Source: Rothia aeria
GTDB taxonomy: Bacteria; Actinomycetota; Actinomycetes; Actinomycetales; Micrococcaceae
Direction of reading: 5' to 3'
Assembly (NCBI GenBank): GCA_002355935.1
Contig: AP017895.1
Span: 434,001-498,000, forward strand
DNA length: 64,000 nt
Both the position numbers and the translations under genes were made by a program. The notes beneath the pieces were generated by a model, which did no database searches, was not told where the DNA came from, and saw nothing but the letters and a program-made list of their open reading frames with translations. Below are positions 1 to 64,000 of the stretch, piece after piece (within the stretch, counting starts at the first letter, position 1; the number at the start of each line of letters is the position of its first letter).

Positions 1-35
1 TAAAGCGAACCGTTATCGGTTGCTTGTTCGGTCAT
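1..35 (-). CDS. parA: ParA/Soj-type chromosome-partition ATPase, first codons only (partial)
   Basis: Only the first eleven codons are inside the window (reads MTEQATDNGSL on the minus strand). A good ribosome binding site, GAGGAG, lies six bases upstream of the ATG at 33-35. The name rests on position: in actinobacteria parA follows rsmG on the same strand, and two parS sites lie in the gap. The protein sequence itself is too short to prove the family. Confidence 0.6.
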   Translation of the reverse strand, partial: MTEQATDNGSL

Positions 36-90
36 TTTTTCTCCTCGGCGTCATGCAGTCGGGTGCCGTTTAGGGATGCGTATCGGTCGA

Positions 91-106
91 TGTTTCACGT
101 GAAACA
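91..106. promoter_or_regulatory. parS: parS centromere site (perfect)
   Basis: TGTTTCACGTGAAACA is the exact 16-bp parS palindrome bound by ParB/Spo0J. It lies between rsmG and the parA start, where origin-proximal parS sites are expected. Confidence 0.95.
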
Positions 107-244
107 TTCGGATTATTCCCCTTTTTCAGGCGCCGTGTGCGCGCCTGAAGGTGGGTCTCCGTCTTTTTCACTCTCTATAAGATTACCCGTAGATTTCTTT
201 CAACACCACGCGCAAGGGGTTAAACACCGAGTATTACCCGTGAA

Positions 245-260
245 AGTTTCACGTGAAACA
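245..260. promoter_or_regulatory. parS: parS centromere site (one mismatch)
   Basis: AGTTTCACGTGAAACA differs from consensus only at the first base. It is the second ParB site in the 324-bp gap between rsmG and parA, 154 bp from the first. Apart from these sites and the rsmG terminator I see nothing else in this gap. Confidence 0.85.
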
Positions 261-302
261 TCGAGGAATGGTGAAACCTGCACTCGTGACCACAACAGAC
301 AA

Positions 303-337
303 TAAAAATGGCCCCTCCCACATTGGGGAGAGGCCAT
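303..337 (-). terminator. Rho-independent terminator of rsmG
   Basis: Inverted repeat with arms 309-319 and 325-337 (GC-rich, about 11 bp with one mismatch). On the minus strand it is followed by a T-run (complement of AAAAA at 304-308). It sits just after the rsmG stop. Confidence 0.8.
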
Positions 338-359
338 CAAGTTGAGAAACAGTACCCGA

Positions 360-995
360 CTATAACTGGATGCGTACCACGGTGGTGGGCTCGTCTAACA
401 GCCCCTCCCCCACCGTAAGAATCTCGGTCTGCCTGGCACCATAACGGTTGAGTTTTTTCTTCGTTTTTGCCACTTCCTCAGCAGCTGAACGTCCCTTGAG
501 AGCCAGCAGCTCTCCAGTGCCGCGCAGGATCGGTAGAGTAATATCAACCAGTCCCACAAGCGCAGAGACGGCGCGAGCGGTTACCACATCGGCTTCCACC
601 GCACCCACAGCCTGTTCAGCGCGGGAACGAAACACCGTTACGTTTTCAAGTCCCAAATCTTCCACGACCTCATTGAGCCAGTTAACGCGGCGTTCCAACG
701 GCTCAATGAGAGTCAGTTTCAAATCGGGCCGGGCAATCGCCAGACACAGCCCCGGCAAGCCCGCACCAGAGCCAACATCCACCACCGAAGCGCCCTCGGA
801 GATAAGTTCCTGTATTACGGCGCAGTTCAACACGTGACGCTCCCACAGGCGCGGCACCTCACGCGGGCCAATGAGTCCGCGCTCAATACCGCTGGTGGCC
901 AGATGCTCTACGTAACGCTGTGCCAGCGGCAAACGGTCACCAAAGATTTGTTCAGCGGCAACCTGGTTTTTCCCATCCAGGGGTGTGTGCTCCAT
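360..995 (-). CDS. rsmG: 16S rRNA (guanine-N7)-methyltransferase RsmG (GidB)
   Basis: 211 aa, the usual length. RsmG methylates N7 of G527 in 16S rRNA using S-adenosylmethionine; loss gives low-level streptomycin resistance in many bacteria. The SAM-binding motif VVDVGSGAGLPGLCLA is at about residues 71-86, preceded by the family RLWERHVLN segment. The ATG at 993-995 follows immediately after the jag stop, so the two are translationally linked. The cassette jag-rsmG-parA is a standard origin-proximal arrangement in actinobacteria. A terminator follows at 303-337. Confidence 0.97.
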   Translation of the reverse strand: MEHTPLDGKNQVAAEQIFGDRLPLAQRYVEHLATSGIERGLIGPREVPRLWERHVLNCAVIQELISEGASVVDVGSGAGLPGLCLAIARPDLKLTLIEPLERRVNWLNEVVEDLGLENVTVFRSRAEQAVGAVEADVVTARAVSALVGLVDITLPILRGTGELLALKGRSAAEEVAKTKKKLNRYGARQTEILTVGEGLLDEPTTVVRIQL

Positions 996-1534
996 TTATA
1001 CCTCCGGGAGCGAAATAACAACGTGACGGGACGGGCCCTCCCCCTCAGACTCACTGTAGAGTCCCTGCTCAGCCACAATATCGTGCACAATTTTGCGCTC
1101 ATAGGCGCCCAGCGGGTTCATATGGTAGTCTTCCCCGCTTTCACGCACCTCTTCCACGGCCTGGCGGGCCGCATCAGCCAGCTGTTCACGGCGTTCTGCA
1201 CGGTACCCTGCCACATCAAGGATGAGGCGGGAACGGTTACCGCTGGCGGCTAGCACCGACAGTCGCACCAGTTCCTGCAGGGCCTCCAGCACCTGCCCAT
1301 TACGGCCAACCAGTTGGCGGAGTTCTTCATTGTTATCTTCGTCGTTAAGAACCGCCAGGTACGTGCGCTGGTTACGCACCTCAATATCAATATCACCGTC
1401 AATATCGGCGATATCCAGTAGTTCCTCCAAGTAGTCGGCGGCGATGTCGCCTTCTTCTTCAATATTTTCGAAGGTATTGGGACGTTCGGTGGGGTTTCTT
1501 CGTAGGTTTCGTTTTCTTCAGTAACGTCAGTCAT
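996..1534 (-). CDS. jag: Jag/KhpB-like R3H-domain RNA-binding protein (single frameshift)
   Basis: Read through one frameshift this is a 179-aa protein starting MTDVTEEN at 1534 and continuing through EEEGDIAADYLEELLDI, the usual start of the actinobacterial family. It has a KH-like region (LVGRNGQVLEALQELV) followed by an R3H domain near the C-terminus (MNPLGAYERKIVHDIV). Jag (KhpB/EloR relative) binds RNA and is linked to cell-wall elongation. The frame is lost at the G4 run 1491-1494 (C4 on the coding strand); one extra base restores it. Because many other genes here show the same defect, I treat it as a base-calling loss. The gene lies between yidC and rsmG on the same strand. Confidence 0.9.
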
Positions 1535-1583
1535 GGATCGGATGTCCTTTACGTGGTTGTGCGGTGGTGATGCGATGCGGCGG

Positions 1584-2615
1584 CTAACTCGATTTTGGCT
1601 TCTGTGAGCCGCCCGAAGAGCCTTTCTGCCCGCCCTTGCCTTTAGCGCGCTGCTGCTTTTGACGCTTCTTACTCATCGGCTGCTGACGCTGGCCTGCATT
1701 GGCACGTTCACGTGCCTCTTCCAGCTCTTTCTCGTGCTGCTCTTTAGTCTTGCCGACCGGAGGCAGACCCTTAGCGGCACGGCGCTCATTGAGTTCCTTT
1801 TCAGCCTGAGAACCTGGGGTGGGGTTATTGCGGATCACCCACCACTGCTGGCCCAGTGCCCAGAAGTTTGAGACGGTCCAGTAGTACATCACACCAAGAG
1901 GGAAGTTAATGCCCGTCACCGCGAAAATAATGGGGAAAATGTACATCATCATCTGCTGCTGACGGAACATCGGAGAGTTCAGCGCTGCCTCCGACATGTT
2001 CTTCACGCTCAGCTGCTTCTGAATAAAGAACTGGGTACCGCTCATGAGCAGAATCATGACGATTGCCTGAATTACGGTGGCGGTGTGGTTACCGTCGCCG
2101 GGGTTCATCATGGTCGAGAAAATGGGGGCGCCGAAAATGTGGGCTTCGCTGAACTGTTTCACCAGATCGGCAGGAAGCATGAGGATGCCTTCATTCGCTG
2201 CTGCCGCCCCGGAAACTCCCATGAGCACCTGGTACAAACCGAAGAAGATAGGCATCTGGGCAATAATCGGCAGGCAGGAGGCAAACGGGTTGGTGCCGTG
2301 TTTTTTGTACAGCGCCATCTGCTCCTGTGCCATCGCCTGGCGGGACAGCTGGTCTTTCTTCCCCTTGTATTTGGCCTGAAGCTTAGCGATATCGCCCTGC
2401 ATGGCGCTCATACCGCGCATCGCTTTAATCTGTTTGACGAAGAGAGGGATGGTGAGGGTACGCATAACCAGGGTCAGGCAGATAATGCACAGCACCCAGG
2501 TCAGGCCTGAGGACGGATCCATACCAATGGCGGTAAAGAGGGAATGGAAAACCCACAAAACCGCCGACACTGCCCATTTAAAGGGCCAAAGAATAAGGTC
2601 AAAAATATTTGGCAC
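1584..2615 (-). CDS. yidC: Membrane protein insertase YidC/Oxa1 family
   Basis: 343 aa, starting at a GTG with AAGGAG upstream. YidC inserts and folds inner-membrane proteins with or without SecYEG. Visible features are an N-terminal membrane segment (LFTAIGMDPSSGLTWVLCII), the conserved cytoplasmic hairpin (LQAKYKGKKDQLSRQAMAQE) before the second segment (CLPIIAQMPIFFGLYQVL), further membrane segments to about residue 260, and a basic C-terminal tail rich in Lys/Arg/Gln that is typical of ribosome-contacting tails. It is in the conserved rpmH-rnpA-yidD-yidC-jag-rsmG run. Confidence 0.97.
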   Translation of the reverse strand: MPNIFDLILWPFKWAVSAVLWVFHSLFTAIGMDPSSGLTWVLCIICLTLVMRTLTIPLFVKQIKAMRGMSAMQGDIAKLQAKYKGKKDQLSRQAMAQEQMALYKKHGTNPFASCLPIIAQMPIFFGLYQVLMGVSGAAAANEGILMLPADLVKQFSEAHIFGAPIFSTMMNPGDGNHTATVIQAIVMILLMSGTQFFIQKQLSVKNMSEAALNSPMFRQQQMMMYIFPIIFAVTGINFPLGVMYYWTVSNFWALGQQWWVIRNNPTPGSQAEKELNERRAAKGLPPVGKTKEQHEKELEEARERANAGQRQQPMSKKRQKQQRAKGKGGQKGSSGGSQKPKSS

Positions 2616-2670
2616 GAGAGTTTTTCTCCTTTTGACTCGGCTAAGTCAGCGAAGGCCCTAGTCAGCCTTG

Positions 2671-3096
2671 TTAGGGGCTGGTGGGCGGATGGTTCAGAAG
2701 TACAATTTTAGGTTCTTCACCCGGGGTGAAAACGCGTTTTCCGGGTGGTACAGGGTCGATTCCGCCGGTCGCCCACGGGGTGCAGCGTAGAATGCGCCGC
2801 ACTGTCAGGGAAAGCCCACCAATGGCCCCGTGGGTGGTGAAAGCTTCCAGCCCGTAGGCGGAACAGGTTGGGTAGTACCTGCACACGTCCCCGTAGAGCG
2901 GGGAGATTACTTTACGGTACGCCTTAATAAGCCCAATAAAAATATTTTGGGGCAGCGTGTACAGAGCGTGCAGCACAGAGACAGGCCGCACGAACTCGTG
3001 GGGTGCGGCATGTAGAAGAGCATCCGGGTCGCTGTGTGCGTGGTGCGTGGCGCTGCTGTGCTGGTGGAACCGTTCGTCGCGGCGGTTTTTACTCAT
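2671..3096 (-). CDS. yidD: Membrane protein insertion efficiency factor YidD
   Basis: 141 aa. YidD is a small membrane-associated protein that assists YidC. The family core is clear: LIKAYRKVISPLYGDVCRYYP, then TCSAYGLEAF and RRILRCTPWATGG with the conserved cysteines. The N-terminus has about 50 extra residues rich in His, Ser and Ala before the core, longer than in most YidD proteins. Its start overlaps the rnpA stop by a few bases, indicating translational coupling. Confidence 0.93.
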   Translation of the reverse strand: MSKNRRDERFHQHSSATHHAHSDPDALLHAAPHEFVRPVSVLHALYTLPQNIFIGLIKAYRKVISPLYGDVCRYYPTCSAYGLEAFTTHGAIGGLSLTVRRILRCTPWATGGIDPVPPGKRVFTPGEEPKIVLLNHPPTSP

Positions 3097-3469
3097 GGTT
3101 TTGCCCCGCCCCGCGTGGTTTATGTTCTCCCGCTAGTTTCGTCAGCGCCGCTGTGAGCGCCTGCGTGTAGTCATGGTGCAGCTGCTGGTAGGTGGCGTTT
3201 TTGGATGCGGGTAGTGCCCGCACGGCAATGTAGTAGCCGTGCGGGTGGGTTTTCACGGTATCGGAAGCTGCTTCACGCAGACGACGTTTAACGCGGTTGC
3301 GGACGACGGCATTTCCCACGGCTTTTGAAACGATAAAACCTATGCGGGTTGTTTCTCCGTTTTGTTTTGCCGCAGATAGAACAATGTTCCGACGCCCTGA
3401 GCGGACACCGGAACGGATTGTCTGCGAGAATTGGACGCCCGTACGCATCCGGTGCTGTAAGGGCAGCAC
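3089..3469 (-). CDS. rnpA: Ribonuclease P protein component
   Basis: 126 aa with a GTG start (VLPLQHRMR). RnpA is the protein subunit of RNase P, which matures the 5' ends of tRNAs. The RNR signature (AVVRNRVKRRLREAA) is at about residues 54-68. It lies between rpmH and yidD, the usual place. A 12-bp stem hairpin separates it from rpmH. Confidence 0.96.
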   Translation of the reverse strand: MLPLQHRMRTGVQFSQTIRSGVRSGRRNIVLSAAKQNGETTRIGFIVSKAVGNAVVRNRVKRRLREAASDTVKTHPHGYYIAVRALPASKNATYQQLHHDYTQALTAALTKLAGEHKPRGAGQNHE

Positions 3470-3489
3470 GTGATTCCCTTCGTTGTGGC

Positions 3490-3528
3490 AATCGCCCGCT
3501 AACGCTGGTGTGCGGTAGCGGGCGATTA
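3490..3528 (-). other. Strong hairpin between rpmH and rnpA
   Basis: Arms AATCGCCCGCTA (3490-3501) and TAGCGGGCGATT (3517-3528) are perfectly complementary. No T-run follows, so it is more likely an RNA processing or attenuation element that sets the rpmH:rnpA ratio than a full terminator. This role is an inference. Confidence 0.6.
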
Positions 3529-3537
3529 TATGGTTCG

Positions 3538-3675
3538 TTAGGCCGAAAGCTTTGCGCGGCCTTTGGAACGACGGCTCGCCAGGATAGCGCGACCAGCGCG
3601 GGTGCGCATACGCAGACGGAAGCCGTGTTTTTTGGCGCGGCGGCGGTTATTCGGCTGGAAAGTACGTTTGCTCAT
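3538..3675 (-). CDS. rpmH: 50S ribosomal protein L34
   Basis: 45 aa, starting [20 protein letters not shown], the universal L34 signature. The ATG at 3673-3675 is preceded by AAGGAG at good spacing. L34 is a small basic protein of the large ribosomal subunit. Divergent from dnaA across the upstream DnaA-box region. Confidence 0.98.
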
Positions 3676-3928
3676 ACTTTTCTCCTTGTTCTGGTGCGGG
3701 ATAACCCAACATCATGCAGGCGGGTTTCCCTAAGATTTTTGTGTACAGGGTACCCTGACTCTTCGGGGTAGGCGGTACACATATAACAGAACAACTTTAG
3801 AAGAGCTGGCGGTGTCGGTCAAGTTAATGCGGGCGTGCCTCAGGTGCGGGTGTGCATGATGCGCGCTCTGTGTATACAGTGGATAGAGGGCATCCACAGA
3901 ATGTGACTTTTCAACAACCCGCACGGGT

Positions 3929-4070
3929 TGTGGATTTTTTCCACAGCTTTCGTATACACCGGTTTTCTCCCGTATTTTCAGGGTTTATTCCGGTTCGATA
4001 TATTTTGTCCACACATAAAACCACTGATTCTACACAGGTTTTCCACACTGTGGATAACGCCTGTGGATAT
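3929..4070. other. DnaA-box cluster upstream of dnaA (part of oriC or dnaA autoregulatory region)
   Basis: Six DnaA-box-like 9-mers: 3929-3937 (minus), 3937-3945 TTTTCCACA, 4005-4013 TTGTCCACA (perfect actinobacterial box), 4039-4047 TTTTCCACA, 4049-4057 TGTGGATAA (perfect, minus) and 4062-4070 TGTGGATAT (minus). Local AT-rich stretches lie between them. The cluster likely serves autoregulation of dnaA and part of the bipartite origin. The gap between rpmH and dnaA (3676-4130) otherwise holds only the divergent promoters. Confidence 0.85.
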
Positions 4071-4130
4071 TGGTGTTAATCTGTGTATAGTGTGGGTAAA
4101 GTCTTAATCACCGATCGGAAGGAACCACCT

Positions 4131-5933
4131 GTGGGCGAAACAAATAATGATATGGTGCAGCGGTGGGCTCATGTAGTGAGTCTGCTTCAATCCGATCATC
4201 AGGTGGGGAACCGGTTACGCGGTTTCGTACATTTAGCTCATCCGCAGGCGTTGGTAGGGAACGTACTCCTTATAGCGGTGCCGAACGAATACACACGGGA
4301 CACATTCCAGTCGAAACTGAAAGAGCCGTTGAAACGAGCGCTACACACCGCTTACGGGCCCGAAATTTCTGAAGCTTTTCTGATTGATGAGTCGCTCTCA
4401 GCTACCGCGGAAACATCCCCTGAAGAGGCACCTTCAACTGTTGTTAGTGCCCCGCCCGCGCACCCTCTTCCAACTGTTTCCGGTTCGTCCGAACATAGCG
4501 AACATACTTCCGGCTCTGCCTCCCCATCCCACGGGGCAGCAGAGTACGGTATACCGTCGTATGATTCTGTTTCCGGTGCTGCGCCGCGACATGCTCAGGT
4601 GCCAGCCCCCTCTGGACAGCATGTGCACACTTATGAGGCGCACCCCTATAAAGCCCCCGAGCCAAGCGGTTTTGCGGAGGTCTCCACCACTCCCCCACTG
4701 CACGAGGTAGAGGCGGAACGGGTGGGCTCAACCGATACGGCTTCTCATCACGCCACTACTGACTCGTACGTCGCAGCACCTGAGGCGCCCGCTGCTGTGC
4801 CGAATGCTGGCGGCGGTATTTTTCCGGACCAGTTACCGGCAGATCAGGCTATGCCGGATCCCTCAGCGCCTCCCGCAGCCGGTTGGGAAAGCTCAGCGCG
4901 GCTCAACCAGAATTACACTTTTGATACGTTCGTTATTGGTCAGTCCAATCGTTTCGCACATGCAGCTGCGTTTGCAGTCTCGGAGTCCCCAGCGAACGCC
5001 TATAACCCGTTGTTTATTTACGGGGATTCGGGACTGGGTAAAACCCACCTCCTGCACGCGATCGGACACTATGCTAAACACTTATACCCGTCACTGCGTG
5101 TGCGGTACGTAAATTCTGAGGAGTTCACGAACGATTTTATTAACTCGATTCGTGACGATGAGGGTTCCTCTTTCAAACAGATTTACCGCAATGTCGATAT
5201 GCTTCTGATCGACGATATCCAGTTTTTGGCGGGTAAAGAGCATACGCAGGAAGAGTTCTTCCATACTTTCAACGCCCTGCATAATCACCAAAAGCAGGTT
5301 GTGATTACTTCTGATTTGCCGCCGAAGCAGCTCACCGGGTTTGCCGAGCGGATGCGTTCACGCTTCGAGTGGGGCCTGATTACTGATGTGCAGCCTCCCG
5401 AGTTGGAGACTCGTATCGCTATTTTGCGGAAGAAAGCACAGAGCGAATCGCTCAACGTTCCCGACGATGTGATGGAGTATATTGCATCGCATATTACGGC
5501 GAATATCCGCGAGCTGGAGGGCGCGCTCATTCGTGTAACGGCGTTCGCCTCGCTCAATAAGCAGCAGGTGGATTTATCGCTTGCTGAGGTGGTGCTCAAA
5601 GACCTGATTACGGATGCTGGGGGTGCCGAAATTACTGCGGCGCAGGTTCTGACGACCACGGCGGCGTATTTTGATGTGTCGATTGATGATTTACGCTCAA
5701 AGTCACGCACCCGTACGCTTACAAATGCCCGGCAGATCGCCATGTATCTGCTGCGTGAGCTAACAGATATGTCTCTGCCACGGATTGGGCAGGAGCTGGG
5801 CGGGCGCGACCACACGACGGTCATGCATGCGGTGCGGAAGGTCAGTGCACAAATGCCGGAGCGGCACGTGACGTTTAATCAGGTGACGGAGCTGACGAAC
5901 AAAATCAAACAGGATCAGCGGCAGAACCGGTAA
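4131..5933 (+). CDS. dnaA: Chromosomal replication initiator DnaA
   Basis: 600 aa from a GTG at 4131, chosen because GGAAGGA (4117-4123) sits seven bases upstream. DnaA-ATP binds DnaA boxes and opens oriC. Domain I is at residues 1-90; domain II (about 95-265) is unusually long and rich in Pro, Ser, His and Ala with low complexity. The AAA+ domain follows: Walker [12 protein letters not shown], Walker [11 protein letters not shown], then arginine-finger and sensor regions. The C-terminal domain IV carries the DNA-binding signature [20 protein letters not shown]. DnaA-box clusters lie on both sides. Confidence 0.98.
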
Positions 5934-5950
5934 AAACAGGGATTTTCGCC

Positions 5951-6182
5951 TGTGGATAGGGTGTGTTTTAAACACCGCTACACTGTGGATATTAAGTGAA
6001 TGATTATTCCGTGGGTGTGGAAGACCCAGAATGTATAAATATCCATGCACAATGCATCCTCAGTGTGGCATCGATTCGTCCACGTTTCATCCACAGGGAA
6101 TTTCCTTGGATTTTCGCGGATTTCTAGGTTTTTCCACGATTTCCACAAGCGTTATTAACACTACTGTACTTTAAGAAAATCC
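5951..6182. other. oriC: oriC: DnaA boxes and AT-rich stretch between dnaA and dnaN
   Basis: DnaA-box-like sites at 5951-5959, 5984-5992, 6087-6095 (TCATCCACA), 6130-6138 and 6139-6147, plus a weaker one at 6077-6085. They are followed by an AT-rich segment at about 6150-6182 suitable for unwinding. This is the standard position of oriC in actinobacteria. Boxes are mostly one mismatch from TT(A/G)TCCACA. Confidence 0.85.
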
Positions 6183-6282
6183 TCTTCACACAACATGATG
6201 TTCCCGTCCATCACGAACACTGCCCAACGGGTGTGACTCGAAAAACGGGTCACTATGTTCTGAGGACTTTCCGTCAGCTTAC

Positions 6283-6370
6283 AAAAGATGTAATTACAAA
6301 AATCCTTGAGTCTTCTACCTTCTTCCACTGTTCCCGGTACACCTCATCTGAGCTTGTAATTACATCTTTT
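6283..6370. promoter_or_regulatory. Perfect 17-bp inverted repeat upstream of dnaN
   Basis: AAAAGATGTAATTACAA at 6283-6299 is the exact reverse complement of the segment at 6354-6370. Each arm contains the 10-bp palindrome TGTAATTACA. The centres are 71 bp apart, about seven helical turns. This looks like a paired operator controlling dnaN or binding an oriC factor; the protein is unknown to me. Confidence 0.6.
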
Positions 6371-6452
6371 CCGGTAGGATGGAAGAGGTGCCCTTATCGG
6401 GGACCACCGCACTTGTTTAGGACTTTCTTCAGCTACTTCTGAAAGGCGCCTC

Positions 6453-7580
6453 ATGAAATTCACCATCGACCGCGATGTATTGGCCGAGGCCGTAGGCTGG
6501 ACCGCACGTTCACTACCGGCACGGCCCACCTCCCCAGTACTCAGTGGGCTACTGATTACTGCAGAAAACGGTGAGGTAGCTATCGCGGGATTCGATCATG
6601 AAATCAGCGCCCGTCAGGTAGTTGAAGCGGATATTGAGCAGGACGGCACCTGCCTAGTGCCCGGTAAGATGCTCGCCGACATCTGCCGTTCTCTCCCCAG
6701 CGCACCGGTTGAGTTCGCCGCATCTGACTCCAAGGTGTTTATTTCATGTCGTTCAGCAAAGTTCCAGCTGGCTGCTATGCCGCTGGTTGACTACCCAGAA
6801 CTGCCGGAGCTGCCAGAGGTCTCGGGTACCGTTGACGGTACTGAGTTCGCGCGGGCGGTTTCCCAGGTTCTGGTGGCCGCATCAAAAGATGAAACTCTGC
6901 CGATCCTTACCGGAATTAGGCTGGAGGTTCAGGGCGACACTATGACCCTGTTGGCCACCGACAGGTACCGCCTGGCGATGCGTGAACTCACCTGGTCGCC
7001 CACCAACCCGGAGATCTCAGCACAGGTACTCATCAAATCCAAAACACTTGCCGAAGTAGGCCGTACTTTGGCTGGTTCAGGTGAACTATCGATTGCCTTA
7101 CCAGATGCACATGAACTCATCGGTTTTGAGGCTGCTTCACGCCGCACCACAAGCGTGCTCATGGATGGGGATTACCCAAATATTCGTGCCCTATTCCCGG
7201 AAGAAACACAGATTCACGCTGTTATTCGCACCTCTGACCTAGCTGAGGCGGCCCGCCGTATTTCTCTGGTGGCCGAGCGTAACACTCCCCTGCGGCTGGC
7301 TTTTAGCGAGACGGGTGAGGTTGTAATTGATGCAGGCCGCGGTGACGAGGCTCAGGGGTCTGAGACGCTGCAGGCACATCTTTCGGGGCAGGAAGTGACT
7401 GTTGCATACAACCCGGCTTATCTTTCGGAGGGGCTGGGGGCATTCACTACGGAGTTTGTGCGGTTCTCATTTACCGAACCCACTCGCCCGGCTGTGCTTT
7501 CGGGACAGGACGAGATTCTGGGCGATGACAGTACCGAATACCGGTACCTGCTCATGCCGGTACGGCTGCCCGCCGACTAG
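6453..7580 (+). CDS. dnaN: DNA polymerase III sliding clamp (beta subunit)
   Basis: 375 aa, usual length. The protein forms the ring-shaped dimer that tethers DNA polymerase III and many other proteins to DNA. It begins MKFTIDRDVLAEAVGWTAR and ends with the conserved EYRYLLMPVRL tail that lines the hydrophobic partner-binding pocket. Three clamp domains are spanned without interruption. GAAAGG lies upstream of the ATG. It follows oriC and a 17-bp inverted repeat that may regulate it. Confidence 0.98.
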   Translation: MKFTIDRDVLAEAVGWTARSLPARPTSPVLSGLLITAENGEVAIAGFDHEISARQVVEADIEQDGTCLVPGKMLADICRSLPSAPVEFAASDSKVFISCRSAKFQLAAMPLVDYPELPELPEVSGTVDGTEFARAVSQVLVAASKDETLPILTGIRLEVQGDTMTLLATDRYRLAMRELTWSPTNPEISAQVLIKSKTLAEVGRTLAGSGELSIALPDAHELIGFEAASRRTTSVLMDGDYPNIRALFPEETQIHAVIRTSDLAEAARRISLVAERNTPLRLAFSETGEVVIDAGRGDEAQGSETLQAHLSGQEVTVAYNPAYLSEGLGAFTTEFVRFSFTEPTRPAVLSGQDEILGDDSTEYRYLLMPVRLPAD

Positions 7581-7637
7581 TAGTGAGCATCGGGCCACTA
7601 TAGCGGTGTGCCACTGTAACCGTGTGAGGGGGTAGAG

Positions 7638-8845
7638 ATGTTTATCGACCACGTTTCGTTACTCGATTACCGCACCTACCCCTGCTGAGTCTGCCGCTGT
7701 CATCCGGGGTGACGGTATTTTTGGGGCCAAATGGTGTTGGTAAAACCAATATTGTGGAGGCCATTGATTACACCGCGAATTTGTCCTCTCACCGGGTGAG
7801 TAATGATGCTCCGCTGGTGCGCGTGGGTGCTTCACGGGCCTATATTCGCACCCGCACTGTGCGCGGATCGCAGCAGACCGTCACAGAGTTTGAGGTGGTT
7901 CCAGGGCACAGCAATAGGGTGCGGATTAATCGTGCAGCCCCGGTGCGTGCCCGTGAAGCGCTGGGCATTGCCCGTACGGTACTGTTTTCACCCGAAGATT
8001 TACAGCTGGTGAGGGGAGAACCAGCGGCTCGCCGTCGGTTCGTGGATGATCTGGCGGTATCGCTGCGGCCCGCTGTTGCCGGGTACCGGAGCGAGTACGA
8101 ACGTATTCTGCGGCAGCGGAATTCTCTGCTGAAATCAATGCAGCGCCGTCGTACAGGTGCCGCCAGCGCCGATGAGAACGCAATGAGCACCCTCGCAGTG
8201 TGGAATGAGCAACTTGCTGAAGTTGGTTCTCAGCTTTTAGCTGCTCGTTTCCGGGTGCTGCGTGTCCTGCTCCCCCAGCTTAAACGTGCCTATGCAGGAC
8301 TCACCGATGGTTCTAAAGACGTCTCATTGACCTACGAGTCCACCGTTTTCCCGTCTGTGACTGAGCGGGGTCTGGAACATGCTGCACGTATGCGCCCTGA
8401 GGAGTTTAAAGTGGCGATTCTGCGCTGCTTTGAGGAGCGCCGCAGCGAAGAAATTGAGCGGGGAATTACCCTGGTGGGGCCGCATCGGGAAGATATAACC
8501 CTGCTGTTAGGGGGCCTAGCTGTTAAACAGTTCGCCTCACATGGGGAAAGCTGGTCGTTTGCCTTAGCCATGCGGTTGGCATCATGGTTTGTGCATTTGG
8601 AGGATGACCCGTCGCCAGGCTCCTCGCCAATACTTATCCTTGACGATGTGTTTGCTGAGTTGGATGCGGCACGCAGGCACCGGTTAGGGGCTTTGGTGCG
8701 TGAAGCGGAGCAGGTACTTATTACCTGCGCAGTACTCAGTGACATTCCCGAAGAACTTGGCGCATACCGTATCGTCACTGTCTCACCCGGTACCGCAGGA
8801 TATGCGGGTGAGCAGAATCTGTCGGACGGGAAAACCTATGAATAA
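7638..8845 (+). CDS. recF: DNA replication and repair protein RecF (single frameshift)
   Basis: Corrected length 402 aa. The start MFIDHVSLLDYRTYP lies after GAGGGGG at 7626-7632. The frame is broken at the C4 run 7679-7682; one added C gives PLLSLPLSSGVTVFLGPNGVGKTN, including Walker A (GPNGVGKTN). The ABC-type signature and Walker B with LILDDVFAELD are near the C-terminus. RecF is an SMC-like ATPase that loads RecA at gapped DNA. It follows dnaN in the conserved dnaN-recF-dciA-gyrB order and overlaps dciA by eight bases. I treat the frameshift as a base-calling loss. Confidence 0.93.
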
Positions 8846-9520
8846 GGAACACCCCCGACTCAATCTCTGGGAAAAACAACCCTTTGACAGTGATACAACA
8901 GATGTTTCACGTGAAACATCGGAAGTTTACGGTGAATATTATGTGGATGAGGTCGATGCCCCCGCAGCGTTATTAGAGAGGATGCGCGCCGCCGCCAACG
9001 CCCGTGGTGAAGGGCGACTTAATGCCTACTCCGCTAAGAAAATTATGCGTGAGTTTGGTGCTGCCATGAGTGCCGAGCCGGGCCAACGCAAGAAGTCTCA
9101 GCGTGCTCAGGGGTGGGATCCGCGAGTCATGGGCGGTTACACGGGACCGGGTGAGAGTACCCGAGATCCTAAACCCCTGGGGGTATTGTTGGGCAGTTGA
9201 TTCGCTCACGCGGGTGGAAAGAACCCGTTGCGGTTTCCAGTGTGCTTGCGCGATGGGACGATTTGATGGGGCCCGAAGTCTCAGCTCACGCACAGCCGGT
9301 TCGGTTTGAGAACTCTATAGTGGAGGTACGCTGCGACTCAACTGCGTGGGCAACCCAGCTGCGTCTGATGCAGAGGCAGATTGTGCAGATGTTTGACCGT
9401 GAACTGGGTGCCGGTGTCGTTAGCTCAGTGCGTATTTTTGGCCCCAATAACGGGCGATGGAGCTCGCGCGGGCCGAAACGAGCGCCGGGTGGTCGCGGGG
9501 TGCGCGATACCTATGGGTAG
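8838..9520 (+). CDS. dciA: DciA-type DUF721 protein, helicase-loading factor (single frameshift)
   Basis: Corrected length 227 aa, starting MNKEHPRLNLWEKQP at 8838 and overlapping recF. DUF721 proteins next to recF/gyrB are the DciA group, which acts on the replicative helicase DnaB in bacteria without DnaC. The conserved core begins DPKPLGVLLG and continues LIRSRGWKEPVAVSSVLARW, with the two halves in different frames joined by one added G at the GGG run 9191-9193. The C-terminal part has a KH-like alpha/beta pattern and a basic tail. A perfect parS site lies inside the gene and is translated as VSRET. Confidence 0.88.
8903..8918. promoter_or_regulatory. parS: parS centromere site inside dciA (perfect)
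   Basis: TGTTTCACGTGAAACA, exact 16-bp parS match, located in coding sequence near the 5' end of dciA. It is about 2.8 kb from oriC. Confidence 0.95.
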
Positions 9521-9660
9521 CAGGCCGACAGAGAATGAGCTGACAAGCGTTTTTGCCCGATAACCGCTTCGGGCCTATGGTGGGTATCCCCTCACTAGGG
9601 TTGGGGGTGTGAAGCCCCCGCGGCACCTTAGAAGGCCGTAGAGCGGAAAATACTCCCTGA

Positions 9661-11823
<2,163 letters not shown>

Positions 11824-11901
11824 CAGAAAAGAAATATTTCTAATACGGAATATTCTTGAATGGTTATATAACCGAGTGAGTCTTTGAGGAACGAGAAGGT
11901 A

Positions 11902-14544
11902 ATGAGCGAAGAAAACCAAAGCGAAAACCCTGACGTCGATATCGAAATTGACACCAACCAAGGTGAGATCGTGGTCGATAACCCGCACGGAAATATCGAA
12001 CAGATTGACCTGCAGACCGAGATGCAGCGCTCCTATCTGGACTATGCAATGGCGGTTATCATCGGCCGTGCACTACCGGATGTGCGAGACGGTCTGAAGC
12101 CCGTGCACCGCCGCGTTATCTACGGCATGTACGATGGCGGTTACCGCCCCGACCGTTCCTTCAATAAGTGCGCGCGCATCGTCGGTGATGTGATGGGTCA
12201 GTTCCACCCGCACGGCGATAGTGCTATCTATGACGCACTGGTGCGTCTGATCCAGGGGTGGACAATGCGTTACCCCCTCGCACTTGGGCAGGGCAACTTT
12301 GGTTCTCCCGGTAATGATGGGGCTGCTGCGCCGCGTTATACCGAGACGAAGATGGCCCCTATCGCCATGGAAATGGTGCGGGACATTAACGAAGACACCG
12401 TAGATTTTCAACCGAACTACGACGGTAAATCTATGGAACCAACTGTGCTGCCCGCACGTATTCCCAACCTGCTGGTCAACGGTTCTTCGGGTATTGCGGT
12501 GGGTATGGCCACCAATATTCCCCCGCATAACCTCACCGAAGTTGCTGAGGGCGTGAAATGGTTCCTGAAGAACCCGCAGGCCACGAACGAGGAACTGCTG
12601 GATGCGCTGATTGAGCGTGTCAAAGGCCCAGATTTCCCCACGGGTGCCACAATCTTGGGTACGAAGGGAATTGAGGACGCCTACCGCACCGGACGCGGCT
12701 CCATTACAATGCGCGCCGTGGTGAATGTTGAAGAGATTCACGGCCGTACCTGCCTGGTGGTGACCGAACTGCCGTATCAGGCGAACCCGGATAACCTGGC
12801 TATTAAGATTGCCGACCTGATTAAGGAAGGCAAAATCACCGGCATCTCGGATTTGCGGGATGAGACTTCGGGCCGTACCGGTCAGCGCCTTGTGATTGTG
12901 CTTAAGCGCGATGCTGTGGCTAAAGTGGTGCTGAATAACCTGTATAAGCACACTCAGCTGCAGGAGAATTTCTCGGCTAATATGTTGGCTATTGTGGATG
13001 GGGTTCCGCGTACCCTGTCGCTGGATGCGTTCGTGCGCCACTGGGTAAACCACCAGATGGACGTGATTGTGCGCCGCACCCGCTACCGTCTGCGTCAGGC
13101 GGAGGAAGAGGCACATATTCTGCGTGGGCTGCTCAAGGCCCTGGACGCCTTGGATGAGGTCATTGCCCTTATCCGCCGCTCCCCCACCGCTGATGATGCG
13201 CGCACGGGCTTAATGGAGCTGCTGGATATTGATGAGGCGCAGGCGCAGGCTATTTTGAATATGCAGCTTCGTCGTCTGGCGGCTCTGGAACGTCAGAAGA
13301 TTCAGGACCGCCACGATGAGCTGATGCGTCTGATTGCCGAGTACAACGCGATTATTGCTTCTGAGGATCGTCAGCGCGAGATTATTTCCGAAGAGCTGGG
13401 TGAGATTGTGAATCGGTACGGCGATGAGCGCCGCACCAAGATCCTGCGCGGTTTTGACGGGGATATGTCGATGGAGGACTTGATCCCCGAAGAGGAAATG
13501 GTGGTTACCATTACTCGCGGTGGGTATGTGAAGCGCACCCGCAGCGACCAGTACCGCAGCCAGCATCGCGGCGGTAAGGGTATTCGGGGCGCCCAGCTGC
13601 GTGGGGATGATGTGGTGGAGCATTTCTTTGTGACCACCACCCACAACTGGATTTTGTTCTTCACCAATATGGGCCGTGTGTACCGTACAAAAGCTTACGA
13701 GCTGTTGGAGGCCGGGCGTGATGCGAAAGGCCAGCATGTGGCGAACCTGTTGGCTTTCCAGCCGGGTGAGACTATTGCGAAGGTCATGGAGCTGCGTTCC
13801 TATGAGGATGCTCCGTACCTGGTGCTGGCTACTAAGGGCGGTCTGGTGAAGAAGACCCGCTTGAGTGATTACGATACGAACCGTACCGCCGGGCTGATCG
13901 CGATTAACCTGCGTGAGGGCGATGAGGTGGTTTCCGCTTTCTTGATCTCTCCCAATGAGGATATTCTGCTGGTTTCCCGCCAGGGCATGTCTTTGCGGTT
14001 TAACGCTAATGATGAGGCACTGCGCCCGATGGGCCGTTCCACCTCGGGTGTGACCGGCATGAAGTTCCGCGATGGAGACGAGTTAATCTCGGCGAACGTG
14101 GTGACTGAAGATTCATTCGTGTTTGTCGTCACTGAGGGCGGTTATGCTAAGCGCACCAGTGTCAATGAGTATCGCGTTCAGGGCCGTAACGGTTACGGTA
14201 TTAAGGTCGCTAAACTGGTTGAAGACCGCGGCGCTCTTGTCGGTGCTCTCATCGTGGATGAGGACGACGAGGTGCTGGTTGTTATGCAAGGCGGTAAAGT
14301 GGTGCGTACCGGGGTGAGCGAGGTTCCTGCTAAGGGCCGAGACACGATGGGCGTGATTTTTGCAAAGCCCGGCAAGGGCGATAGCATTATCGGCGTCGCC
14401 CGAAACCAGGATCGTCAGCTTGACGAACCAGATGAAGCGGACACGGACGCTCCCGGTGGGCAGTCCGCAGACCCTCAAGTGAATGAGAACCAGGACGGTC
14501 AGCAGGCTGTCACCGATACTGCTGAAGCACACGGAGGTAAGTAA
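11902..14544 (+). CDS. gyrA: DNA gyrase subunit A
   Basis: 880 aa from ATG 11902, preceded by GAGAAGG. GyrA is the DNA breakage-reunion subunit of gyrase. The N-terminal quinolone-resistance region reads [15 protein letters not shown], with the catalytic tyrosine in APRYTETKM. The C-terminal half is a six-bladed DNA-wrapping propeller with the GyrA box [11 protein letters not shown]. After the propeller comes an acidic low-complexity tail. The stop overlaps the next start (TAATG), so the DUF3566 gene is probably co-translated. Confidence 0.98.
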
Positions 14545-15098
14545 TGAGCATGAACCCACAGGGGCGGGTACAGGTCGGGCAGGGCGCGAGGCGTCAGGCC
14601 CCGGCGAGGCGTGCCGCGCCCGCTAACCGCCCCGGCGCACGGTCTGGTTCGAACCAGCGTCGCCCCAGGCGTAGCGCCCCGCCGCAACAGCAGCAGGGCC
14701 GGCGTAAACGTCAGAATCTGGTGCGTCGTACGAAGGTGCGTCGCGCTGACCTTGTCATCGCTAAGGTTGATACCTGGTCGGTGGCGAAGCTGGTGTTCTT
14801 GCTGTCCATTGCCGTTGGTATTGTGACCGTGGTGGCCTCTATGATCCTGTGGCTGTTTTTGCAGGCTACAGGCGCCTTCAATGGCTTGAACCAGCTGCTG
14901 AGCTCCTTGGGTACCGGTGGTAATAGCTCAATTGATATTGCGCAGATGGTTTCGCTGGGTCAGGTGGCGTTGGCGACGACCGTTATTGCGGTGATTAATA
15001 CCGTGATTTTCACGCTGCTGGGTATGATCAGTGCGATCCTGTATAACCTGGCGGCGAAGCTGGTGGGTGGTATTACCCTCACCATGAAGGATGAGTAA
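14544..15098 (+). CDS. DUF3566-domain membrane protein downstream of gyrA
   Basis: 184 aa. The first 60 residues are disordered and rich in Arg, Pro, Ala and Gln. Then comes VDTWSVAKLVFLLSIAVGIV, followed by a second membrane segment near the C-terminus. DUF3566 proteins directly after gyrA are common in actinobacteria (the Rv0007 position in Mycobacterium tuberculosis); their function is unknown. The ATG overlaps the gyrA stop. Confidence 0.88.
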   Translation: MSMNPQGRVQVGQGARRQAPARRAAPANRPGARSGSNQRRPRRSAPPQQQQGRRKRQNLVRRTKVRRADLVIAKVDTWSVAKLVFLLSIAVGIVTVVASMILWLFLQATGAFNGLNQLLSSLGTGGNSSIDIAQMVSLGQVALATTVIAVINTVIFTLLGMISAILYNLAAKLVGGITLTMKDE

Positions 15099-15228
15099 TC
15101 CCGGTTAAACTCCGCCACCAACAGCGAAATATGTGTGTTATAGAACACCTTATGAAGATTTGGTTATGGGGGCAAGTGTCTGTATAGTTATATTTCGTCC
15201 TAAGGGGAAAGCCCCTTGGAGGCGGTGA

Positions 15229-15302
15229 GGGCGTATAGCTCAGGCGGTTAGAGCGCTTCGCTGATAACGAAGAGGTCCCAAGTTCAAGTCTTGGTACGCC
15301 CA
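15229..15302 (+). tRNA. tRNA-Ile (anticodon GAT)
   Basis: 74 nt. Acceptor arms GGGCGTA / TACGCCC pair perfectly; D-loop GCTCAGGCGGTTAGAGC, anticodon loop CTGATAA and T-loop GTTCAAGTC are canonical. CCA is not encoded. It lies after gyrA-DUF3566, as in many actinobacteria. Confidence 0.97.
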
Positions 15303-15325
15303 CTGCACGATGGGAAGGAAAAACG

Positions 15326-15439
15326 ATGAAGAAACTACTGATTCTGCTCCTCCTTTCGGGTGCTGCTTTCCTGGGATTCAAGAAGTTCCAGGGGAACCAG
15401 GTTCGTCAGGCCTGGCAGGAATCCACGGATTCTATTTAG
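15326..15439 (+). CDS. DLW-39-family small membrane peptide
   Basis: 37 aa with one N-terminal hydrophobic helix (KKLLILLLLSGAAFLGFKKF) and a short polar tail QAWQESTDSI. Short proteins of this type lie next to the gyrA-linked tRNA genes in Micrococcales and are named after a DLW motif; here the matching position reads QAW. GGGAAGG lies seven bases upstream of the ATG. Function unknown. Confidence 0.75.
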   Translation: MKKLLILLLLSGAAFLGFKKFQGNQVRQAWQESTDSI

Positions 15440-15466
15440 AATTACATAGCGATTTTCCGCTGATGC

Positions 15467-15539
15467 GGGGGCGTGGCGCAATTGGTAGCGCATCTGCTTT
15501 GCAAGCAGAGGGTTAGGGGTTCGAGTCCCCTCGCCTCCA
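15467..15539 (+). tRNA. tRNA-Ala (anticodon TGC), copy 1
   Basis: 73 nt with acceptor arms GGGGGCG / CGCCTCC (one G-U), anticodon loop TTTGCAA and T-arm GGGGTTCGAGTCCCC. CCA not encoded. It is followed one base later by a 5S rRNA gene. Confidence 0.97.
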
Positions 15540-15540
15540 C

Positions 15541-15660
15541 GTTTCGGTGATGATAGTGAAAGGGAAACGCCTGGTTCCATTCCGAACCCAGTAGCTAAGC
15601 CTTTTTGCGCCGATGGTACTGCACTTTGATGGGTGTGGGAGAGTAGGTTGTCGCCGGACT
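15541..15660 (+). rRNA. rrf: 5S rRNA, copy 1, directly after tRNA-Ala
   Basis: About 120 nt. Contains the conserved segments CCATTCCGAACCC, GCGCCGATGGTACTGC and TGGGAGAGTAGG. The closing helix I forms between TTCGGTGA at the 5' end and TCGCCGGA at the 3' end, so the molecule looks functional. No 16S or 23S gene is nearby. Confidence 0.93.
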
Positions 15661-15669
15661 AGTTTTTAC

Positions 15670-15706
15670 GGAGGGGTTTCAGATTAGCCTGAAACCCCTC
15701 CTTTTT
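15670..15706 (+). terminator. Rho-independent terminator after 5S copy 1
   Basis: Perfect 13-bp stem (arms 15670-15682 and 15689-15701) followed by TTTTT. Confidence 0.95.
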
Positions 15707-15835
15707 GTATTAGTGTTGGGCGGGTAGGTAAATATACAGACCGGGTAGGCACAGAGGCAAAAGATGTCTGTTTGAGAGAACCAATATGCCACGATATAAG
15801 TCTTGAAATCATCGACTGGGTACTTTCGTATTAAG

Positions 15836-15880
15836 GTTCATTAACCCCTATCCAGCTTTGAAAATGAACAATAGATGAAC
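15836..15880. promoter_or_regulatory. Possible PHO box upstream of the phosphate transporter
   Basis: Two ATGAAC units at 15864-15869 and 15875-15880 are spaced by 11 bp (GTTCAT on the other strand), and a further GTTCATTAACC lies at 15836-15846. Eleven-bp direct GTTCA repeats are the PhoP-binding pattern known in Streptomyces. The remainder of the 433-bp gap 15707-16139 shows nothing recognisable. Confidence 0.4.
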
Positions 15881-16139
15881 GTCCTATAAATCCCGTATTT
15901 CGCACGTCCTGACGGTGTGCTAACTCGTGAGATAAAACCACATGAAGCAATAAAAATGGTCTGCTTCTATCATGAGAACCGAGCTTGGAAACCCCTAAAA
16001 ATAGCGGTTATCCCCGTTAAACCAGTGAGACGCTTAAACTTCTGCTGTGAATCACCTATTTAAAAATGTGGTTTTATGTGTTATTCATGATTTGCTACGA
16101 ACACTTTAGATTTCGCCCCATCCGTCCCATAATCATGGT

Positions 16140-17395
16140 GTGACTACAGAACTGATTATCCTCGTGATCGTGGTGTTGACGGCGCTGGCCTTTGACTTCA
16201 CGAATGGTTTTCACGATACCGGTAACGCGATGGCTACTTCCATCGCCACGGGCGCGCTTAAACCTAAAACAGCGGTTGCCCTGTCGGCATCGTTGAACCT
16301 CGTCGGTGCTTTCCTCTCCGTCGAGGTCGCTAAAACCGTTGGTAAAGGGCTGGTAGATCTAGATCAGATAGACATCAAAAAAGACGGTTCGGCGCTTATG
16401 CTCATAGTGTTCACCGGGCTTGTGGGTGGTATCCTCTGGAACGTGCTGACCTGGCTATTGGGCTTACCATCTAGTTCTTCGCATGCGCTGTTTGGCGGGC
16501 TGATTGGTTCGGCGCTTGCCGCTCTAGGGTTTTCAGGTGTGCAGTGGGGCGGTGTGCTCTCTAAAATCGTGATTCCGGCAGTTATGTCACCTCTGGTTGC
16601 CGCGCTTGTCTCAACTGTGGGCACATGGTTGGTATACCGTATTGCCTCCCCCGTCTCGGACGAGAGGAAAACCCGTGGCTTCCGATGGGGGCAGGTGGGA
16701 ACCGCCTCCCTCATGTCGCTGGCGCACGGTACGAATGACGCCCAGAAAACTATGGGCGTGATCTTCCTGGCGCTGGTTGCCTCCGGTAGCGTGAACGATA
16801 ACGACGCTATCCCCTTCTGGGTCAAGGCATCCTGTGCTATTGCCATTGCTTTGGGCACCTACCTGGGCGGCTGGCGCATTATCCGCACTCTTGGCAAGGG
16901 TATTGTCGAAGTTGACACCCCCAGGGTGTAGCGGCAGATGGGGCATCCGCAGCCATTATTCTTACTTCTTCACACTTCGGTATGGCGCTCTCTACCACGC
17001 ATGTTGCCACCGGGTCGATTCTTGGCACCGGCCTAGGCCGTAAAGGTGCCGAGGTGCGCTGGGGTGTGGCCGGGCGCATGGTGGTGGCCTGGGTGATTAC
17101 ACTCCCCGCCGCCGCAGCAATTGGTGCCACCACCTGGATGATTGGTGCGGGGCTGAATTCCCTAACCAACACCCAGTTCGTGGGCGAACTGGTGGTTTTC
17201 GCTATCCTGGTTGTCTTCTGCCTCTGGATGTGGCGCCACTCCCAGAAGGACGCTATTGATGCTTCCAACGTGACCAACAGCTGGGACGGTGAAGCCGTAG
17301 CCGCTGCTGAGGAATCCTTGACCGCAGATGAGGCACCGATGGATGACTCCGCTAAGAACCATCAAGAAGCCCTCCCGCAGAAGGCAGGTGCATAA
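16140..17395 (+). CDS. pit: PiT-family inorganic phosphate transporter (single frameshift)
   Basis: Corrected length 418 aa. PiT proteins import phosphate coupled to H+ or Na+. Both signature repeats are present: GFHDTGNAMATSIATGAL near residue 23 and SLAHGTNDAQKTMGVI in the second half. About ten hydrophobic segments. The frame is lost at the C5 run 16918-16922; adding one C gives VDTPQGVAADGASAAIILTS, the expected bridge to FGMALSTTHVATGSI. GTG start at 16140 with no clear ribosome binding site. The next gene overlaps by TAATG. Confidence 0.92.
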
Positions 17396-17696
17396 TGTCC
17401 CTGATTGAACTTCTCGAAAAATCATTCCTGTTATTCTTGCGGGCTTGTTCTTCGGGGCCGGTCTGCCAGCACTTTACGCCTTTGGGATGCGCCTTTTGTC
17501 TGGGACTACCGAGTACACGGCTGATGGGCAGCTGATCGAAATTGAGCCGCCATCAACGGCTTCACGGATGGCTGCCACCGTAGTATTTGCTATTATCGTA
17601 GGAATCGTGTTTATCGGTATCCTCTGGGTCGCCAAAGATTTCATCTACCACACCTTCGGCTGGAATGTTTTCGGTGTAACCGGTGGAGGGCACTAG
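17395..17696 (+). CDS. Small membrane protein co-translated with the phosphate transporter (single frameshift)
   Basis: Corrected length 100 aa, starting MSLIELLEKIIPVILAGLFF. Two hydrophobic segments (LLEKIIPVILAGLFFGAGLP and AATVVFAIIVGIVFIGILWV) flank a polar loop. The frame is lost at the A5 run 17417-17421. The start overlaps the transporter stop, so it is very likely part of the same transcript and may be an accessory subunit. I do not recognise a named family. Confidence 0.75.
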
Positions 17697-17744
17697 AATT
17701 ATTAGGACAGCTCATAACCTATGAATGTGTGAAGGAGGTGTTAG

Positions 17745-18236
17745 ATGCCCGATAAAAACATCATATCCCGCGTAGTCGACTGGCTTAGCGTCGGCTACCC
17801 TAAAGATGTGCCCGTGCAGGATCGTGCTGCCGTGATGGCTATTTTAAAGATGCGCCTAAACGATGAGCAGCTGCAGGAAGTGGTGCGCCGCCTCATGCAG
17901 TCCCGTGCCGCCCGTGGTGAGGCGTACGTGAGCGACCAGCGCATTAACGAGTACATCCGGCGTGTTGTGGACCATGCGCCGACCCCGCAGGATATTGACC
18001 GAGTAGCTAAAATCCTCGGTGCGCACGGCTTCCTCATCTCCGAAACCCACGTGAACGACGACGTGGATGCTGACGGCCACCCGGAGTATGTGGCCTATGA
18101 AGACCCCACCACCGGGGAAATCAGAATTGCTGAGCTTGCGGCGGCGGGTGTTACCTTGCCGAATGAGGCGCTTGAGAATGCCGCAGAGAAGCAGGAGACC
18201 GAGAAAATCACCGAACAGGCCAGTGACTCGGCGTAG
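17745..18236 (+). CDS. DUF3349-domain protein
   Basis: 163 aa with a strong GAAGGAGG site before the ATG. The first 100 residues match the DUF3349 pattern (DWLSVGYPKDVPVQDRAAVMAILKMRLND, then HAPTPQDIDRVAKILGAHGF), a helical domain common in actinobacteria, of unknown function. A Glu-rich tail follows. It lies 48 bp after the phosphate-transport pair and ends at a strong terminator. Confidence 0.85.
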   Translation: MPDKNIISRVVDWLSVGYPKDVPVQDRAAVMAILKMRLNDEQLQEVVRRLMQSRAARGEAYVSDQRINEYIRRVVDHAPTPQDIDRVAKILGAHGFLISETHVNDDVDADGHPEYVAYEDPTTGEIRIAELAAAGVTLPNEALENAAEKQETEKITEQASDSA

Positions 18237-18248
18237 GAGCCTCAGAGA

Positions 18249-18292
18249 ACACATGGTGGGCGGAAACTAAGATGTTTCCGCCCACCGTGTGT
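18249..18292 (+). terminator. Terminator after the DUF3349 gene
   Basis: Long GC-rich stem between 18249-18267 and 18274-18292 with one mismatch; only a short T stretch follows. It closes the phosphate-transport block. Confidence 0.75.
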
Positions 18293-18528
18293 TAACCGGC
18301 TTATACCGTACTGTATGTAGCGGTGCACTCGGTGCACTCTTGAACGATCTTCAGATTCTGAGTGGGCTATCACGCCCATTTCTGCCGCGCTGAAAAGCGT
18401 AGTTCTCATACAATGGAACCGTATCACCTGCGGCGATTTTTACCCTCATGCAGAGGGGATTGCCGACACTATGCACCGATTCTCACACCTAGCCTTCCGC
18501 TGGGTGCCTGACCGAAGGGAAACGGCCT

Positions 18529-19509
18529 GTGCCTTCCACCCCGAAAAACCGTCCACGGCGTATGAGCCGCCGCTCCCTGCTGTTGGGAGGCGGGTGTGTG
18601 GCTGCGGCCGGATTCGTTGTGTTTTTACCCGCGATTGCTTCCACCGGGGTGCTTGGTGAGGAAGCCGCAGCTACCGCATCAAACAGTAAACGTTTGGCTA
18701 AGTGGGAGCGTGAGATCCGCGGGAACATTAACACCGAATACCTGGTGCTTGAAGACATCGGTCGTATCTACATTGGGGAGAGCGAAGATGAGGATTCCCA
18801 GCGTTTAGTGGCGCGTATTGGGCTGACCGATGCCGGGCAGGACGATATATCTGCTGCTGCGGCCGCACTTGCCGCCTTAGGCGAGTATGGGCGTCCGCAT
18901 CGGGTGAGTATTGTGCAGGACGAGGAAACCCCTGTCATTGACGTGTACCGGTTTGCGAGCATCACCGAGACCGAGTGGGGTAAGATCCTGCGTGCGGCAC
19001 AGTCATATAAAGGCAAGTCATCCGATGCTTTAGAAGCCACCACCTCCACCGAAGAAGGGGTGGTAGTGACCGCCCGTATCACTACCGGGCCTTGGACGGA
19101 AGGCATCAAACGGTTTAAAGACCTCAAAACCGTGAAACTACCCGAGCAGGTTACCGCCCGGTACCGCCTGAACCTTAAGGACACTCCCCTGCCTTCGGGG
19201 GCAAACGCAGAGGTTCGGGTAGATGTGGTGGGTACCGAGCATGTTCCATCGGTAGCAGGCGCTTTAGAAGCCGCCGCGAAACGGGGTGATTTCCGCACCC
19301 TCACCAGTTTCTCCTTCGTGTGGCTGGGTGATACGGCGCAGCAGAAGGACCGTGCATTGCGGCTAGATTTTAGACGCGATAATGAGCCGAAGAACCTCGC
19401 TGCAGGGTGCAGAAAATACTTGTCAAAATGGCTCTCAAAACTGCCAGCTGGTACGGAGGCATCCGCCTACCACGGCGGTGCGAAGATAGACAATAACAGT
19501 GCACAATAG
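18529..19509 (+). CDS. Exported protein with twin-arginine-like signal, unknown function
   Basis: 326 aa from GTG 18529 (GAAGGGA upstream). The N-terminus has a Tat-type signal: RRMSRRSLLLGGGCVAAAGF, a hydrophobic stretch and an alanine-rich exit. The mature part alternates alpha and beta segments with no motif I can name. It lies alone between the DUF3349 terminator and the second tRNA-Ala/5S unit. Tat export would mean it is folded or cofactor-bound before secretion; that is an inference. Confidence 0.7.
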   Translation: MPSTPKNRPRRMSRRSLLLGGGCVAAAGFVVFLPAIASTGVLGEEAAATASNSKRLAKWEREIRGNINTEYLVLEDIGRIYIGESEDEDSQRLVARIGLTDAGQDDISAAAAALAALGEYGRPHRVSIVQDEETPVIDVYRFASITETEWGKILRAAQSYKGKSSDALEATTSTEEGVVVTARITTGPWTEGIKRFKDLKTVKLPEQVTARYRLNLKDTPLPSGANAEVRVDVVGTEHVPSVAGALEAAAKRGDFRTLTSFSFVWLGDTAQQKDRALRLDFRRDNEPKNLAAGCRKYLSKWLSKLPAGTEASAYHGGAKIDNNSAQ

Positions 19510-19601
19510 CCGTAAAAACCGCATTACACCAAGGAAAACGGCCTCTGCGGGGGTACGTTTTGCATCGGTACGCGCAATAGTATATAGTTGTAGAGCACCG
19601 C

Positions 19602-19674
19602 GGGGGCGTGGCGCAATTGGTAGCGCATCTGCTTTGCAAGCAGAGGGTTAGGGGTTCGAGTCCCCTCGCCTCCA
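19602..19674 (+). tRNA. tRNA-Ala (anticodon TGC), copy 2
   Basis: Identical in sequence to the copy at 15467-15539. Confidence 0.97.
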
Positions 19675-19675
19675 C

Positions 19676-19795
19676 GTTTCGGTGATGATAGTGAAAGGGA
19701 AACGCCTGGTTCCATTCCGAACCCAGTAGCTAAGCCTTTTTGCGCCGATGGTACTGCACTTTGATGGGTGTGGGAGAGTAGGTTGTCGCCGGACT
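19676..19795 (+). rRNA. rrf: 5S rRNA, copy 2, directly after tRNA-Ala
   Basis: Identical to the copy at 15541-15660, again with no adjacent 16S or 23S gene. Confidence 0.93.
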
Positions 19796-19803
19796 AGTTT
19801 TGT

Positions 19804-19843
19804 AGGAGCCTCAGACACAGCATGTGTCTGAGGCTCCTTTTTT
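19804..19843 (+). terminator. Rho-independent terminator after 5S copy 2
   Basis: Perfect 16-bp stem (arms 19804-19819 and 19823-19838) followed by TTTTTT. Its sequence is unrelated to the terminator of copy 1. Confidence 0.95.
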
Positions 19844-19884
19844 GTGGCATAAAAATATGAGAGCACAAAAGCTGTTTCAAACAT

Positions 19885-19948
19885 TAAAAGCCGCTTTCTA
19901 ACCTGAAACCACCTACAGGGCGGTAGTCGGCCAGAAAGCGACTTTTAG
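19885..19948 (-). terminator. Terminator of the small membrane protein gene at 19970-20316
   Basis: Arms around 19887-19898 and 19934-19947 pair (AAAGCCGCTTTCT against AGAAAGCGACTTT, one mismatch), with TTTT following on the minus strand. Confidence 0.6.
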
Positions 19949-19969
19949 CCAGATACAAAAGAAAAGAAC

Positions 19970-20316
19970 CTAGGCGCTCTTCCAGGGATCCTCCACCGGG
20001 CGTGCCGCATTGTAAGCAGCCACCACGGCAACCCCCAGAGCCAATGCTAGGCCAAGAAGAGCCAGAGCCTTACGGGGCGGCGCTTACCGCCACGACGCTC
20101 AATCCCCTTCAGCTCCTTCTGCGCCTTACGGGCGGTTTTCGCGGCCACCTTACGTGCTTTCTTCATCGCCTTGCGATCACCGGTGAGCTTTTCTGCAAAC
20201 AGCTCAGCCTTCTGCGGCACATTCAAATCATTAGCCTTCTCGGCAACAGCCATAGCTGCCACCACGGCCGCATTTTTCGCCGCTTTACGAGCCTTGCGTT
20301 TCTTGCAACAGAACAT
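19970..20316 (-). CDS. Lysine/alanine-rich protein with C-terminal membrane anchor (single frameshift)
   Basis: Corrected length 115 aa. Starts MFCCKKRKARKAAKNAAV at 20316 after GGGAGA. A long basic helix rich in Lys and Ala is followed by one C-terminal membrane segment (KALALLGLALALGVAVVAAY) and the tail NAARPVEDPWKSA. The anchor only appears after adding one base to the G4 run 20074-20077. Small tail-anchored proteins ending in a DPW-like motif occur in many actinobacteria; no function is known to me. Confidence 0.7.
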
Positions 20317-20548
20317 AGGTATCTCCCATAAATAGAGCCACGGGCACCCACACACAGCGAGAGCACCGCAACAAAAGAATATTTACCTTTCAGCATAAAG
20401 AGTTTTACACCAAAAATCTTGTTTAAAACCGCCTCAACCACTAAAAATAGGTTTTACTATACGGTTTTTCTCAACCGGCTAAATTTACTGAAGACCCACG
20501 CCGCGCGCCGTCCTAGCGCACAAGCGCGCGCCATGCCAAAATAGAGAC

Positions 20549-21075
20549 ATGACTAACGCAACCGCTAAAGCAACTATTCACACTAACTACGGTGACATCG
20601 TCGTGGACCTCTTCGGTTACGAAGCTCCACTAACTGTTGAAAACTTTATTGGTCTGGCAGATGGAACCCGCGAATGGAAACACCCGCGCACCGGTGAGCT
20701 GCAAAACGGCCCCCTGTACAAGGATGTTATCTTCCACCGCATCATTAAGGGCTTCATGATCCAAGGCGGCGACCCCCTCGGTATTGGTGTGGGCGGGCCT
20801 GGCTACCAGTTCAAAGACGAAATCCACCCCGAGCTGACCTTCTCCAAGCCCTACCTGCTGGCCATGGCAAACGCAGGTCCCGGCACCAATGGTTCGCAGT
20901 TCTTTATCACCACCGACGAAACCCCTGGCTCAACGGCCGCCACACCATCTTCGGTGAGGTCGCTGACGAAGCCTCCAAGAAGGTCGTCGACGCAATCGAG
21001 AGCGTAGAAACCGGTCCGCAGGATCGCCCCACGCAGGATGTGGTCATCTCCTCCATCGACATTCAGAAGCTCTAA
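20549..21075 (+). CDS. ppiA: Peptidyl-prolyl cis-trans isomerase, cyclophilin type (single frameshift)
   Basis: Corrected length 175 aa. Cyclophilins speed proline isomerisation during protein folding. The signature [15 protein letters not shown] with the catalytic Arg is at about residues 70-84, and [11 protein letters not shown] follows. The frame is lost at the C4 run 20922-20925; one C added gives [16 protein letters not shown] and the normal C-terminus ending SSIDIQKL. No signal peptide, so cytoplasmic. The actinobacterial homologue commonly lies in this origin neighbourhood, followed by a rhomboid protease. Confidence 0.94.
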
Positions 21076-21193
21076 AAACCTCTGAACCGAACCAGGAACC
21101 CGCTCGGGAAACCGAGGGGGTCCCCTTCGCGTATATAAACCGCTTATCCCCTGGTGCGCCCAACGGCTTATAGGCGCCCCGAAAGGACACCCC

Positions 21194-21966
21194 ATGAGCG
21201 AACCACCTATCAGCCACTCCCTCGGCCAACAGCAGGAACCCGTGTGCCCCCGCCACCCCGAAAGGGCCAGCTACGCGCGGTGCACCCGGTGCATGCGCCC
21301 AGCCTGCGGGCAATGCCAAATCCACCTGGAAGTCGGCATGATCTGCCCCGACTGCTACCGCGACGTTACCGGGCACTCCCGGCCGCAGCGGGCACGTACC
21401 AGCAATAACCCCAATATCACCTACACCCTCATTGGTATTAACGTGGTGGTATACCTGCTGCAGTGGATCATCCCTAACTACTGGGTCTATAACGAATTCG
21501 CGTACAAGGCCGACTGGGTCGCATACTCCCACGAATACTACCGTGCCATTACCAGCGGGTTCTTACACTCCCAAAACGACCCCAGCCACCTGCTGCTGAA
21601 TATGGTCTCCCTGTACCTTTTCGGTGCCGCCATCGAAAAATGATCGGGAACTGGCGGTACCTGCTGGTGTACCTCACCGCCATCCTAGGCGGTTCAGCAG
21701 CCGTGTGGGTGTTAGAACCACACGCCGTGGTGGTAGGCGCATCCGGTGGTATCTTCGGGCTCATGGGCGCCTACTTGACCATTATGGTTGCCCTCAAAGA
21801 ACGCGATAATGTGCGCTCGGTGATGGTGCTGATTGGTGTGAACGTCATCTACGGGTTCATAATGCCCGGCATTTCGTGGCAGGCCCACCTGGGTGGTTTC
21901 ATTGCTGGTGCAATAGCGACCCTGCTGTGTATCGCCCCGCAGCTTATGCGCTCACGCGGCCGCTAA
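21194..21966 (+). CDS. Rhomboid-family intramembrane serine protease with N-terminal B-box-like zinc finger (single frameshift)
   Basis: Corrected length 257 aa. The N-terminus carries a Cys/His motif (CPRHPERASYARCTRCMRPACGQCQ, then CPDC) typical of actinobacterial rhomboids. Six membrane segments follow; the active-site pair is visible as HLLLNMVSLYLFG, the catalytic serine in VVVGASGGIFGLMGAY, and the histidine in WQAHLGGFIAG. The frame is lost at the A5 run 21636-21640, which cuts between IEK and MIGNWRYLL. Rhomboids cleave membrane proteins within the bilayer. Confidence 0.92.
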
Positions 21967-22005
21967 ACGGGGTGAACTGAGAGTACTGAATATAGCGGCT
22001 CTTCT

Positions 22006-22046
22006 GGGTGCTCCCGCCGTGGAGAAAATCAGCGGCGGGAGCACCC
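22006..22046 (+). terminator. Terminator of the rhomboid gene
   Basis: Perfect 14-bp GC-rich stem, arms 22006-22019 and 22033-22046. No long T-run follows. Confidence 0.8.
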
Positions 22047-22077
22047 GAAAACCCTTTAAACACGCGGCAGAACCTAT

Positions 22078-22230
22078 CTATCCACAGATGTTATCCACAC
22101 TGTGAATAACTACAATGATGTAATTCCATCGGTGGTAGTACCCCATTATGGCCTGTGGATAAAAGGCTTAATCATCTCGAAATTACAGACATGTAGGGTT
22201 TTCCCCATGTTTATCCCCACCTGTGGAAAA
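22078..22230. other. DnaA-box cluster between convergent genes
   Basis: Box-like 9-mers: 22078-22086 CTATCCACA, 22091-22099 TTATCCACA (perfect), 22101-22109 TGTGAATAA, 22154-22162 TGTGGATAA (perfect), 22211-22219 TTATCCCCA and 22222-22230 TGTGGAAAA. The site lies between the stops of two convergent genes, so it is not a promoter. It resembles a titration or reactivation locus about 16 kb from oriC. The terminator hairpins of both genes flank it. Confidence 0.65.
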
Positions 22231-22269
22231 CTTAAGTCCCAGGGTGTGCAATGCATTATCTGTAATTAC

Positions 22270-22305
22270 AAAAAATGGGTGCAGTCCGAACAACGAACTG
22301 CACCC
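22270..22305 (-). terminator. Rho-independent terminator of the AroE-like gene
   Basis: Perfect 9-bp stem (22277-22285 / 22297-22305) followed on the minus strand by six T. The palindrome TGTAATTACA, also found upstream of dnaN, is at 22261-22270. Confidence 0.88.
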
Positions 22306-22324
22306 AGAGGAATGCCTGTACAGA

Positions 22325-23140
22325 CTAGTTCGCCTGCGCCTCAGCCTGAGCAATGTCATCAGGGCTAAGCGTGACACCCGTATACAGCCGGAACTGTTCA
22401 GCCGCCTGCAGAGCAATTACCTCGCCGCCTGTGATAACCTCACGACCGGCAGCGCGAGCGGCACGAATCAGCGGGGTTTCCACAGGCATCGCCACAACAT
22501 CGAATACCACCGATGCCGCCTCAATCGTGGGTTGCGGGTACGCCAGCTGTTCGCTCTCGGCACCGCCAGACATACCGATCGGGGTAACATTCACAATCAC
22601 CGGGGCGGTAAGATCGCCGGGTTCAGGCGCCCACGCATACCCGTACCGGTGTGCAAGCGCCGTGCCCGCAGCCTCATTGCGGGCGATAATAGTGCCTGCC
22701 CGGAACCCAGCATCATAGAAGGCACCCGCAACGGCTGCCGCCATGCCGCCCGAACCGCGCAGAAGAAACGGCAGCTTAGGATCAACAGCATGTGACTTCA
22801 GCAAGGAAGCTACCGCAATCACATCGGTATTGTAGGCGTGCAGGTACCCATCCGTATTGACGATAGTATTAACCGCCCCAATGACCTGCGCCGAATGATC
22901 GACCTCGTCCATGAGCGGAATAACCGCCTGTTTGAAGGGCATAGAAATGGAGCACCCGCGAATACCCAGGGCGCGCACACCCGCGATAGCACCCTCAATA
23001 TCCGTGGTTGTCATCGCCTTATACAGGTAATCAAGGCCGTGTTTCTCATACAGGTAATTGTGGAACTTGATGCCGTGGTTTGACGGTCGCCCCGACAGGG
23101 AAATGCAGACGGTCGTGTTCTTATTTAAAGCCGGACGCAC
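22325..23140 (-). CDS. Shikimate 5-dehydrogenase-like protein (AroE/YdiB family)
   Basis: 271 aa from GTG 23140, chosen because AAGGAGG lies five bases upstream. The family reduces 3-dehydroshikimate with NADPH in aromatic synthesis. Visible: substrate site SLSGRPSNHGIKFHN, GCSISMPFKQAVIPLMDEV (catalytic Lys), GAVNTIVNTDGYLHAYNTD, then a Rossmann motif GSGGMAAAVAGAF and VNVTPIGMSGG. The NADPH glycine motif reads GSGGMA rather than the canonical GAGGA. It is a close paralogue type rather than necessarily the biosynthetic AroE. Confidence 0.85.
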   Translation of the reverse strand: MRPALNKNTTVCISLSGRPSNHGIKFHNYLYEKHGLDYLYKAMTTTDIEGAIAGVRALGIRGCSISMPFKQAVIPLMDEVDHSAQVIGAVNTIVNTDGYLHAYNTDVIAVASLLKSHAVDPKLPFLLRGSGGMAAAVAGAFYDAGFRAGTIIARNEAAGTALAHRYGYAWAPEPGDLTAPVIVNVTPIGMSGGAESEQLAYPQPTIEAASVVFDVVAMPVETPLIRAARAAGREVITGGEVIALQAAEQFRLYTGVTLSPDDIAQAEAQAN

Positions 23141-23183
23141 CGGAGCCTCCTTGTAAATGGCGGGCCAAAGGGTGGCTACGTGG

Positions 23184-23501
23184 CTACTGCACAGCCCCTT
23201 CCATGGCATTCCTAATCAGCTGAGCCGCCTGATTACGGGACTTCACATCGGCCACCACAAAGTGCACATCCCCCGTGTCAAGGGTAGGTACGACGGCGTT
23301 ACCGTTGTTGAGGCTTTTCACATGCTCCTCAGCCTGAGGATCCTCCCAAATATTCACCCACGTGGCGTGATCGCCCAGCTCGCCCAGCTTAGAATCAAGA
23401 CGCTCACAGAACGGGCACCCGGGGCGCCAATAAATCACCACACCACCATCGGCCATAACCTGCCGTGCCTGCTCCTGGGTGGACTGCTGACGTTCAAGCA
23501 T
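23184..23501 (-). CDS. Glutaredoxin/mycoredoxin-like protein
   Basis: 105 aa. The thioredoxin-fold N-terminus has VVIYWRPGCPFCERL with a CPFC redox motif, followed by NAVVPTLDTGD (cis-proline). CPxC proteins of this size in actinobacteria act as mycoredoxins, reducing mixed disulfides with mycothiol; that the partner here is mycothiol is an inference. GAGGAG lies upstream of the ATG. It lies 43 bp upstream of the AroE-like gene on the same strand. Confidence 0.85.
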   Translation of the reverse strand: MLERQQSTQEQARQVMADGGVVIYWRPGCPFCERLDSKLGELGDHATWVNIWEDPQAEEHVKSLNNGNAVVPTLDTGDVHFVVADVKSRNQAAQLIRNAMEGAVQ

Positions 23502-23588
23502 TAAAGTTGCTCCTCAAAAATAGTTCTCAAAACCGGTGAAGCCACCATTGTGACCCTCCCATCCGTACCGCACGGACCAACATAGAAA

Positions 23589-23622
23589 ACACGGGGCGAA
23601 ACCTAAAAATTCCGCCCCGTGT
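23589..23622 (-). terminator. Terminator of the MT0933-like gene
   Basis: Perfect 10-bp stem ACACGGGGCG / CGCCCCGTGT (23589-23598 and 23613-23622), then TTTTC on the minus strand. Confidence 0.88.
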
Positions 23623-23634
23623 CCCCAATACAGT

Positions 23635-23799
23635 TTACTTACCGAACTTATCGGTCAGCTTCTGCACGTTCTCGTTCACAGCCTCGCTAGCCTTATCGAC
23701 GTGCTCATCGGTGACAACTTCCTTGCCAGCCTTATCGTTCACAACGTCCTTGGCCTTATCCAGGCCCTGATCAACGGTGCCCTTAATATCAAAGCCCAT
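23635..23799 (-). CDS. Small helical protein resembling MT0933/Rv0909-type antitoxins
   Basis: 54 aa, starting MGFDIKGTVDQGLDKAKDVV, highly charged, helical, with repeated DKA elements. AAGGAG lies upstream of the ATG. The sequence resembles the small MT0933-antitoxin family of actinobacteria; the resemblance is by pattern only. No toxin partner is adjacent, so it could simply be a stress-type helical protein. Confidence 0.7.
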   Translation of the reverse strand: MGFDIKGTVDQGLDKAKDVVNDKAGKEVVTDEHVDKASEAVNENVQKLTDKFGK

Positions 23800-23910
23800 C
23801 GTGAGGCTCCTTTCTGTGCGGTGCCGCCCCTCGGTGTGAGGACGGTGCGGTACATAAGTACCGTGGATTATTCTACCTTCTCAGCTACCGAAAATCTTCA
23901 GCGCAGTGCT

Positions 23911-25386
23911 TTAGCCCGCTAACGGGTACAACACCCGTGCAGGCTGGCGGCTAACCCCCGCAGGAACAGCCTTTGAGAGTATCCCCTCACGCCCTAACGC
24001 GCTGCTGTGCTCAGGCCAGTCATGATCCGCCGCGAAACCAGCCACCATCGGCAAAAAACGCGGCTCGGCGAACCCATGCTCAGCATACGCCTGCGCGACC
24101 GCCTGGGCCGCCTCCCCCAGCCGGTCGGTAGGTATTAAAGCCATCACCGCTCCCCCAAAACCACCGCCGACAATGCGTGCACCAAGCGCCCCATGTGCCA
24201 GGCACGCATCCACCGCCACATCAATCTGCGGACGCGAAACCCGCAGCTCATCACGCATCGATACAAAAGACTCCGTGAAAATACGGCCCGCCTCACCAAA
24301 AGCCGCCGCACCCAGAGAATCCGCATTTTTCAGCAGGTAACTAGCCCGCCCCACAAGGGCCATATCGTGAAAGGCATGCCGCACCCACCCGCGCGGGAAA
24401 TCAGCTGGGGTGCCGCGCTCCTCAAGCGCCGCCAATGCACGGTTCACCGAAGAATCCACCAGATCCAGGCGCCACTGTTTCGCTGCACGCTCCCCCAGCC
24501 CGGCACACGACAAATCCTGCGGTAGGGCATCCCGCAAAAAACGCAGCCCCAGCGCCTGGGCACACGATTCGGAGGCGGCACGCCGCACCGCGAACCCGCC
24601 GTCAGTCAGTTCGTGCGGGGTTTTCGTATCAATCACCAGAAAGCTCAGCCCATTCTCGGCGGCATTTACCCGCACTGGGTCAATCGAAAAATCACGGAAA
24701 TCCACCACCAGCGCCTGCCCCGGCTTAGACCGCAGCGACGCCGTCTGATCCAAACCCCCAGTATGTGCCCCAGCCACCTTATTCTCGGCGGTAATGCACA
24801 CCTGTGCTAGACGTGCCCGAAGTGCATCATTCCCCGGTGAACGGTCTGAAGGGAGCTCATCAGCCTCCGGGCACCCCGGCCGTAAAGGGCATGAAAGATC
24901 CAGCAGCGCCAGCGCCGTTGAGCACTCCAACGCCGCCGAGGAAGACAGCCCGCCGCCCACCGGCACCCGTGAATTAATCAGCAGGTCAGCACCGAAATCG
25001 GGTGGGAGAACAATATCGCGCCCACCCTCATGGTTCATTGCCCACGCAACCCCCGCCACGTATGTGAACCATCCCTTGAGGTGACCCGGCTGAATATCAC
25101 GCACCACCACGGTTCGTTCATCACCGGGCATCTGTAATGATGAGGCCCGCAGCACGCCGTCACGCCGCAGTGACCCCGCCACATAGGTGCGGTACGGCAA
25201 CGGCATGGGCATGCACGAACCGCCCAGAAAATCAATGTACTCCCCCAGCAGGTTCAGTCGTCCCGGTGCCGACCACACTCCGTCAGGTTCTCTGCCGTAG
25301 GCTTCAATAAATGCCTCACGTACGCGGCGCACCTCCTGAGCGTGAACCGGAAGAGTGTCCCATTGGGGGGCAGCGGTGGTGGTCAT
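23911..25386 (-). CDS. galK: Galactokinase (GHMP kinase family)
   Basis: 491 aa, about 100 longer than most galactokinases. It phosphorylates galactose at C1 in the Leloir pathway. All family motifs are present: SAPGRLNLLGEYIDFLGG (position of the classic GEHTDYN motif), the ATP motif VPVGGGLSSSAALE, catalytic-Asp motif GGLDQTASL, and the third GHMP motif GARIVGGGFGGAVM. The EYID variant retains the Asp but replaces His/Tyr. Extra length comes from an insertion of about 25 residues after the ATP motif and a C-terminal extension. No galT or galE nearby. Confidence 0.9.
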   Translation of the reverse strand: MTTTAAPQWDTLPVHAQEVRRVREAFIEAYGREPDGVWSAPGRLNLLGEYIDFLGGSCMPMPLPYRTYVAGSLRRDGVLRASSLQMPGDERTVVVRDIQPGHLKGWFTYVAGVAWAMNHEGGRDIVLPPDFGADLLINSRVPVGGGLSSSAALECSTALALLDLSCPLRPGCPEADELPSDRSPGNDALRARLAQVCITAENKVAGAHTGGLDQTASLRSKPGQALVVDFRDFSIDPVRVNAAENGLSFLVIDTKTPHELTDGGFAVRRAASESCAQALGLRFLRDALPQDLSCAGLGERAAKQWRLDLVDSSVNRALAALEERGTPADFPRGWVRHAFHDMALVGRASYLLKNADSLGAAAFGEAGRIFTESFVSMRDELRVSRPQIDVAVDACLAHGALGARIVGGGFGGAVMALIPTDRLGEAAQAVAQAYAEHGFAEPRFLPMVAGFAADHDWPEHSSALGREGILSKAVPAGVSRQPARVLYPLAG

Positions 25387-25581
25387 AGAACCTCCGAGAC
25401 GGAACTGAGTAGGAATGTGACTGGGATGTTAAACATTGTAGGAAAACAAATGGTTCTTAGTGGGGCACACGGCACTTCTGCTGCCACCGTAGTGCCGCCC
25501 AACACCCCACCAATATATATTATTTGATGCATACATACTGGTCGGGGTGGTTTTGCAAGGGTAATTAGAGAGATTTAGGAA

Positions 25582-26145
25582 CTATAAGCCAATTATAGAA
25601 TCCACGGCACACTGCATATCCTCTCTGTACCGTTCCAATGCCTCAGAATATGTGTGTGCCCCCTCAGGATCCAGCAGCGGCAGAGTTTGCGCCTCCTCAA
25701 TGAGGCTCAGCACAAGATGAGCTAATAGTCGGGCCTGACGCTGAGCCCGCTCCCCCGAAAAACCCAGCAGGTGCAGATCCGCGCTCAGCACACGCACCAG
25801 AACAACCGAGCCCGGATGCAACGTGAGAGCCAACCGGATCACTTCCGGGCACTCCCGAATAGGGTACAGTACTGAAAACAGGATCTCTCCGCGACGCATA
25901 AGACACGAACGCACCGCATCGGCTGAGCCAGCAGAACATGGAGCGTGTAACTGGTCTGGGGCGTGCGCTAGAATATAGTCGGACAGCAACACCAACAGAT
26001 GCTGCTTCGAGCGCACATGATAGTACAAGGCGCCGGGTGCCACCTGCAGCTCGGAGGCCAATCGGCGCATCGACAAATCCGCCAAACCGTAGGTTGCCAG
26101 CACCTCGTAGGCGGTGTGAAGAATCTTATCGCGCGAAAGAGCCAC
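25582..26145 (-). CDS. TetR-family transcriptional regulator
   Basis: 187 aa if started at GTG 26145 (VALSRDKILHTAYEV); longer starts upstream lack conserved sequence. The DNA-binding helix-turn-helix is LSMRRLASELQVAPGALYYHVRSKQHLLVLL. The ligand domain is typical in length and contains a TetR-C-like C-terminus. Divergent from the Cys-rich gene at 26292, which it may control; the 146-bp gap shows no clear palindrome. A GC-rich hairpin without T-run lies at about 25459-25506 between this gene and galK. Confidence 0.85.
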   Translation of the reverse strand: MALSRDKILHTAYEVLATYGLADLSMRRLASELQVAPGALYYHVRSKQHLLVLLSDYILAHAPDQLHAPCSAGSADAVRSCLMRRGEILFSVLYPIRECPEVIRLALTLHPGSVVLVRVLSADLHLLGFSGERAQRQARLLAHLVLSLIEEAQTLPLLDPEGAHTYSEALERYREDMQCAVDSIIGL

Positions 26146-26291
26146 ACCCAATATTCTACGGGCCCCACACCCGCCGTTGAAGCGAATCATTCGCGCCTGA
26201 AGGTAATATTCGACAAATGAGCGGGAGAATAATCGCCGCTGGTGGCGTAACCCGGTGGGCACACACACTGAACGGGTGTTTAATATTCGGT

Positions 26292-27146
26292 ATGAGCACT
26301 ACATATTCCGAACTTGCCGAACGCATTATGTCCGGGCAAACCCTGAGCCGGGATGAAATACACGAACTAATCGTCACCAGCGACGGGCAAGACTTCGCCC
26401 TTATTGAGGCAGCCTCAGCTATCCGACGCCACGAATTCCGCAATATGATCGCGGTGCATACTGATGATGAAGAACTAGCGGCCGCGCTCGGCACTCGTTC
26501 TATCGCCATAGGCGGCTACGAAACACTGGATTTAAGCGCCGATATTGACTCTGAGGTGCTCGCGGATAAACTGGCGGAGCTCGGCGCGGGCAGCGCCACA
26601 GGTATTACCGTGAAACTCCCCGCTAACGCCGTACCTATGACCCTCATGCGGGTGCTTGCTATTACCCGCATGGCCGCCCCCGATAAAGTTCTTCATCTGC
26701 CCGACGGCTATGAAGAGGCGCTGCGTTCCCTCTCGTCACTGGCTATGCATATTGTTAGTGCCATCACGATTAGTGACGATATTGAGCGTTGGCCCATTAT
26801 TAACGAAACCCTTAAAGCCATCAAACACGGCGGTATTGTGATTGCTGGTGCCAGCGGGCAGGATGCGCTCGCTGGGTACCTGCGGTATCTCTCTGAGCTG
26901 GGGGTGGATTTAATGGGGTACCGTGAGGCCCGCGGTTCCGCGTGCGGCTCTGTCGATGGTGGCGGGTGCTGCGGTGGGCATGATCATGCTGAGTCTTCCG
27001 CCGAGTCTTCTGCGGGTGGTTGTGGCTGCGGCTCTGAAGGATGCGGGTCTTCCGCTCAAGCCTCTGAATCTGTTGAAGAGCCGCAACCTGCTGCGGCTAG
27101 CGCATCGCATGGGTGCGGCTGTGGTTCTGGCGGGTGTGGGGCGTAG
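26292..27146 (+). CDS. BioB-like protein lacking the radical-SAM cysteines, with Cys/Gly-rich tail
   Basis: 284 aa from ATG 26292. The N-terminus (LSRDEIHELIVTSD, then AIRRHEFRNMIAVH) and the later segment (LMRVLAITRMAAPDKVLHLP) resemble the start and the BATS-type end of biotin synthase-like radical SAM enzymes, but no CxxxCxxC cluster motif is present. The last 50 residues are rich in Cys, Gly, His and Ser (GSVDGGGCCGGHDH, GGCGCGSEGCGSS, HGCGCGSGGCG), an obvious candidate metal-binding tail. Divergent from a TetR regulator. The BioB relation is a pattern-based inference; function unknown. Confidence 0.6.
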   Translation: MSTTYSELAERIMSGQTLSRDEIHELIVTSDGQDFALIEAASAIRRHEFRNMIAVHTDDEELAAALGTRSIAIGGYETLDLSADIDSEVLADKLAELGAGSATGITVKLPANAVPMTLMRVLAITRMAAPDKVLHLPDGYEEALRSLSSLAMHIVSAITISDDIERWPIINETLKAIKHGGIVIAGASGQDALAGYLRYLSELGVDLMGYREARGSACGSVDGGGCCGGHDHAESSAESSAGGCGCGSEGCGSSAQASESVEEPQPAAASASHGCGCGSGGCGA

Positions 27147-27281
27147 GGGCAGTATCACACACAATAAATAGCTAAAAATGCATATATTTCCCCTCTGGAT
27201 TAGGTATACTAATTTAGAGGGGAATAGCTATATTTTCAAAAAGCCATTTTTAGTATATTTCTAGCAAGACATATTTAGCTT

Positions 27282-27359
27282 GTGTGTGGGTTTGACTCAA
27301 GCGTGCGAGGCGGCAAAACCTTCCGCTGAACCTCCTGTACGCTTGAGCTAAGCACACAC
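27282..27359 (+). ncRNA. Structured 5' leader of the Na+/H+ antiporter gene
   Basis: Nested pairings: GTGTGTG 27282-27288 with CACACAC 27353-27359, CTCAAGCGT 27296-27304 with ACGCTTGAG 27339-27347, GAGG 27307-27310 with CCTC 27331-27334, and CGG 27311-27313 with CCG 27323-27325. A second hairpin (27190-27222, arms CCCCTCT/AGAGGGG) lies upstream. The leader could be a riboswitch or attenuator; no T-run follows. The class is unknown. Confidence 0.5.
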
Positions 27360-27389
27360 TTTAAACTCAAGGGGTTGATACTCGGGCCG

Positions 27390-29129
27390 ATGCTATATCT
27401 ATCCATCATTGTGCTGATCCTACTCGCCACCGTCATTATGGTGGGCGTTGGTGATCGGCTTAATTTGCCTTGGCCCGTTATGATGACAATCCTCGGAGTG
27501 GGTGCCCTGCTGCTACCTGACAGGCCGCACCTTGAGATTGACTCCGAAATTATTCTTCCGATCTTTCTGCCCCCGCTTCTGTGGGCTATTGGCGTGAAAT
27601 TCTCGTGGGGAACTCTTAAACGCCGCTGGCGTTCGGTGCTTCTGTACTCGGTTTTGCTGACGACTGCCTCCGCCCTTGCTGTCGCCGGCAGCGCCATGTG
27701 GTGGGTTCCCGGGATGACCGTTGCGATGGCCCTGGCTATTGGTGCCGCAATCGCCCCGCCGGATCCGGTTGCTGTTGAGGCTGTAGCCGAGCCTGTTGGC
27801 ATCCCCCGCCGCCTGATTGGCACTCTGCAGACCGAGGGTAGTTTTAACGACGCCATTTCTCTGGTGCTTTTTCACGCGGCAATTCACGCCATTGACCACC
27901 ATGAGAAAGTGGACCCGCTGAAGGTTCTGTGGGATTTCTCCTTTGGTGCTGTGGTTGCTGTTGTGGTTGGCTATATTTTTGGTTGGCTTGGCGGATATGT
28001 GCGGCAGAAGGCTCACGGGACTGTGGCCCGCAGCGCTGTTACTCTCGTTATTCCATTTGGTGTGTACCTGGTTGCTGAAAGCGTGCATGCCTCGGGCGTG
28101 ATTGCCGTTGTGATCGCCGCTGTGCAGTTTACGAGCACCAAGTATCTGGTGGCTCTGGAAGCCGAAGATCGCCTCTCAAATGCATCATTTTGGCAGGTTA
28201 TTGAGCTGCTGCTGACCGGTTTGGCGTTCGGACTTATCGGTCTGCAGGCGAGCGAAATTATTTATCAAGCCGACTCCACCCGGCTGCTGAACCTGTTCTG
28301 CTACGGAACCCTCATTTCTCTGGTTGCTATCGCGGTGCGTCTGCTGTGGTTTGCTGCTGTTTGGATGCTGGGAAACCTGAAGAAAACCCCTGTGCATGAA
28401 GGGGCGCCGGGCACATTCGCTGAGGTTATTGTGATGACCTGGTCGGGGATGCGCGGGCTGGTAACCCTCATTTTGGCTCTTTCTATCCCCACTGTTGCGG
28501 GCACCGAGGAACTTCGTGCCGATTCGATTGTGGTGGTCATTTCGGTGCTGTTCTTCACGATGGTGCTGCCAGGCCTTACCCTGCCGTTCGTGGTGAATGT
28601 TTTGGGTGTTAAGGCGGATCATTCCGAAGATAACGCGGTCCCCGAGCTGTTGGAGCTGGCCCAGCACGCTGCCCTTGAGGTGCTGCAGGAGGAGGCCCGC
28701 GCGGCAAGCCCTGAGACATACCGACGGGTGAAAGATATGTGCACCGCAATCACCCGCCGCGACGACATTATTGAAAACCTGCCGGACGAATATAAGCCGA
28801 AGATGCAGGCGCTGAAGAACAGTCGCGAGGAGTACACGAGGCTGCGCGATGTGGCCATGACTGCCGCCCAGCACGAGGTGCTGTCCGCACAAGACCGGTA
28901 CGACCCGAACGATGTGTACCGCGTGATTCGTAAGCTTGATATCCTCTCGCAGGCCGATACCATCCGCTCCAACAATAATTTTGTGCTCCCGGCGATGCCC
29001 GCCGGTGCGGTCGCTTTGGAACGTTACCGGCTTCTGCGGGAACATTTGGGCACCTCATCCATTCCGTTGGTTGAGAATGCGCCGTCATCACCACTGGTGA
29101 CGAGCGTGGATTCCCGCGAGAAAAACTAG
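27390..29129 (+). CDS. Na+/H+ antiporter, CPA1 (NhaP/NHE-like) family
   Basis: 579 aa. Around twelve hydrophobic segments in the first 420 residues. The ion-binding motifs are GAAIAPPDPVAV and EGSFNDAISLVLF (the ND pair), with further conserved SGMRGLVTLILALSIP. The C-terminal 150 residues form a long helical cytoplasmic domain. It expels Na+ (or K+) in exchange for protons. ATG 27390 is used; a TTG at 27375 is in frame directly behind AAGGGG and could be the start. A folded leader precedes it. Confidence 0.9.
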   Translation: MLYLSIIVLILLATVIMVGVGDRLNLPWPVMMTILGVGALLLPDRPHLEIDSEIILPIFLPPLLWAIGVKFSWGTLKRRWRSVLLYSVLLTTASALAVAGSAMWWVPGMTVAMALAIGAAIAPPDPVAVEAVAEPVGIPRRLIGTLQTEGSFNDAISLVLFHAAIHAIDHHEKVDPLKVLWDFSFGAVVAVVVGYIFGWLGGYVRQKAHGTVARSAVTLVIPFGVYLVAESVHASGVIAVVIAAVQFTSTKYLVALEAEDRLSNASFWQVIELLLTGLAFGLIGLQASEIIYQADSTRLLNLFCYGTLISLVAIAVRLLWFAAVWMLGNLKKTPVHEGAPGTFAEVIVMTWSGMRGLVTLILALSIPTVAGTEELRADSIVVVISVLFFTMVLPGLTLPFVVNVLGVKADHSEDNAVPELLELAQHAALEVLQEEARAASPETYRRVKDMCTAITRRDDIIENLPDEYKPKMQALKNSREEYTRLRDVAMTAAQHEVLSAQDRYDPNDVYRVIRKLDILSQADTIRSNNNFVLPAMPAGAVALERYRLLREHLGTSSIPLVENAPSSPLVTSVDSREKN

Positions 29130-29292
29130 GTGGGGAACCGGCCAGAACCTCCCCGGCGTCTTTTGGGCTACGCCCACGGAAATATTGAGGCGTCAGGGGC
29201 GATTTAAGCATTCAGAATCACATAGAATGAGAGAGTACGGTATGTCACCGAGTACCGTTGTAGCCCCGCTGTGAAGTTTGTGGAAAGTAGAC

Positions 29293-29697
29293 ATGGATTT
29301 TAAGAACCTCTCACCCGCGTACCTTAGCTCACTTGGCGCCGTCTTGGTGAGTGCACTCATGATTGGTTCCGGCGTCTCCTGGATGCTGTGGGTGGGGTGG
29401 CTTCTGCTGTTGCTGGCTGTGGGGCTGAATGTTTTTGCGCACCTGGTGACGGTTTCAAAGATGAAGGGTGAGCCAGCACCCGCGATGCTGACCAACCTTG
29501 AGCAGCGTTTTGAGGCGATGCGGGAGAAAGCCGCCGAACGCAGCGAAGAGCCGATTGAGGGGGAGCCCGATTTTGACGGTGACCCGCTGGATTCGGAAGC
29601 CACGGTTGAGCTGGGCTCTGAGACTCCAAAGAAGAAAAGCGTTTTGCCGTCGAAGATTGAGGATTCTCAGTCGTCGTCCCGCCCCACTGTGCGTTAG
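29293..29697 (+). CDS. Two-TM membrane protein with acidic tail, paralogue 1
   Basis: 134 aa starting MDFKNLSPAYLSSLGAVLVS. Two membrane segments (LSSLGAVLVSALMIGSGVSW and MLWVGWLLLLLAVGLNVFAH) then a cytoplasmic charged, Glu- and Ser-rich tail. It shares the SPAYL start and overall plan with the next gene. GGAAAG lies upstream of the ATG. No family known to me. Confidence 0.7.
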   Translation: MDFKNLSPAYLSSLGAVLVSALMIGSGVSWMLWVGWLLLLLAVGLNVFAHLVTVSKMKGEPAPAMLTNLEQRFEAMREKAAERSEEPIEGEPDFDGDPLDSEATVELGSETPKKKSVLPSKIEDSQSSSRPTVR

Positions 29698-29706
29698 GGG
29701 AGCGGC

Positions 29707-30282
29707 GTGAACACTAGATTCCTGATTTCTCCCGCATATCTGCTCTCTATTGCATTGCTGGTTGCTGGTGCGGTTCTGAGCGGCAGCAGGTATATGCTTA
29801 TCGGCTGGATGCTGTTCCTAGTTGGTGTGTTCCTGAACGCCATGACCCTGGTGATTTTGACAAATCGTGAGCAGCTGCGCCAGATTCGCCAGGCGCACCA
29901 GCATCAGAAGGAGCAGGCAGAGCGTGAGCAAACGGGGGAGAGCCCGCGTGAACCTTCTGCTAAAGAACTTGATGTTGATCCAGAGTCTCAGAAAGAAGAT
30001 GCGGCCGAGCAGGATAATACACCGCAGCAGGGGAGTGAGTCTGAATCTGCATCTGATGTTAGCGCCGTAGCGGATGAGCCGCAGGATACCAACGCCGCGG
30101 ATCATGAAGAGACCTCGCCACAGGAAAGCACTGCTGCGGCACAGGAGCAGGCTGATAGCCCAACTGACCGTGCGGCTGCGGCAGAGCAGAGAACAGCAGG
30201 TAATGCTCAGTCAGCACAGAATATGAGACGGTTAAAGAGCTCCCGCAAATCCCGTAAACCCCGGAAGAAATCGAGACGGTAG
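29707..30282 (+). CDS. Two-TM membrane protein with long acidic low-complexity tail, paralogue 2
   Basis: 191 aa from GTG 29707 (GGGGAG upstream). SPAYLLSIALLVAGAVLSGS and the second segment LIGWMLFLVGVFLNAMTLVI echo paralogue 1. Residues 65-165 are Gln/Glu/Ser/Ala-rich and probably disordered, ending in a basic RKSRKPRKKSRR stretch. Only nine bases separate it from paralogue 1, so the two are one operon and likely interact. Confidence 0.7.
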   Translation: MNTRFLISPAYLLSIALLVAGAVLSGSRYMLIGWMLFLVGVFLNAMTLVILTNREQLRQIRQAHQHQKEQAEREQTGESPREPSAKELDVDPESQKEDAAEQDNTPQQGSESESASDVSAVADEPQDTNAADHEETSPQESTAAAQEQADSPTDRAAAAEQRTAGNAQSAQNMRRLKSSRKSRKPRKKSRR

Positions 30283-30355
30283 CAGGGGGCGGTCAGTAAA
30301 ACCCCTTATCAAAGCACATATATTCTTTGTATTGAATTAAAAATTAAAGAAAGAA

Positions 30356-30397
30356 ACGGTGGGTGAGATGAGCGTGGTTGCTTATTTCACCCACCGT
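30356..30397 (+). terminator. Terminator-like hairpin after the two-TM pair
   Basis: Perfect 11-bp stem ACGGTGGGTGA / TCACCCACCGT (30356-30366 and 30387-30397). Weak T content follows. Confidence 0.7.
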
Positions 30398-30429
30398 TGT
30401 CTGTGTGCTGGCGGCGGCTCTAAAAACTG

Positions 30430-30710
30430 GTGCTGCATTTCTTCCGAGGGCTGATCGATCCACTAGGCGGAGTGGCGATTGAGGGACAGGGGAATCCCCA
30501 TTCTTGCTGTACAACTGTAAAAGTATTCGTTATTGTGGTTCTTTTTGTAACTGCTCGCGGTTATGCAGCTGTTGGGGCTACTCAGTACCTGAACCCTGGA
30601 TTATGGGTGAGCTTCTCAAAACCAGGATTGAAACACGTGTTTCTGTGCATCCGACCTTGGATTCTTATCTGGAATCTAGCGAAAAGCTGAAGCTAGAACT
30701 CCCAGAATAG
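30430..30710 (+). other. Probable decayed coding region, unrecognised
   Basis: Two overlapping frames are open; one ends KTRIETRVSVHPTLDSYLES and reaches a stop at 30710. Neither has a good start or recognisable domain. The stretch is at the boundary of the accessory AbiE region and may be the remnant of a gene. Low confidence. Confidence 0.25.
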
Positions 30711-30720
30711 TTGCTGCAGT

Positions 30721-30738
30721 TATTACATATATGTAATA
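30721..30738. promoter_or_regulatory. 18-bp palindrome at the abiEi promoter
   Basis: TATTACATATATGTAATA is a perfect palindrome ending eight bases before the abiEi start. The same 18-mer forms the centre of the 42-bp palindrome at 33017-33058. AbiEi proteins repress their own promoters by binding inverted repeats, so this is the likely operator. Confidence 0.75.
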
Positions 30739-30746
30739 TATAAAGT

Positions 30747-31763
30747 ATGGTATGGCTGGATGTTGAGAAACTTGCGGGTGAGCAACACGGACTGTTCACT
30801 TCGGCTCAAGCTGTCAATCTCGGGGTAAATCGCGCCATGATAACCCGTAAAAAGCAACAGGGTGCTATAGAACAAATACGGTACGGAGTGTATGCTCTAG
30901 CCTCTGCGCCCAGTGACCCTCATCAAGAGATACGTGCCGCGTGGCTATCTCTTGAACCCTCGCAAACAGCTGTTCAACGCATTGTGAATCATGAAGGCCC
31001 CATCCTATGCGGCACCGTTGCCGCTGAGATTTATGAGGCGGGAGTTTTTTATACCGAGCGATACGATTTTTACTCTTCAACACGAAAACAGAGCCGCGAT
31101 GAACATATCCGTGTACGACTCCGTAATCTTGAGAAGGAAGATACAGAAACGGTTGATGGGATGCTGGTGGTCTCTCCAACCGTTCTTGTCTGTGATTTTC
31201 TCGAAGAATACTACGACCTCAATGATGTCACGACTCTCATTCGTGACCTGGTGGATTCTCGGCGGAAAATCAACTGGAATCGTGTAGAAGAGACTGCACA
31301 GAAGGTCTCAGAAGGATACGGTATTCCTACAGAAGAAATATTTGAGCAACTATTTGCTCCTGCTCTTGAGGTTTCTTCTGCGATAAAATCTACGGACCCT
31401 AATAATGAGCAATATCTTCCTGTGGAAATGAATAAATACATCGTGGAAAACTGGAGTCAGCGTATGCAGGAAATTAATAGGTCTCTTCGCGAGTCTCTGA
31501 AGCCAATTATTCAGATGCAGATACCTAAAATTAATGTGGATGTACGCGCCCTTACTGAGACACGAAAATCTCTTGATGGTATGGTTAAAAATCTTGCTCC
31601 TCAACTTTCAGAAATAAGTAAAAGGAGTAAAGAAATTCAGGATAATATGCATCCCACGTTAGTACGCATGCAAAGAGTGTTGAAAATAACGCATTATCTA
31701 CTTCCAGTCCTAATAATGCTAATTCGTCACGTAAGGATGTTAAAGTATGATCCGTGGTTATGA
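30747..31763 (+). CDS. abiEi: AbiEi-type antitoxin/repressor with unusual C-terminal hydrophobic segment
   Basis: 338 aa. The N-terminal winged-helix domain (VEKLAGEQHGLFTSAQAVNL, then RYGVYALAS) is the AbiEi_4-type antitoxin domain of type IV toxin-antitoxin systems; the core continues to about residue 180. From about residue 215 a long helical region leads to a hydrophobic stretch HYLLPVLIMLIRHV near the C-terminus (about 318-331). Such a membrane-like end is not usual for AbiEi. The paired toxin gene follows. The start is just behind a palindromic operator. GC content is lower than in neighbouring core genes. Confidence 0.82.
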   Translation: MVWLDVEKLAGEQHGLFTSAQAVNLGVNRAMITRKKQQGAIEQIRYGVYALASAPSDPHQEIRAAWLSLEPSQTAVQRIVNHEGPILCGTVAAEIYEAGVFYTERYDFYSSTRKQSRDEHIRVRLRNLEKEDTETVDGMLVVSPTVLVCDFLEEYYDLNDVTTLIRDLVDSRRKINWNRVEETAQKVSEGYGIPTEEIFEQLFAPALEVSSAIKSTDPNNEQYLPVEMNKYIVENWSQRMQEINRSLRESLKPIIQMQIPKINVDVRALTETRKSLDGMVKNLAPQLSEISKRSKEIQDNMHPTLVRMQRVLKITHYLLPVLIMLIRHVRMLKYDPWL

Positions 31764-31782
31764 ACCCGGAAAATAATCAGCT

Positions 31783-32649
31783 GTGAATGGCAAAGCGTAC
31801 AATGGTGTTCCTAAGGAACATCGTGTTGATCAGTATCATCGAGATATTGTAATGGCGCGAGCTACGAGCGGTGCCAGCGGAATCTGGTTTCTCAAAGGCG
31901 GTAACGCCTTGATCTGGCGAGACCCAGCAGCTCGTGCAACAAAAGATCTTGACTTATATAATCGGGCATCTCAAACTATCCAAGAAGCTATAAAAGCTTT
32001 TATAGATTCTGTGGAGAGTAATCCACAAGATATACCACCTCTCGATGTTCAGATGAGGGTAGAGATTCTTGGCGAGCCTCATCGAGAAGGTAAACGTGAA
32101 TCGCAAGCTTTACGGGTATTTATAATACCTCCACACGGCGAAGGCCAGGTGAGAGTGAATATTGATTTAGTAGTAGGATGTTGTATTACCGGTATTCCTG
32201 ACCTAAGAGATAATAGGTCACTGGCTGATGTCCTCGGAGTTGATATTAGTAACCTTCCTCAGGTGAATCTATATCCAATCGTTGATCATATTGCAGATAA
32301 AGTTTCTGCAACTATGCAGTCATATTCCAATAATCGCATGAGTTCTAGGGTAAAAGATCTTGTGGATATTATTATTTTATCTAGGCAAGGGGCTATCAAT
32401 AATATACAATTTGTTGATTTGTTTACAGCAATAGAATCGGAACGTCAGCAGCGCAATATAAAACCTTATCATCATGGTTTTGTGGTGCCGGAGAATTGGA
32501 CAGAAAAAATGTATCACAAGGAGAGTAAAAAAGTTCAGGGAATTCCAAATAAACTTGCAGATGCAGTGCTTGAGGCTCAGCAATTTTTGAACCCGGTTAT
32601 TTCTAGGGAGGCTCAAGGAAAATCCTGGAACGGAAAGAAATGGGTGTAA
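31783..32649 (+). CDS. abiEii: AbiEii-type nucleotidyltransferase toxin
   Basis: 288 aa from GTG 31783. AbiEii/MenT-type toxins are nucleotidyltransferases that inactivate tRNA or other targets and cause phage-triggered growth arrest. The fold's motifs are visible: FLKGGNALIW, then ATKDLDLYNR (the two Asp of the active site), and a later YPIVDHIADKVSA with SRVKDLVDIIILS. The antitoxin gene ends 19 bases upstream. A short coupled frame opens inside the ATGA overlap at the abiEi stop (reads MNPENNQL then stops), so an extra indel or translational coupling is possible here. Confidence 0.85.
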   Translation: MNGKAYNGVPKEHRVDQYHRDIVMARATSGASGIWFLKGGNALIWRDPAARATKDLDLYNRASQTIQEAIKAFIDSVESNPQDIPPLDVQMRVEILGEPHREGKRESQALRVFIIPPHGEGQVRVNIDLVVGCCITGIPDLRDNRSLADVLGVDISNLPQVNLYPIVDHIADKVSATMQSYSNNRMSSRVKDLVDIIILSRQGAINNIQFVDLFTAIESERQQRNIKPYHHGFVVPENWTEKMYHKESKKVQGIPNKLADAVLEAQQFLNPVISREAQGKSWNGKKWV

Positions 32650-32655
32650 TATCTG

Positions 32656-32883
32656 GTGAGCTGGATTGATGTTATGAAATTAGCAGGGGAGTAAGAGGGG
32701 CTATTTACAATTGCTCAGATCCTGGTACGAGGTATGACGCGTTCAGATATAAACCGCAGATAAACAGGGGTACATAACGCAAGTACGTCATGGGGCGTAT
32801 CTTCTCATTAGTGCCCTGCTGACATGTATCAGGAAGTACTCGCCGCCTGGATTTTGTTTGACCCCGCAAAGACTGCACGGTAA
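32656..32883 (+). pseudogene. Decayed second abiEi copy directly after abiEii
   Basis: Read across frames it reproduces the AbiEi N-terminus: VSWIDVMKLAGE then a stop at 32692, GLFTIAQILVRGMTRSDINR, KQGYITQVRHGAYLLISA, and YQEVLAAWILFDPAKTA. The intact gene reads VWLDVEKLAGEQHGLFTSAQ, KQQGAIEQIRYGVYALAS and HQEIRAAWLSLEPSQTA at the same places. There is an in-frame nonsense codon (Gln to TAA) and two frame changes. Sequence after 32883 contains one more frame with VPKKHREAYE, faintly like the start of AbiEii. Confidence 0.7.
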
Positions 32884-33016
32884 AGGTTGCAGAACAAAAA
32901 ACAGTGCCTAAGAAGCATCGTGAAGCATACGAAACACTCGTCGGAGTGCCCATGAAGACATGCTAGCCGTCTTAGAGAGATTGTGAAACGGGGAAGCGTG
33001 GGTTTGAATTAGGAAT

Positions 33017-33058
33017 CAATACTGCATTTATTACATATATGTAATAAATGCAGTATTG
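33017..33058. repeat. Perfect 42-bp palindrome containing the abiEi operator
   Basis: Positions 33017-33037 are the exact reverse complement of 33038-33058. The central 18 bases TATTACATATATGTAATA (33029-33046) are identical to the abiEi operator at 30721-30738. A GTGAGGAG site and ATG (33075) follow, opening a 31-codon frame (MKVSWGMHFSRAEF) of no known family. Confidence 0.85.
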
Positions 33059-33176
33059 TAATCGGTGAGGAGTCATGAAAGTATCCTGGGGTATGCACTT
33101 TAGCAGGGCAGAATTCGTGGGTTACGCTTCTACCGAAAGCAATATGCGGATGAGGTGGTCAAGCGTATAGCAGCCG

Positions 33177-33627
33177 ATGTTTTCTTCAGAAAACACGAAA
33201 GGAAAGCCCTATTCCCTCTACACCGCAGAAGCACTTTCTGTTGGCGACGCGCGCAACGGCCAAGCATACCTTGCCGACCGCAGCATCGACCTCAAAATGT
33301 CCGTACCCAAAGAAATGGGTGGCGCGGGCGACGGTATAAACCCCGAATAGTTCTTTGCACTCGGTTACACCGTATGCTTCCACTCGGCACTAAACTGGTT
33401 GCGGGTAGAGCCAAGGCAAACACCACCGATTCCACCGTGGGTGCTCGCGTCTCCCTCGGTTCCAACGATAACGGCGGGTTCCAGCTCGCCGTCGTTCTTG
33501 AAGTTTCCATCCCGAACGTCTCTCTGAACTAGGCGCAGGAACTTGTGGATGCGGCACACAGGTGTATCCCTACTCCAATGCAACCTGCGGTAACATCGAC
33601 GTGCAAGTCAAGGTCGTTGAAGACTAA
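33177..33627 (+). pseudogene. ohr: Dead organic hydroperoxide resistance gene (Ohr/OsmC family)
   Basis: Across frames it reads as an Ohr protein of about 150 aa: KPYSLYTAEALSVGDARNG, DLKMSVPKEMGGAGDGINPE, then a TAG at 33348 in place of Gln before FFALGYTVCFHSALN (first reactive Cys), KLVAGRAKANTTDSTVGARV, VVLEVSIPNVSLN, a second TAG at 33530, AQELVDAA and YPYSNATCGNIDVQVKVVED. Two Gln-to-TAG changes plus two small frame shifts make it non-functional as read. Ohr detoxifies organic peroxides with two cysteines. A true pseudogene, since base-calling loss cannot explain the stops. Confidence 0.8.
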
Positions 33628-33728
33628 AAGCTAAAATTTTTTCTCTAGACCAGCGAAATATCCCCAATCGAAATTACGTAAGAGCTAAATTTTCGATTGA
33701 GGATATTTATTTTGGGAGGATTTTAACC

Positions 33729-34391
33729 CTAACAAGCTTCCTGAACCTCTTGGAGTAAAGGAAGGATTTGAGCCTGAATCCCCGGAGAAATCATCTTGAC
33801 ATAGTCATTAAGAGACAGTGCTGTGAGCGGTTTAAACTGGAAAACATACCGTCCGGCTACTGCACCGAGAAGCTGGACGCCGATAGCAGCCGCTTGCGCA
33901 CGCATTGTTGGGGTAATGTGCTGTTTGGGTAAAATCTCTTCCAGGAGCCCGCCTTCCATGAGTCGGTGCAGCCTATCTGAAGCACTTGCACCAGTAGCTG
34001 CCGACAGGTACATCGCCCTCAACTGGGGACCGCTGGTTGGATCTTCCCAGGCTAAAAACCAAGCTTTTGTTATATGCTCTGCCTGCTCCTGGAGGGGCGC
34101 CTTCAAGGCGGTGCGGAACCTCTCAACCATCCCTTCCGGTATTTCCAAGCACGCATCGAAGAGGTCTATCTTAGACCCAAATAATCGGATGACAAGCGCT
34201 TGATCAACACCCACATCACCCGCAATCTGAGCGATCGTTGTACCCATGTAGCCTTGGGTTGCGAAGCGCTCCCGTGCTGCAGCCAGGACTTTAGGGCGGT
34301 TAGGGCTTCGTAAGGCACGCCGCTGGCGCGGTGGCGATGCCGCTTTCTCTGTGTCGGATGATAAAGTGTTTGTGTTATAGTCAATGTTCAT
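33729..34391 (-). CDS. TetR-family regulator, divergent from an HXXEE membrane protein
   Basis: 220 aa from ATG 34391. The helix-turn-helix is TTIAQIAGDVGVDQALVIRLFGSK, followed by a TetR_C-like domain ending in two helical bundles. A 7-2-7 palindrome overlaps its start codon, suggesting self-repression and control of the divergent gene. Confidence 0.88.
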   Translation of the reverse strand: MNIDYNTNTLSSDTEKAASPPRQRRALRSPNRPKVLAAARERFATQGYMGTTIAQIAGDVGVDQALVIRLFGSKIDLFDACLEIPEGMVERFRTALKAPLQEQAEHITKAWFLAWEDPTSGPQLRAMYLSAATGASASDRLHRLMEGGLLEEILPKQHITPTMRAQAAAIGVQLLGAVAGRYVFQFKPLTALSLNDYVKMISPGIQAQILPLLQEVQEAC

Positions 34392-34395
34392 TGAC
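34380..34395. promoter_or_regulatory. Probable TetR operator
   Basis: GTCAATGTTCATTGAC is a 7-2-7 palindrome overlapping the TetR start codon and 90 bp upstream of the divergent gene. Confidence 0.55.
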
Positions 34396-34485
34396 GTTAA
34401 GAATATCATAAAAGTGGATATCTCGTCTTATAGGTCTGCGAGAAACGAATGTTGTGAGAATGAGGCCAGTAGAAGGGAGCCAGTT

Positions 34486-35163
34486 ATGCTTCAGGCGTGG
34501 ACGCATAAAGGGTGGGCGTATGTTTTTTATGCTCTGTCGGCTGTCAATACCGTAATAACATGTGCCGGTTGGGGCGGATGGGACTGGGATAGGCGCCTGA
34601 TTGGAATAGCCTTTATAATTTTGGCGGTGCATGTCAGCGAAGAATGGTACTTTCCCGGAGGATTTCATGTACAGTACAACACGATGAGGGGTTCCAGCCG
34701 AGTCGATCGTTATCCCATGGACCGGTTGACCGATTCCACCACTGTATTGGTAGCGATGGCCCTGGGACTGGTATTTATACCACTTGGCGGTGGCATCATC
34801 ATGATTGCCATAATGGCTTTTGCCCTGTTTGAGGTTATCGGTCATACCCTTATGGGGATCCGTATGTACCGGGACCTGGCTATCCATGGAAAGAAAACAA
34901 TATATGGACCTGGAACGACGAGCGCCTACGGACTCTACTTGCCGTTAGCGATAATTATTGCTTGCTATGCAGTGCATACCGGAATGGGAGTGGGGGAGTG
35001 GATTCTTGGAATTCTGTGCGGCTTAGCCTGTGTGGCCGCAGCTGTTATTATCCCCGAACTGGCTATGCGCAATGAAAATAGTTTGTACCCTTACACAGAT
35101 CCTGGTTATTATCGACGTTATCCTGAGGCCCTCCGCGGGGCTGCTTATCCGCTGAACTCCTGA
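34486..35163 (+). CDS. HXXEE-domain membrane protein
   Basis: 225 aa from ATG 34486 (GAAGGGAG upstream). Around six membrane segments. The defining HxxEE motif is HVSEEWYFPGGFH near residue 52. The family is widespread and uncharacterised. Divergent TetR regulator and an operator palindrome upstream suggest ligand-induced expression. Confidence 0.78.
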   Translation: MLQAWTHKGWAYVFYALSAVNTVITCAGWGGWDWDRRLIGIAFIILAVHVSEEWYFPGGFHVQYNTMRGSSRVDRYPMDRLTDSTTVLVAMALGLVFIPLGGGIIMIAIMAFALFEVIGHTLMGIRMYRDLAIHGKKTIYGPGTTSAYGLYLPLAIIIACYAVHTGMGVGEWILGILCGLACVAAAVIIPELAMRNENSLYPYTDPGYYRRYPEALRGAAYPLNS

Positions 35164-35180
35164 GTATATTGTCGGCAAGT

Positions 35181-35609
35181 TTATATGCGAGACGAAGCGT
35201 ATTCGGCGTATTCCTGCACACGTTTGCGCGCATCCTTGGTCAGCGCCTTATTCTCCCTCAGGATGCGCCCGGCATTCTCCGCCATAAACTCTAAATACTG
35301 CTTATCGCGGGTTTTGCGCCAGGCCGTGCACGCCGCATCCAGCTGCTCAAAATCGCGGGAAATCTGCCGCTGCATGGTGTAACGCACCCACATGAGCACC
35401 AGCACCACACCCAGCGGAATCAGGCACAACCAACTATTCCACAGAGCGTAAATACCTATAGCCAACGCGGCGAGCGCCAGTTGAATCGGGGCAATAGAAA
35501 CAATATCGCTGGAACGCTCGCGCTGATTCTTCACCAAAGACTCACGGGCAGCCTGCCGAAAAGCACCGCCAAAACTCTCGGGATTGCGCCCTTTATTCGT
35601 TGAAGACAT
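35181..35609 (-). CDS. Small membrane protein, unknown
   Basis: 142 aa from ATG 35609 (MSSTNKGRNPESFGGAFRQA). Two close membrane segments (IQLALAALAIGIYALWNSWL and CLIPLGVVLVLMW) are followed by a charged helical C-terminus. No recognised family. It lies convergent to the HXXEE gene and downstream of a parS-like site. Confidence 0.65.
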   Translation of the reverse strand: MSSTNKGRNPESFGGAFRQAARESLVKNQRERSSDIVSIAPIQLALAALAIGIYALWNSWLCLIPLGVVLVLMWVRYTMQRQISRDFEQLDAACTAWRKTRDKQYLEFMAENAGRILRENKALTKDARKRVQEYAEYASSRI

Positions 35610-35658
35610 TCGCCATCTACCCCATTTTAACAATCTATAGACGTTGTTTTCGCAAAAA

Positions 35659-35674
35659 GTTTCACGTGAAACGC
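35659..35674. promoter_or_regulatory. parS: parS-like site far from the main cluster
   Basis: AGTTTCACGTGAAACG keeps the 14-base core GTTTCACGTGAAAC intact and differs only at the two outer bases. It lies about 30 kb from oriC, between the HAD gene and a small membrane protein gene. Confidence 0.7.
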
Positions 35675-35679
35675 AGAAC

Positions 35680-36447
35680 CTACGCACCCAATGAAACGTC
35701 GATAAATTCCCACGCACGATCCACCGAAACCTCGGTGCGCGCCTTCACATCATCCGGGGAATAGCTGAACGACGCCGCATGATCCGCCCACTCGTGCATG
35801 GGTACATCGTTCCAGGAATCCCCAATCGTATAGGTTTCATACTCGACAGGTTTCAGATACTCCACAAGCCACGCCAGCCCGGTCGCTTTTGTGCACCGCT
35901 GGGGCACAATATCCAGAAAATCCTGGTTCTTGTGACAATCCACGGCATCACCGAACTCTTCAAGAATCCAGCGGTAGGCGCGCTCGCGGGCATCATCCTC
36001 AGGAATCCATAGGGGTACACCCACATAATCTTGGGTATCAATCTCGGACTCTGCCAGCGGCAGGAACTCGGGCAGAATATTAGTTGAAGACCCCACATTA
36101 TCCGCCAGACGATAGTCATGGGTTAAAGTCGTGGCAAAAAGAGCGACCCCTGGCTCCTTTGTGAACCGCTCATAGCAGGCGCGCACCACCGCAAACGAAA
36201 GAGTCTGTGCATGGAGGATATTGTACTCGGCATCGGTCACAACCGCACCGGTGTACAGCACGTTGTAATCGAAGGTAACATCAGCTGTATCAAGGGCAAG
36301 TTTCGTGGCGAAAATACTTTTCCCGGTCGCGCACACCGCAATATTCCCGGCCTGCTGCCAGCGGTGAATAGCCTGCACATTCGCGGGCTCGATCTCCCGG
36401 TCAAAGAGCAGAGTTCCATCCAAATCGAATGCCATCAGTTTTTTCAT
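35680..36447 (-). CDS. HAD-superfamily hydrolase, Cof/YidA-like
   Basis: 255 aa. The first HAD motif is MAFDLDGTLL at residues 4-13 (nucleophile DxD), with a C2-type cap and the final motif GDSWNDVPMHEWA. Such enzymes dephosphorylate sugar phosphates or related metabolites. It lies downstream of the mannose-type PTS operon on the same strand, separated by a terminator-like hairpin, and could act on a PTS product. Confidence 0.88.
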   Translation of the reverse strand: MKKLMAFDLDGTLLFDREIEPANVQAIHRWQQAGNIAVCATGKSIFATKLALDTADVTFDYNVLYTGAVVTDAEYNILHAQTLSFAVVRACYERFTKEPGVALFATTLTHDYRLADNVGSSTNILPEFLPLAESEIDTQDYVGVPLWIPEDDARERAYRWILEEFGDAVDCHKNQDFLDIVPQRCTKATGLAWLVEYLKPVEYETYTIGDSWNDVPMHEWADHAASFSYSPDDVKARTEVSVDRAWEFIDVSLGA

Positions 36448-36470
36448 GGGTGTCCTTCGGTCTGGGGGCT

Positions 36471-36522
36471 AAAAATCACGGGATGCACGCCCGGTACAAA
36501 AGTCTACCGGAGCGCGCATCCC
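36471..36522 (-). terminator. Terminator after the PTS operon
   Basis: Stem of the segments around 36480-36497 and 36508-36523 with internal mismatches (GGGATGC...GCATCCC, CCGGTA/TACCGG), followed by TTTTT on the minus strand. Confidence 0.65.
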
Positions 36523-36548
36523 GCTGGTTGGCTTGTGGTCACTCGGGT

Positions 36549-37415
36549 TTACTGGGGGAGTGCTAAGAACCCAAGGTAGGCACCAGCAATACCGACGGCG
36601 AAGAGGCCGAAGATAATCCAGATGGCGTTAACCCTCTTGCGCAGCAGCCACATGCACAGGAAGCATAGGCCCAGTGCCGCAAGTCCCGGCAGCAGCTGGT
36701 TGAGGATAGACTGGACGGTCACATCCACGTGTGTACCGTCAGCTTGTTCGTATTCCGTGAGTTTGAGCGGAATGTTGATGCTCGTCCACCGGTACACCAG
36801 TGCACCCATCACGAACAAGCCCATGACCGATGCGCCTTGAGTAATTTTCTGCAGCGTGTTTCCGCCTGCATCGCCCACGATTTGGGTGCCCTTTTCGTAG
36901 CCGTACTGGAAACCGTACCAGCGGGTGGCCCAGCGGATCGCGGTCATTCCGAAGAAGAAGATGAGCGGCCCCAGAATATTGCCCGAAATTGCGAAGGAGG
37001 CGCCGATAGCTGCCAGCACGATGCGCGCGGTACCCCAGTAAATCGGGTCGCCTACGCCCGCGAGCGGGCCCATCAGACCAACCTTCACGTTGGTGATGGC
37101 GGCATCGTCAATGCCTTCTTTACCGGCTGCTTTTTCACGTTCCATTGCGGCAGTCACACCGATAATGGGGGATGCCACCCACGGCTGGGTGTTGAAGAAT
37201 TCCAGGTGACGGGTGAGCGCTTCCGCCTGGTCTTCTTTCTTGGTGTAGAAACGCTTAATTGCGGGAATCATGGAGACCGCGAACCCAATGGACTGCATGC
37301 GTTCGAAGTTAAACGAGCCGAGCAGGAAGGTGGAGCGGATGTACGTATTAATCTTGTCGCCTTTGGTGAGGTCGGGAACCTCGGTGGTGACTTTTTCTTG
37401 AGTGTTCTCAGTCAT
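36549..37415 (-). CDS. PTS mannose/fructose/sorbose family IID component
   Basis: 288 aa. The IID subunit pairs with IIC to form the sugar channel. Typical motifs: STFLLGSFNFERMQSIGFAV near the start, GPLAGVGDPIYWGTARIVLA, and FQYGYEKGTQIV. C-terminal membrane segments finish the protein. Ten bases separate it from the IIC gene. Confidence 0.94.
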   Translation of the reverse strand: MTENTQEKVTTEVPDLTKGDKINTYIRSTFLLGSFNFERMQSIGFAVSMIPAIKRFYTKKEDQAEALTRHLEFFNTQPWVASPIIGVTAAMEREKAAGKEGIDDAAITNVKVGLMGPLAGVGDPIYWGTARIVLAAIGASFAISGNILGPLIFFFGMTAIRWATRWYGFQYGYEKGTQIVGDAGGNTLQKITQGASVMGLFVMGALVYRWTSINIPLKLTEYEQADGTHVDVTVQSILNQLLPGLAALGLCFLCMWLLRKRVNAIWIIFGLFAVGIAGAYLGFLALPQ

Positions 37416-37424
37416 GGTTCTCTC

Positions 37425-38297
37425 CTACTCAAGCTCGTTGTCGAGGTCGTTAGCTGGGCGTGCGGCTGCCGGTGCCGCCTGGCTCTTATGAAATATGGGG
37501 TTGAGCTGGGTGTACAGCAGCCCCAGGCACGCCCCGATAATGCCGATAGCCACCAGGTCAAGCTGCGCCTGGCCGGTGAGAGTAGCGGTGAGGTTTCCCA
37601 TGACGTCGGTATTGACACCATTGAGTTTAACCGTCTGAGAGACGGGGATAGCGGCCGCTGTAATGAACCCGAGGAAGAAGAACGGCATGAGGGCTTTTGA
37701 CCTCATCATATTAATAACCATGGCGAAACCAACCACCGTAATCATGCCGCCAGCGATGCGCAGGCCCGTGGTAATTTCACCCGGGATGGAATCCAGCCAG
37801 CTTTTAATAGTGTCAGCGTTAATGAGAGAGACCACTGCGGTGGGAATAGCCACACGCAACCCTTGCAGCGCCATGCCGCTCATGTGCATGAGCTCAATAC
37901 CGCGGAAATTCGCTGTCTGCGCGAACCTGTCGGCTTGGTGCTGAAAGAACACGGTAATGGTGCGCACGAAAATGGTGAGCACCTGCCCGGTTGCGGCGAT
38001 CGGAACGGCAACAGCGATACCTTGAGCCACATCAAGGTGACCGTGAATCACCACAACTGCTGCGATGGTGGAGGCTAGGGCTGCATCGGGTGCCATTGCC
38101 GCACCCACGTTCATCCACCCAAGGGCGATTAGCTCAAGGGTGCCGCCCACGATAATGCCGGTGCCCGGGTCGCCCAGCACAAAACCCATGAGGGTACATG
38201 CCACTAGGGGACGGTGGAACTGGCGTTCATCCACCACGGATGCGACACCCGCAATGAACGCCACCACAATGACGAGAATAAATGCGAGGGGACTCAT
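37425..38297 (-). CDS. PTS mannose/fructose/sorbose family IIC component
   Basis: 290 aa, multi-membrane. The family motif GDPGTGIIVGGTLELIALGW is at about residues 43-62. It works with IID (37415) and the IIAB protein. Its start overlaps the stop of IIAB by four bases, so the three are one operon. Confidence 0.95.
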   Translation of the reverse strand: MSPLAFILVIVVAFIAGVASVVDERQFHRPLVACTLMGFVLGDPGTGIIVGGTLELIALGWMNVGAAMAPDAALASTIAAVVVIHGHLDVAQGIAVAVPIAATGQVLTIFVRTITVFFQHQADRFAQTANFRGIELMHMSGMALQGLRVAIPTAVVSLINADTIKSWLDSIPGEITTGLRIAGGMITVVGFAMVINMMRSKALMPFFFLGFITAAAIPVSQTVKLNGVNTDVMGNLTATLTGQAQLDLVAIGIIGACLGLLYTQLNPIFHKSQAAPAAARPANDLDNELE

Positions 38298-39283
38298 GAG
38301 GCGAGGCCTTTCTCTTTCAAAATTTTTGCCATATCGACGGGGGAGTGGTTAGGAAGCTGCTGCACGTACAGCTTGACGCCGCGTTTGAGAAGCTCACGGT
38401 ACGCTTCGAGGTCTTCTTCGGATGCGTAAACCGCCTCAGAAAGCTGCGTCATACCGGTTTTGTAGGTTACGCCGCCAACATTGACCTCTGGAATTTCAAC
38501 GCCTTCATCTAGCAGACGCACCACATCGACCGGGGATTCGAGCACAAACATGGTCTTCATACCGGTGTACTTGGGGTTGTTGTATACGCGCCCCGCTTTA
38601 GCAATATCGAGCACATTAGTTTTAACTCCGGCGGGCGCCACCTGCAGCAGCAGACTCTTGCGGAGCTTGTCGTGGGCGGCTGCGTCCGAGGCGGCAATAA
38701 AGGTTTGCGGTGCCACATAAGGAACCCAGGTGCCCGCGACCTGCCCGTGAATCAGGCGGGAGTCGATGCGCGTGAAAATAGCGTCCATATGCCCGCCTTC
38801 AACCTGCTGTTCTGCGGGTATTTCCGGTGCCACCGGTGCTTCGGCGGGTTTTGTCTCTGCGGCAGGTTTTTCGTCCTGTACCGGTTGGTTGGCCTCTTGA
38901 AAGGAACGAATACCTTTCACGCCCGCCTTATGGGCTTTGGCGACCAGGCCCTTGAGAGTCGCATTTTTGCGACCGGCGCCGCTGATGACTTCGATGAGCA
39001 TCGGCACGTTGACGCCCGCGACAACATCAATATTTTCGTGCTCCGCCGCGAATCGGGCACCCGCATTGTAGGGACTGCCGCCGAAGAGATCGACGAGAAT
39101 AAGGGTTTCTTCAGATCCTGCTTCCGCAACGATGCGCGTGTACTCTTCGATCAAATCTTCCGGACCTTGCCCAGGAAGAAATGTCACCGGATACACGTTA
39201 TCGAGGTTTCCGAGGATCATGCTGGCGGTCTTCAGAAGAGCGGGCGCTGACTCCCCATGTGCCGCCACAATGATAGTGACCAT
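38294..39283 (-). CDS. PTS mannose family IIAB fusion protein
   Basis: 329 aa. Residues 1-130 are the IIA domain (MVTIIVAAHGESAPALLKTA, with the phosphorylated His at residue 9). An Ala/Pro/Glu-rich linker (about 140-165) leads to the IIB domain, with TRIDSRLIHGQV carrying its active His. It passes phosphate from HPr to the incoming sugar. It is the first gene of the IIAB-IIC-IID operon. The sugar could be mannose, glucosamine or another hexose. Confidence 0.95.
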   Translation of the reverse strand: MVTIIVAAHGESAPALLKTASMILGNLDNVYPVTFLPGQGPEDLIEEYTRIVAEAGSEETLILVDLFGGSPYNAGARFAAEHENIDVVAGVNVPMLIEVISGAGRKNATLKGLVAKAHKAGVKGIRSFQEANQPVQDEKPAAETKPAEAPVAPEIPAEQQVEGGHMDAIFTRIDSRLIHGQVAGTWVPYVAPQTFIAASDAAAHDKLRKSLLLQVAPAGVKTNVLDIAKAGRVYNNPKYTGMKTMFVLESPVDVVRLLDEGVEIPEVNVGGVTYKTGMTQLSEAVYASEEDLEAYRELLKRGVKLYVQQLPNHSPVDMAKILKEKGLAS

Positions 39284-39652
39284 GATAGCTTTCTTAATTG
39301 AACGAACAGTGTGTGTTGTGCCCCTTGTGAGGGCAAGACCCTTTCAGAATATCACGGCATATCATCAAAATGAGAGATATAGCATAGTGGTACGCCGGTA
39401 TTTTTAATGACATAATGTCACATATTTAATAATAGTCTTTTAGACTGGAAGACGGGGCCTCTAGCCCGCCGTGTAGGCGATGTTGCTGGGGAGCATGGGC
39501 CTGTTGGTATTTATCTCTACACCCACTTCACCGTAGATATAAAAGTAAAATATACATTTTCTATATCATTTCTTATAAGTTTAATAAAATCTATCTAATT
39601 AATAATATTGTTTCTCGAAATAAGCTGATTATTATCCGTAATGTATAGAGTT
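39284..39652. other. Gap between the PTS operon and the AT-rich island
   Basis: No gene seen. Base composition falls sharply from about 39350. The PTS promoter is expected near 39284-39400. Repeat B (39584-39646) ends the gap. Confidence 0.6.
39584..39646 (+). repeat. Imperfect direct repeat B, copy 1 (left edge of AT-rich island)
   Basis: ATAAAATCTATCTAATTA, AATATTG and AATAAGCTGATTATTAT here recur with few changes at 42187-42260. The two copies bracket about 2.5 kb of AT-rich genes. Confidence 0.7.
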
Positions 39653-39967
39653 TTATTCATTGGGAAACAGACCTTGCCCATATAAATCACCGTTCTGTTC
39701 ATTCTGCTGAGTAACAGCTTGATGTTGGATAACCCCTGACCCACCCCTCACGCCCGCTCTTGCACAGTAGCCCTGAAGGCTATGCTGCTCTATCTGCTGG
39801 AATCTGAAGAAAACCTCAACCTGAGCGCTTCGGGGCCTGACCGACCAGTTAGCTGTACTATACGAGGACTGATACAGCACCGCTGAAAGTTTTAGGTTCT
39901 TGGGAGGATCATACTGTGCTACACAGTTCGTATATCCTTTAGTTATTACCCTCTTCAGCTTCACCAA
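39653..39967 (-). CDS. Small protein of unknown function at the island edge
   Basis: 104 aa from a GTG overlapping the stop of the upstream gene (TGGTGA). It is rich in Gln, Ser and aromatic residues (VLYQSSYSTANWSVRPRSAQ) with no recognised domain. Its base composition is near core-genome level, unlike its upstream neighbour. It may be the C-terminus of a recombined gene. Confidence 0.4.
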   Translation of the reverse strand: MVKLKRVITKGYTNCVAQYDPPKNLKLSAVLYQSSYSTANWSVRPRSAQVEVFFRFQQIEQHSLQGYCARAGVRGGSGVIQHQAVTQQNEQNGDLYGQGLFPNE

Positions 39968-40694
39968 CTAGTAATAGGTCTATTTTTATTCTTCCAAAAG
40001 GGTAATAAAGACTGATCGAAAAAATATATAGTTTTCATATCGTGAGTAATAGCAAGACCTAAGTCAACAAAAACATACCCCATAGTTCTCTCTATATATT
40101 TTTCATTTTTTATTAGCTCGCCTAAAACATCTTTAGAGAATAATTTTAAGTCATTATAAAGTATAGAAGTGTTTTTATTACTTATCACGACTTGAGTTAA
40201 TTTATTTTTGTCAAATCTCACTAAAATATTTTCATCAAACTCAATAACTTGTTTTGCTGAAATTTCTTTTGGAATATTAAAATTATTTTCTTCTGAAAAT
40301 AGTTGAGGATCTGTTCCAAATTTAAAATTTCCCACAGCTGTATATGGAATAAAGTATAGGTTATGAGCAGCTCTTTTTGTCGTTTCCCGCTGATTCTCTT
40401 GGATTTTTTCATACGTTAAGAACGAACTTTTTTCATATTCTCTTTTAATGTCTTATCATAAATTAGAACTTCGTTAAATATTTTCCTCTCCCAGTCTATA
40501 TATAAACTTAGATTATACTGAGGAAATATATAAAATGAGTTATCCTCAACCAATGGGTTTTCATCCTCTAAGAAAGAAATTAGGCTCTCAAATGATACAA
40601 CCTTGCCGTTTATATCAAAAGATTGAACCTCCCTCATAGAGACTGTAATGAGTATTGACTCTGACAATACTTTATGTTTTCTATCAAACTCCAA
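39961..40694 (-). CDS. AT-rich island protein 1, unknown (single frameshift, start unresolved)
   Basis: 244 aa when one base is added to the six-T run near 40429-40434: the two halves join as ENMKKSSFLTYEKIQ and continue to GNFKFGTDPQLFSEENN. The frame stays open upstream to about 40805, so the true start may lie there, beyond another lost base. No signal peptide or membrane segment. Composition is strongly AT-rich. Genes like this beside one another on an AT island are often immunity proteins; that is only an inference. Confidence 0.5.
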
Positions 40695-40935
40695 AAAATA
40701 TACGGGATCATTAATTATTGATTCTGCTAAGTCCTTCTTGTTTCGTCCTACCTGTATGCTGTTTAAAGTATTTTCCTGATTTTTAACATTTTGTATACTG
40801 CCTTTTTAATTGATTGCACTCTTTAAATACATTCTCATTAATGGTGCAATAAATTATCTATATTATACCTTGGCTATATATTTTCCAAATTTTCATTGAA
40901 TATTGCGAATATTTAATTTTATGGTCTTTACAAAT

Positions 40936-41436
40936 TTACTTTTCTTTACGCACATCAACTATATCAAATTTCAAATTAATTCCCTGTATTTTAAAACCTT
41001 TGTTTAAGAAACTATTAATTACTTCTTTGGTAGATTCTAAAAATAGTCCTCTAAATCTGTAAATCCCTTAGTGCTAAATTCAGTAAGAAAAAATTATTAG
41101 GATTCGCTTTAGGCCTATGAAGGTACCTTTCCTCCGGTAGCCCCCAAGATATTTGATTGCTATTAGGAATTGGTATGATAACTGAAAATATTTTCCTCTT
41201 TATCTTGGGGTAGGTAATACCTCTTTTATATACCCCAAGAAAGCTCTTACTATATTCTTGAGTTTCAAGCCAATAAATATTAGTCGGGTTTATGTGAAAC
41301 TCTATGACCCAATCATCTAGTTGTTCGTGAGATAATCGTGGTTTAATGTGATTAAAAAATTCTGAAGGTTCTGCTGTAAGATATGACTATACGGAAAGTC
41401 AATAATGGTTCCTGTAACTGAAAATTTTAATTCCAC
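40936..41436 (-). CDS. AT-rich island protein 2, unknown (three frameshifts)
   Basis: About 167 aa after repair: GTG 41436, VELKFSVTGTIIDFPY, then LTAEPSEFFNHIKPRL, NPTNIYWLETQEYSKSFLGV, PEERYLHRPKANPNNFFLTE, EDYFLESTKEVINSFLNKGF and a stop at 40936. Two of three repairs are in T-runs. Single-domain soluble protein with an alpha/beta look; the size and context fit a polymorphic-toxin immunity protein, but I cannot assign a family. Confidence 0.5.
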
Positions 41437-41520
41437 AATATAAATAATCCTTATCAATAAAATTAAAAGATACATTGTAATTAGTTCTTAAGCTACAGTT
41501 TGCTTATTCACGAGGATAAT

Positions 41521-42110
41521 TTACTCAAGTAATTTAGACATATTATTAATAAGGTCGGCAACATAAGGTACGCAAACAATTTCAGAATGAAACGTATCAC
41601 TATTTTCAGGTGGCAGGTAATTTGCTTTCCATCAAATTGGACATCAGCGACTTCATCCCTCTGCCACGGTCGGTCAGGTTCCGAGACAATTAAATAATAA
41701 CGGCCTTGTTCTTCAAATAAATCAATAGCAAAAATGAATCATTATCTCTTGTTCGGTACAACTCAAAACTTCCTAATTTGTCTCCATTGGTTACTATTTT
41801 AGTTTGTCATCTCCCCAATTACGTGCATTAAACTTTTTAAAATCTCCAATTATCTTTTAAACAGGTAGTTACCTGTTTTAAAGTGGCTTATCACATTAAC
41901 AATGTCTCCAGAATTCAACCAAACCTTCAAAGAATTTTCCGCTAATAACTCAATACTAGATACCAGATAATCTTCCGCTTCAGGATCCATGTTTTCAACA
42001 TACAATATTCCTTCCTCAGTTAAAAAAGGTAATTCACATATAATATGCATATAGCCCATTCGTGGCACATACTCGATTGCAACGCCATCTAATAACATTA
42101 TTTCTTCCAT
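41521..42110 (-). CDS. AT-rich island protein 3, unknown (four frameshifts)
   Basis: About 197 aa after repair: MEEIMLLDGVAIEYVPRMGY to NYLFKKIIGDFKKFNARNWG, then KIVTNGDKLGSFELYRTRDN, FFAIDLFEEQGRYYLIVSEP, DRPWQRDEVADVQFDGKANY and CVPYVADLINNMSKLLE. Each repair adds one A or T to a run. Soluble; no known family. Confidence 0.5.
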
Positions 42111-42186
42111 AATTTATTCCCGTCTAACACTTGCTATATTTAATAACAGTAATGGTTTTCTGTACTTTGCCCTCTATAAATTCTCG

Positions 42187-42260
42187 ATAAAATTTATCTG
42201 ATTAGTAATATTGTTCTTCGTGAAAATAAGCTGATTATTATTTTGTCTGTAACATGTATA
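42187..42260 (+). repeat. Imperfect direct repeat B, copy 2
   Basis: Matches 39584-39646 (ATAAAATTTATCTGATTAGT, AATATTG, AATAAGCTGATTATTAT). It probably marks the other edge of a mobile or duplicated segment. Confidence 0.7.
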
Positions 42261-42287
42261 ATGTCTTTGATTTTGTGCTGGGCTGAC

Positions 42288-42464
42288 CTAAATCTCCAAT
42301 AATAAAAATGTTAAAATATTAGTTGTGTAAAGATCTTCATTCGTTAACTCCCACACCATCTCAGACCCCGAGACATGGAATATGTCCGATCCGGCGGTAT
42401 TTCGGATTCTCCACCCGTGCTCCAAGAGAAGATCCATGAATCTGTTCATCTCTTCATCATTCAT
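42288..42464 (-). CDS. Small AT-rich island protein 4, unknown
   Basis: 58 aa from ATG 42464: MNDEEMNRFMDLLLEHGWRI, then SDIFHVSGSEMVWELTNEDL. AAAGG lies eight bases upstream. It may be truncated by a lost base near its end. No family recognised. Confidence 0.4.
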   Translation of the reverse strand: MNDEEMNRFMDLLLEHGWRIRNTAGSDIFHVSGSEMVWELTNEDLYTTNILTFLLLEI

Positions 42465-42508
42465 AGTTAGTAACCTTTATTTCTATGGCAACTGGAGGGA
42501 AACAAGTG

Positions 42509-43091
42509 CTAATGCTTATTCCTTATCATCCACAGCGAATGCTTGATAAAAATACCGGAGAAAACAAGTTCAGCAATGGGTACAGCGAATACAAGCACAA
42601 GAATGAGTACTTCACCGGCGGCACCCGTCGGGAGAGTTGAGTTAATGTTATCCAGAGTTGGCAGTATATAAAAATAATCCCCAGAAGAGAAAAATAAACC
42701 CAAATATATTAATAATACAAACCCACACAGGGCGCAGATTATTTTTACAGATTTCCATCCAAAAATATGACAGAAAGGATACAACAGATATATAATAGTA
42801 TTGCGGCGGTCACAAATACCATAAGGTACTCTAGCGAATAGAATAAATCATCGGAGTACTTACTGTTGCTATAGGATTGCACATCGTTCATGAACGCCAG
42901 CAGCAGTATAATAGCGCCCACTATGTGCAATACAATAAGAGGTCCCACGGTGCAAAGGCGCACGAGATAAAAGCGGGAGTATTTTGAACTATCGCAGCAT
43001 ACGTTGACGGCTGTGCCTCAAGGGCAGCCGACGCTAAAGGCTGCGAAAAATTTGGTGACGGGGCCATATGCTGCGGCGGGTCTGTGTTCAT
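42509..43091 (-). CDS. Four-TM membrane protein with Pro/Ala-rich N-terminus (two frameshifts)
   Basis: 194 aa after repair, from ATG 43091 (MNTDPPQHMAPSPNFSQPLA). The halves join at an A4 run near 42996 (IVQKYSRFYLVRLCTVGP) and a five-T run near 42762-42766 (SVIFFGWKSVKIICAL). Four membrane segments: VGPLIVLHIVGAIILLLAF, YLMVFVTAAILLYICCILSV, ICALCGFVLLIYLGLFF and VLILVLVFAVPIAELVFSGI. Unknown function; it is divergent from the AhpD-like gene. Confidence 0.55.
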
Positions 43092-43147
43092 TCTGTGTGC
43101 GCTCTTTCATCCAGGTTCTCCCGCTACTAGTGTATACAAAAAGGTGA

Positions 43148-43213
43148 AACCAAACTATAGATTTGGTTCCCGCCGAATAGCCTCTTGACCTGCCTATACA
43201 CCGCCTGTACAGT
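43148..43213 (+). promoter_or_regulatory. Promoter of the AhpD-like gene with a possible operator
   Basis: TTGACC at 43185-43190 and TACAGT at 43208-43213 are separated by 17 bp. Upstream, AACCAAA (43148-43154) and TTTGGTT (43162-43168) form an inverted repeat. Confidence 0.6.
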
Positions 43214-43251
43214 CACAGAATAACCGTGCTCACTAATTGTAAGGAGTCTTT

Positions 43252-43716
43252 ATGCGTGCAGACTACTCTCAGCTTGCCCCCGAATCTTTCAAAGCAATGA
43301 TGGCCTTGGAAGGTACTCTGACCCTAGATACCACCATTAAAGAACTCGTTAAACTGCATATCTCACAGATTAACGGGTGCACGTTCTGCACGGATATGCA
43401 CGCCAAAGAAGCTAAACTTCACGGCGAGCGGGAGCTGCGCCTGTACCATCTGCCGGTTTGGCGCGAATCACCGCTTTTTACGGATAAAGAACGTGCTGCG
43501 CTGGAGTGGGCCGAGAAACTCACCCGCCTTGAAGGTTCACATGTGAGCGATGCCGACTACGCACAGGTGAGTGCACAGTTTGACGAGAAGGAACTGGCGG
43601 AGCTGACCTTTGTTATTACCGTTATTAATGCGTGGAACCGCCTCGGGGTGGCCTATGCGACCGACCCCGGAAGCATGGATAAGATGATGGGCCTTGACAA
43701 AGCCGGGCTGCAGTAG
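43252..43716 (+). CDS. AhpD/carboxymuconolactone decarboxylase-like protein
   Basis: 154 aa. The motif NGCTFCTDMHAKEAKLHG carries the CxxC and His of AhpD-type peroxidase partners. Such proteins form trimers of helices and take part in peroxide reduction. It has its own promoter and ends at a strong hairpin. In this window it is the only intact gene of peroxide defence, since ohr is dead. Confidence 0.88.
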   Translation: MRADYSQLAPESFKAMMALEGTLTLDTTIKELVKLHISQINGCTFCTDMHAKEAKLHGERELRLYHLPVWRESPLFTDKERAALEWAEKLTRLEGSHVSDADYAQVSAQFDEKELAELTFVITVINAWNRLGVAYATDPGSMDKMMGLDKAGLQ

Positions 43717-43790
43717 CCCACACCCTATACGCTCAGGTACACGCTAAAAGACCCGCAGGGTCGTAGGGCGAAAGAATGAAACATGAATAA

Positions 43791-43825
43791 CCCACCCGGG
43801 CTATGGAGGAACTTGCCCGGGTGGG
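43791..43825. terminator. Hairpin between AhpD-like gene and convergent sensor kinase
   Basis: Perfect 11-bp stem CCCACCCGGGC / GCCCGGGTGGG. Likely serves both convergent genes. Confidence 0.75.
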
Positions 43826-43876
43826 TGGGTCTATATAAGGGGCGTCGCAGCAGAGAATGTTGCAGAGGCCCGGTTG

Positions 43877-45455
43877 TTATCGCACCAGTACTTCCCGTGA
43901 AGGTAGGTTAGTGCTGCTGGGGTGCGGGGCGGCATACGGCACGATTGCGCGCACCGACGTTGGTCCTTCCGCTGGGCTGCTGACAAACATTTCCCCGTCG
44001 AAAGTGGCGAGCCTGCGGCGAATGCCTTCCAACCCGCCGGATGCTTTGCTGCCCAGCGCATCCTGAGGGATACCGCCGGTGCCGTCATCCTGCACTTCCA
44101 GCATAATGAGCGATTCACCCTGCGTAATACCCACGGTAATCTTCTGGGCGTTCGCGTGTTTGACGGCGTTCGTGACCAGCTCCGCCGCAGCGAAATACAG
44201 CGCGGTCTCCAGCGGTTCGGGCAGACGCCCGGTCAGCGTGCTCGTGAACGTGGTCGGAACCGAGGTGCTGGTGCACAGCGAGCGCACTGCCTCATTCAGC
44301 CCGCGATCCGCCAGCAGCGGCGGGCGAATACCCCGCACCAGTCCGCGCAGCTCCTGCAGGGCCGTCACCGAACTGTTCTGCGCCTGGGAGAGCATCTGCT
44401 GGGCGCGTTCGGGGTCTTCTTGCATGAGCGCGGCAACCTCGTTGAGGGTCATGCCCATGGAGACCAGGTGCGCCTGAACCCCATCGTGAAGGTCACGTTC
44501 GATGCGTGAGATTTCGTCCTGCTGAAAGTCCAGGGCATCGTTGCGGGTGTCGGTCAGGTGGCTGATGCGCTCACGCAGCACCAGTTCGGAAGAGCGGCCC
44601 AGCACAAGCTGAACCCAGTAGCCATAGGTCCGTAGCAGAGGTCGGGCAATGATGAACGCCAACAGGATCTGGATAATACCCAGGGTTCCGGCATACCAGT
44701 ACGCATTGGGGTGCTCATATCAAGGAACATGTAATGTGATCCGCCGGGATCCATGTAATGTGATCCGCCGGGATCAACAACAAATACAGGGACGAAATAA
44801 TGCTGCCCCACCATAAGCGCAACGCCCCACACGCCGCTGAGAAATAGAGATGTTGGTATAACCCAAGGAATGTACCCACGAAGACATTCACAAAGTGCCA
44901 GAGAATATCGCGCAGCACCAGGCTGTCACCCAACCGGGCGAGGTTCCTTGCGGGGCTCAGCGGGTTTTTACCGTCTTCTACGGGTTTGTACCCTCCGATC
45001 ACCTCGACCCCGGCGCGGTGACGTGCGGTATTGCGCTCTGCCTCCGCATCGAACTTCATCAAGTTCAGGATGAACGGCAGGAACACGAAACCAATCCCCA
45101 TCAAGCACAGGCTGATGACGATGCAGAACAGGGCGAAAACATAAACCTCGTAGATGGCGCGAATGTAAATGCCCGCCATGAGAAGAATAGTTTGGCCGCG
45201 CCCGGGTGGGTTGTAGTCCTGCCCGGAGTTCTGGGTGCTCAGCGGCTTGAGGTGGGAAGGCCGCGAACTCATCGGCTCCGGGCTGATTGGTCCCGGGTGC
45301 GTGGGTGCGGGACCGGGCTGAGGTACAGAGCTAGGTTGAGGTGCGGAACTCGACTGCGGGTCCGTGTACATCCGCAGGATTGGTTCGGCGACGTTTTCGG
45401 TGGGCATCGTGCCGTCTCCTGTCGGTAATCCGTGGTGGTGTGGTTGCGTTTCCAT
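43877..45455 (-). CDS. NarL-type sensor histidine kinase (two frameshifts)
   Basis: Corrected length 526 aa from ATG 45455. Residues 1-70 are Pro/Ser/His-rich; several membrane segments follow (IYIRAIYEVYVFALFCIVIS etc.). The kinase core has the HisKA_3 motif RIERDLHDGVQAHLVSMGM, and a GHKL ATPase domain with EVQDDGTGGIPQ and the conserved GLEGIRRRL. One base must be added to the CCC run 44875-44877 and another to the G4 run 44708-44711. A 24-bp unit is tandemly repeated at about 44726-44773, giving DPGGSHYM twice in the sensor part. Divergent from its likely partner regulator at 45538. Confidence 0.85.
44726..44773. repeat. In-frame 24-bp tandem duplication in the sensor kinase gene
   Basis: The unit CATGTAATGTGATCCGCCGG plus GATC occurs twice in a row, adding eight residues (DPGGSHYM) to an extracellular or juxtamembrane loop. 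Confidence 0.85.
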
Positions 45456-45537
45456 ATAATTAATAGTGTCACCGAAGGGCTGGCTCCGTCATGGGTGCTG
45501 GCACCACCTTTTTCCGCAACGTTGCATCGGAGGGCGG

Positions 45538-46185
45538 ATGCGCATCGTCATAGCCGAAGACCAGTTTTTGCTCCGGCAGGGGCTTGAGAACCTGTTTACC
45601 CGCCACGGTTTTGAGGTTGTTGCCGCCGTGGATGATGGGCCGTCGCTCACGGATGCGGTGCTCATCCACCGCCCGGATGTTGCGCTGATCGACATTCGCA
45701 TGCCGCCGACCTTCACGGATGAGGGTTTGCGTGCGGCGGTTCAGATTCGCAAGCAGATTCCGGGGCAGCCGGTGCTGATTCTTTCGCAGTATGTGGAGCG
45801 CCTGTACGTGGACGAGCTGCATATGGACGGCGGTTTGGGAACCGGCTACCTGCTCAAAGACAGGGTGTTTGACGATGCCGGGTTCGTGCGCTCGGTCAAA
45901 GCGGTTGCCGCAGGCGGCGTGGTGGTAGACCCGGAGACCCTCAAGGAGCTGATGGAGCATCGGGCGGTGCAGCAGCGCTTGGAGCGGCTGACCTCCCGTG
46001 AGCTTGAGGTGCTGACCCTCATGGCGGAGGGCCTGCCAAACGGCGATATTGCTGAGAAGCTGTTCGTGGCGGAAAAGACCGTGGCAAAGCACATTAACAC
46101 CCTTTTCGCGAAGCTCGACCTGCCCGATACGAACAGCAACGCCCGCCGCGTGCAGGCCGTACTGCACCTGCTGCGGAACGGGTGA
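45538..46185 (+). CDS. NarL/LuxR-type response regulator
   Basis: 215 aa from ATG 45538. Receiver domain: RIVIAEDQFLLRQGL, phosphorylated Asp in DVALIDIRMPP, Lys in YLLKDRVF. The C-terminal LuxR helix-turn-helix is LTSRELEVLTLMAEGLPNGDIA, then KTVAKHINTLFAKL. It is divergent from the NarL-type kinase, 82 bp apart, so they form a two-component pair with a shared promoter region. Confidence 0.94.
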   Translation: MRIVIAEDQFLLRQGLENLFTRHGFEVVAAVDDGPSLTDAVLIHRPDVALIDIRMPPTFTDEGLRAAVQIRKQIPGQPVLILSQYVERLYVDELHMDGGLGTGYLLKDRVFDDAGFVRSVKAVAAGGVVVDPETLKELMEHRAVQQRLERLTSRELEVLTLMAEGLPNGDIAEKLFVAEKTVAKHINTLFAKLDLPDTNSNARRVQAVLHLLRNG

Positions 46186-46195
46186 GGCGGCTGCC

Positions 46196-47062
46196 CTATG
46201 CGGGGGCAGCACCCCACAGGTCTTTCGCCAAGCGGTCAATATGAATCGTCAAATAGGTCAGCTCATCCTGGGTGAGCGGCTGCTGAAGCTGCATCTCAAG
46301 AAGCAGCAGCACCTTCTGCGCGCACGCGTAGGCGCGTGGCGCATCCGCGCGTAAAGCCGCCAGCAGGCTCGGCTGCGAAATCCCGGCACCTGCCGCCCCG
46401 ATCTTGCCCTGATCGGCGCGCACAAACAGGTACCGCAGGTGCGTAATGAACCGTGCCGCGGACATGGAGGCCGGGTCGATAGCGCGCCTGTACGCAACCT
46501 CAATCACCTCAAAAACCTGCGCAAACACCTCCGTCATACGGAATGCCCGCGACATGTCGGCGGTCGCAAACTGGGCGTTTACCAGGTGCAGCGCCAGCGG
46601 GATCGCCTCGTTCGTGTTCAGCTCCACGCCCATGCGCTTGCGCACCAGGTTCAGGGCACGGTGGCCGTAGGTCACCTCGTGCGGGTACAGCAGGTTCACC
46701 TCGGGTGCGAGCGGGTAATCCACGCGCAGCCCGTCACGGGCGCGTATGACCGCGTAGTGCAGGTGGTCTGCGAACGGGATAATGAATGAGTTTGAGAGCT
46801 CAATCTCGGTGTCGTTGCGGGTGTCGCCCTCTATTTCGGTGGCTATCGCCAGAATATCGGCAGGAATTTCGGACAGCGACCAGCTGAGCCGCTCCGCCGA
46901 GATACCTTGTTCAGGGACGAAGGTCTGCTCAACTTTCGCGGGGTCAACCATGTCCCCTTTGCGTTTACCAAACGCCAGCCCGCGGCCGATCACCACCGCC
47001 TGCTTACCGAAAGTATCGACGGTGAGGGCCACATTATTGTTGTAGATGCGGCTGATGCGCAT
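46196..47062 (-). CDS. BglG/LicT-family transcriptional antiterminator
   Basis: 288 aa from ATG 47062 (GGAAGGAG upstream). Residues 1-55 are the RNA-binding CAT domain (MRISRIYNNNVALTVDTFGK). Two PRD domains follow with conserved His in FADHLHYAVIRARDG, IPLALHLVNAQF, RFITHLRYLF and LTYLTIHIDRL, the sites phosphorylated by PTS proteins. Such regulators bind an RNA hairpin next to a terminator and allow read-through of sugar operons. No PTS gene is adjacent; the mannose PTS lies 7 kb away. No clear RNA target is visible in this gap. Confidence 0.92.
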   Translation of the reverse strand: MRISRIYNNNVALTVDTFGKQAVVIGRGLAFGKRKGDMVDPAKVEQTFVPEQGISAERLSWSLSEIPADILAIATEIEGDTRNDTEIELSNSFIIPFADHLHYAVIRARDGLRVDYPLAPEVNLLYPHEVTYGHRALNLVRKRMGVELNTNEAIPLALHLVNAQFATADMSRAFRMTEVFAQVFEVIEVAYRRAIDPASMSAARFITHLRYLFVRADQGKIGAAGAGISQPSLLAALRADAPRAYACAQKVLLLLEMQLQQPLTQDELTYLTIHIDRLAKDLWGAAPA

Positions 47063-47316
47063 GGTCCTCTCCTTCCGTCGGCTCTCGGGTATTTCCTCAA
47101 ATTTTACCGTCACCCTCAGCTATAAGAGCCTGCCGCAGCGGTTCATTCCCGCAAAAAGGCGGAAAGTTCAGGGGGAAGGTGCCGAAAACCGGCAGCGTGC
47201 GACGCGCTGAAGGGGCGTAAGCACCGGTACTAGGTGGTGAAAGGTGCGCGTTACAATGAAACAAGGGTGACCAAAACGTCACCACCATGATTACCGATAA
47301 ATAACGAGGGAGTTAT

Positions 47317-48630
47317 ATGTTTAAATCCCGCCGAATTGTGGCGCCGCTATGTGCCGGTGCCTGTCTACTTCTGGGGTTGAGCGCGTGCTCTTCGGCATCT
47401 AATAGTTCACCGCAGGCGGGTGCGTCGTCACCTGCTTCGGCGAGCGCCTCCGCCACTACACCGGATGCTGCTGACGGGAAGCTCCCCCTCGGTTTAACTG
47501 AAGATAATAAAGCTGGCGATAGCCGCCCCCGCTCGAAGGTGAAAGATGTTGCCACAGGTGCGACAGTGAACCCGGACGGGTCGTGGACGTACACCGCCTC
47601 CAACGGCACCGTTATGACCACTAACGCCGACGGCACCTGGACCTGGAAAAACCAGAAAGAAGGTACTGAGGCCACCCTGCACGCTGACGGCTCGTGGGAT
47701 CACATTATGAATAATGAGATGATCCACCGGCAGGTGCATGTTAACGCTGACGGCACCTGGACTATGGATGACAGGAAAGTGGGGCATTTCGAGACGCACA
47801 CTGACGGCGGCTGGAAACACACCCACGGCACCACCGAAAACACCGGCAACGCCGACGGGACGGCGGTAAGTAAGAGCGCGTCGGGTCAGCGTCAGCTCTC
47901 CCGTAAGGAATGGCCCGTGGTGCCTCCCGCCCCCGCAATGGTGGTCTCTGAGGACGGGGTGGGCGGTGAGAGCGTGCTGCCGTTGCAGCCCCGTAAGGGC
48001 CTGAAACCGGGTACGAAAGTGATTTACGTTGTCCCCGGCTCTGAAGAAGACCTGAAAGCCACCGCCGAGCAGGAGGGGCTGCTGCTGACCGACGACAATA
48101 AGGCGGGCACCGAACGCCCACGTTCAAAGCACAAGCTCAAAGCAAATGCCACGGTGAATGAGGACGGATCGTGGACGTACTCTGATGCTAAGGGCGTCAC
48201 CATGACGGTTGCAGCCGATGGCACCTGGACCCAGAAGGACGCTAACGGTAACACCTCCGCGTTGCACGCTGACGGGTCGTGGGATGAGTATATTGCCTCC
48301 CGTGATGAGACTGTGCACGTTAAAGCCGATGGCGGCTGGAGCTGGGAGTATAAGGGCGGTGCCGAAGACCTGGTGAAAGGTAACCATAAGATCACGGTGA
48401 ACGCGGACGGCTCGTGGCGTAATGAGACCGATTCGTTCGTGCTGTACGGTACCGCAGAGGGCAAGGCGTACCAGGAGAAACCTGTTGCGCGTGAGCTGTC
48501 GAAGAAGGATGCACCGAAGGGCATTCCTAGCGCCCCCACCGTGCTTGAGCCGAACGGCCCGGGCGGCGGCGGTGTGGTGCCGCTTAAACCGCGCACCCCG
48601 TTGAAGGCCGGGCAGAAAGTGAGCTCGTAG
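47317..48630 (+). CDS. DGSW-repeat lipoprotein 1 (two five-repeat modules)
   Basis: 437 aa. Lipoprotein signal with lipobox LSAC, then a Ser/Ala linker. Two modules follow. Each begins with a (T)(D/E)DNKAG..RPRS box, then exactly five short repeats centred on D-G-[STG]-W (VNPDGSW, TNADGTW, LHADGSW, VNADGTW, HTDGGW in module 1; VNEDGSW, VAADGTW, LHADGSW, VKADGGW, VNADGSW in module 2), then a YGTAEGK-like turn and a PL(K/Q)PR..LK.G.K box. Repeats are 18-21 residues apart, consistent with beta hairpins. Membrane-anchored outside the cell. First of seven paralogues; a hairpin at 48650-48689 follows. Confidence 0.85.
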   Translation: MFKSRRIVAPLCAGACLLLGLSACSSASNSSPQAGASSPASASASATTPDAADGKLPLGLTEDNKAGDSRPRSKVKDVATGATVNPDGSWTYTASNGTVMTTNADGTWTWKNQKEGTEATLHADGSWDHIMNNEMIHRQVHVNADGTWTMDDRKVGHFETHTDGGWKHTHGTTENTGNADGTAVSKSASGQRQLSRKEWPVVPPAPAMVVSEDGVGGESVLPLQPRKGLKPGTKVIYVVPGSEEDLKATAEQEGLLLTDDNKAGTERPRSKHKLKANATVNEDGSWTYSDAKGVTMTVAADGTWTQKDANGNTSALHADGSWDEYIASRDETVHVKADGGWSWEYKGGAEDLVKGNHKITVNADGSWRNETDSFVLYGTAEGKAYQEKPVARELSKKDAPKGIPSAPTVLEPNGPGGGGVVPLKPRTPLKAGQKVSS

Positions 48631-48649
48631 CCCGGCGGTTCCCTGATAG

Positions 48650-48689
48650 CCCCGGCGGGGCGGCGCCTTCACGCGACGTTTCGCCGGGG
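48650..48689 (+). terminator. GC-rich hairpin after lipoprotein 1
   Basis: CCCCGGCG (48650-48657) pairs with CGCCGGGG (48682-48689), followed by TTCTTC. Confidence 0.6.
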
Positions 48690-48832
48690 TTCTTCTACGA
48701 TTGCGCGGGAGACACCGTGATGCGTGCCCTCACCCTCAAAGGTGGCGCACGATAAAATTTAAGGGAACAGGTGCCCTACCTTCCGGAGGCTGCCGTGGCG
48801 CCTGAAACTATCGCCGGTGAAAGAGAGAACAC

Positions 48833-49525
48833 ATGTTTACGCCCCGTTACCGTGTGGCGCCGTTATGCTCTGGTGCCGTCTTATTGGTGGTGCTAAGCGC
48901 TTGCACCGCCAACCCCACGTATGAGGAGCGGGCCGCCACTCCGGCCCCGTCCACCTCAACAAGCTACACCGTGCCTGTGGGCCAAGTGGACGAGTATAAG
49001 GCGGGCAGGCCCCGGCCGAGCGCATCCGGTGGGACTACCCCGGCGGGCGCAAAAATTAATGGTGACGGGTCGTGGGAGTATAAGGACGCGAATGTGAGCA
49101 TGCACGTGCACCCGGACGGCACCTGGGAGTGGTCCAATAGCGGCGGGATAAGGCGAACCTGAAAGCTGATGGCACGTGGGAGAGCTATATCGCTAAAACT
49201 AAGGAACGCACCCGGGTGAACCCGGACGGCAGCTGGATTCGGGTGGTGGATCATGTGAGCTATGACCTGGTCCCGTCTGGGCGGGGATGGCGGTGAACAC
49301 GGACGGTTCATGGCGTCAGCAGGCTGAGCATGTGACCCTGTACGGCACATCGGACGGGAAGGTGTACCAGCAGAAGCCGGATATGCGTGAGGTTGGCCCG
49401 GACCGAATACCCGATGAGACCCCGGCGGTGCCCACCATTTATGGGCAGGATGGTGTGGGGATAAGAGCATCATCCCGCTGCGCCCGCGCACCCCGCTGAA
49501 GGCGGGTCAGAAAAACGTCCCCTAA
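48833..49525 (+). CDS. DGSW-repeat lipoprotein 2 (one module, three frameshifts)
   Basis: Corrected length 231 aa. Lipobox LSAC, then a short linker, KAGRPRPS box and five repeats INGDGSW, VHPDGTW, LKADGTW, VNPDGSW, VNTDGSW. It ends with YGTSDGKVY and PLRPRTPLKAGQK. The frame is lost at G runs 49145-49147, 49283-49286 and 49457-49460, one base each. Its single module is the minimal form of the family. Confidence 0.75.
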
Positions 49526-49701
49526 CTGGTGATAGGACATTACAAAACGCATAAACATGTAAAACTATGCATAGCGGGTATTGGGTGAAGATATGGCTGG
49601 TTTAGCCAGCAAGGTACACTTAAAGATGCTGCACAACCCACACTGCTGCATATTCACTGAAGTGGTGTTGTGGGGCATTATTATTCACCGTTGAAAAGAG
49701 A

Positions 49702-51066
49702 ATGCATATGTTGACGCCCCGTCGTTTCGCCGCGCCACTATCGGCCAGTGTTGCCTTGGTTTTGGCGCTGAGCGCCTGCACCACTAGCTCCGTGAAATCG
49801 CAGGAAAGTTCCCCGACTATGAGCGAGTCTTCCGCAGCCGCCGCTACGAGCGAGTCCTCCCCGGTGAACACGGCGGCTGCCTCCGAATCGGCGGACGATA
49901 AGCTGCCCGTGGGCCTGACCGACGACAATAAAGCCGGTAAACCGCGCCCGCGCTCATCCATGAAAGACACCCTCAAAGGTGCAACCATTAATGAGGACGG
50001 ATCGTGGACATACGATAAGCCCGACGGCACAGTCATGACCACTAACGCGGATGGCACCTGGCACTGGAAGGACGAAAAGAACGGGCAGGAAGCCACCCTG
50101 CACGCCGACGGCTCATGGGATTATTCCACCCACAACGAGTATGTGAAGAAAACTATTCACATGAACGCGGACGGCACATGGAGGCAGAAAAACGAGAAGA
50201 CCGGTGACTCCACAGAAACTCGTGCCGATGGCAGCTGGGAAAACCACGAAGGCGGCGGTAAGTACGTAACCACCGGCACAACGGAGGGAACCGCGACGAA
50301 GAAGAACACGGCCACCGGGGAGGAACGTGAAATCCCTAAGGAAGGTTTCCCCGTGGTTCCCCCAGCGCCCCATACGCAGGTGACGGAGAACGCTGTGGGC
50401 CCCAATAGCGTGGTTCCGCTCAAACCCCGTGCTGGCCTCAAGCCCGGTTTGAAAGTCACCTATGCTGTCCCCGGATCTGAGGAGGATAAGCAGGCCTCAG
50501 CTGAGGCGGACGGTACCGCCCTGACCGACGACAATAAGGCCGGTAAACCGCGCCCGCGTTCCACCGATAAATACCCAGAATCCAACGCCACCATTAATGA
50601 GGACGGCTCATGGACGCACACCACCGTCGGTGGCGTGGAGGTCAAGGTGAACGCCGACGGCACCTGGGAGTGGAAGAGCACAAAAGACGGCTCGTCTGCC
50701 GCCCTGCACGCTGATGGTTCCTGGGACTTTGACGACGTGAAATATCAGCAGAAAATTCATGTGAACGCTGACGGCTCGTGGACCTGGGAGGATCAACGGA
50801 ACCAATCCGTTACTGTAACCCACGCGGACGGCTCGTGGCGGTACGAGGACGACAGGTCACTCGATACCGGCCTGGCAGATGGCACCGCCCACCACGTGGA
50901 TAAGCAGCACAGCAACTTTAACCGGGAAATCAAGAAAGAGCACTTCCCGGCGAAAGTACCCGGATTCCCCACCTCTTACGTCTCAAAGAACGGCGTGGGC
51001 CCCAATAGTGTGGTTCCGCTCAAGCCCCGCACCCCGCTGAAAGTGGGGCAGAAAGCCGTTTCGTAG
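49702..51066 (+). CDS. DGSW-repeat lipoprotein 3 (two modules, intact)
   Basis: 454 aa. Lipobox LSAC. Both modules have the LTDDNKAGKPRPRS box and five repeats each (INEDGSW, TNADGTW, LHADGSW, MNADGTW, TRADGSW; then INEDGSW, VNADGTW, LHADGSW, VNADGSW, THADGSW). Each ends in NSVVPLKPR..LK.G.K. Between modules is the join VPGSEEDKQASAEADG also seen in its relatives. No cysteine outside the lipobox. A 14-bp stem terminator follows at 51129-51176. Confidence 0.87.
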   Translation: MHMLTPRRFAAPLSASVALVLALSACTTSSVKSQESSPTMSESSAAAATSESSPVNTAAASESADDKLPVGLTDDNKAGKPRPRSSMKDTLKGATINEDGSWTYDKPDGTVMTTNADGTWHWKDEKNGQEATLHADGSWDYSTHNEYVKKTIHMNADGTWRQKNEKTGDSTETRADGSWENHEGGGKYVTTGTTEGTATKKNTATGEEREIPKEGFPVVPPAPHTQVTENAVGPNSVVPLKPRAGLKPGLKVTYAVPGSEEDKQASAEADGTALTDDNKAGKPRPRSTDKYPESNATINEDGSWTHTTVGGVEVKVNADGTWEWKSTKDGSSAALHADGSWDFDDVKYQQKIHVNADGSWTWEDQRNQSVTVTHADGSWRYEDDRSLDTGLADGTAHHVDKQHSNFNREIKKEHFPAKVPGFPTSYVSKNGVGPNSVVPLKPRTPLKVGQKAVS

Positions 51067-51128
51067 CTGAGCCGGTTCGCCACTGGGGCCGCGTGCGGTA
51101 CCTGCTGTGGGCGAGAAATACCCGGCAC

Positions 51129-51176
51129 CGTGCAGGCCGGATACCCCCGTTGTGTGGGGAGCATCCGGCCTGCACG
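51129..51176 (+). terminator. Terminator after lipoprotein 3
   Basis: Perfect 14-bp stem, arms 51129-51142 and 51163-51176. No T-run, CGTCTTTA follows. Confidence 0.75.
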
Positions 51177-51352
51177 CGTCTTTAAAGCTGGGGGTTTACT
51201 GGGGGAACGGTGGGAGCTGGCTACGGGTTCTCTGTACATCGTAACGAGCACCGGTGAGGTGCCGCCGCAGCCACTGCCCCGGTTCATATACTGAGGGTAA
51301 CGGCGCCCGGTGCGCCGCACACCGACATACGTTATGAAGAAGGAAAACTCCA

Positions 51353-52703
51353 ATGAAGAAGACCAGCCGCAACCGTATGGCAGCCCCCGTATCGGCCTCA
51401 TTCGCCCTCTTGCTGGCACTGAGCGCCTGCTCATCATCCGGGGTGAACCAGGGAGGGGGCGCCAATAACTCAGGGTCGTCAGAGTCCGCATCCGCCCCAA
51501 CAGAGGACGGGCGGCAGATAGTTGGTCTGGGAGACGACAATAAGGCAGGAAAACCCCGCCCCCGCTCCGAACGTGAAACTCGTGGTAATCAGAACCAGGT
51601 GAAATCTGATGGATCGTGGACAGAGAAAACCTTGTCTGGCCAGGAAAAATAACTGTGAATGCTGACGGCACTTGGGTGAATAAAACTGGTGAGAAGGAAT
51701 TTACGCTTCACGCCGACGGCTCGTGGGAATCCACCGAAAAACTGTCTAATTCAAAAACTGTAATCCACGTTAACCCTGATGGCTCGTGGAGCATTCAAGA
51801 GCAAGGCAAAGAAAATAAAGAGCCTTCAAATAAGGCAGAGGTTCGCGCCGACGGCACCTGGGAGGTAGACGAGCTCGGCGTTAAATATGTTGGTAAGGCT
51901 GATGGTACAGCCACCAAGAAAGACTCCAAAGCAGATGAAGAGAAACCTATTTCTCGCAGCGAATGGCCTGATATTTTCCCCAAGTACGTGGCATCGCTCT
52001 ACAAGGAAGATGGAAGCTTGGTAACTTCCGTCCCGAAAGACGGTGTTATTCCCCTGAAACCGCGTACCGCCCTGCCGTTGGGCGTCTCCGCTAAAAAGCT
52101 GTACCCGAAACTGATGAATACCGCAGGGACCTTGCTGAGCTTGAAGGCACACTTCTGACAGATGAGAATAAAGCCGGTAAGCCGCGCCCGCGCCCTGAAC
52201 GTGAAGTAAACTCGCAAGCCAAGGTTAACCCTGACGGCTCATGGAGCTGGAACAAAGGGGACACTGAGCTGACTGTCGCCACCGATGGCACCTGGGTTCA
52301 ACATGAGAAAGCGGTGGGGCAGAAAACAACGACCCTTTACGCCGACGGCTCGTGGGAAGAGAAAGAAACTAAGAGTGGCGGTGAGGAAGCTGTCACGCAC
52401 GTTAACCCTGACGGCACTTGGCGTACGACTGAGGGTTCTAAAAAAGAAGAACTGCATGCTGACGGGACGTGGCGCTCAGAGAGCAGCGGCGGGTTCGTCA
52501 CCTACAGCGATGTCAACGGCAAAGTGTACATGGAAGGCTCAAGCGGTAAGCCGTTCGAGATTACGAATGAAACGTATACAACTGTGCGCACCCCCAGTGT
52601 TCCATCACCCAGGGTGGGGTATGGTCTCGGCATTGGTGGGGGAGGCGTCCTGCCTCTGACCCCGCGTAAACCGCTGTACCCCGGTCAGCAGGCCGTCTCA
52701 TAA
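51353..52703 (+). CDS. DGSW-repeat lipoprotein 4 (two modules, two frameshifts)
   Basis: Corrected length 450 aa. Lipobox LSAC, DDNKAGKPRPRS box, five repeats (KSDGSW, VNADGTW, LHADGSW, VNPDGSW, VRADGTW), joining region, DENKAGKPRPRP box and five more (VNPDGSW, VATDGTW, LYADGSW, VNPDGTW, LHADGTW), ending GGVLPLTPRKPLYPGQQ. The frame is lost at A5 runs 51645-51649 and 52093-52097. Only 22 bp separate it from lipoprotein 5, which has a strong AAGGAGG site. Confidence 0.78.
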
Positions 52704-52725
52704 GAGGTTATAAGGAGGTTGTACA

Positions 52726-54254
52726 ATGAAAAACTTTCGTTATCACCGTGTTCTTGCGTCCATCTCGGCAGGTGCCGCGTTAATGCTGGTTTTAAGCTCG
52801 TGCACTACGTTCTCTGCGAAGAAAGAGGACTCCCCGGAGCACCCGTCGGCCTCCAGCTCGCATAACTCGTATAACAGCCACGGGATGCCTGAGAAGCCGG
52901 AAAAATGCCCGGAGCCCGGTAAATTTCCGGCTGAGGCTACTTCATCGTCATCGGTTTCACCTAGCGCCACCCCGTCAGCGTCTGGCGGCGAGGTACGCAC
53001 CGTTGGTTTGACCGATAATAATAAGGCCGGTAAGCCCCGCCCGCGCCCTCAGGGAAGGTTATTAACGATGTGACGGTGAACGAGGACGGCTCCTGGAAAT
53101 ATCACGCCGGCAGCGATGATCTGACCGTGAATGCGGATGGTACTTGGTCGTATCGATCAAAGACCTTTGGGCAGCGGGAAGCTACACTTCACGCCAACGG
53201 GTCGTGGGATATTACAAATAACGAGTACAGCAAACAGGAGAAAATGCACGTTAACCCTGACGGGTCGTGGGATAAAGTTACTAAATACGAGGCCAAAGAG
53301 GGGAAGGCGGCCGAAGAGCACCATGAGCAGGTGCGCTCTGACGGCAGCTGGGAGCAGAAAGGCCCCTACCAAACCATTGTTGGCAGCGCGGACGGCACCG
53401 TCACGCTCACATATTCGGATGGAAAGCAGGGCAGCACCTTCTCAAGCTCCGAATGGAGCCTTGTGGAGCCTTTCGACTACAAGGAATTAATTTTTGTGCA
53501 GAAGGACCATAACATTAAGTACGGTGTGGGAGACGGCGGTGTGATCCCGCTGATGCCACGTGCGCCCTTGCCCAGGGGTGTAAAGGCTGCGCAGGCACCC
53601 GTTGGGTCGGAGCAGGAACGTATTGCCCTGGCACAGCAGCAGCGGCTTGTCCTCACCGATGATAATAAGGCGGGTAAAGAGCCGCGCCGCCGGAAAACAG
53701 AATCCTATGACCAGGGTCTGGACAACGTAGACCTCAAAGATGATGGGTCCTACTCGTATTCCACTAAAGAAGGAGATGCAACCGCTGAAGTTGCCGCCGA
53801 CGGTACGTGGAAAGCCAAAAGTAGTGACGGTAACACCGCAACATTGAACGCGGACGGGTCATGGGACTCCTACACCGAAAAACCCACGGTGAACACCAAA
53901 GAATCCAAGATGAATGTGCACGTGAATTCGGACGGCACGTGGGTGAAGAATTTTGGGAAAAACGTAAGGGCGCAGATGTTTGCCGACGGCTCATGGTGCT
54001 ACGATCTCAGGATCGGCGACGGCGAATCATCCGCCTACTACGGTGCCTACTATGGCACCCCCGAGGGTAAAATCTACGGGCTCGGTACGGACGGTGAATG
54101 GCATGAAGCCGATTATAAAATGTGGGATGAACGGCGCGACTATGAATACATAGAACCCCCACACGCCGCCACCGTGGTGTCCCCTGTTAAAGATGGTGTT
54201 GTTCCCCTGATGCCGCGTGTCGCTGTAGCCGCCGGGCAGAAGGCCTTCTCGTAG
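52726..54254 (+). CDS. DGSW-repeat lipoprotein 5 (two modules, one frameshift)
   Basis: Corrected length 509 aa. Starts MKNFRYHRVLASISAGAALM with lipobox LSSC, then a long Ser/Pro/Glu linker. Repeats: VNEDGSW, VNADGTW, LHANGSW, VNPDGSW, VRSDGSW; then LKDDGSY, VAADGTW, LNADGSW, VNSDGTW, MFADGSW. Boxes are LTDNNKAGKPRPR and LTDDNKAGKEPRRR. The frame is lost at the GGG run 53052-53054, just before repeat 1, the same place as in lipoprotein 6. Nearly identical to 6 in the signal and repeat 6-10 regions; a recent duplication. Confidence 0.8.
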
Positions 54255-54277
54255 GAGAGAGTGTAAGGAATCTGGCA

Positions 54278-55788
54278 ATGACAATCTTACGCTATCACCG
54301 TGTTCTTGCATCCATCTCAGCAGGTACCGCGCTGACACTGGTTTTAAGCTCGTGTGCCGTGTTTTCCGCAAGGAAAGAAGAAACAATACCGCGCGCCCCA
54401 GAACGCCCGGTGGCTTCCAGCTCATACAGCCCATACAGCAGGTACACCGAACCCGAAATGCCAGCCTGCCCGGAGCCCGGCAAATTCAACCCGGCTGAGG
54501 CCACCTCATCCGCCACAGCCTCTGCGTCCGTGTCACCCAGCGCCACCCCGTCAGCATCTGGCGGCGAGGTGCGCACCGTTGGTCTGACCGACGACAATAA
54601 GGCTGGTAAACCCCGCCCGCGCTCGCAGGGGGAACCAGCAAGTATGTGACGGTGCATGATGACGGCTCTTGGAAGTATTCCCCTGATAAAGACCGGGAGC
54701 TGACCGTGAACGCTGACGGCACCTGGTCATATCGATCAGACGGTTATCGTCATCAGGAAGTTACACTTCACGCCGACGGGTCGTGGGATACCGTGGTAAA
54801 TAGCAAATCCACGCAGGAGAAAACGCACGTCAACCCTGATGGGTCGTGGGATAAAGTTACTAAATATGAGGCCGAAGAGGGGAAAGAAGCTGTAGAGGTC
54901 CGAGAGCAGGTGCGCCCTGACGGCAGCTGGGAGCAGAAAAACCGCTACCAAACCATTGTTGGCAGTGCGGACGGAACCGTCACAATCACCGATTCGAAGG
55001 ATGGGCAGCAGAGTACCTCAGTAAGCTCCGAGTGGAGCCTCGTGAAGCCCTTCGACTACGAGCAATCGTCTATCGTGCAGCGGACAGAAGATATTAAATA
55101 CGGTGTGGGAAGTAACGGCGTCATCCCGCTGATACCGCGTACACCCTTGCCCAGGGGTGTAAAGGCCGTACAGGCACCCGTTGGCTCCGAACAGGAACGC
55201 GTCGCCATAGCGCAGCAGCAGCGGCTTGTCCTCACCGATGATAATAAGGCGGGTAAAGAGCCACGCCGTCGGGAAACGGAGTCCCATGATTGGGGGCTAA
55301 GCAATGTTCACCTCAAAGATGATGGGTCCTACTCGTATTCCACTAAAGAAGGAAAAGGAACCGCTGAAGTTGCCGCCGACGGTACATGGAAAGCCAAAAG
55401 TAGTGACGGTAGTACCGCAACATTGAACGCGGACGGGTCATGGGACTCCTACACCGAAAAAACCATGGTGAATATGCATGTGAACCCGAACGGCACGTGG
55501 GTGAAGAAAACTGGGGAATCCGCAAAGATACAGATGTTTGCCGACGGCTCATGGTGCTATGAATACAAGGACAGCGAAATCACCTACGGCACCCCCGACG
55601 GCAAAATCTATGAGGGTGTTTCGGATAAGAAATGGAGGGAAGTTGCACAAAAAACTTGGGAGAGCCGGGGTGGAGATAAAAGCATAAAAGACTTGGACAC
55701 CCCCCGCGCACCATTAACTGTTAAAGATGGTGTTATGCCCCTAAGGGCGCGTAACCCCATAGCCGCAGGGCAGAAGGCATTCCCATAA
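54278..55788 (+). CDS. DGSW-repeat lipoprotein 6 (two modules, one frameshift)
   Basis: Corrected length 503 aa, 23 bp after lipoprotein 5. Starts MTILRYHRVLASISAGTALT, lipobox LSSC. Repeats: VHDDGSW, VNADGTW, LHADGSW, VNPDGSW, VRPDGSW; then LKDDGSY, VAADGTW, LNADGSW, VNPNGTW, MFADGSW. The frame is lost at the G5 run 54628-54632, just before repeat 1. Ends GVMPLRARNPIAAGQKAFP. Duplicate of lipoprotein 5 with diverged linker and module 1. Confidence 0.8.
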
Positions 55789-55904
55789 AACACAGCACCG
55801 CTAACACTGTAACCGGTGAATACAGCAGTACCCGCCCGCTACGGTTCGCTCCGTATGCGGGCGTTGCTGTACCCGGCTGCGCTGCCTCCGGAAAGGGCCT
55901 TCGC

Positions 55905-56023
55905 GTTAAATGTTAAAACGCCTGGCGTTAAATAATTACCCGACAGGGGATTCTGAAAACCTTGAAATATCAAGGGAAAACGGCTATCACCGTTAAATAT
56001 CAGATTTGTGCCTGTTAAATAAT
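55905..56023 (+). repeat. Five GTTAAA(T/A) repeats ahead of an orphan HTH-like fragment
   Basis: GTTAAAT at 55905-55911, GTTAAAA at 55912-55918, GTTAAATAAT at 55927-55936, GTTAAATAT at 55992-56000 and GTTAAATAAT at 56014-56023, all on the plus strand. The segment 55789-56406 between lipoproteins 6 and 7 also holds a GC-rich hairpin (about 55831-55887). Confidence 0.5.
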
Positions 56024-56248
56024 GCTATTTGGGAAGTCTCAGCCGGTGACGTGAAAGACCTGCTTCCCGGCTCCTCCGCAGTGCGCAGTAAACAACTGAA
56101 AAGCCTGCTTGACCGCGACCTGCTCTACCGGCCTGAAGGCACCCGCAAATACAGTTCACGGACGTGGGGTAACGACCTGAGTATCCACCTGGTGCGCAGG
56201 CTCGACGAGTTGGGGATGCTCCCATCAATCCTGCGGGACGGGCTATAG
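56006..56248 (+). pseudogene. C-terminal fragment of an HTH-type protein (Fic- or AlbA-like?)
   Basis: The open frame (TTG start, no binding site) reads WEVSAGDVKDLLPGSSAVRS then LKSLLDRDLLYRPEGTRKYS, with the look of a winged-helix end as found at the tails of Fic or AAA_4/AlbA-type proteins. No N-terminal domain is found upstream. It seems to be a gene remnant caught inside the lipoprotein array; the family is a guess. Confidence 0.4.
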
Positions 56249-56406
56249 ACAAAACCCACAAAGCCGCAATAGCGGATGGGATGAGAGCACAGCGAAAAGG
56301 ATCCTGCATCCAGGGGCGTGTTTTAGCGGCCTCAAAAAAGTCTAAAGGGTATATTAGAAGAGGAAAACGCCCATAAACCCATAATATTCACCGGTAAGGA
56401 ATTACT

Positions 56407-57292
56407 ATGCATAAGCTTCGCATACTTTCCGTAGGCGCGGTCATGGTTCTCGCACTCAGCGCCTGCACAGCAGCCTCCACCTCAAGCTCATCCAGCTCAA
56501 AATCACAGTCCGCCAGCAGCAGCCGAGCCTCAAGCGCAGCATCATCAAGCTACACGGCATCCGCCACCCCCACCCCAAAAGAACAAATTGACGCCAAAGA
56601 ACTCATTGAACACCCCGAAAAGCGCGGGAATATAACTTCTTCACCGACGTAAAATTCCCCATCACCTGCCCAGCCCATGAAGTCGGCAAAAACCCCGACA
56701 AAGTTCCCTTCGAAAGCCATAGTGCCCCCGGCGGCTCAGCTGCTCTCACCGATGATAATAAGGCCGGTAAACCGCGCCCGCGCCCGAACGACCCCATCAG
56801 CAGCTCCGACAAACCCTGGGTAAAAATTAACGACTCCGACGGCTCCTGGACCTACATTAAGCGCGGCAGTGACCATATTGAGGTAAAAGCCGACGGCACC
56901 TGGACCGCAGAAACAGGGATGAAAAACATACAGCTGAACCCCGATGGCTCCTGGGACATGACCGTTAAAGAAAACGTGGGATACGGTACTAGGCAGGTGA
57001 TCCACGTGAACCCCGACGGCACCTTCCGGTACATGAAAGACAAAGAAGTAAAAACCGTGACCTGTGCAGACGGATCGTGGGTTGAGATTACCCCGACAGC
57101 GTGAGTGTGGGGGATAGAAATAAAGAGATTACCACCACGGTGTCCTCCGACGGGAAGATCAAGGACGAAGGATTCTCCGGCCCACGAAATACCCGCAACG
57201 ATTTGAGTGTATCCGGCTACGGAGCCCCAGGTGCTGGCGGGGTGAAACCGCTGGAACCTCGCCGTATCCTCAAGGGCGGGGTGCGCCTCTAA
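56407..57292 (+). CDS. DGSW-repeat lipoprotein 7 (one module, two frameshifts)
   Basis: Corrected length 295 aa. Lipobox LSAC, very Ser-rich linker, then the LTDDNKAGKPRPRP box and five repeats: NDSDGSW, VKADGTW, LNPDGSW, VNPDGTF, TCADGSW. The last element is TVSSDGK and the protein ends GGVKPLEPRRILKGG. A linker cysteine (ITCPAHE) and one in repeat 5 are unusual for the family. The frame is lost at GGG 56626-56628 and at C4 57091-57094. A 14-bp stem terminator follows. Confidence 0.75.
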
Positions 57293-57339
57293 CAGGGTAG
57301 GGCCGCAACGCCTGACCACTACTCGCCCACATCCCTAAG

Positions 57340-57387
57340 ACACTGTGACGCCAAGGGAACTCCATTCCTCATCTGGCGTCACAGTGT
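57340..57387 (+). terminator. Terminator closing the lipoprotein array
   Basis: Perfect 14-bp stem ACACTGTGACGCCA / TGGCGTCACAGTGT (57340-57353 and 57374-57387). Confidence 0.82.
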
Positions 57388-57556
57388 CATTATTATGCGG
57401 CCCTGCCGGTAAGCACACAGGGGCGGCATCTTTGAACGACCCCAGGATGCGGGATACTGTGCTGTTGCTGTGCGCGGCTTATGCATCCACTATGTTGTGC
57501 GAGAAAAACGGGAAAAACCGCCACTGCACCCCCAAACTCCCGCTACCCTTTAAAAC

Positions 57557-58299
57557 ATGAGTAGCAAAGCAACCGAAATCGCTAAAAATCTTCCCACCCT
57601 TGAGCACCCAGACGGCAGCCCCATCCGCGCCCTTGTCGCTGACGACGAAGAGATGCTGAAAGAACTCGTGAGCATGGGCCTGAAAATGATCGGCTGGGAC
57701 GTGCGGTCTGCCACCGACGGGCCCACCGCGCTCGCCATTGCCCGTGACTGGCGGCCAGACGTGCTGGTACTCGATATTATGATGCCCGGCTTTGACGGCC
57801 TGGAACTGCTGGAACGCATCCGCAAATTTTACCCCGAGGTGCCGTGCCTCTTCCTCACCGCTAAAGACTCCGTTGATAACCGTATTGAAGGGCTGGCGGC
57901 GGGTGCCGACGATTATGTGACTAAACCATTCTCAATGGAGGAGGTGATGATTCGCCTGCACCGGCTGGTGCAACGCTCGGGTGTGGCTGCGGTTGATGAC
58001 GCCGAACTAGTGGTGGGGATTTGATCCTGAACCAGGACACCCGTGAGGTGAGCCGTGGCGGCGACCCCATCACGCTTACCGCAACTCAGTTCGATTTGCT
58101 GCGCTACCTCATGGAGAACGCTAAACGCGTGGTCTCTAAAAGCCAGATTCTTGATAACGTGTGGAACTATGATTTTGGCGGGCAAGCAAATATTGTGGAG
58201 CTTTACATCTCGTATCTGCGTAAGAAGATTGATGTGGGGCGTGAGCCTATGATCCATACAGTACGCGGCGCAGGTTATGTTATACGTCCAGCTGTATAA
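57557..58299 (+). CDS. OmpR/PhoB-type response regulator (single frameshift)
   Basis: Corrected length 247 aa. Receiver domain: RALVADDEEMLKEL, phosphorylated Asp in VLVLDIMMPGFDG, switch Thr in LFLTAKD and Lys in VTKPFS. The C-terminal winged helix (ITLTATQFDLLRYLMENAKR, then YISYLRKKID and HTVRGAGYVIRP) is typical. The frame is lost at the G4 run 58015-58018, joining VVGDLILNQDTREVS. The kinase gene follows 89 bp downstream. Confidence 0.93.
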
Positions 58300-58388
58300 A
58301 AACAGCAGTAAAATTTTAAAAATCAAGGATTAATCCTCGCAAATACTGCATATAATAAATTCCGAATGTGGCATGGAAGGGTGGTTGA

Positions 58389-59998
58389 ATGAACGTAGCG
58401 CAGAGCACGCACACAGCACCACCCCAACCCCAGGTACCCGCTAAACGCGCACGACGAAACAAAAAAGTGCGTTACTCCCCGCGTCTGCGCACCCGCCTTA
58501 TTGCCATCCTCGTAAGTATGCTCGGCGTTGCCTGCATTATTATCGGCAGCTCAAGCTACGTTGCTATTCATAACTCGCTACTGGGTCAGGTTATAGCTAA
58601 CCTCAACGGCACCTCCCTGCGTGCGGGTGGCGGCCCCGAAGGGGAGAATCCAGTGGGAACCTCGCGTGCCCCACCTCGGACAATAATGCCACCGGCAAAA
58701 ACCCGCTACTCATTCCCGGGCAGGTGCCTGGCACACTCGGCATGTGCTTTGACCGAGACGGGCAGACCACTTTCGCAGGCATCCTCGACAGCAAAGCGCA
58801 TACTCAGGGGATCTCAGACTCCGATAAGAACCTGCTCTCTGCTATCCGCCTGGGTGCCCAAGACGGCGTACCCGTGGAGGTTGAGTTGGAAAGCGGAGGC
58901 CACTACCTGGTGCAGGTCTCAAAAGGTAAGCCAGGCTCAGGAAACCTGCTGGTTGGTGTACCCATGGGCGATATGCACCAGACCCTAGCCGCCACTATCA
59001 CTGTGATGGTGATCGGATCCGTGGCTGTTATGATGCTGGCCGGGATGCTTGGCTCCTACATTATTCGCCGCACCATGCGCCCGCTGGAGCGTGTTTCGGC
59101 GGTTGCCACCGACGTGGCGAACCTAAACCTGGGTGAACACACCATCTCCCAGCAGGTGAAGGTCATGCCCAAAGACGCCGACCCCAGAACCGAGGTGGGT
59201 GCGGTCGGGTACGCTCTGAACCAGCTGCTCGATAATGTGAGTTCGGCCCTTGAGGTGCGTGAACGCACCGAACAGCAGATTCGCGCTTTCATTGCGGATG
59301 CCTCCCATGAGCTCCGCACTCCCCTGGCTGCCATTAAAGGCTACTCAGATATGATGCGCTGGACAGAGGCAATGAGTGAGAATGGGCAGTCGTCGCTGGC
59401 GCGCATCGACTCGCAAACGGTGCGCATGTCGCGCCTTGTTGAAGACCTGCTGCTGCTGGCACGTTTGGATGAGGGGCGTGAGCCGCAGTTTGAGCTGATT
59501 GACCTGACGGAACTGCTGATTGAGTGCCTGTCCGATATGCAGGCGGCGGCCCGCACTCACGTGTGGCGGCTGGATGTGCCGGATGAGCCGGTTGAGATGA
59601 TTGCTGACCGCTCACAGCTGCAGCAGGTGATTCTGAATCTGCTGTCAAACGCCCGTAAACACACGGATGACGGCACCACTGTGATTGCCGGGTTGCGGGT
59701 TTCAGCGGATCGCAGCCATGCCCTAATGACCGTGGTGGATAACGGGCCGGGGATTGACCCGCAGTTTGTGGATAAGATTTTTGACCGTTTCGCGCGCGCC
59801 GATAAGGCACGTTCCGGTTCGGACGGAACCACGGGGCTGGGGCTCTCGATTGTGCAGGCGATTGTGCGTGTGCACGGCGGCACGATCTCGGTTAAATCCC
59901 GGCCAGGCCGCACCGAGTTCATGGTGCGTTTGCCGTTGGCGAGTGCGGCACCTGCGCAGGCTCGGCTGAGCGTGCAGAAGGGGACAGGCGGACACTAG
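58389..59998 (+). CDS. Sensor histidine kinase, PhoR/MtrB type (single frameshift)
   Basis: Corrected length 536 aa. Membrane segments LRTRLIAILVSMLGVACIII and TITVMVIGSVAVMMLAGMLG flank an extracellular domain of about 170 residues. A HAMP region (RRTMRPLERVSAVATDV) leads to HisKA with DASHELRTPLAAIKGYSDMM (phosphorylated His) and the ATPase domain (NLLSNARKHT, DNGPGIDP, GTTGLGLSIV). One base is lost in the extracellular part, most simply at the G4 run 58641-58644. It partners the OmpR regulator directly upstream. Confidence 0.9.
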
Positions 59999-60139
59999 CG
60001 GGCTGCTGCTTCTTCTGATACGGCGGGCATCCACAAGGATGCCCGCCATTTGTGGGTAGCGTGAAGGAACCGTGTGCTCAATTTGCTGGTTACCGTGTGC
60101 GTCCTGTGTTGGTTCTTGGGGTCGAACACCCCTGCATAT

Positions 60140-60215
60140 TTGCACTCAGTGCAAAAATATGGGCGAGCTCACAGTGCTAAAACTTGCACTTAGTGCAATA
60201 TTGCACTTAGTGTAA
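60140..60215. promoter_or_regulatory. Three TetR operators upstream of the MMPL regulator
   Basis: TTGCACTCAGTGCAA at 60140-60154, TTGCACTTAGTGCAA at 60184-60198 and TTGCACTTAGTGTAA at 60201-60215. The first two are perfect 7-1-7 palindromes; the last two start 17 bp apart. All lie immediately ahead of the TetR start. Confidence 0.85.
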
Positions 60216-60220
60216 TAACT

Positions 60221-60874
60221 GTGTGTATTGCCCAAAAGATTGTAGACAAACGCTCCGCGCGCAAAGCCGAGAACCGCATCGCCATTATGGATGCGGCCGA
60301 AAAGCTCGTACTTGCGGGCGGCCTTAAAGCGCTTACGGCGGATACGCTCGCCAAAGAATCCGGTGTATCCCGGCGTACCATCTTCAACCATTTTTCCTCG
60401 GTTGAAGCCGCCGCCGTTGAACGCCTGAACGAGTACCTGGACCGTATTTTTGAGGTCATCCCTGACTTCTGCACCCCCACCGGCCCGCATCTTGAACGGG
60501 ACATGCTCGACGGGGTGCGCGCCGCATTCACCACTGAACGCCTCGCCGAACATGTGGAACCCCACGCGCGGCTGCTATTCGCCCTCCACGACTACTCGGT
60601 TGACAATAAGTTCAACGAATACAGCTCAACCTCCTATTTGAACTCCATCGAAATGGTCGTTGACAAGCTCTGGCAGCAGCGCCAAGACATCCCGCGGATG
60701 CGCATCGCCATTTTTGGGAACCTTATCGCCTCCGCCGTCTGTGAGGGCATCGCGGCGTCCTTCTATGACGCCGAAGGCAACCCGCAGCCCCCCGAAGACG
60801 CCGAGAAAATGCGGGACAGCATAGAACACTGCCTTGGCTATGTTGAAAAACTGCTTGGCGGTCAATACGCATAG
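60221..60874 (+). CDS. TetR-family repressor of the MMPL exporter
   Basis: 217 aa from GTG 60221, only six bases after the last operator, with TAATAACT ahead, so the message may be leaderless. The helix-turn-helix is LTADTLAKESGVSRRTIFNHFSS. The gene precedes the exporter by 57 bp on the same strand. Autoregulation through the three palindromes is likely. Confidence 0.9.
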   Translation: MCIAQKIVDKRSARKAENRIAIMDAAEKLVLAGGLKALTADTLAKESGVSRRTIFNHFSSVEAAAVERLNEYLDRIFEVIPDFCTPTGPHLERDMLDGVRAAFTTERLAEHVEPHARLLFALHDYSVDNKFNEYSSTSYLNSIEMVVDKLWQQRQDIPRMRIAIFGNLIASAVCEGIAASFYDAEGNPQPPEDAEKMRDSIEHCLGYVEKLLGGQYA

Positions 60875-60931
60875 GCGCAGCGAATACGCGCACCATATCA
60901 ATCAACACAGAGATTTTTGAGGAGGACCGCA

Positions 60932-63582
60932 GTGGCTAAATGGCTTTACTCTATCGGTAGCTTTGCCGCTCGCAAAGCCTGGGCAGTGATTGCTATCTGG
61001 GTGCTTGTTATTGCCGGTGTTGCCGGTACGTATAGTGCATTCCATGGGCAGCTAAAGACCACGTTCACCATGCCCGGCACTGAGACGCAGCGGCTCACCG
61101 ATGAGCTGGCCTCACGCTTCCCGGACGCTAACCGAGGAACCGGCCAAGTAATCGTGACCACCGGTGACGGTTCACGCATTACCGATGAGCAGAAACAAGC
61201 CTTCGTGAACAAGCTGAATAGCCTTAAGAACGAGAATTCGGCGGTTGACGATGTGAGCGACCCTTTCGCCACCGAGCAGCAGATTGCCGACGGCAAGAAG
61301 CAGCTTGAAGAGGGTAAGCAGAAGCTAGATGCCGCCCCGAAGCAGATCGAGGATGGCAAGAAACAGCTGCGGGATGCTCAGAAGAAAGCAGATGACGGCA
61401 AAGCGCAGCTGGAGGCGGCACAGAAGCAGCTGGATGCGGCCCGCGAACAGGCTCGAGCAGCTGGTGCTCTAGAGTCTATGCGTGAACAGCTTGGCTCCCA
61501 GCAGGCGCAGATTGACGCTCAGCGTGCTCAGCTGGCCGAATCCCAGAAGCAGCTGGATACAAAGGCCGCTGAACTTGCCAACTCTGAAAAGAAGCTTCCC
61601 GAACAGCAGGCGGAGCTCGCCCGCAAATCGGCGCTTCTGGATCTGACGAGCGACTATCGTACGGTCTCTGAGGACGGCTCGACCGCGGTCGCCGGGGTTT
61701 TCTTCAAAATGAAAAGCTCGGAAGCCCCGCATGCTGATAAAGAAAAGCTCATGGAGCATTTCAAAAACGCGGATTTGAAGGGCCTGACGGTCAACTTTGA
61801 CCAGAATGTCGCCGAATCTCCCGATGTGGGTATGGGTGTTGGCGAGATTGTAGGTGTTGTGGTGGCCCTTATGACGCTCATCGTTTTGCTCGGCACCCTC
61901 ATTGCCGCTGGACTGCCCATTCTCATGGCGATTGTGGGCGTGATTGTGGGCATCCTGGGCACCCTCTCATTCTCGTCCCTGGTTGATATGAGCTCAACCA
62001 CCTATATGCTGGGCATGATGCTCGGCCTAGCGGTGGGGATTGATTATTCGCTGTTCATCCTCAACAGGCACCGCTCCAACCTCATGGACGGCATGCCGCT
62101 GCGAAAATCTATCGCGGTCGCTAACGGCACCAGCGGTAACGCGGTGGTGTTCGCGGGTGCCACCGTGATTATTGCCCTGCTGGCCCTGAATGTGACTGGT
62201 ATTCCGTTCCTGGGATACATGGGTGATGCTGCGGCGCTGTGCGTGTTTGTGGCTGTACTGATTTCGGTGACCCTAACCCCGCCATGCTCTCGCTGATTGG
62301 CCGTAAAGTCATGTCAAAGAAGGCATGGGCGTCCGTTGATACTCCTGAGAAGATCGCGGCACGCCACACCGAACAGGAACAGCGTGAGGAATCCCCGCAC
62401 GGCTGGCTGAAAATTGTGCTCGCCAAGCCTGTGGTGACCATCCTGCTCTGCGTGGTGGCGTTGGGTGCTATTGCCATTCCGATGGGTCAGATGCGCATGG
62501 GCCTGCCTTCGGCTGAAAGCTCACAGACTGAAAGCACTGAATATAAGGCCTACCAGATTGTTAAAGACAAGTTTGGTGAAGGCATGAGCGGCCCCGTACT
62601 GGCGGTGGCGCACACCCCCTCAGGCATGAGCGAGGCGCAGGCTGAGCAGGCGCAGATCGATATTGCTCGTGCGATTGAGGCGAAAGACCCCGACAACGTG
62701 AAAACCGTGGTTCCCGCCGGGCAAACCGACGATCACACCGTGCAGATTTTCCAGGTGATCCCCAAACACGGGCCGAGCTCGGTTGAAACTGTGAACCTGG
62801 TTGAGCAGCTGCGTGAGGTTCACGTGAACGTACAGGGCACTGACGTGAAACTGGGCGTGACCGGTCTGACCGGCGGCAACATCGACGTCTCCAATACGCT
62901 GGCGCAGAAACTGCCGCTGTACTTGGCGGTCGTCATGGGTCTGTCGTTTATCGTGCTGATTCTGGTGTTCCGTTCAATTCTGGTGCCGCTGGTTGCTTCG
63001 GTCGGGTTCCTCTTCTCGATTCTGGCAAGCTTCGGTGCGGTGGTTGCGGTCTACCAGATGGGCTTCATGGGGTCCCTCTTCGGGGTGCACGACCCCGGTC
63101 CGATTCTGGCGTTCCTGCCCACCCTGATGATCGGTATCCTCTTCGGGCTGGCGATGGACTACCAGGTGTTCCTGGTCTCTGGCATGCGCGAAGCGTATGT
63201 GCACGGTAAGGACGCGAAAACCGCTGTAGTTGCCGGGTACAACCATGCGGTGCGTGTGGTGATCGCCGCCATGATCATTATGATCTCGGTGTTCGGCGGG
63301 TTCATCTTCGCCGAATCCGCAATGATCCGCCCCATCGGTTTTGGCTTGGCGTTTGGGGTGCTGGTGGATGCGTTCGTGGTTCGTATGACCATCACCCCCG
63401 CAGTGTTGACCCTGCTGGGCGATAAAGCCTGGTGGATGCCAAAGTGGCTTGATAAGCTCGTTCCAAATATGGATGTGGAAGGTGCAACCCTTCTGGACAC
63501 CCTGGAAGAAGAGGCCGAACAGCCCGCCGATCACGATGAACAAGCCGAGACGGCTAAAAGCACCGTGGGAGCATCCTCCTAG
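60932..63582 (+). CDS. MMPL/RND-family exporter with coiled-coil extracytoplasmic insert (single frameshift)
   Basis: Corrected length 883 aa from GTG 60932 (GAGGAGG upstream). MMPL proteins move lipids or drugs using the proton gradient. Twelve membrane segments in two halves; the first has GMMLGLAVGIDYSLFILNRH, the second has GILFGLAMDYQVFLVSGMRE with the expected Asp-Tyr pair. Between segments 1 and 2 lies a long Lys/Gln/Ala-rich coiled coil (about residues 120-240). The frame is lost at the C4 run 62277-62280, between VTLTP and AMLSLIGRK. An acidic tail ends the protein. Confidence 0.92.
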
Positions 63583-63665
63583 GCGGCGCGTGCATGATGC
63601 CGCACAGTATGCTGGGATAAAACCCAACAATACATACTGTGGCTGATACAACACACATTAATATG

Positions 63666-63706
63666 TAGCTCCGCACCAGTGACCCTACTGGTGCGGAGCT
63701 ATTTTC
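63666..63706 (+). terminator. Terminator of the exporter gene
   Basis: Perfect 15-bp stem TAGCTCCGCACCAGT / ACTGGTGCGGAGCTA (63666-63680, 63687-63701), then TTTTC. Confidence 0.92.
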
Positions 63707-64000
63707 TTTCACCCATGAATTTTTATCCGCATAATCTGTGGGTTTTATAAGAAACCCACAGATGCTGCATTTGGGTAAAACCTGCTTCTTGGGCGGAAAG
63801 ACAGGCTAAAAACGCTCTGCGGGGTGGGTGCGGCGCATAATAATTTAGCGTAAAAGTGGGGTTCAACATAGTATTTCTTTGCATATTAAGGGGTTTACAA
63901 CAGCGCTAAAAGATGAAAAAATGCGCCTAAAAAATAGTGGAGCAAATAACCTGAGATAATATTTTTCTTAGTCCTAAAAACCTGCACCTTTACCGCATAT
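63707..64000. other. Intergenic end of window
   Basis: No gene seen. A perfect hairpin CTGTGGGTTT / AAACCCACAG lies at about 63738-63763. The remainder is AT-rich without recognisable features. Confidence 0.6.

Follow-up and report, generated by a model that had tools for sequence, protein, structure and literature searches.

An array of seven adjacent genes in the window (the whole stretch of 64,000 nucleotides that was analysed) encodes related lipoproteins of a family for which no description was found in a literature search. The family and its anatomy, as read from the sequences, can be given with near certainty: the members are N-terminally lipid-anchored surface proteins of Rothia, a mouth bacterium, with a lipobox, a Ser/Ala/Thr-rich stalk, an LTDDNKAG-RPR box, a head of ordered DGxW repeats and a tail with proline at every third residue. 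For the fold and function we put forward, as a tentative overall reading, an amphipathic sheet of hairpins that stays open and would take up the proline tail on its aromatic side, similar in its working to the G-box of CPAP. The family is present in 20 copies in one genome and is without a name in Pfam, NCBIfam and PHROGs.

Organization of the array

All seven genes lie on the + strand. Only g1 (47317..48630; modules 47494-48018 and 48085-48618) and g3 (49702..51066; modules 49915-50454 and 50521-51054) are single open frames, each with two modules; the other five change frame one or more times. The single module of g2 (48833..49496, end approximate) has its five anchors across three frames and is broken in the assembly. 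Two modules are present in g4 (51353..52703; second module 52155-52688), which has two breaks, in g5 (52726..54254; second module 53652-54242), which has one frame change just past the RPR box of module 1, and in g6 (54278..55788; second module 55231-55776), which has one frame change at the site homologous to that of g5. The last gene, g7 (56407..57292), has one module and two frame changes. A lipobox was found in all seven, reading L-S-A-C in g1, g2, g3, g4 and g7 and L-S-S-C in g5 and g6. The original prediction of seven adjacent, related surface lipoprotein genes with one or two modules each (two in g1 and g3-g6, one in g2 and g7) was thus borne out, except that it had taken no notice that only two of them are open in the assembly.

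The array is bordered on the left by a PRD/CAT_RBD antiterminator of the BglG/LicT type (46196..47113, - strand) and on the right by a response regulator receiver domain (57557..58024, + strand), the gene for which continues in another frame and is followed by a histidine kinase. These border genes are adjacent in four of the five relatives examined, and the four are without the array, which is recognizable as a tandem set from whole-module duplication, inserted between two conserved genes. A promoter scan was uninformative (3 sites, with 4.4 expected by chance); terminator-like sites numbered 22 against 14.5 ± 3.6.

The assembly is PacBio-only and probably error-prone, with 7 of 40 conserved genes split, as compared to 1 of 43 in the reciprocal comparison. 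Since breaks also affect conserved genes in this assembly, the reading of the five broken genes as true pseudogenes is not favoured. The array contains at least eight breaks (counted by eye) where 1.8 were expected (2,873 codons, Poisson P = 6e-4) or, with a rougher 3,120 codons, 2.0 (P 0.001). This density is about four times that of the conserved genes, and repeat-related assembly trouble, decay and phase variation are all candidate causes of the excess.

Number, order and geometry of the repeats

Anchors of the pattern [DN]G[STGA][WYF] were scanned in all three + frames of the array and counted frame by frame, with no frame restored. The + strand of the array holds 60 anchors, ten each in g1, g3, g4, g5 and g6 and five each in g2 and g7; the background is 2 on the - strand of the array and about 0.9 (+) and 1.5 (-) per 10 kb in the rest of the window. 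Sixty anchors in twelve modules agree with the five repeats per module counted originally. One extra DGEW, detected when E is allowed at the third position, lies past the sixth hairpin of g5 module 2 (position 54090). With the strict pattern, 17 of 17 DNKAG modules from two species have five anchors. The order of the repeats was assessed on the first five anchors of 17 modules, namely ten of the array's twelve, another from this genome and six of G009. The best match of a repeat was at the same ordinal place in another module in 82 of 85 cases, against a mean of 17.6 and a maximum of 32 in 200 permutations, which confirms that the repeat types keep their order. The repeat length of 18-21 residues had to be corrected, the anchor spacing being 17-27, and the element described as a YGT.(D/E)GK turn resembles, in the aligned modules, a sixth hairpin without tryptophan. 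A tree of the modules was weak, good support being found for 6 of its 14 inner branches.

The family was found here only in the genus Rothia. The survey of copy number suggested with the original prediction detected it in 7 of 35 Rothia genomes, with 20 paralogues in this genome. Besides the array-type proteins, the seven genomes contain 36 genes for short DGxW lipoproteins (e.g. L036, L038 and L040), 34 of which have a lipobox and 32 a PxxPxxP motif. These belong to the same family as the array: hhalign gave 99.1%, and the five single-module members tested scored 61-86 against the DNKAG-module profile (A1), as compared to 28-39 for unrelated DG-rich controls. They differ from the array in having one module, no DNKAG-RPR box and one to five aromatic anchors (three to five in 28 of the 36, loose pattern), mostly 17-19 residues apart. 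The fixed repeat number holds only inside the DNKAG subfamily, because the anchor number varies among the short paralogues, and the original argument from a fixed number to a closed fold is not supported. An orthologue-like pair from two species is under purifying selection (dS 1.60, dN 0.22), like the BglG control (2.08 and 0.19); the recent pair g5/g6 gave dN/dS values of about 0.44 and 0.66.

The geometry was determined from 76 short repeats in 27 open frames picked for at least three anchors. Exactly 18 residues were found in 42 repeats, which have W at position 6 (42 of 42), V at 18 (41) and G at 13 (37); position 16 is hydrophobic in 88% and position 8 in 57%, positions 7, 9 and 17 are mainly polar, and position 15 is polar in about two thirds. 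This pattern predicts an apolar W/Y/V face. The second turn was exactly midway (9+9) in 34 of the 76 short repeats; among 71 long-module repeats, a set that includes G009 and the 199 kb gene, 10 were exactly 9+9 and 27 had no recognizable second turn. VILMFWY residues make up 22-24% of the repeats; the 76 control open frames have a median of 32% and a 5th percentile of 25%. In the tails, which come from related and hence non-independent members, a P-to-P spacing of 3 was observed 142 times (shuffled 27.4 ± 4.9, maximum 44) and PxxPxxP in 33 of 37 tails (shuffled mean 4.1, maximum 12); the four tails without the motif include the last ones of g5 and g6.

Database searches

Domain-profile searches (Pfam, NCBIfam and PHROGs) supported the notion that the modules belong to no known family. 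The sole Pfam pass among six window pieces was DUF5004 (PF16395) on a piece of g5, with 23.2 bits against a cut-off of 21.6, i.e. 1.6 bits over; this domain matched in 2 of 17 modules at E up to 1 (best 8.6e-4). NCBIfam gave no model past cut-off in five window pieces, and PHROGs returned eight undescribed families, the best being phrog_5116 (1.9e-5, in 2 of 17 modules). NlpE matched in 6 of 17 modules (best E 3.3e-4) and was below cut-off in the six window pieces; matches to BigA_N were weak. DUF1285_N (13 of 17 modules, best 3.9e-4, scores shown below cut-off) and Ysc84 (7.5e-4 on g1, below cut-off) were rejected as weak or composition-like. The short members gave weak matches to adhesin-type NCBIfam models, SclB in 6 of 18 (best 7.5e-5) and Ca_tandemer in 5 of 18 (best 2.9e-4). 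No related loci were found in genome contigs with a single-protein query or in viral contigs. One Siccibacter locus, obtained from genome contigs with alignment A2 as query, was rejected; it lies within a 4,080-residue protein of Ig-like repeats, which we take to be BapA-like.

A proposed open hairpin sheet and its alternatives

We infer that each repeat would form a beta-hairpin of two strands of about 7 residues, with a DG turn about every 9 residues; that the head is a hairpin sheet is highly probable. With successive strands of equal length, the hairpins would stack without register shift and form an antiparallel sheet that is open and ruler-like. In the short repeats, the 9+9 symmetry implies that the strands are not shifted in this way, and this speaks against a standard barrel, though less so for the array's own modules. 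We lean, by a little, to an open rather than a closed sheet. One face of this amphipathic sheet would carry W, Y/W, V/I and V, and the opposite one would be largely polar. The PxxPxxP tail could then dock on the aromatic face as a polyproline II helix, either forming a lid over the head of its own protein or linking that protein to an adjacent lipoprotein; this putative docking is doubtful. If it occurs, the array may give rise to a layer of proteins outside the membrane, tethered through proline and varied in its loops, and a role in adhesion or as a scaffold is conceivable, though hardly probable. An extended version, which we rate as very unlikely, is a G-box-like sheet that Rothia evolved by itself and that would bind, with its Trp/Tyr face, the PxxPxxP tail of the lipoprotein beside it, yielding a self-assembling non-covalent coat in which the repeat number would set the length of the docking ruler.

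In the closed small beta-barrel of the original prediction, which we consider rather unlikely, the five hairpins and the degenerate sixth would close around a W/Y/V core and possibly a ligand. The constant five anchors in the twelve modules, the sixth hairpin and the strict positional identity of the repeats are consistent with closure, and a single apolar face suits a core. The DUF5004 and NlpE families are barrels, and the DUF5004 pass on g5, the NlpE matches and the weak matches to BigA_N might suit such a fold. The short members, with one to five aromatic anchors, the equal strand lengths of many short repeats, which leave no shear, and the low VILMFWY content argue against it. As pieces of a beta-propeller, each four-stranded blade would consist of two repeats, and the ring would be built by several proteins or by both modules of a single one. 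Designed Cake propellers were the best PDB chains of the short-family profile (A6; E 1.7e-9), and an unrelated PQQ-type protein scored 40.0 against this profile, the top of three DG-rich controls, although a PDG-repeat control was close (38.5). Five hairpins correspond to 2.5 blades, however, and odd numbers leave half blades; a module has five hairpins plus a degenerate one rather than the four or more four-stranded blades of a PQQ-type propeller. In addition, the PQQ protein scored only 27.7 against A1, the lowest of the three controls, and for the DNKAG modules designed trefoils (2.8e-7) are a better match than propellers (5.4e-5), which suggests a low-complexity DG resemblance. We regard a propeller as most improbable.

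The remaining alternatives concern function. Carbohydrate-binding adhesin heads, in which a Trp/Tyr ladder binds glycans of the host, of plaque partners or of the bacterium's own wall and the array provides a set of specificities, seem unlikely. The aromatic ladder, the placement of lipoproteins on stalks, the 20 paralogues and the dN/dS values of g5/g6 fit this proposal, as do the SclB and Ca_tandemer matches, but the latter may reflect composition; no carbohydrate-binding family was over cut-off in the window pieces searched (six in Pfam, five in NCBIfam), and the orthologue-like pair is under purifying selection. A role as a wall spacer or as a wall-associated lipoprotein is decidedly unlikely; the comparison here is with lipoproteins from the same order in which 17-residue GDGSG hairpins precede an OmpA domain. 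The parts occur in the same sequence (lipobox, hairpins, proline segment), and hhalign of A1 with the OmpA-type profile (A7) gave 94.8% and a score of 53.3, against at most 19.0 in 60 column shuffles of A7. No OmpA domain match was found in the six window pieces, however, and single OmpA-type rows scored 15-46 against A1, where unrelated DG-rich proteins reach 28-39, so that convergence is possible. Since unrelated DG-rich proteins reach scores as high as those of single members, we make no claim of homology to the OmpA-lipoprotein repeats.

Comparison with known systems

The OmpA-domain GDGSG lipoproteins of the same order (L126, L128 and L130-L136) resemble the Rothia family in having a lipobox, 17-residue two-turn repeats and then a proline segment; they differ in having Gly for Trp and a C-terminal OmpA domain, and kinship is inseparable from convergence. 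The designed Cake and Scone PQQ-like propellers and Symfoil trefoils, the best PDB matches of A6 and A1, share DG turns and hairpin repeats with the family and differ by their blade or three-fold symmetry; the match may reflect DG-rich composition. The natural series, running from few hairpins through four and five to five plus five, allows a test of whether water-soluble hairpin sheets close or stay open.

For the favoured open sheet, the closest analogue in working is the TCP domain or G-box of CPAP/SAS-4 (PF07202; PDB 4bxp and 4ld1). According to passages of PMC3776556, the CPAP TCP domain is a single-layer sheet with PDG turns; it binds PRxxPxP, which adopts the polyproline II conformation and lies against aromatic residues, and it has both sides solvent-exposed and no hydrophobic core. 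Tcp10_C (PF07202) matched one of ten short paralogues at E=4.7e-7 (29.8 bits, cut-off 36) and two more at 0.05-0.14, and none of six shuffled controls. CPAP chains matched the positive paralogue at E=3e-4 over the whole sequence, with no single stretch passing, and the short-family profile matched CPAP at 0.012, as compared to 1.7e-9 for the designed propellers. A genome search with PF07202 found 0 of 35 genomes and also 0 of 14 controls and is hence uninformative either way. Membership of the G-box family was rejected, the best score being below cut-off; the similar mode of working is proposed by analogy, and kinship is not claimed. The short members resemble CPAP in their predicted tandem hairpins and in a DG turn roughly every 9 residues, a spacing that is exact (9+9) in 34 of 76 short repeats and in 10 of 71 long-module repeats; both systems have a proline-rich partner segment, PRxxPxP of STIL in the one and PxxPxxP of the tail in the other. 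The Rothia family differs in its conserved Trp after the turn, its score below the Pfam cut-off and a predicted apolar face that would need cover, whereas CPAP has two hydrated faces; and it is a bacterial lipoprotein with a putative ligand in the same protein, whereas the partner of CPAP is STIL. If tail docking is real, the Rothia head would be a bacterial counterpart of the proline-recognition sheet known from centrioles.

Repeat number in the lipoprotein array

The array comprises seven adjacent paralogous genes (g1–g7, 47317–57292, + strand), and the predicted lipoprotein character was borne out by a lipobox at the start of each of the seven. Repeats were counted in all three frames by their DG-aromatic anchor motif, [DN]G[STGA][WYF]. 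The 12 modules contain 60 anchors, five per module as the original prediction held (10 each in g1, g3, g4, g5 and g6; 5 each in g2 and g7), against 2 on the opposite strand of the array and about 1 per 10 kb in the window outside it. Allowing E as third letter added a single anchor, DGEW in g5 module 2. The order of the repeats is also kept. We compared the first five anchors of 17 modules carrying the DNKAG box: 10 of the 12 from the array (without g2 and g4 module 1), one from elsewhere in the genome and six from a comparison Rothia genome (G009; 2,506,025 bases), which we take to be R. dentocariosa. In this set 82 of 85 repeats found their best match at the corresponding ordinal place of another module (200 permutations: mean 17.6, maximum 32); the modules therefore duplicate as units and repeat slippage is not visible. 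Two details of the module needed correction: the repeat spacing is 17 to 27 residues rather than 18–21, and in the alignment the proposed YGT.(D/E)GK turn takes the place of a sixth hairpin, one lacking the tryptophan.

The fixed number of five holds within the DNKAG subfamily (17/17 modules with the strict pattern) and fails across the whole family. The 36 short paralogues, single-module genes without the DNKAG box, contain one (4 genes), two (4), three (8), four (17) or five (3) aromatic anchors, counted with a looser pattern and with the low counts partly reflecting degenerate repeats. With the number variable, a closed fold loses its chief argument, which does not in itself prove an open one.

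Family, distribution and genomic site

Alignments of the 17 DNKAG modules (A1) and of 18 short paralogues (A6) were compared with hhalign (99.1%, score 111). Five single short members scored 61–86 against A1, and three unrelated DG-rich sequences 28–39; the profiles thus indicate that modules and short paralogues are one family. Searches with A1 gave matches in 4 of 295 genomes of the taxonomic family, window's genome included and all of one genus, with full DNKAG modules only in the window's genome and G009. A6 matched 7 of the 35 genomes of the genus, again including the window's own; outside the genus, matches were weak, in three of 297 genomes at the order level (best E 4.7e-4) and in one of 396 at the phylum level (E 1.6e-5). 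By match positions of the profile searches, the window's genome holds 20 family genes (seven in the array, ten near 2.57–2.58 Mb and single genes near 5.6 kb, 199 kb and 2.27 Mb) and G009 holds 11. The ten form a second tandem array of short DGxW lipoprotein genes on the − strand (L040:4612-13191; G000:C1 ~2,572,600-2,581,100), two of them without a lipobox in frame.

In four of five genomes lacking the DNKAG array, an antiterminator and a response regulator gene lie about 230–470 bases apart, as measured from tblastn match positions; in the fifth (G016) no antiterminator turned up in the 15-kb stretch examined. Seven and four genes separate the two in the array-bearing genomes; the simplest reading is that the array was added at a conserved junction.

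Substitution rates point to constraint on the family genes and to faster change after duplication. The 199 kb gene and its orthologue-like G009 partner gave dS 1.60 and dN 0.22, and a BglG control pair dS 2.08 and dN 0.19. For g4 module 2 and its G009 match the values were 3.45 and 0.43; for g7, dS was saturated and dN 0.32. The tandem pair g5/g6 gave dS 0.54 and dN 0.24 in module 1, and 0.35 and 0.23 in module 2.

Broken reading frames

Two genes of the array, g1 and g3, read through as single open frames, and the other five (g2, g4, g5, g6, g7) change frame. For Rothia aeria JCM 11412, the published genome was assembled with HGAP from PacBio RS II reads, one gap being closed via PCR amplicons (PMC5201055). 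The window occupies positions 434001–498000 of a single contig of 2,588,680 bases. Frame breaks extend beyond the array into other genes of this assembly. From 76 non-family G009 open frames of at least 150 residues, 40 had a match with at least 65% identity and 70% coverage, and 7 of these were split over frames; in the reciprocal direction (93 queries, 43 qualifying) 1 was split. Low coverage removed 1 and 3 queries in the two directions, the others having lower identity or no match. Break density is higher in the array (at least 8 breaks, about 1.8 expected, P = 6e-4). Both g5 and g6 break at a homologous place directly past the RPR box (53030–53075 and 54605–54650), which may reflect a systematic reading error or biology. 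At dS 0.35–0.54 this pair is old enough for decay if dead, yet the frame change is homologous. The adjoining histidine kinase (58389–59998) and MMPL transporter (60917–62296) genes also look frame-broken. Between g6 and g7, an 83-residue open stretch (55997–56245), possibly a gene remnant, had no Pfam match at E 0.001.

Repeat geometry and proline tails

Repeat statistics were taken from 27 short open frames picked for at least three anchors, giving 76 repeats, 42 of them exactly 18 residues long. In these 42, W occupies position 6 throughout and V position 18 in 41; position 16 is hydrophobic in 88% and position 8 in 57%, position 15 is V or I in 15, and positions 7, 9 and 17 are mostly polar. 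Glycine stands at position 4 in all and at position 13 in 37, thus placing a turn about every 9 residues. With three-residue DG loops, W6 would lie opposite V18 and position 8 opposite 16 on one face, the other face being mostly polar. The second turn divides the repeat into equal halves (9+9) in 34 of the 76 short repeats versus 10 of 71 long ones, and is not recognisable in 27 of the latter.

The C-terminal segment is rich in regularly spaced prolines. Counted in the 45 C-terminal residues of each of 37 members, a set that omits three edge duplicates and two broken pieces from the window, proline-to-proline spacings of 3 numbered 142 (shuffled 27.4 ± 4.9, maximum 44), and PxxPxxP occurred in 33 (shuffled mean 4.1, maximum 12), although such shuffles overstate independence, the members being related. 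Among all 36 short genes, 32 have PxxPxxP and 34 a lipobox.

Comparison with known systems

The TCP domain of CPAP (G-box, Tcp10_C/PF07202) is described as a sheet one layer thick, built of about 20 strands and PDG turns; it binds STIL through a PRxxPxP segment that lies in polyproline II form on aromatic residues (PMC3776556). One of ten short paralogues matched the Tcp10_C model (E=4.7e-7, below cut-off) and none of six shuffled controls did; CPAP chains matched that paralogue at E=3e-4 over the whole sequence, no single stretch passing alone. A search of genomes with PF07202 gave zero matches anywhere, controls too, and hence has no bearing on G-box kinship. In a protein from another genome of the same class (L125:1-400), PDG repeats recur about every 9 residues, close to the rhythm of the G-box. 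Because the predicted hairpin sheet and the proline segment, the two halves of CPAP/STIL, share one chain in the Rothia proteins, we propose that the tail would dock on the aromatic face of the sheet, in cis or in trans.

Several observations count against docking, and the repeats may instead form a barrel, propeller pieces, glycan-binding heads or a wall spacer. The A6 profile matched designed propellers (1.7e-9) far better than CPAP (0.012), A1 matched designed trefoils best (2.8e-7), and the Rothia sheet would have an apolar face, unlike that of CPAP. Only one Pfam score passed its cut-off, DUF5004 on g5 with a margin of 1.6 bits, and if it favours any fold it is a barrel. By our own geometrical derivation, hairpins with like turns shift register per repeat by the length difference of their two strands; 9+9 strands give no shift, and sheets without shift do not form a standard closed barrel.

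Weak matches also pointed to lipoproteins from elsewhere in the order in which 17-residue GDGSG hairpins and a proline segment accompany an OmpA domain, the repeats standing in front of it (L126, L128, L130-L136). For one of them the OmpA domain was checked against Pfam; over the repeats of this protein, scanned whole, no family exceeded its cut-off. At E 1e-20, 17 of 198 genomes gave matches to similar proteins, with 5 of the 18 matches listed covering the OmpA part only. Against their alignment (A7), A1 gave 94.8% and a score of 53.3 (maximum of 60 column shuffles, 19.0), while single sequences overlap (unrelated DG-rich 28–39, single OmpA-type members 15–46); relationship to the Rothia family and convergence are both possible. 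Pfam, NCBIfam and PHROGs give the DGxW lipoprotein family no name, and literature searches touching Rothia lipoproteins, hairpin sheets or the G-box gave no description of it, with most subscription journals outside coverage. Surface lipoproteins with beta-hairpin repeats are a known kind, within which this family, and its design of sheet plus proline tail, look new.
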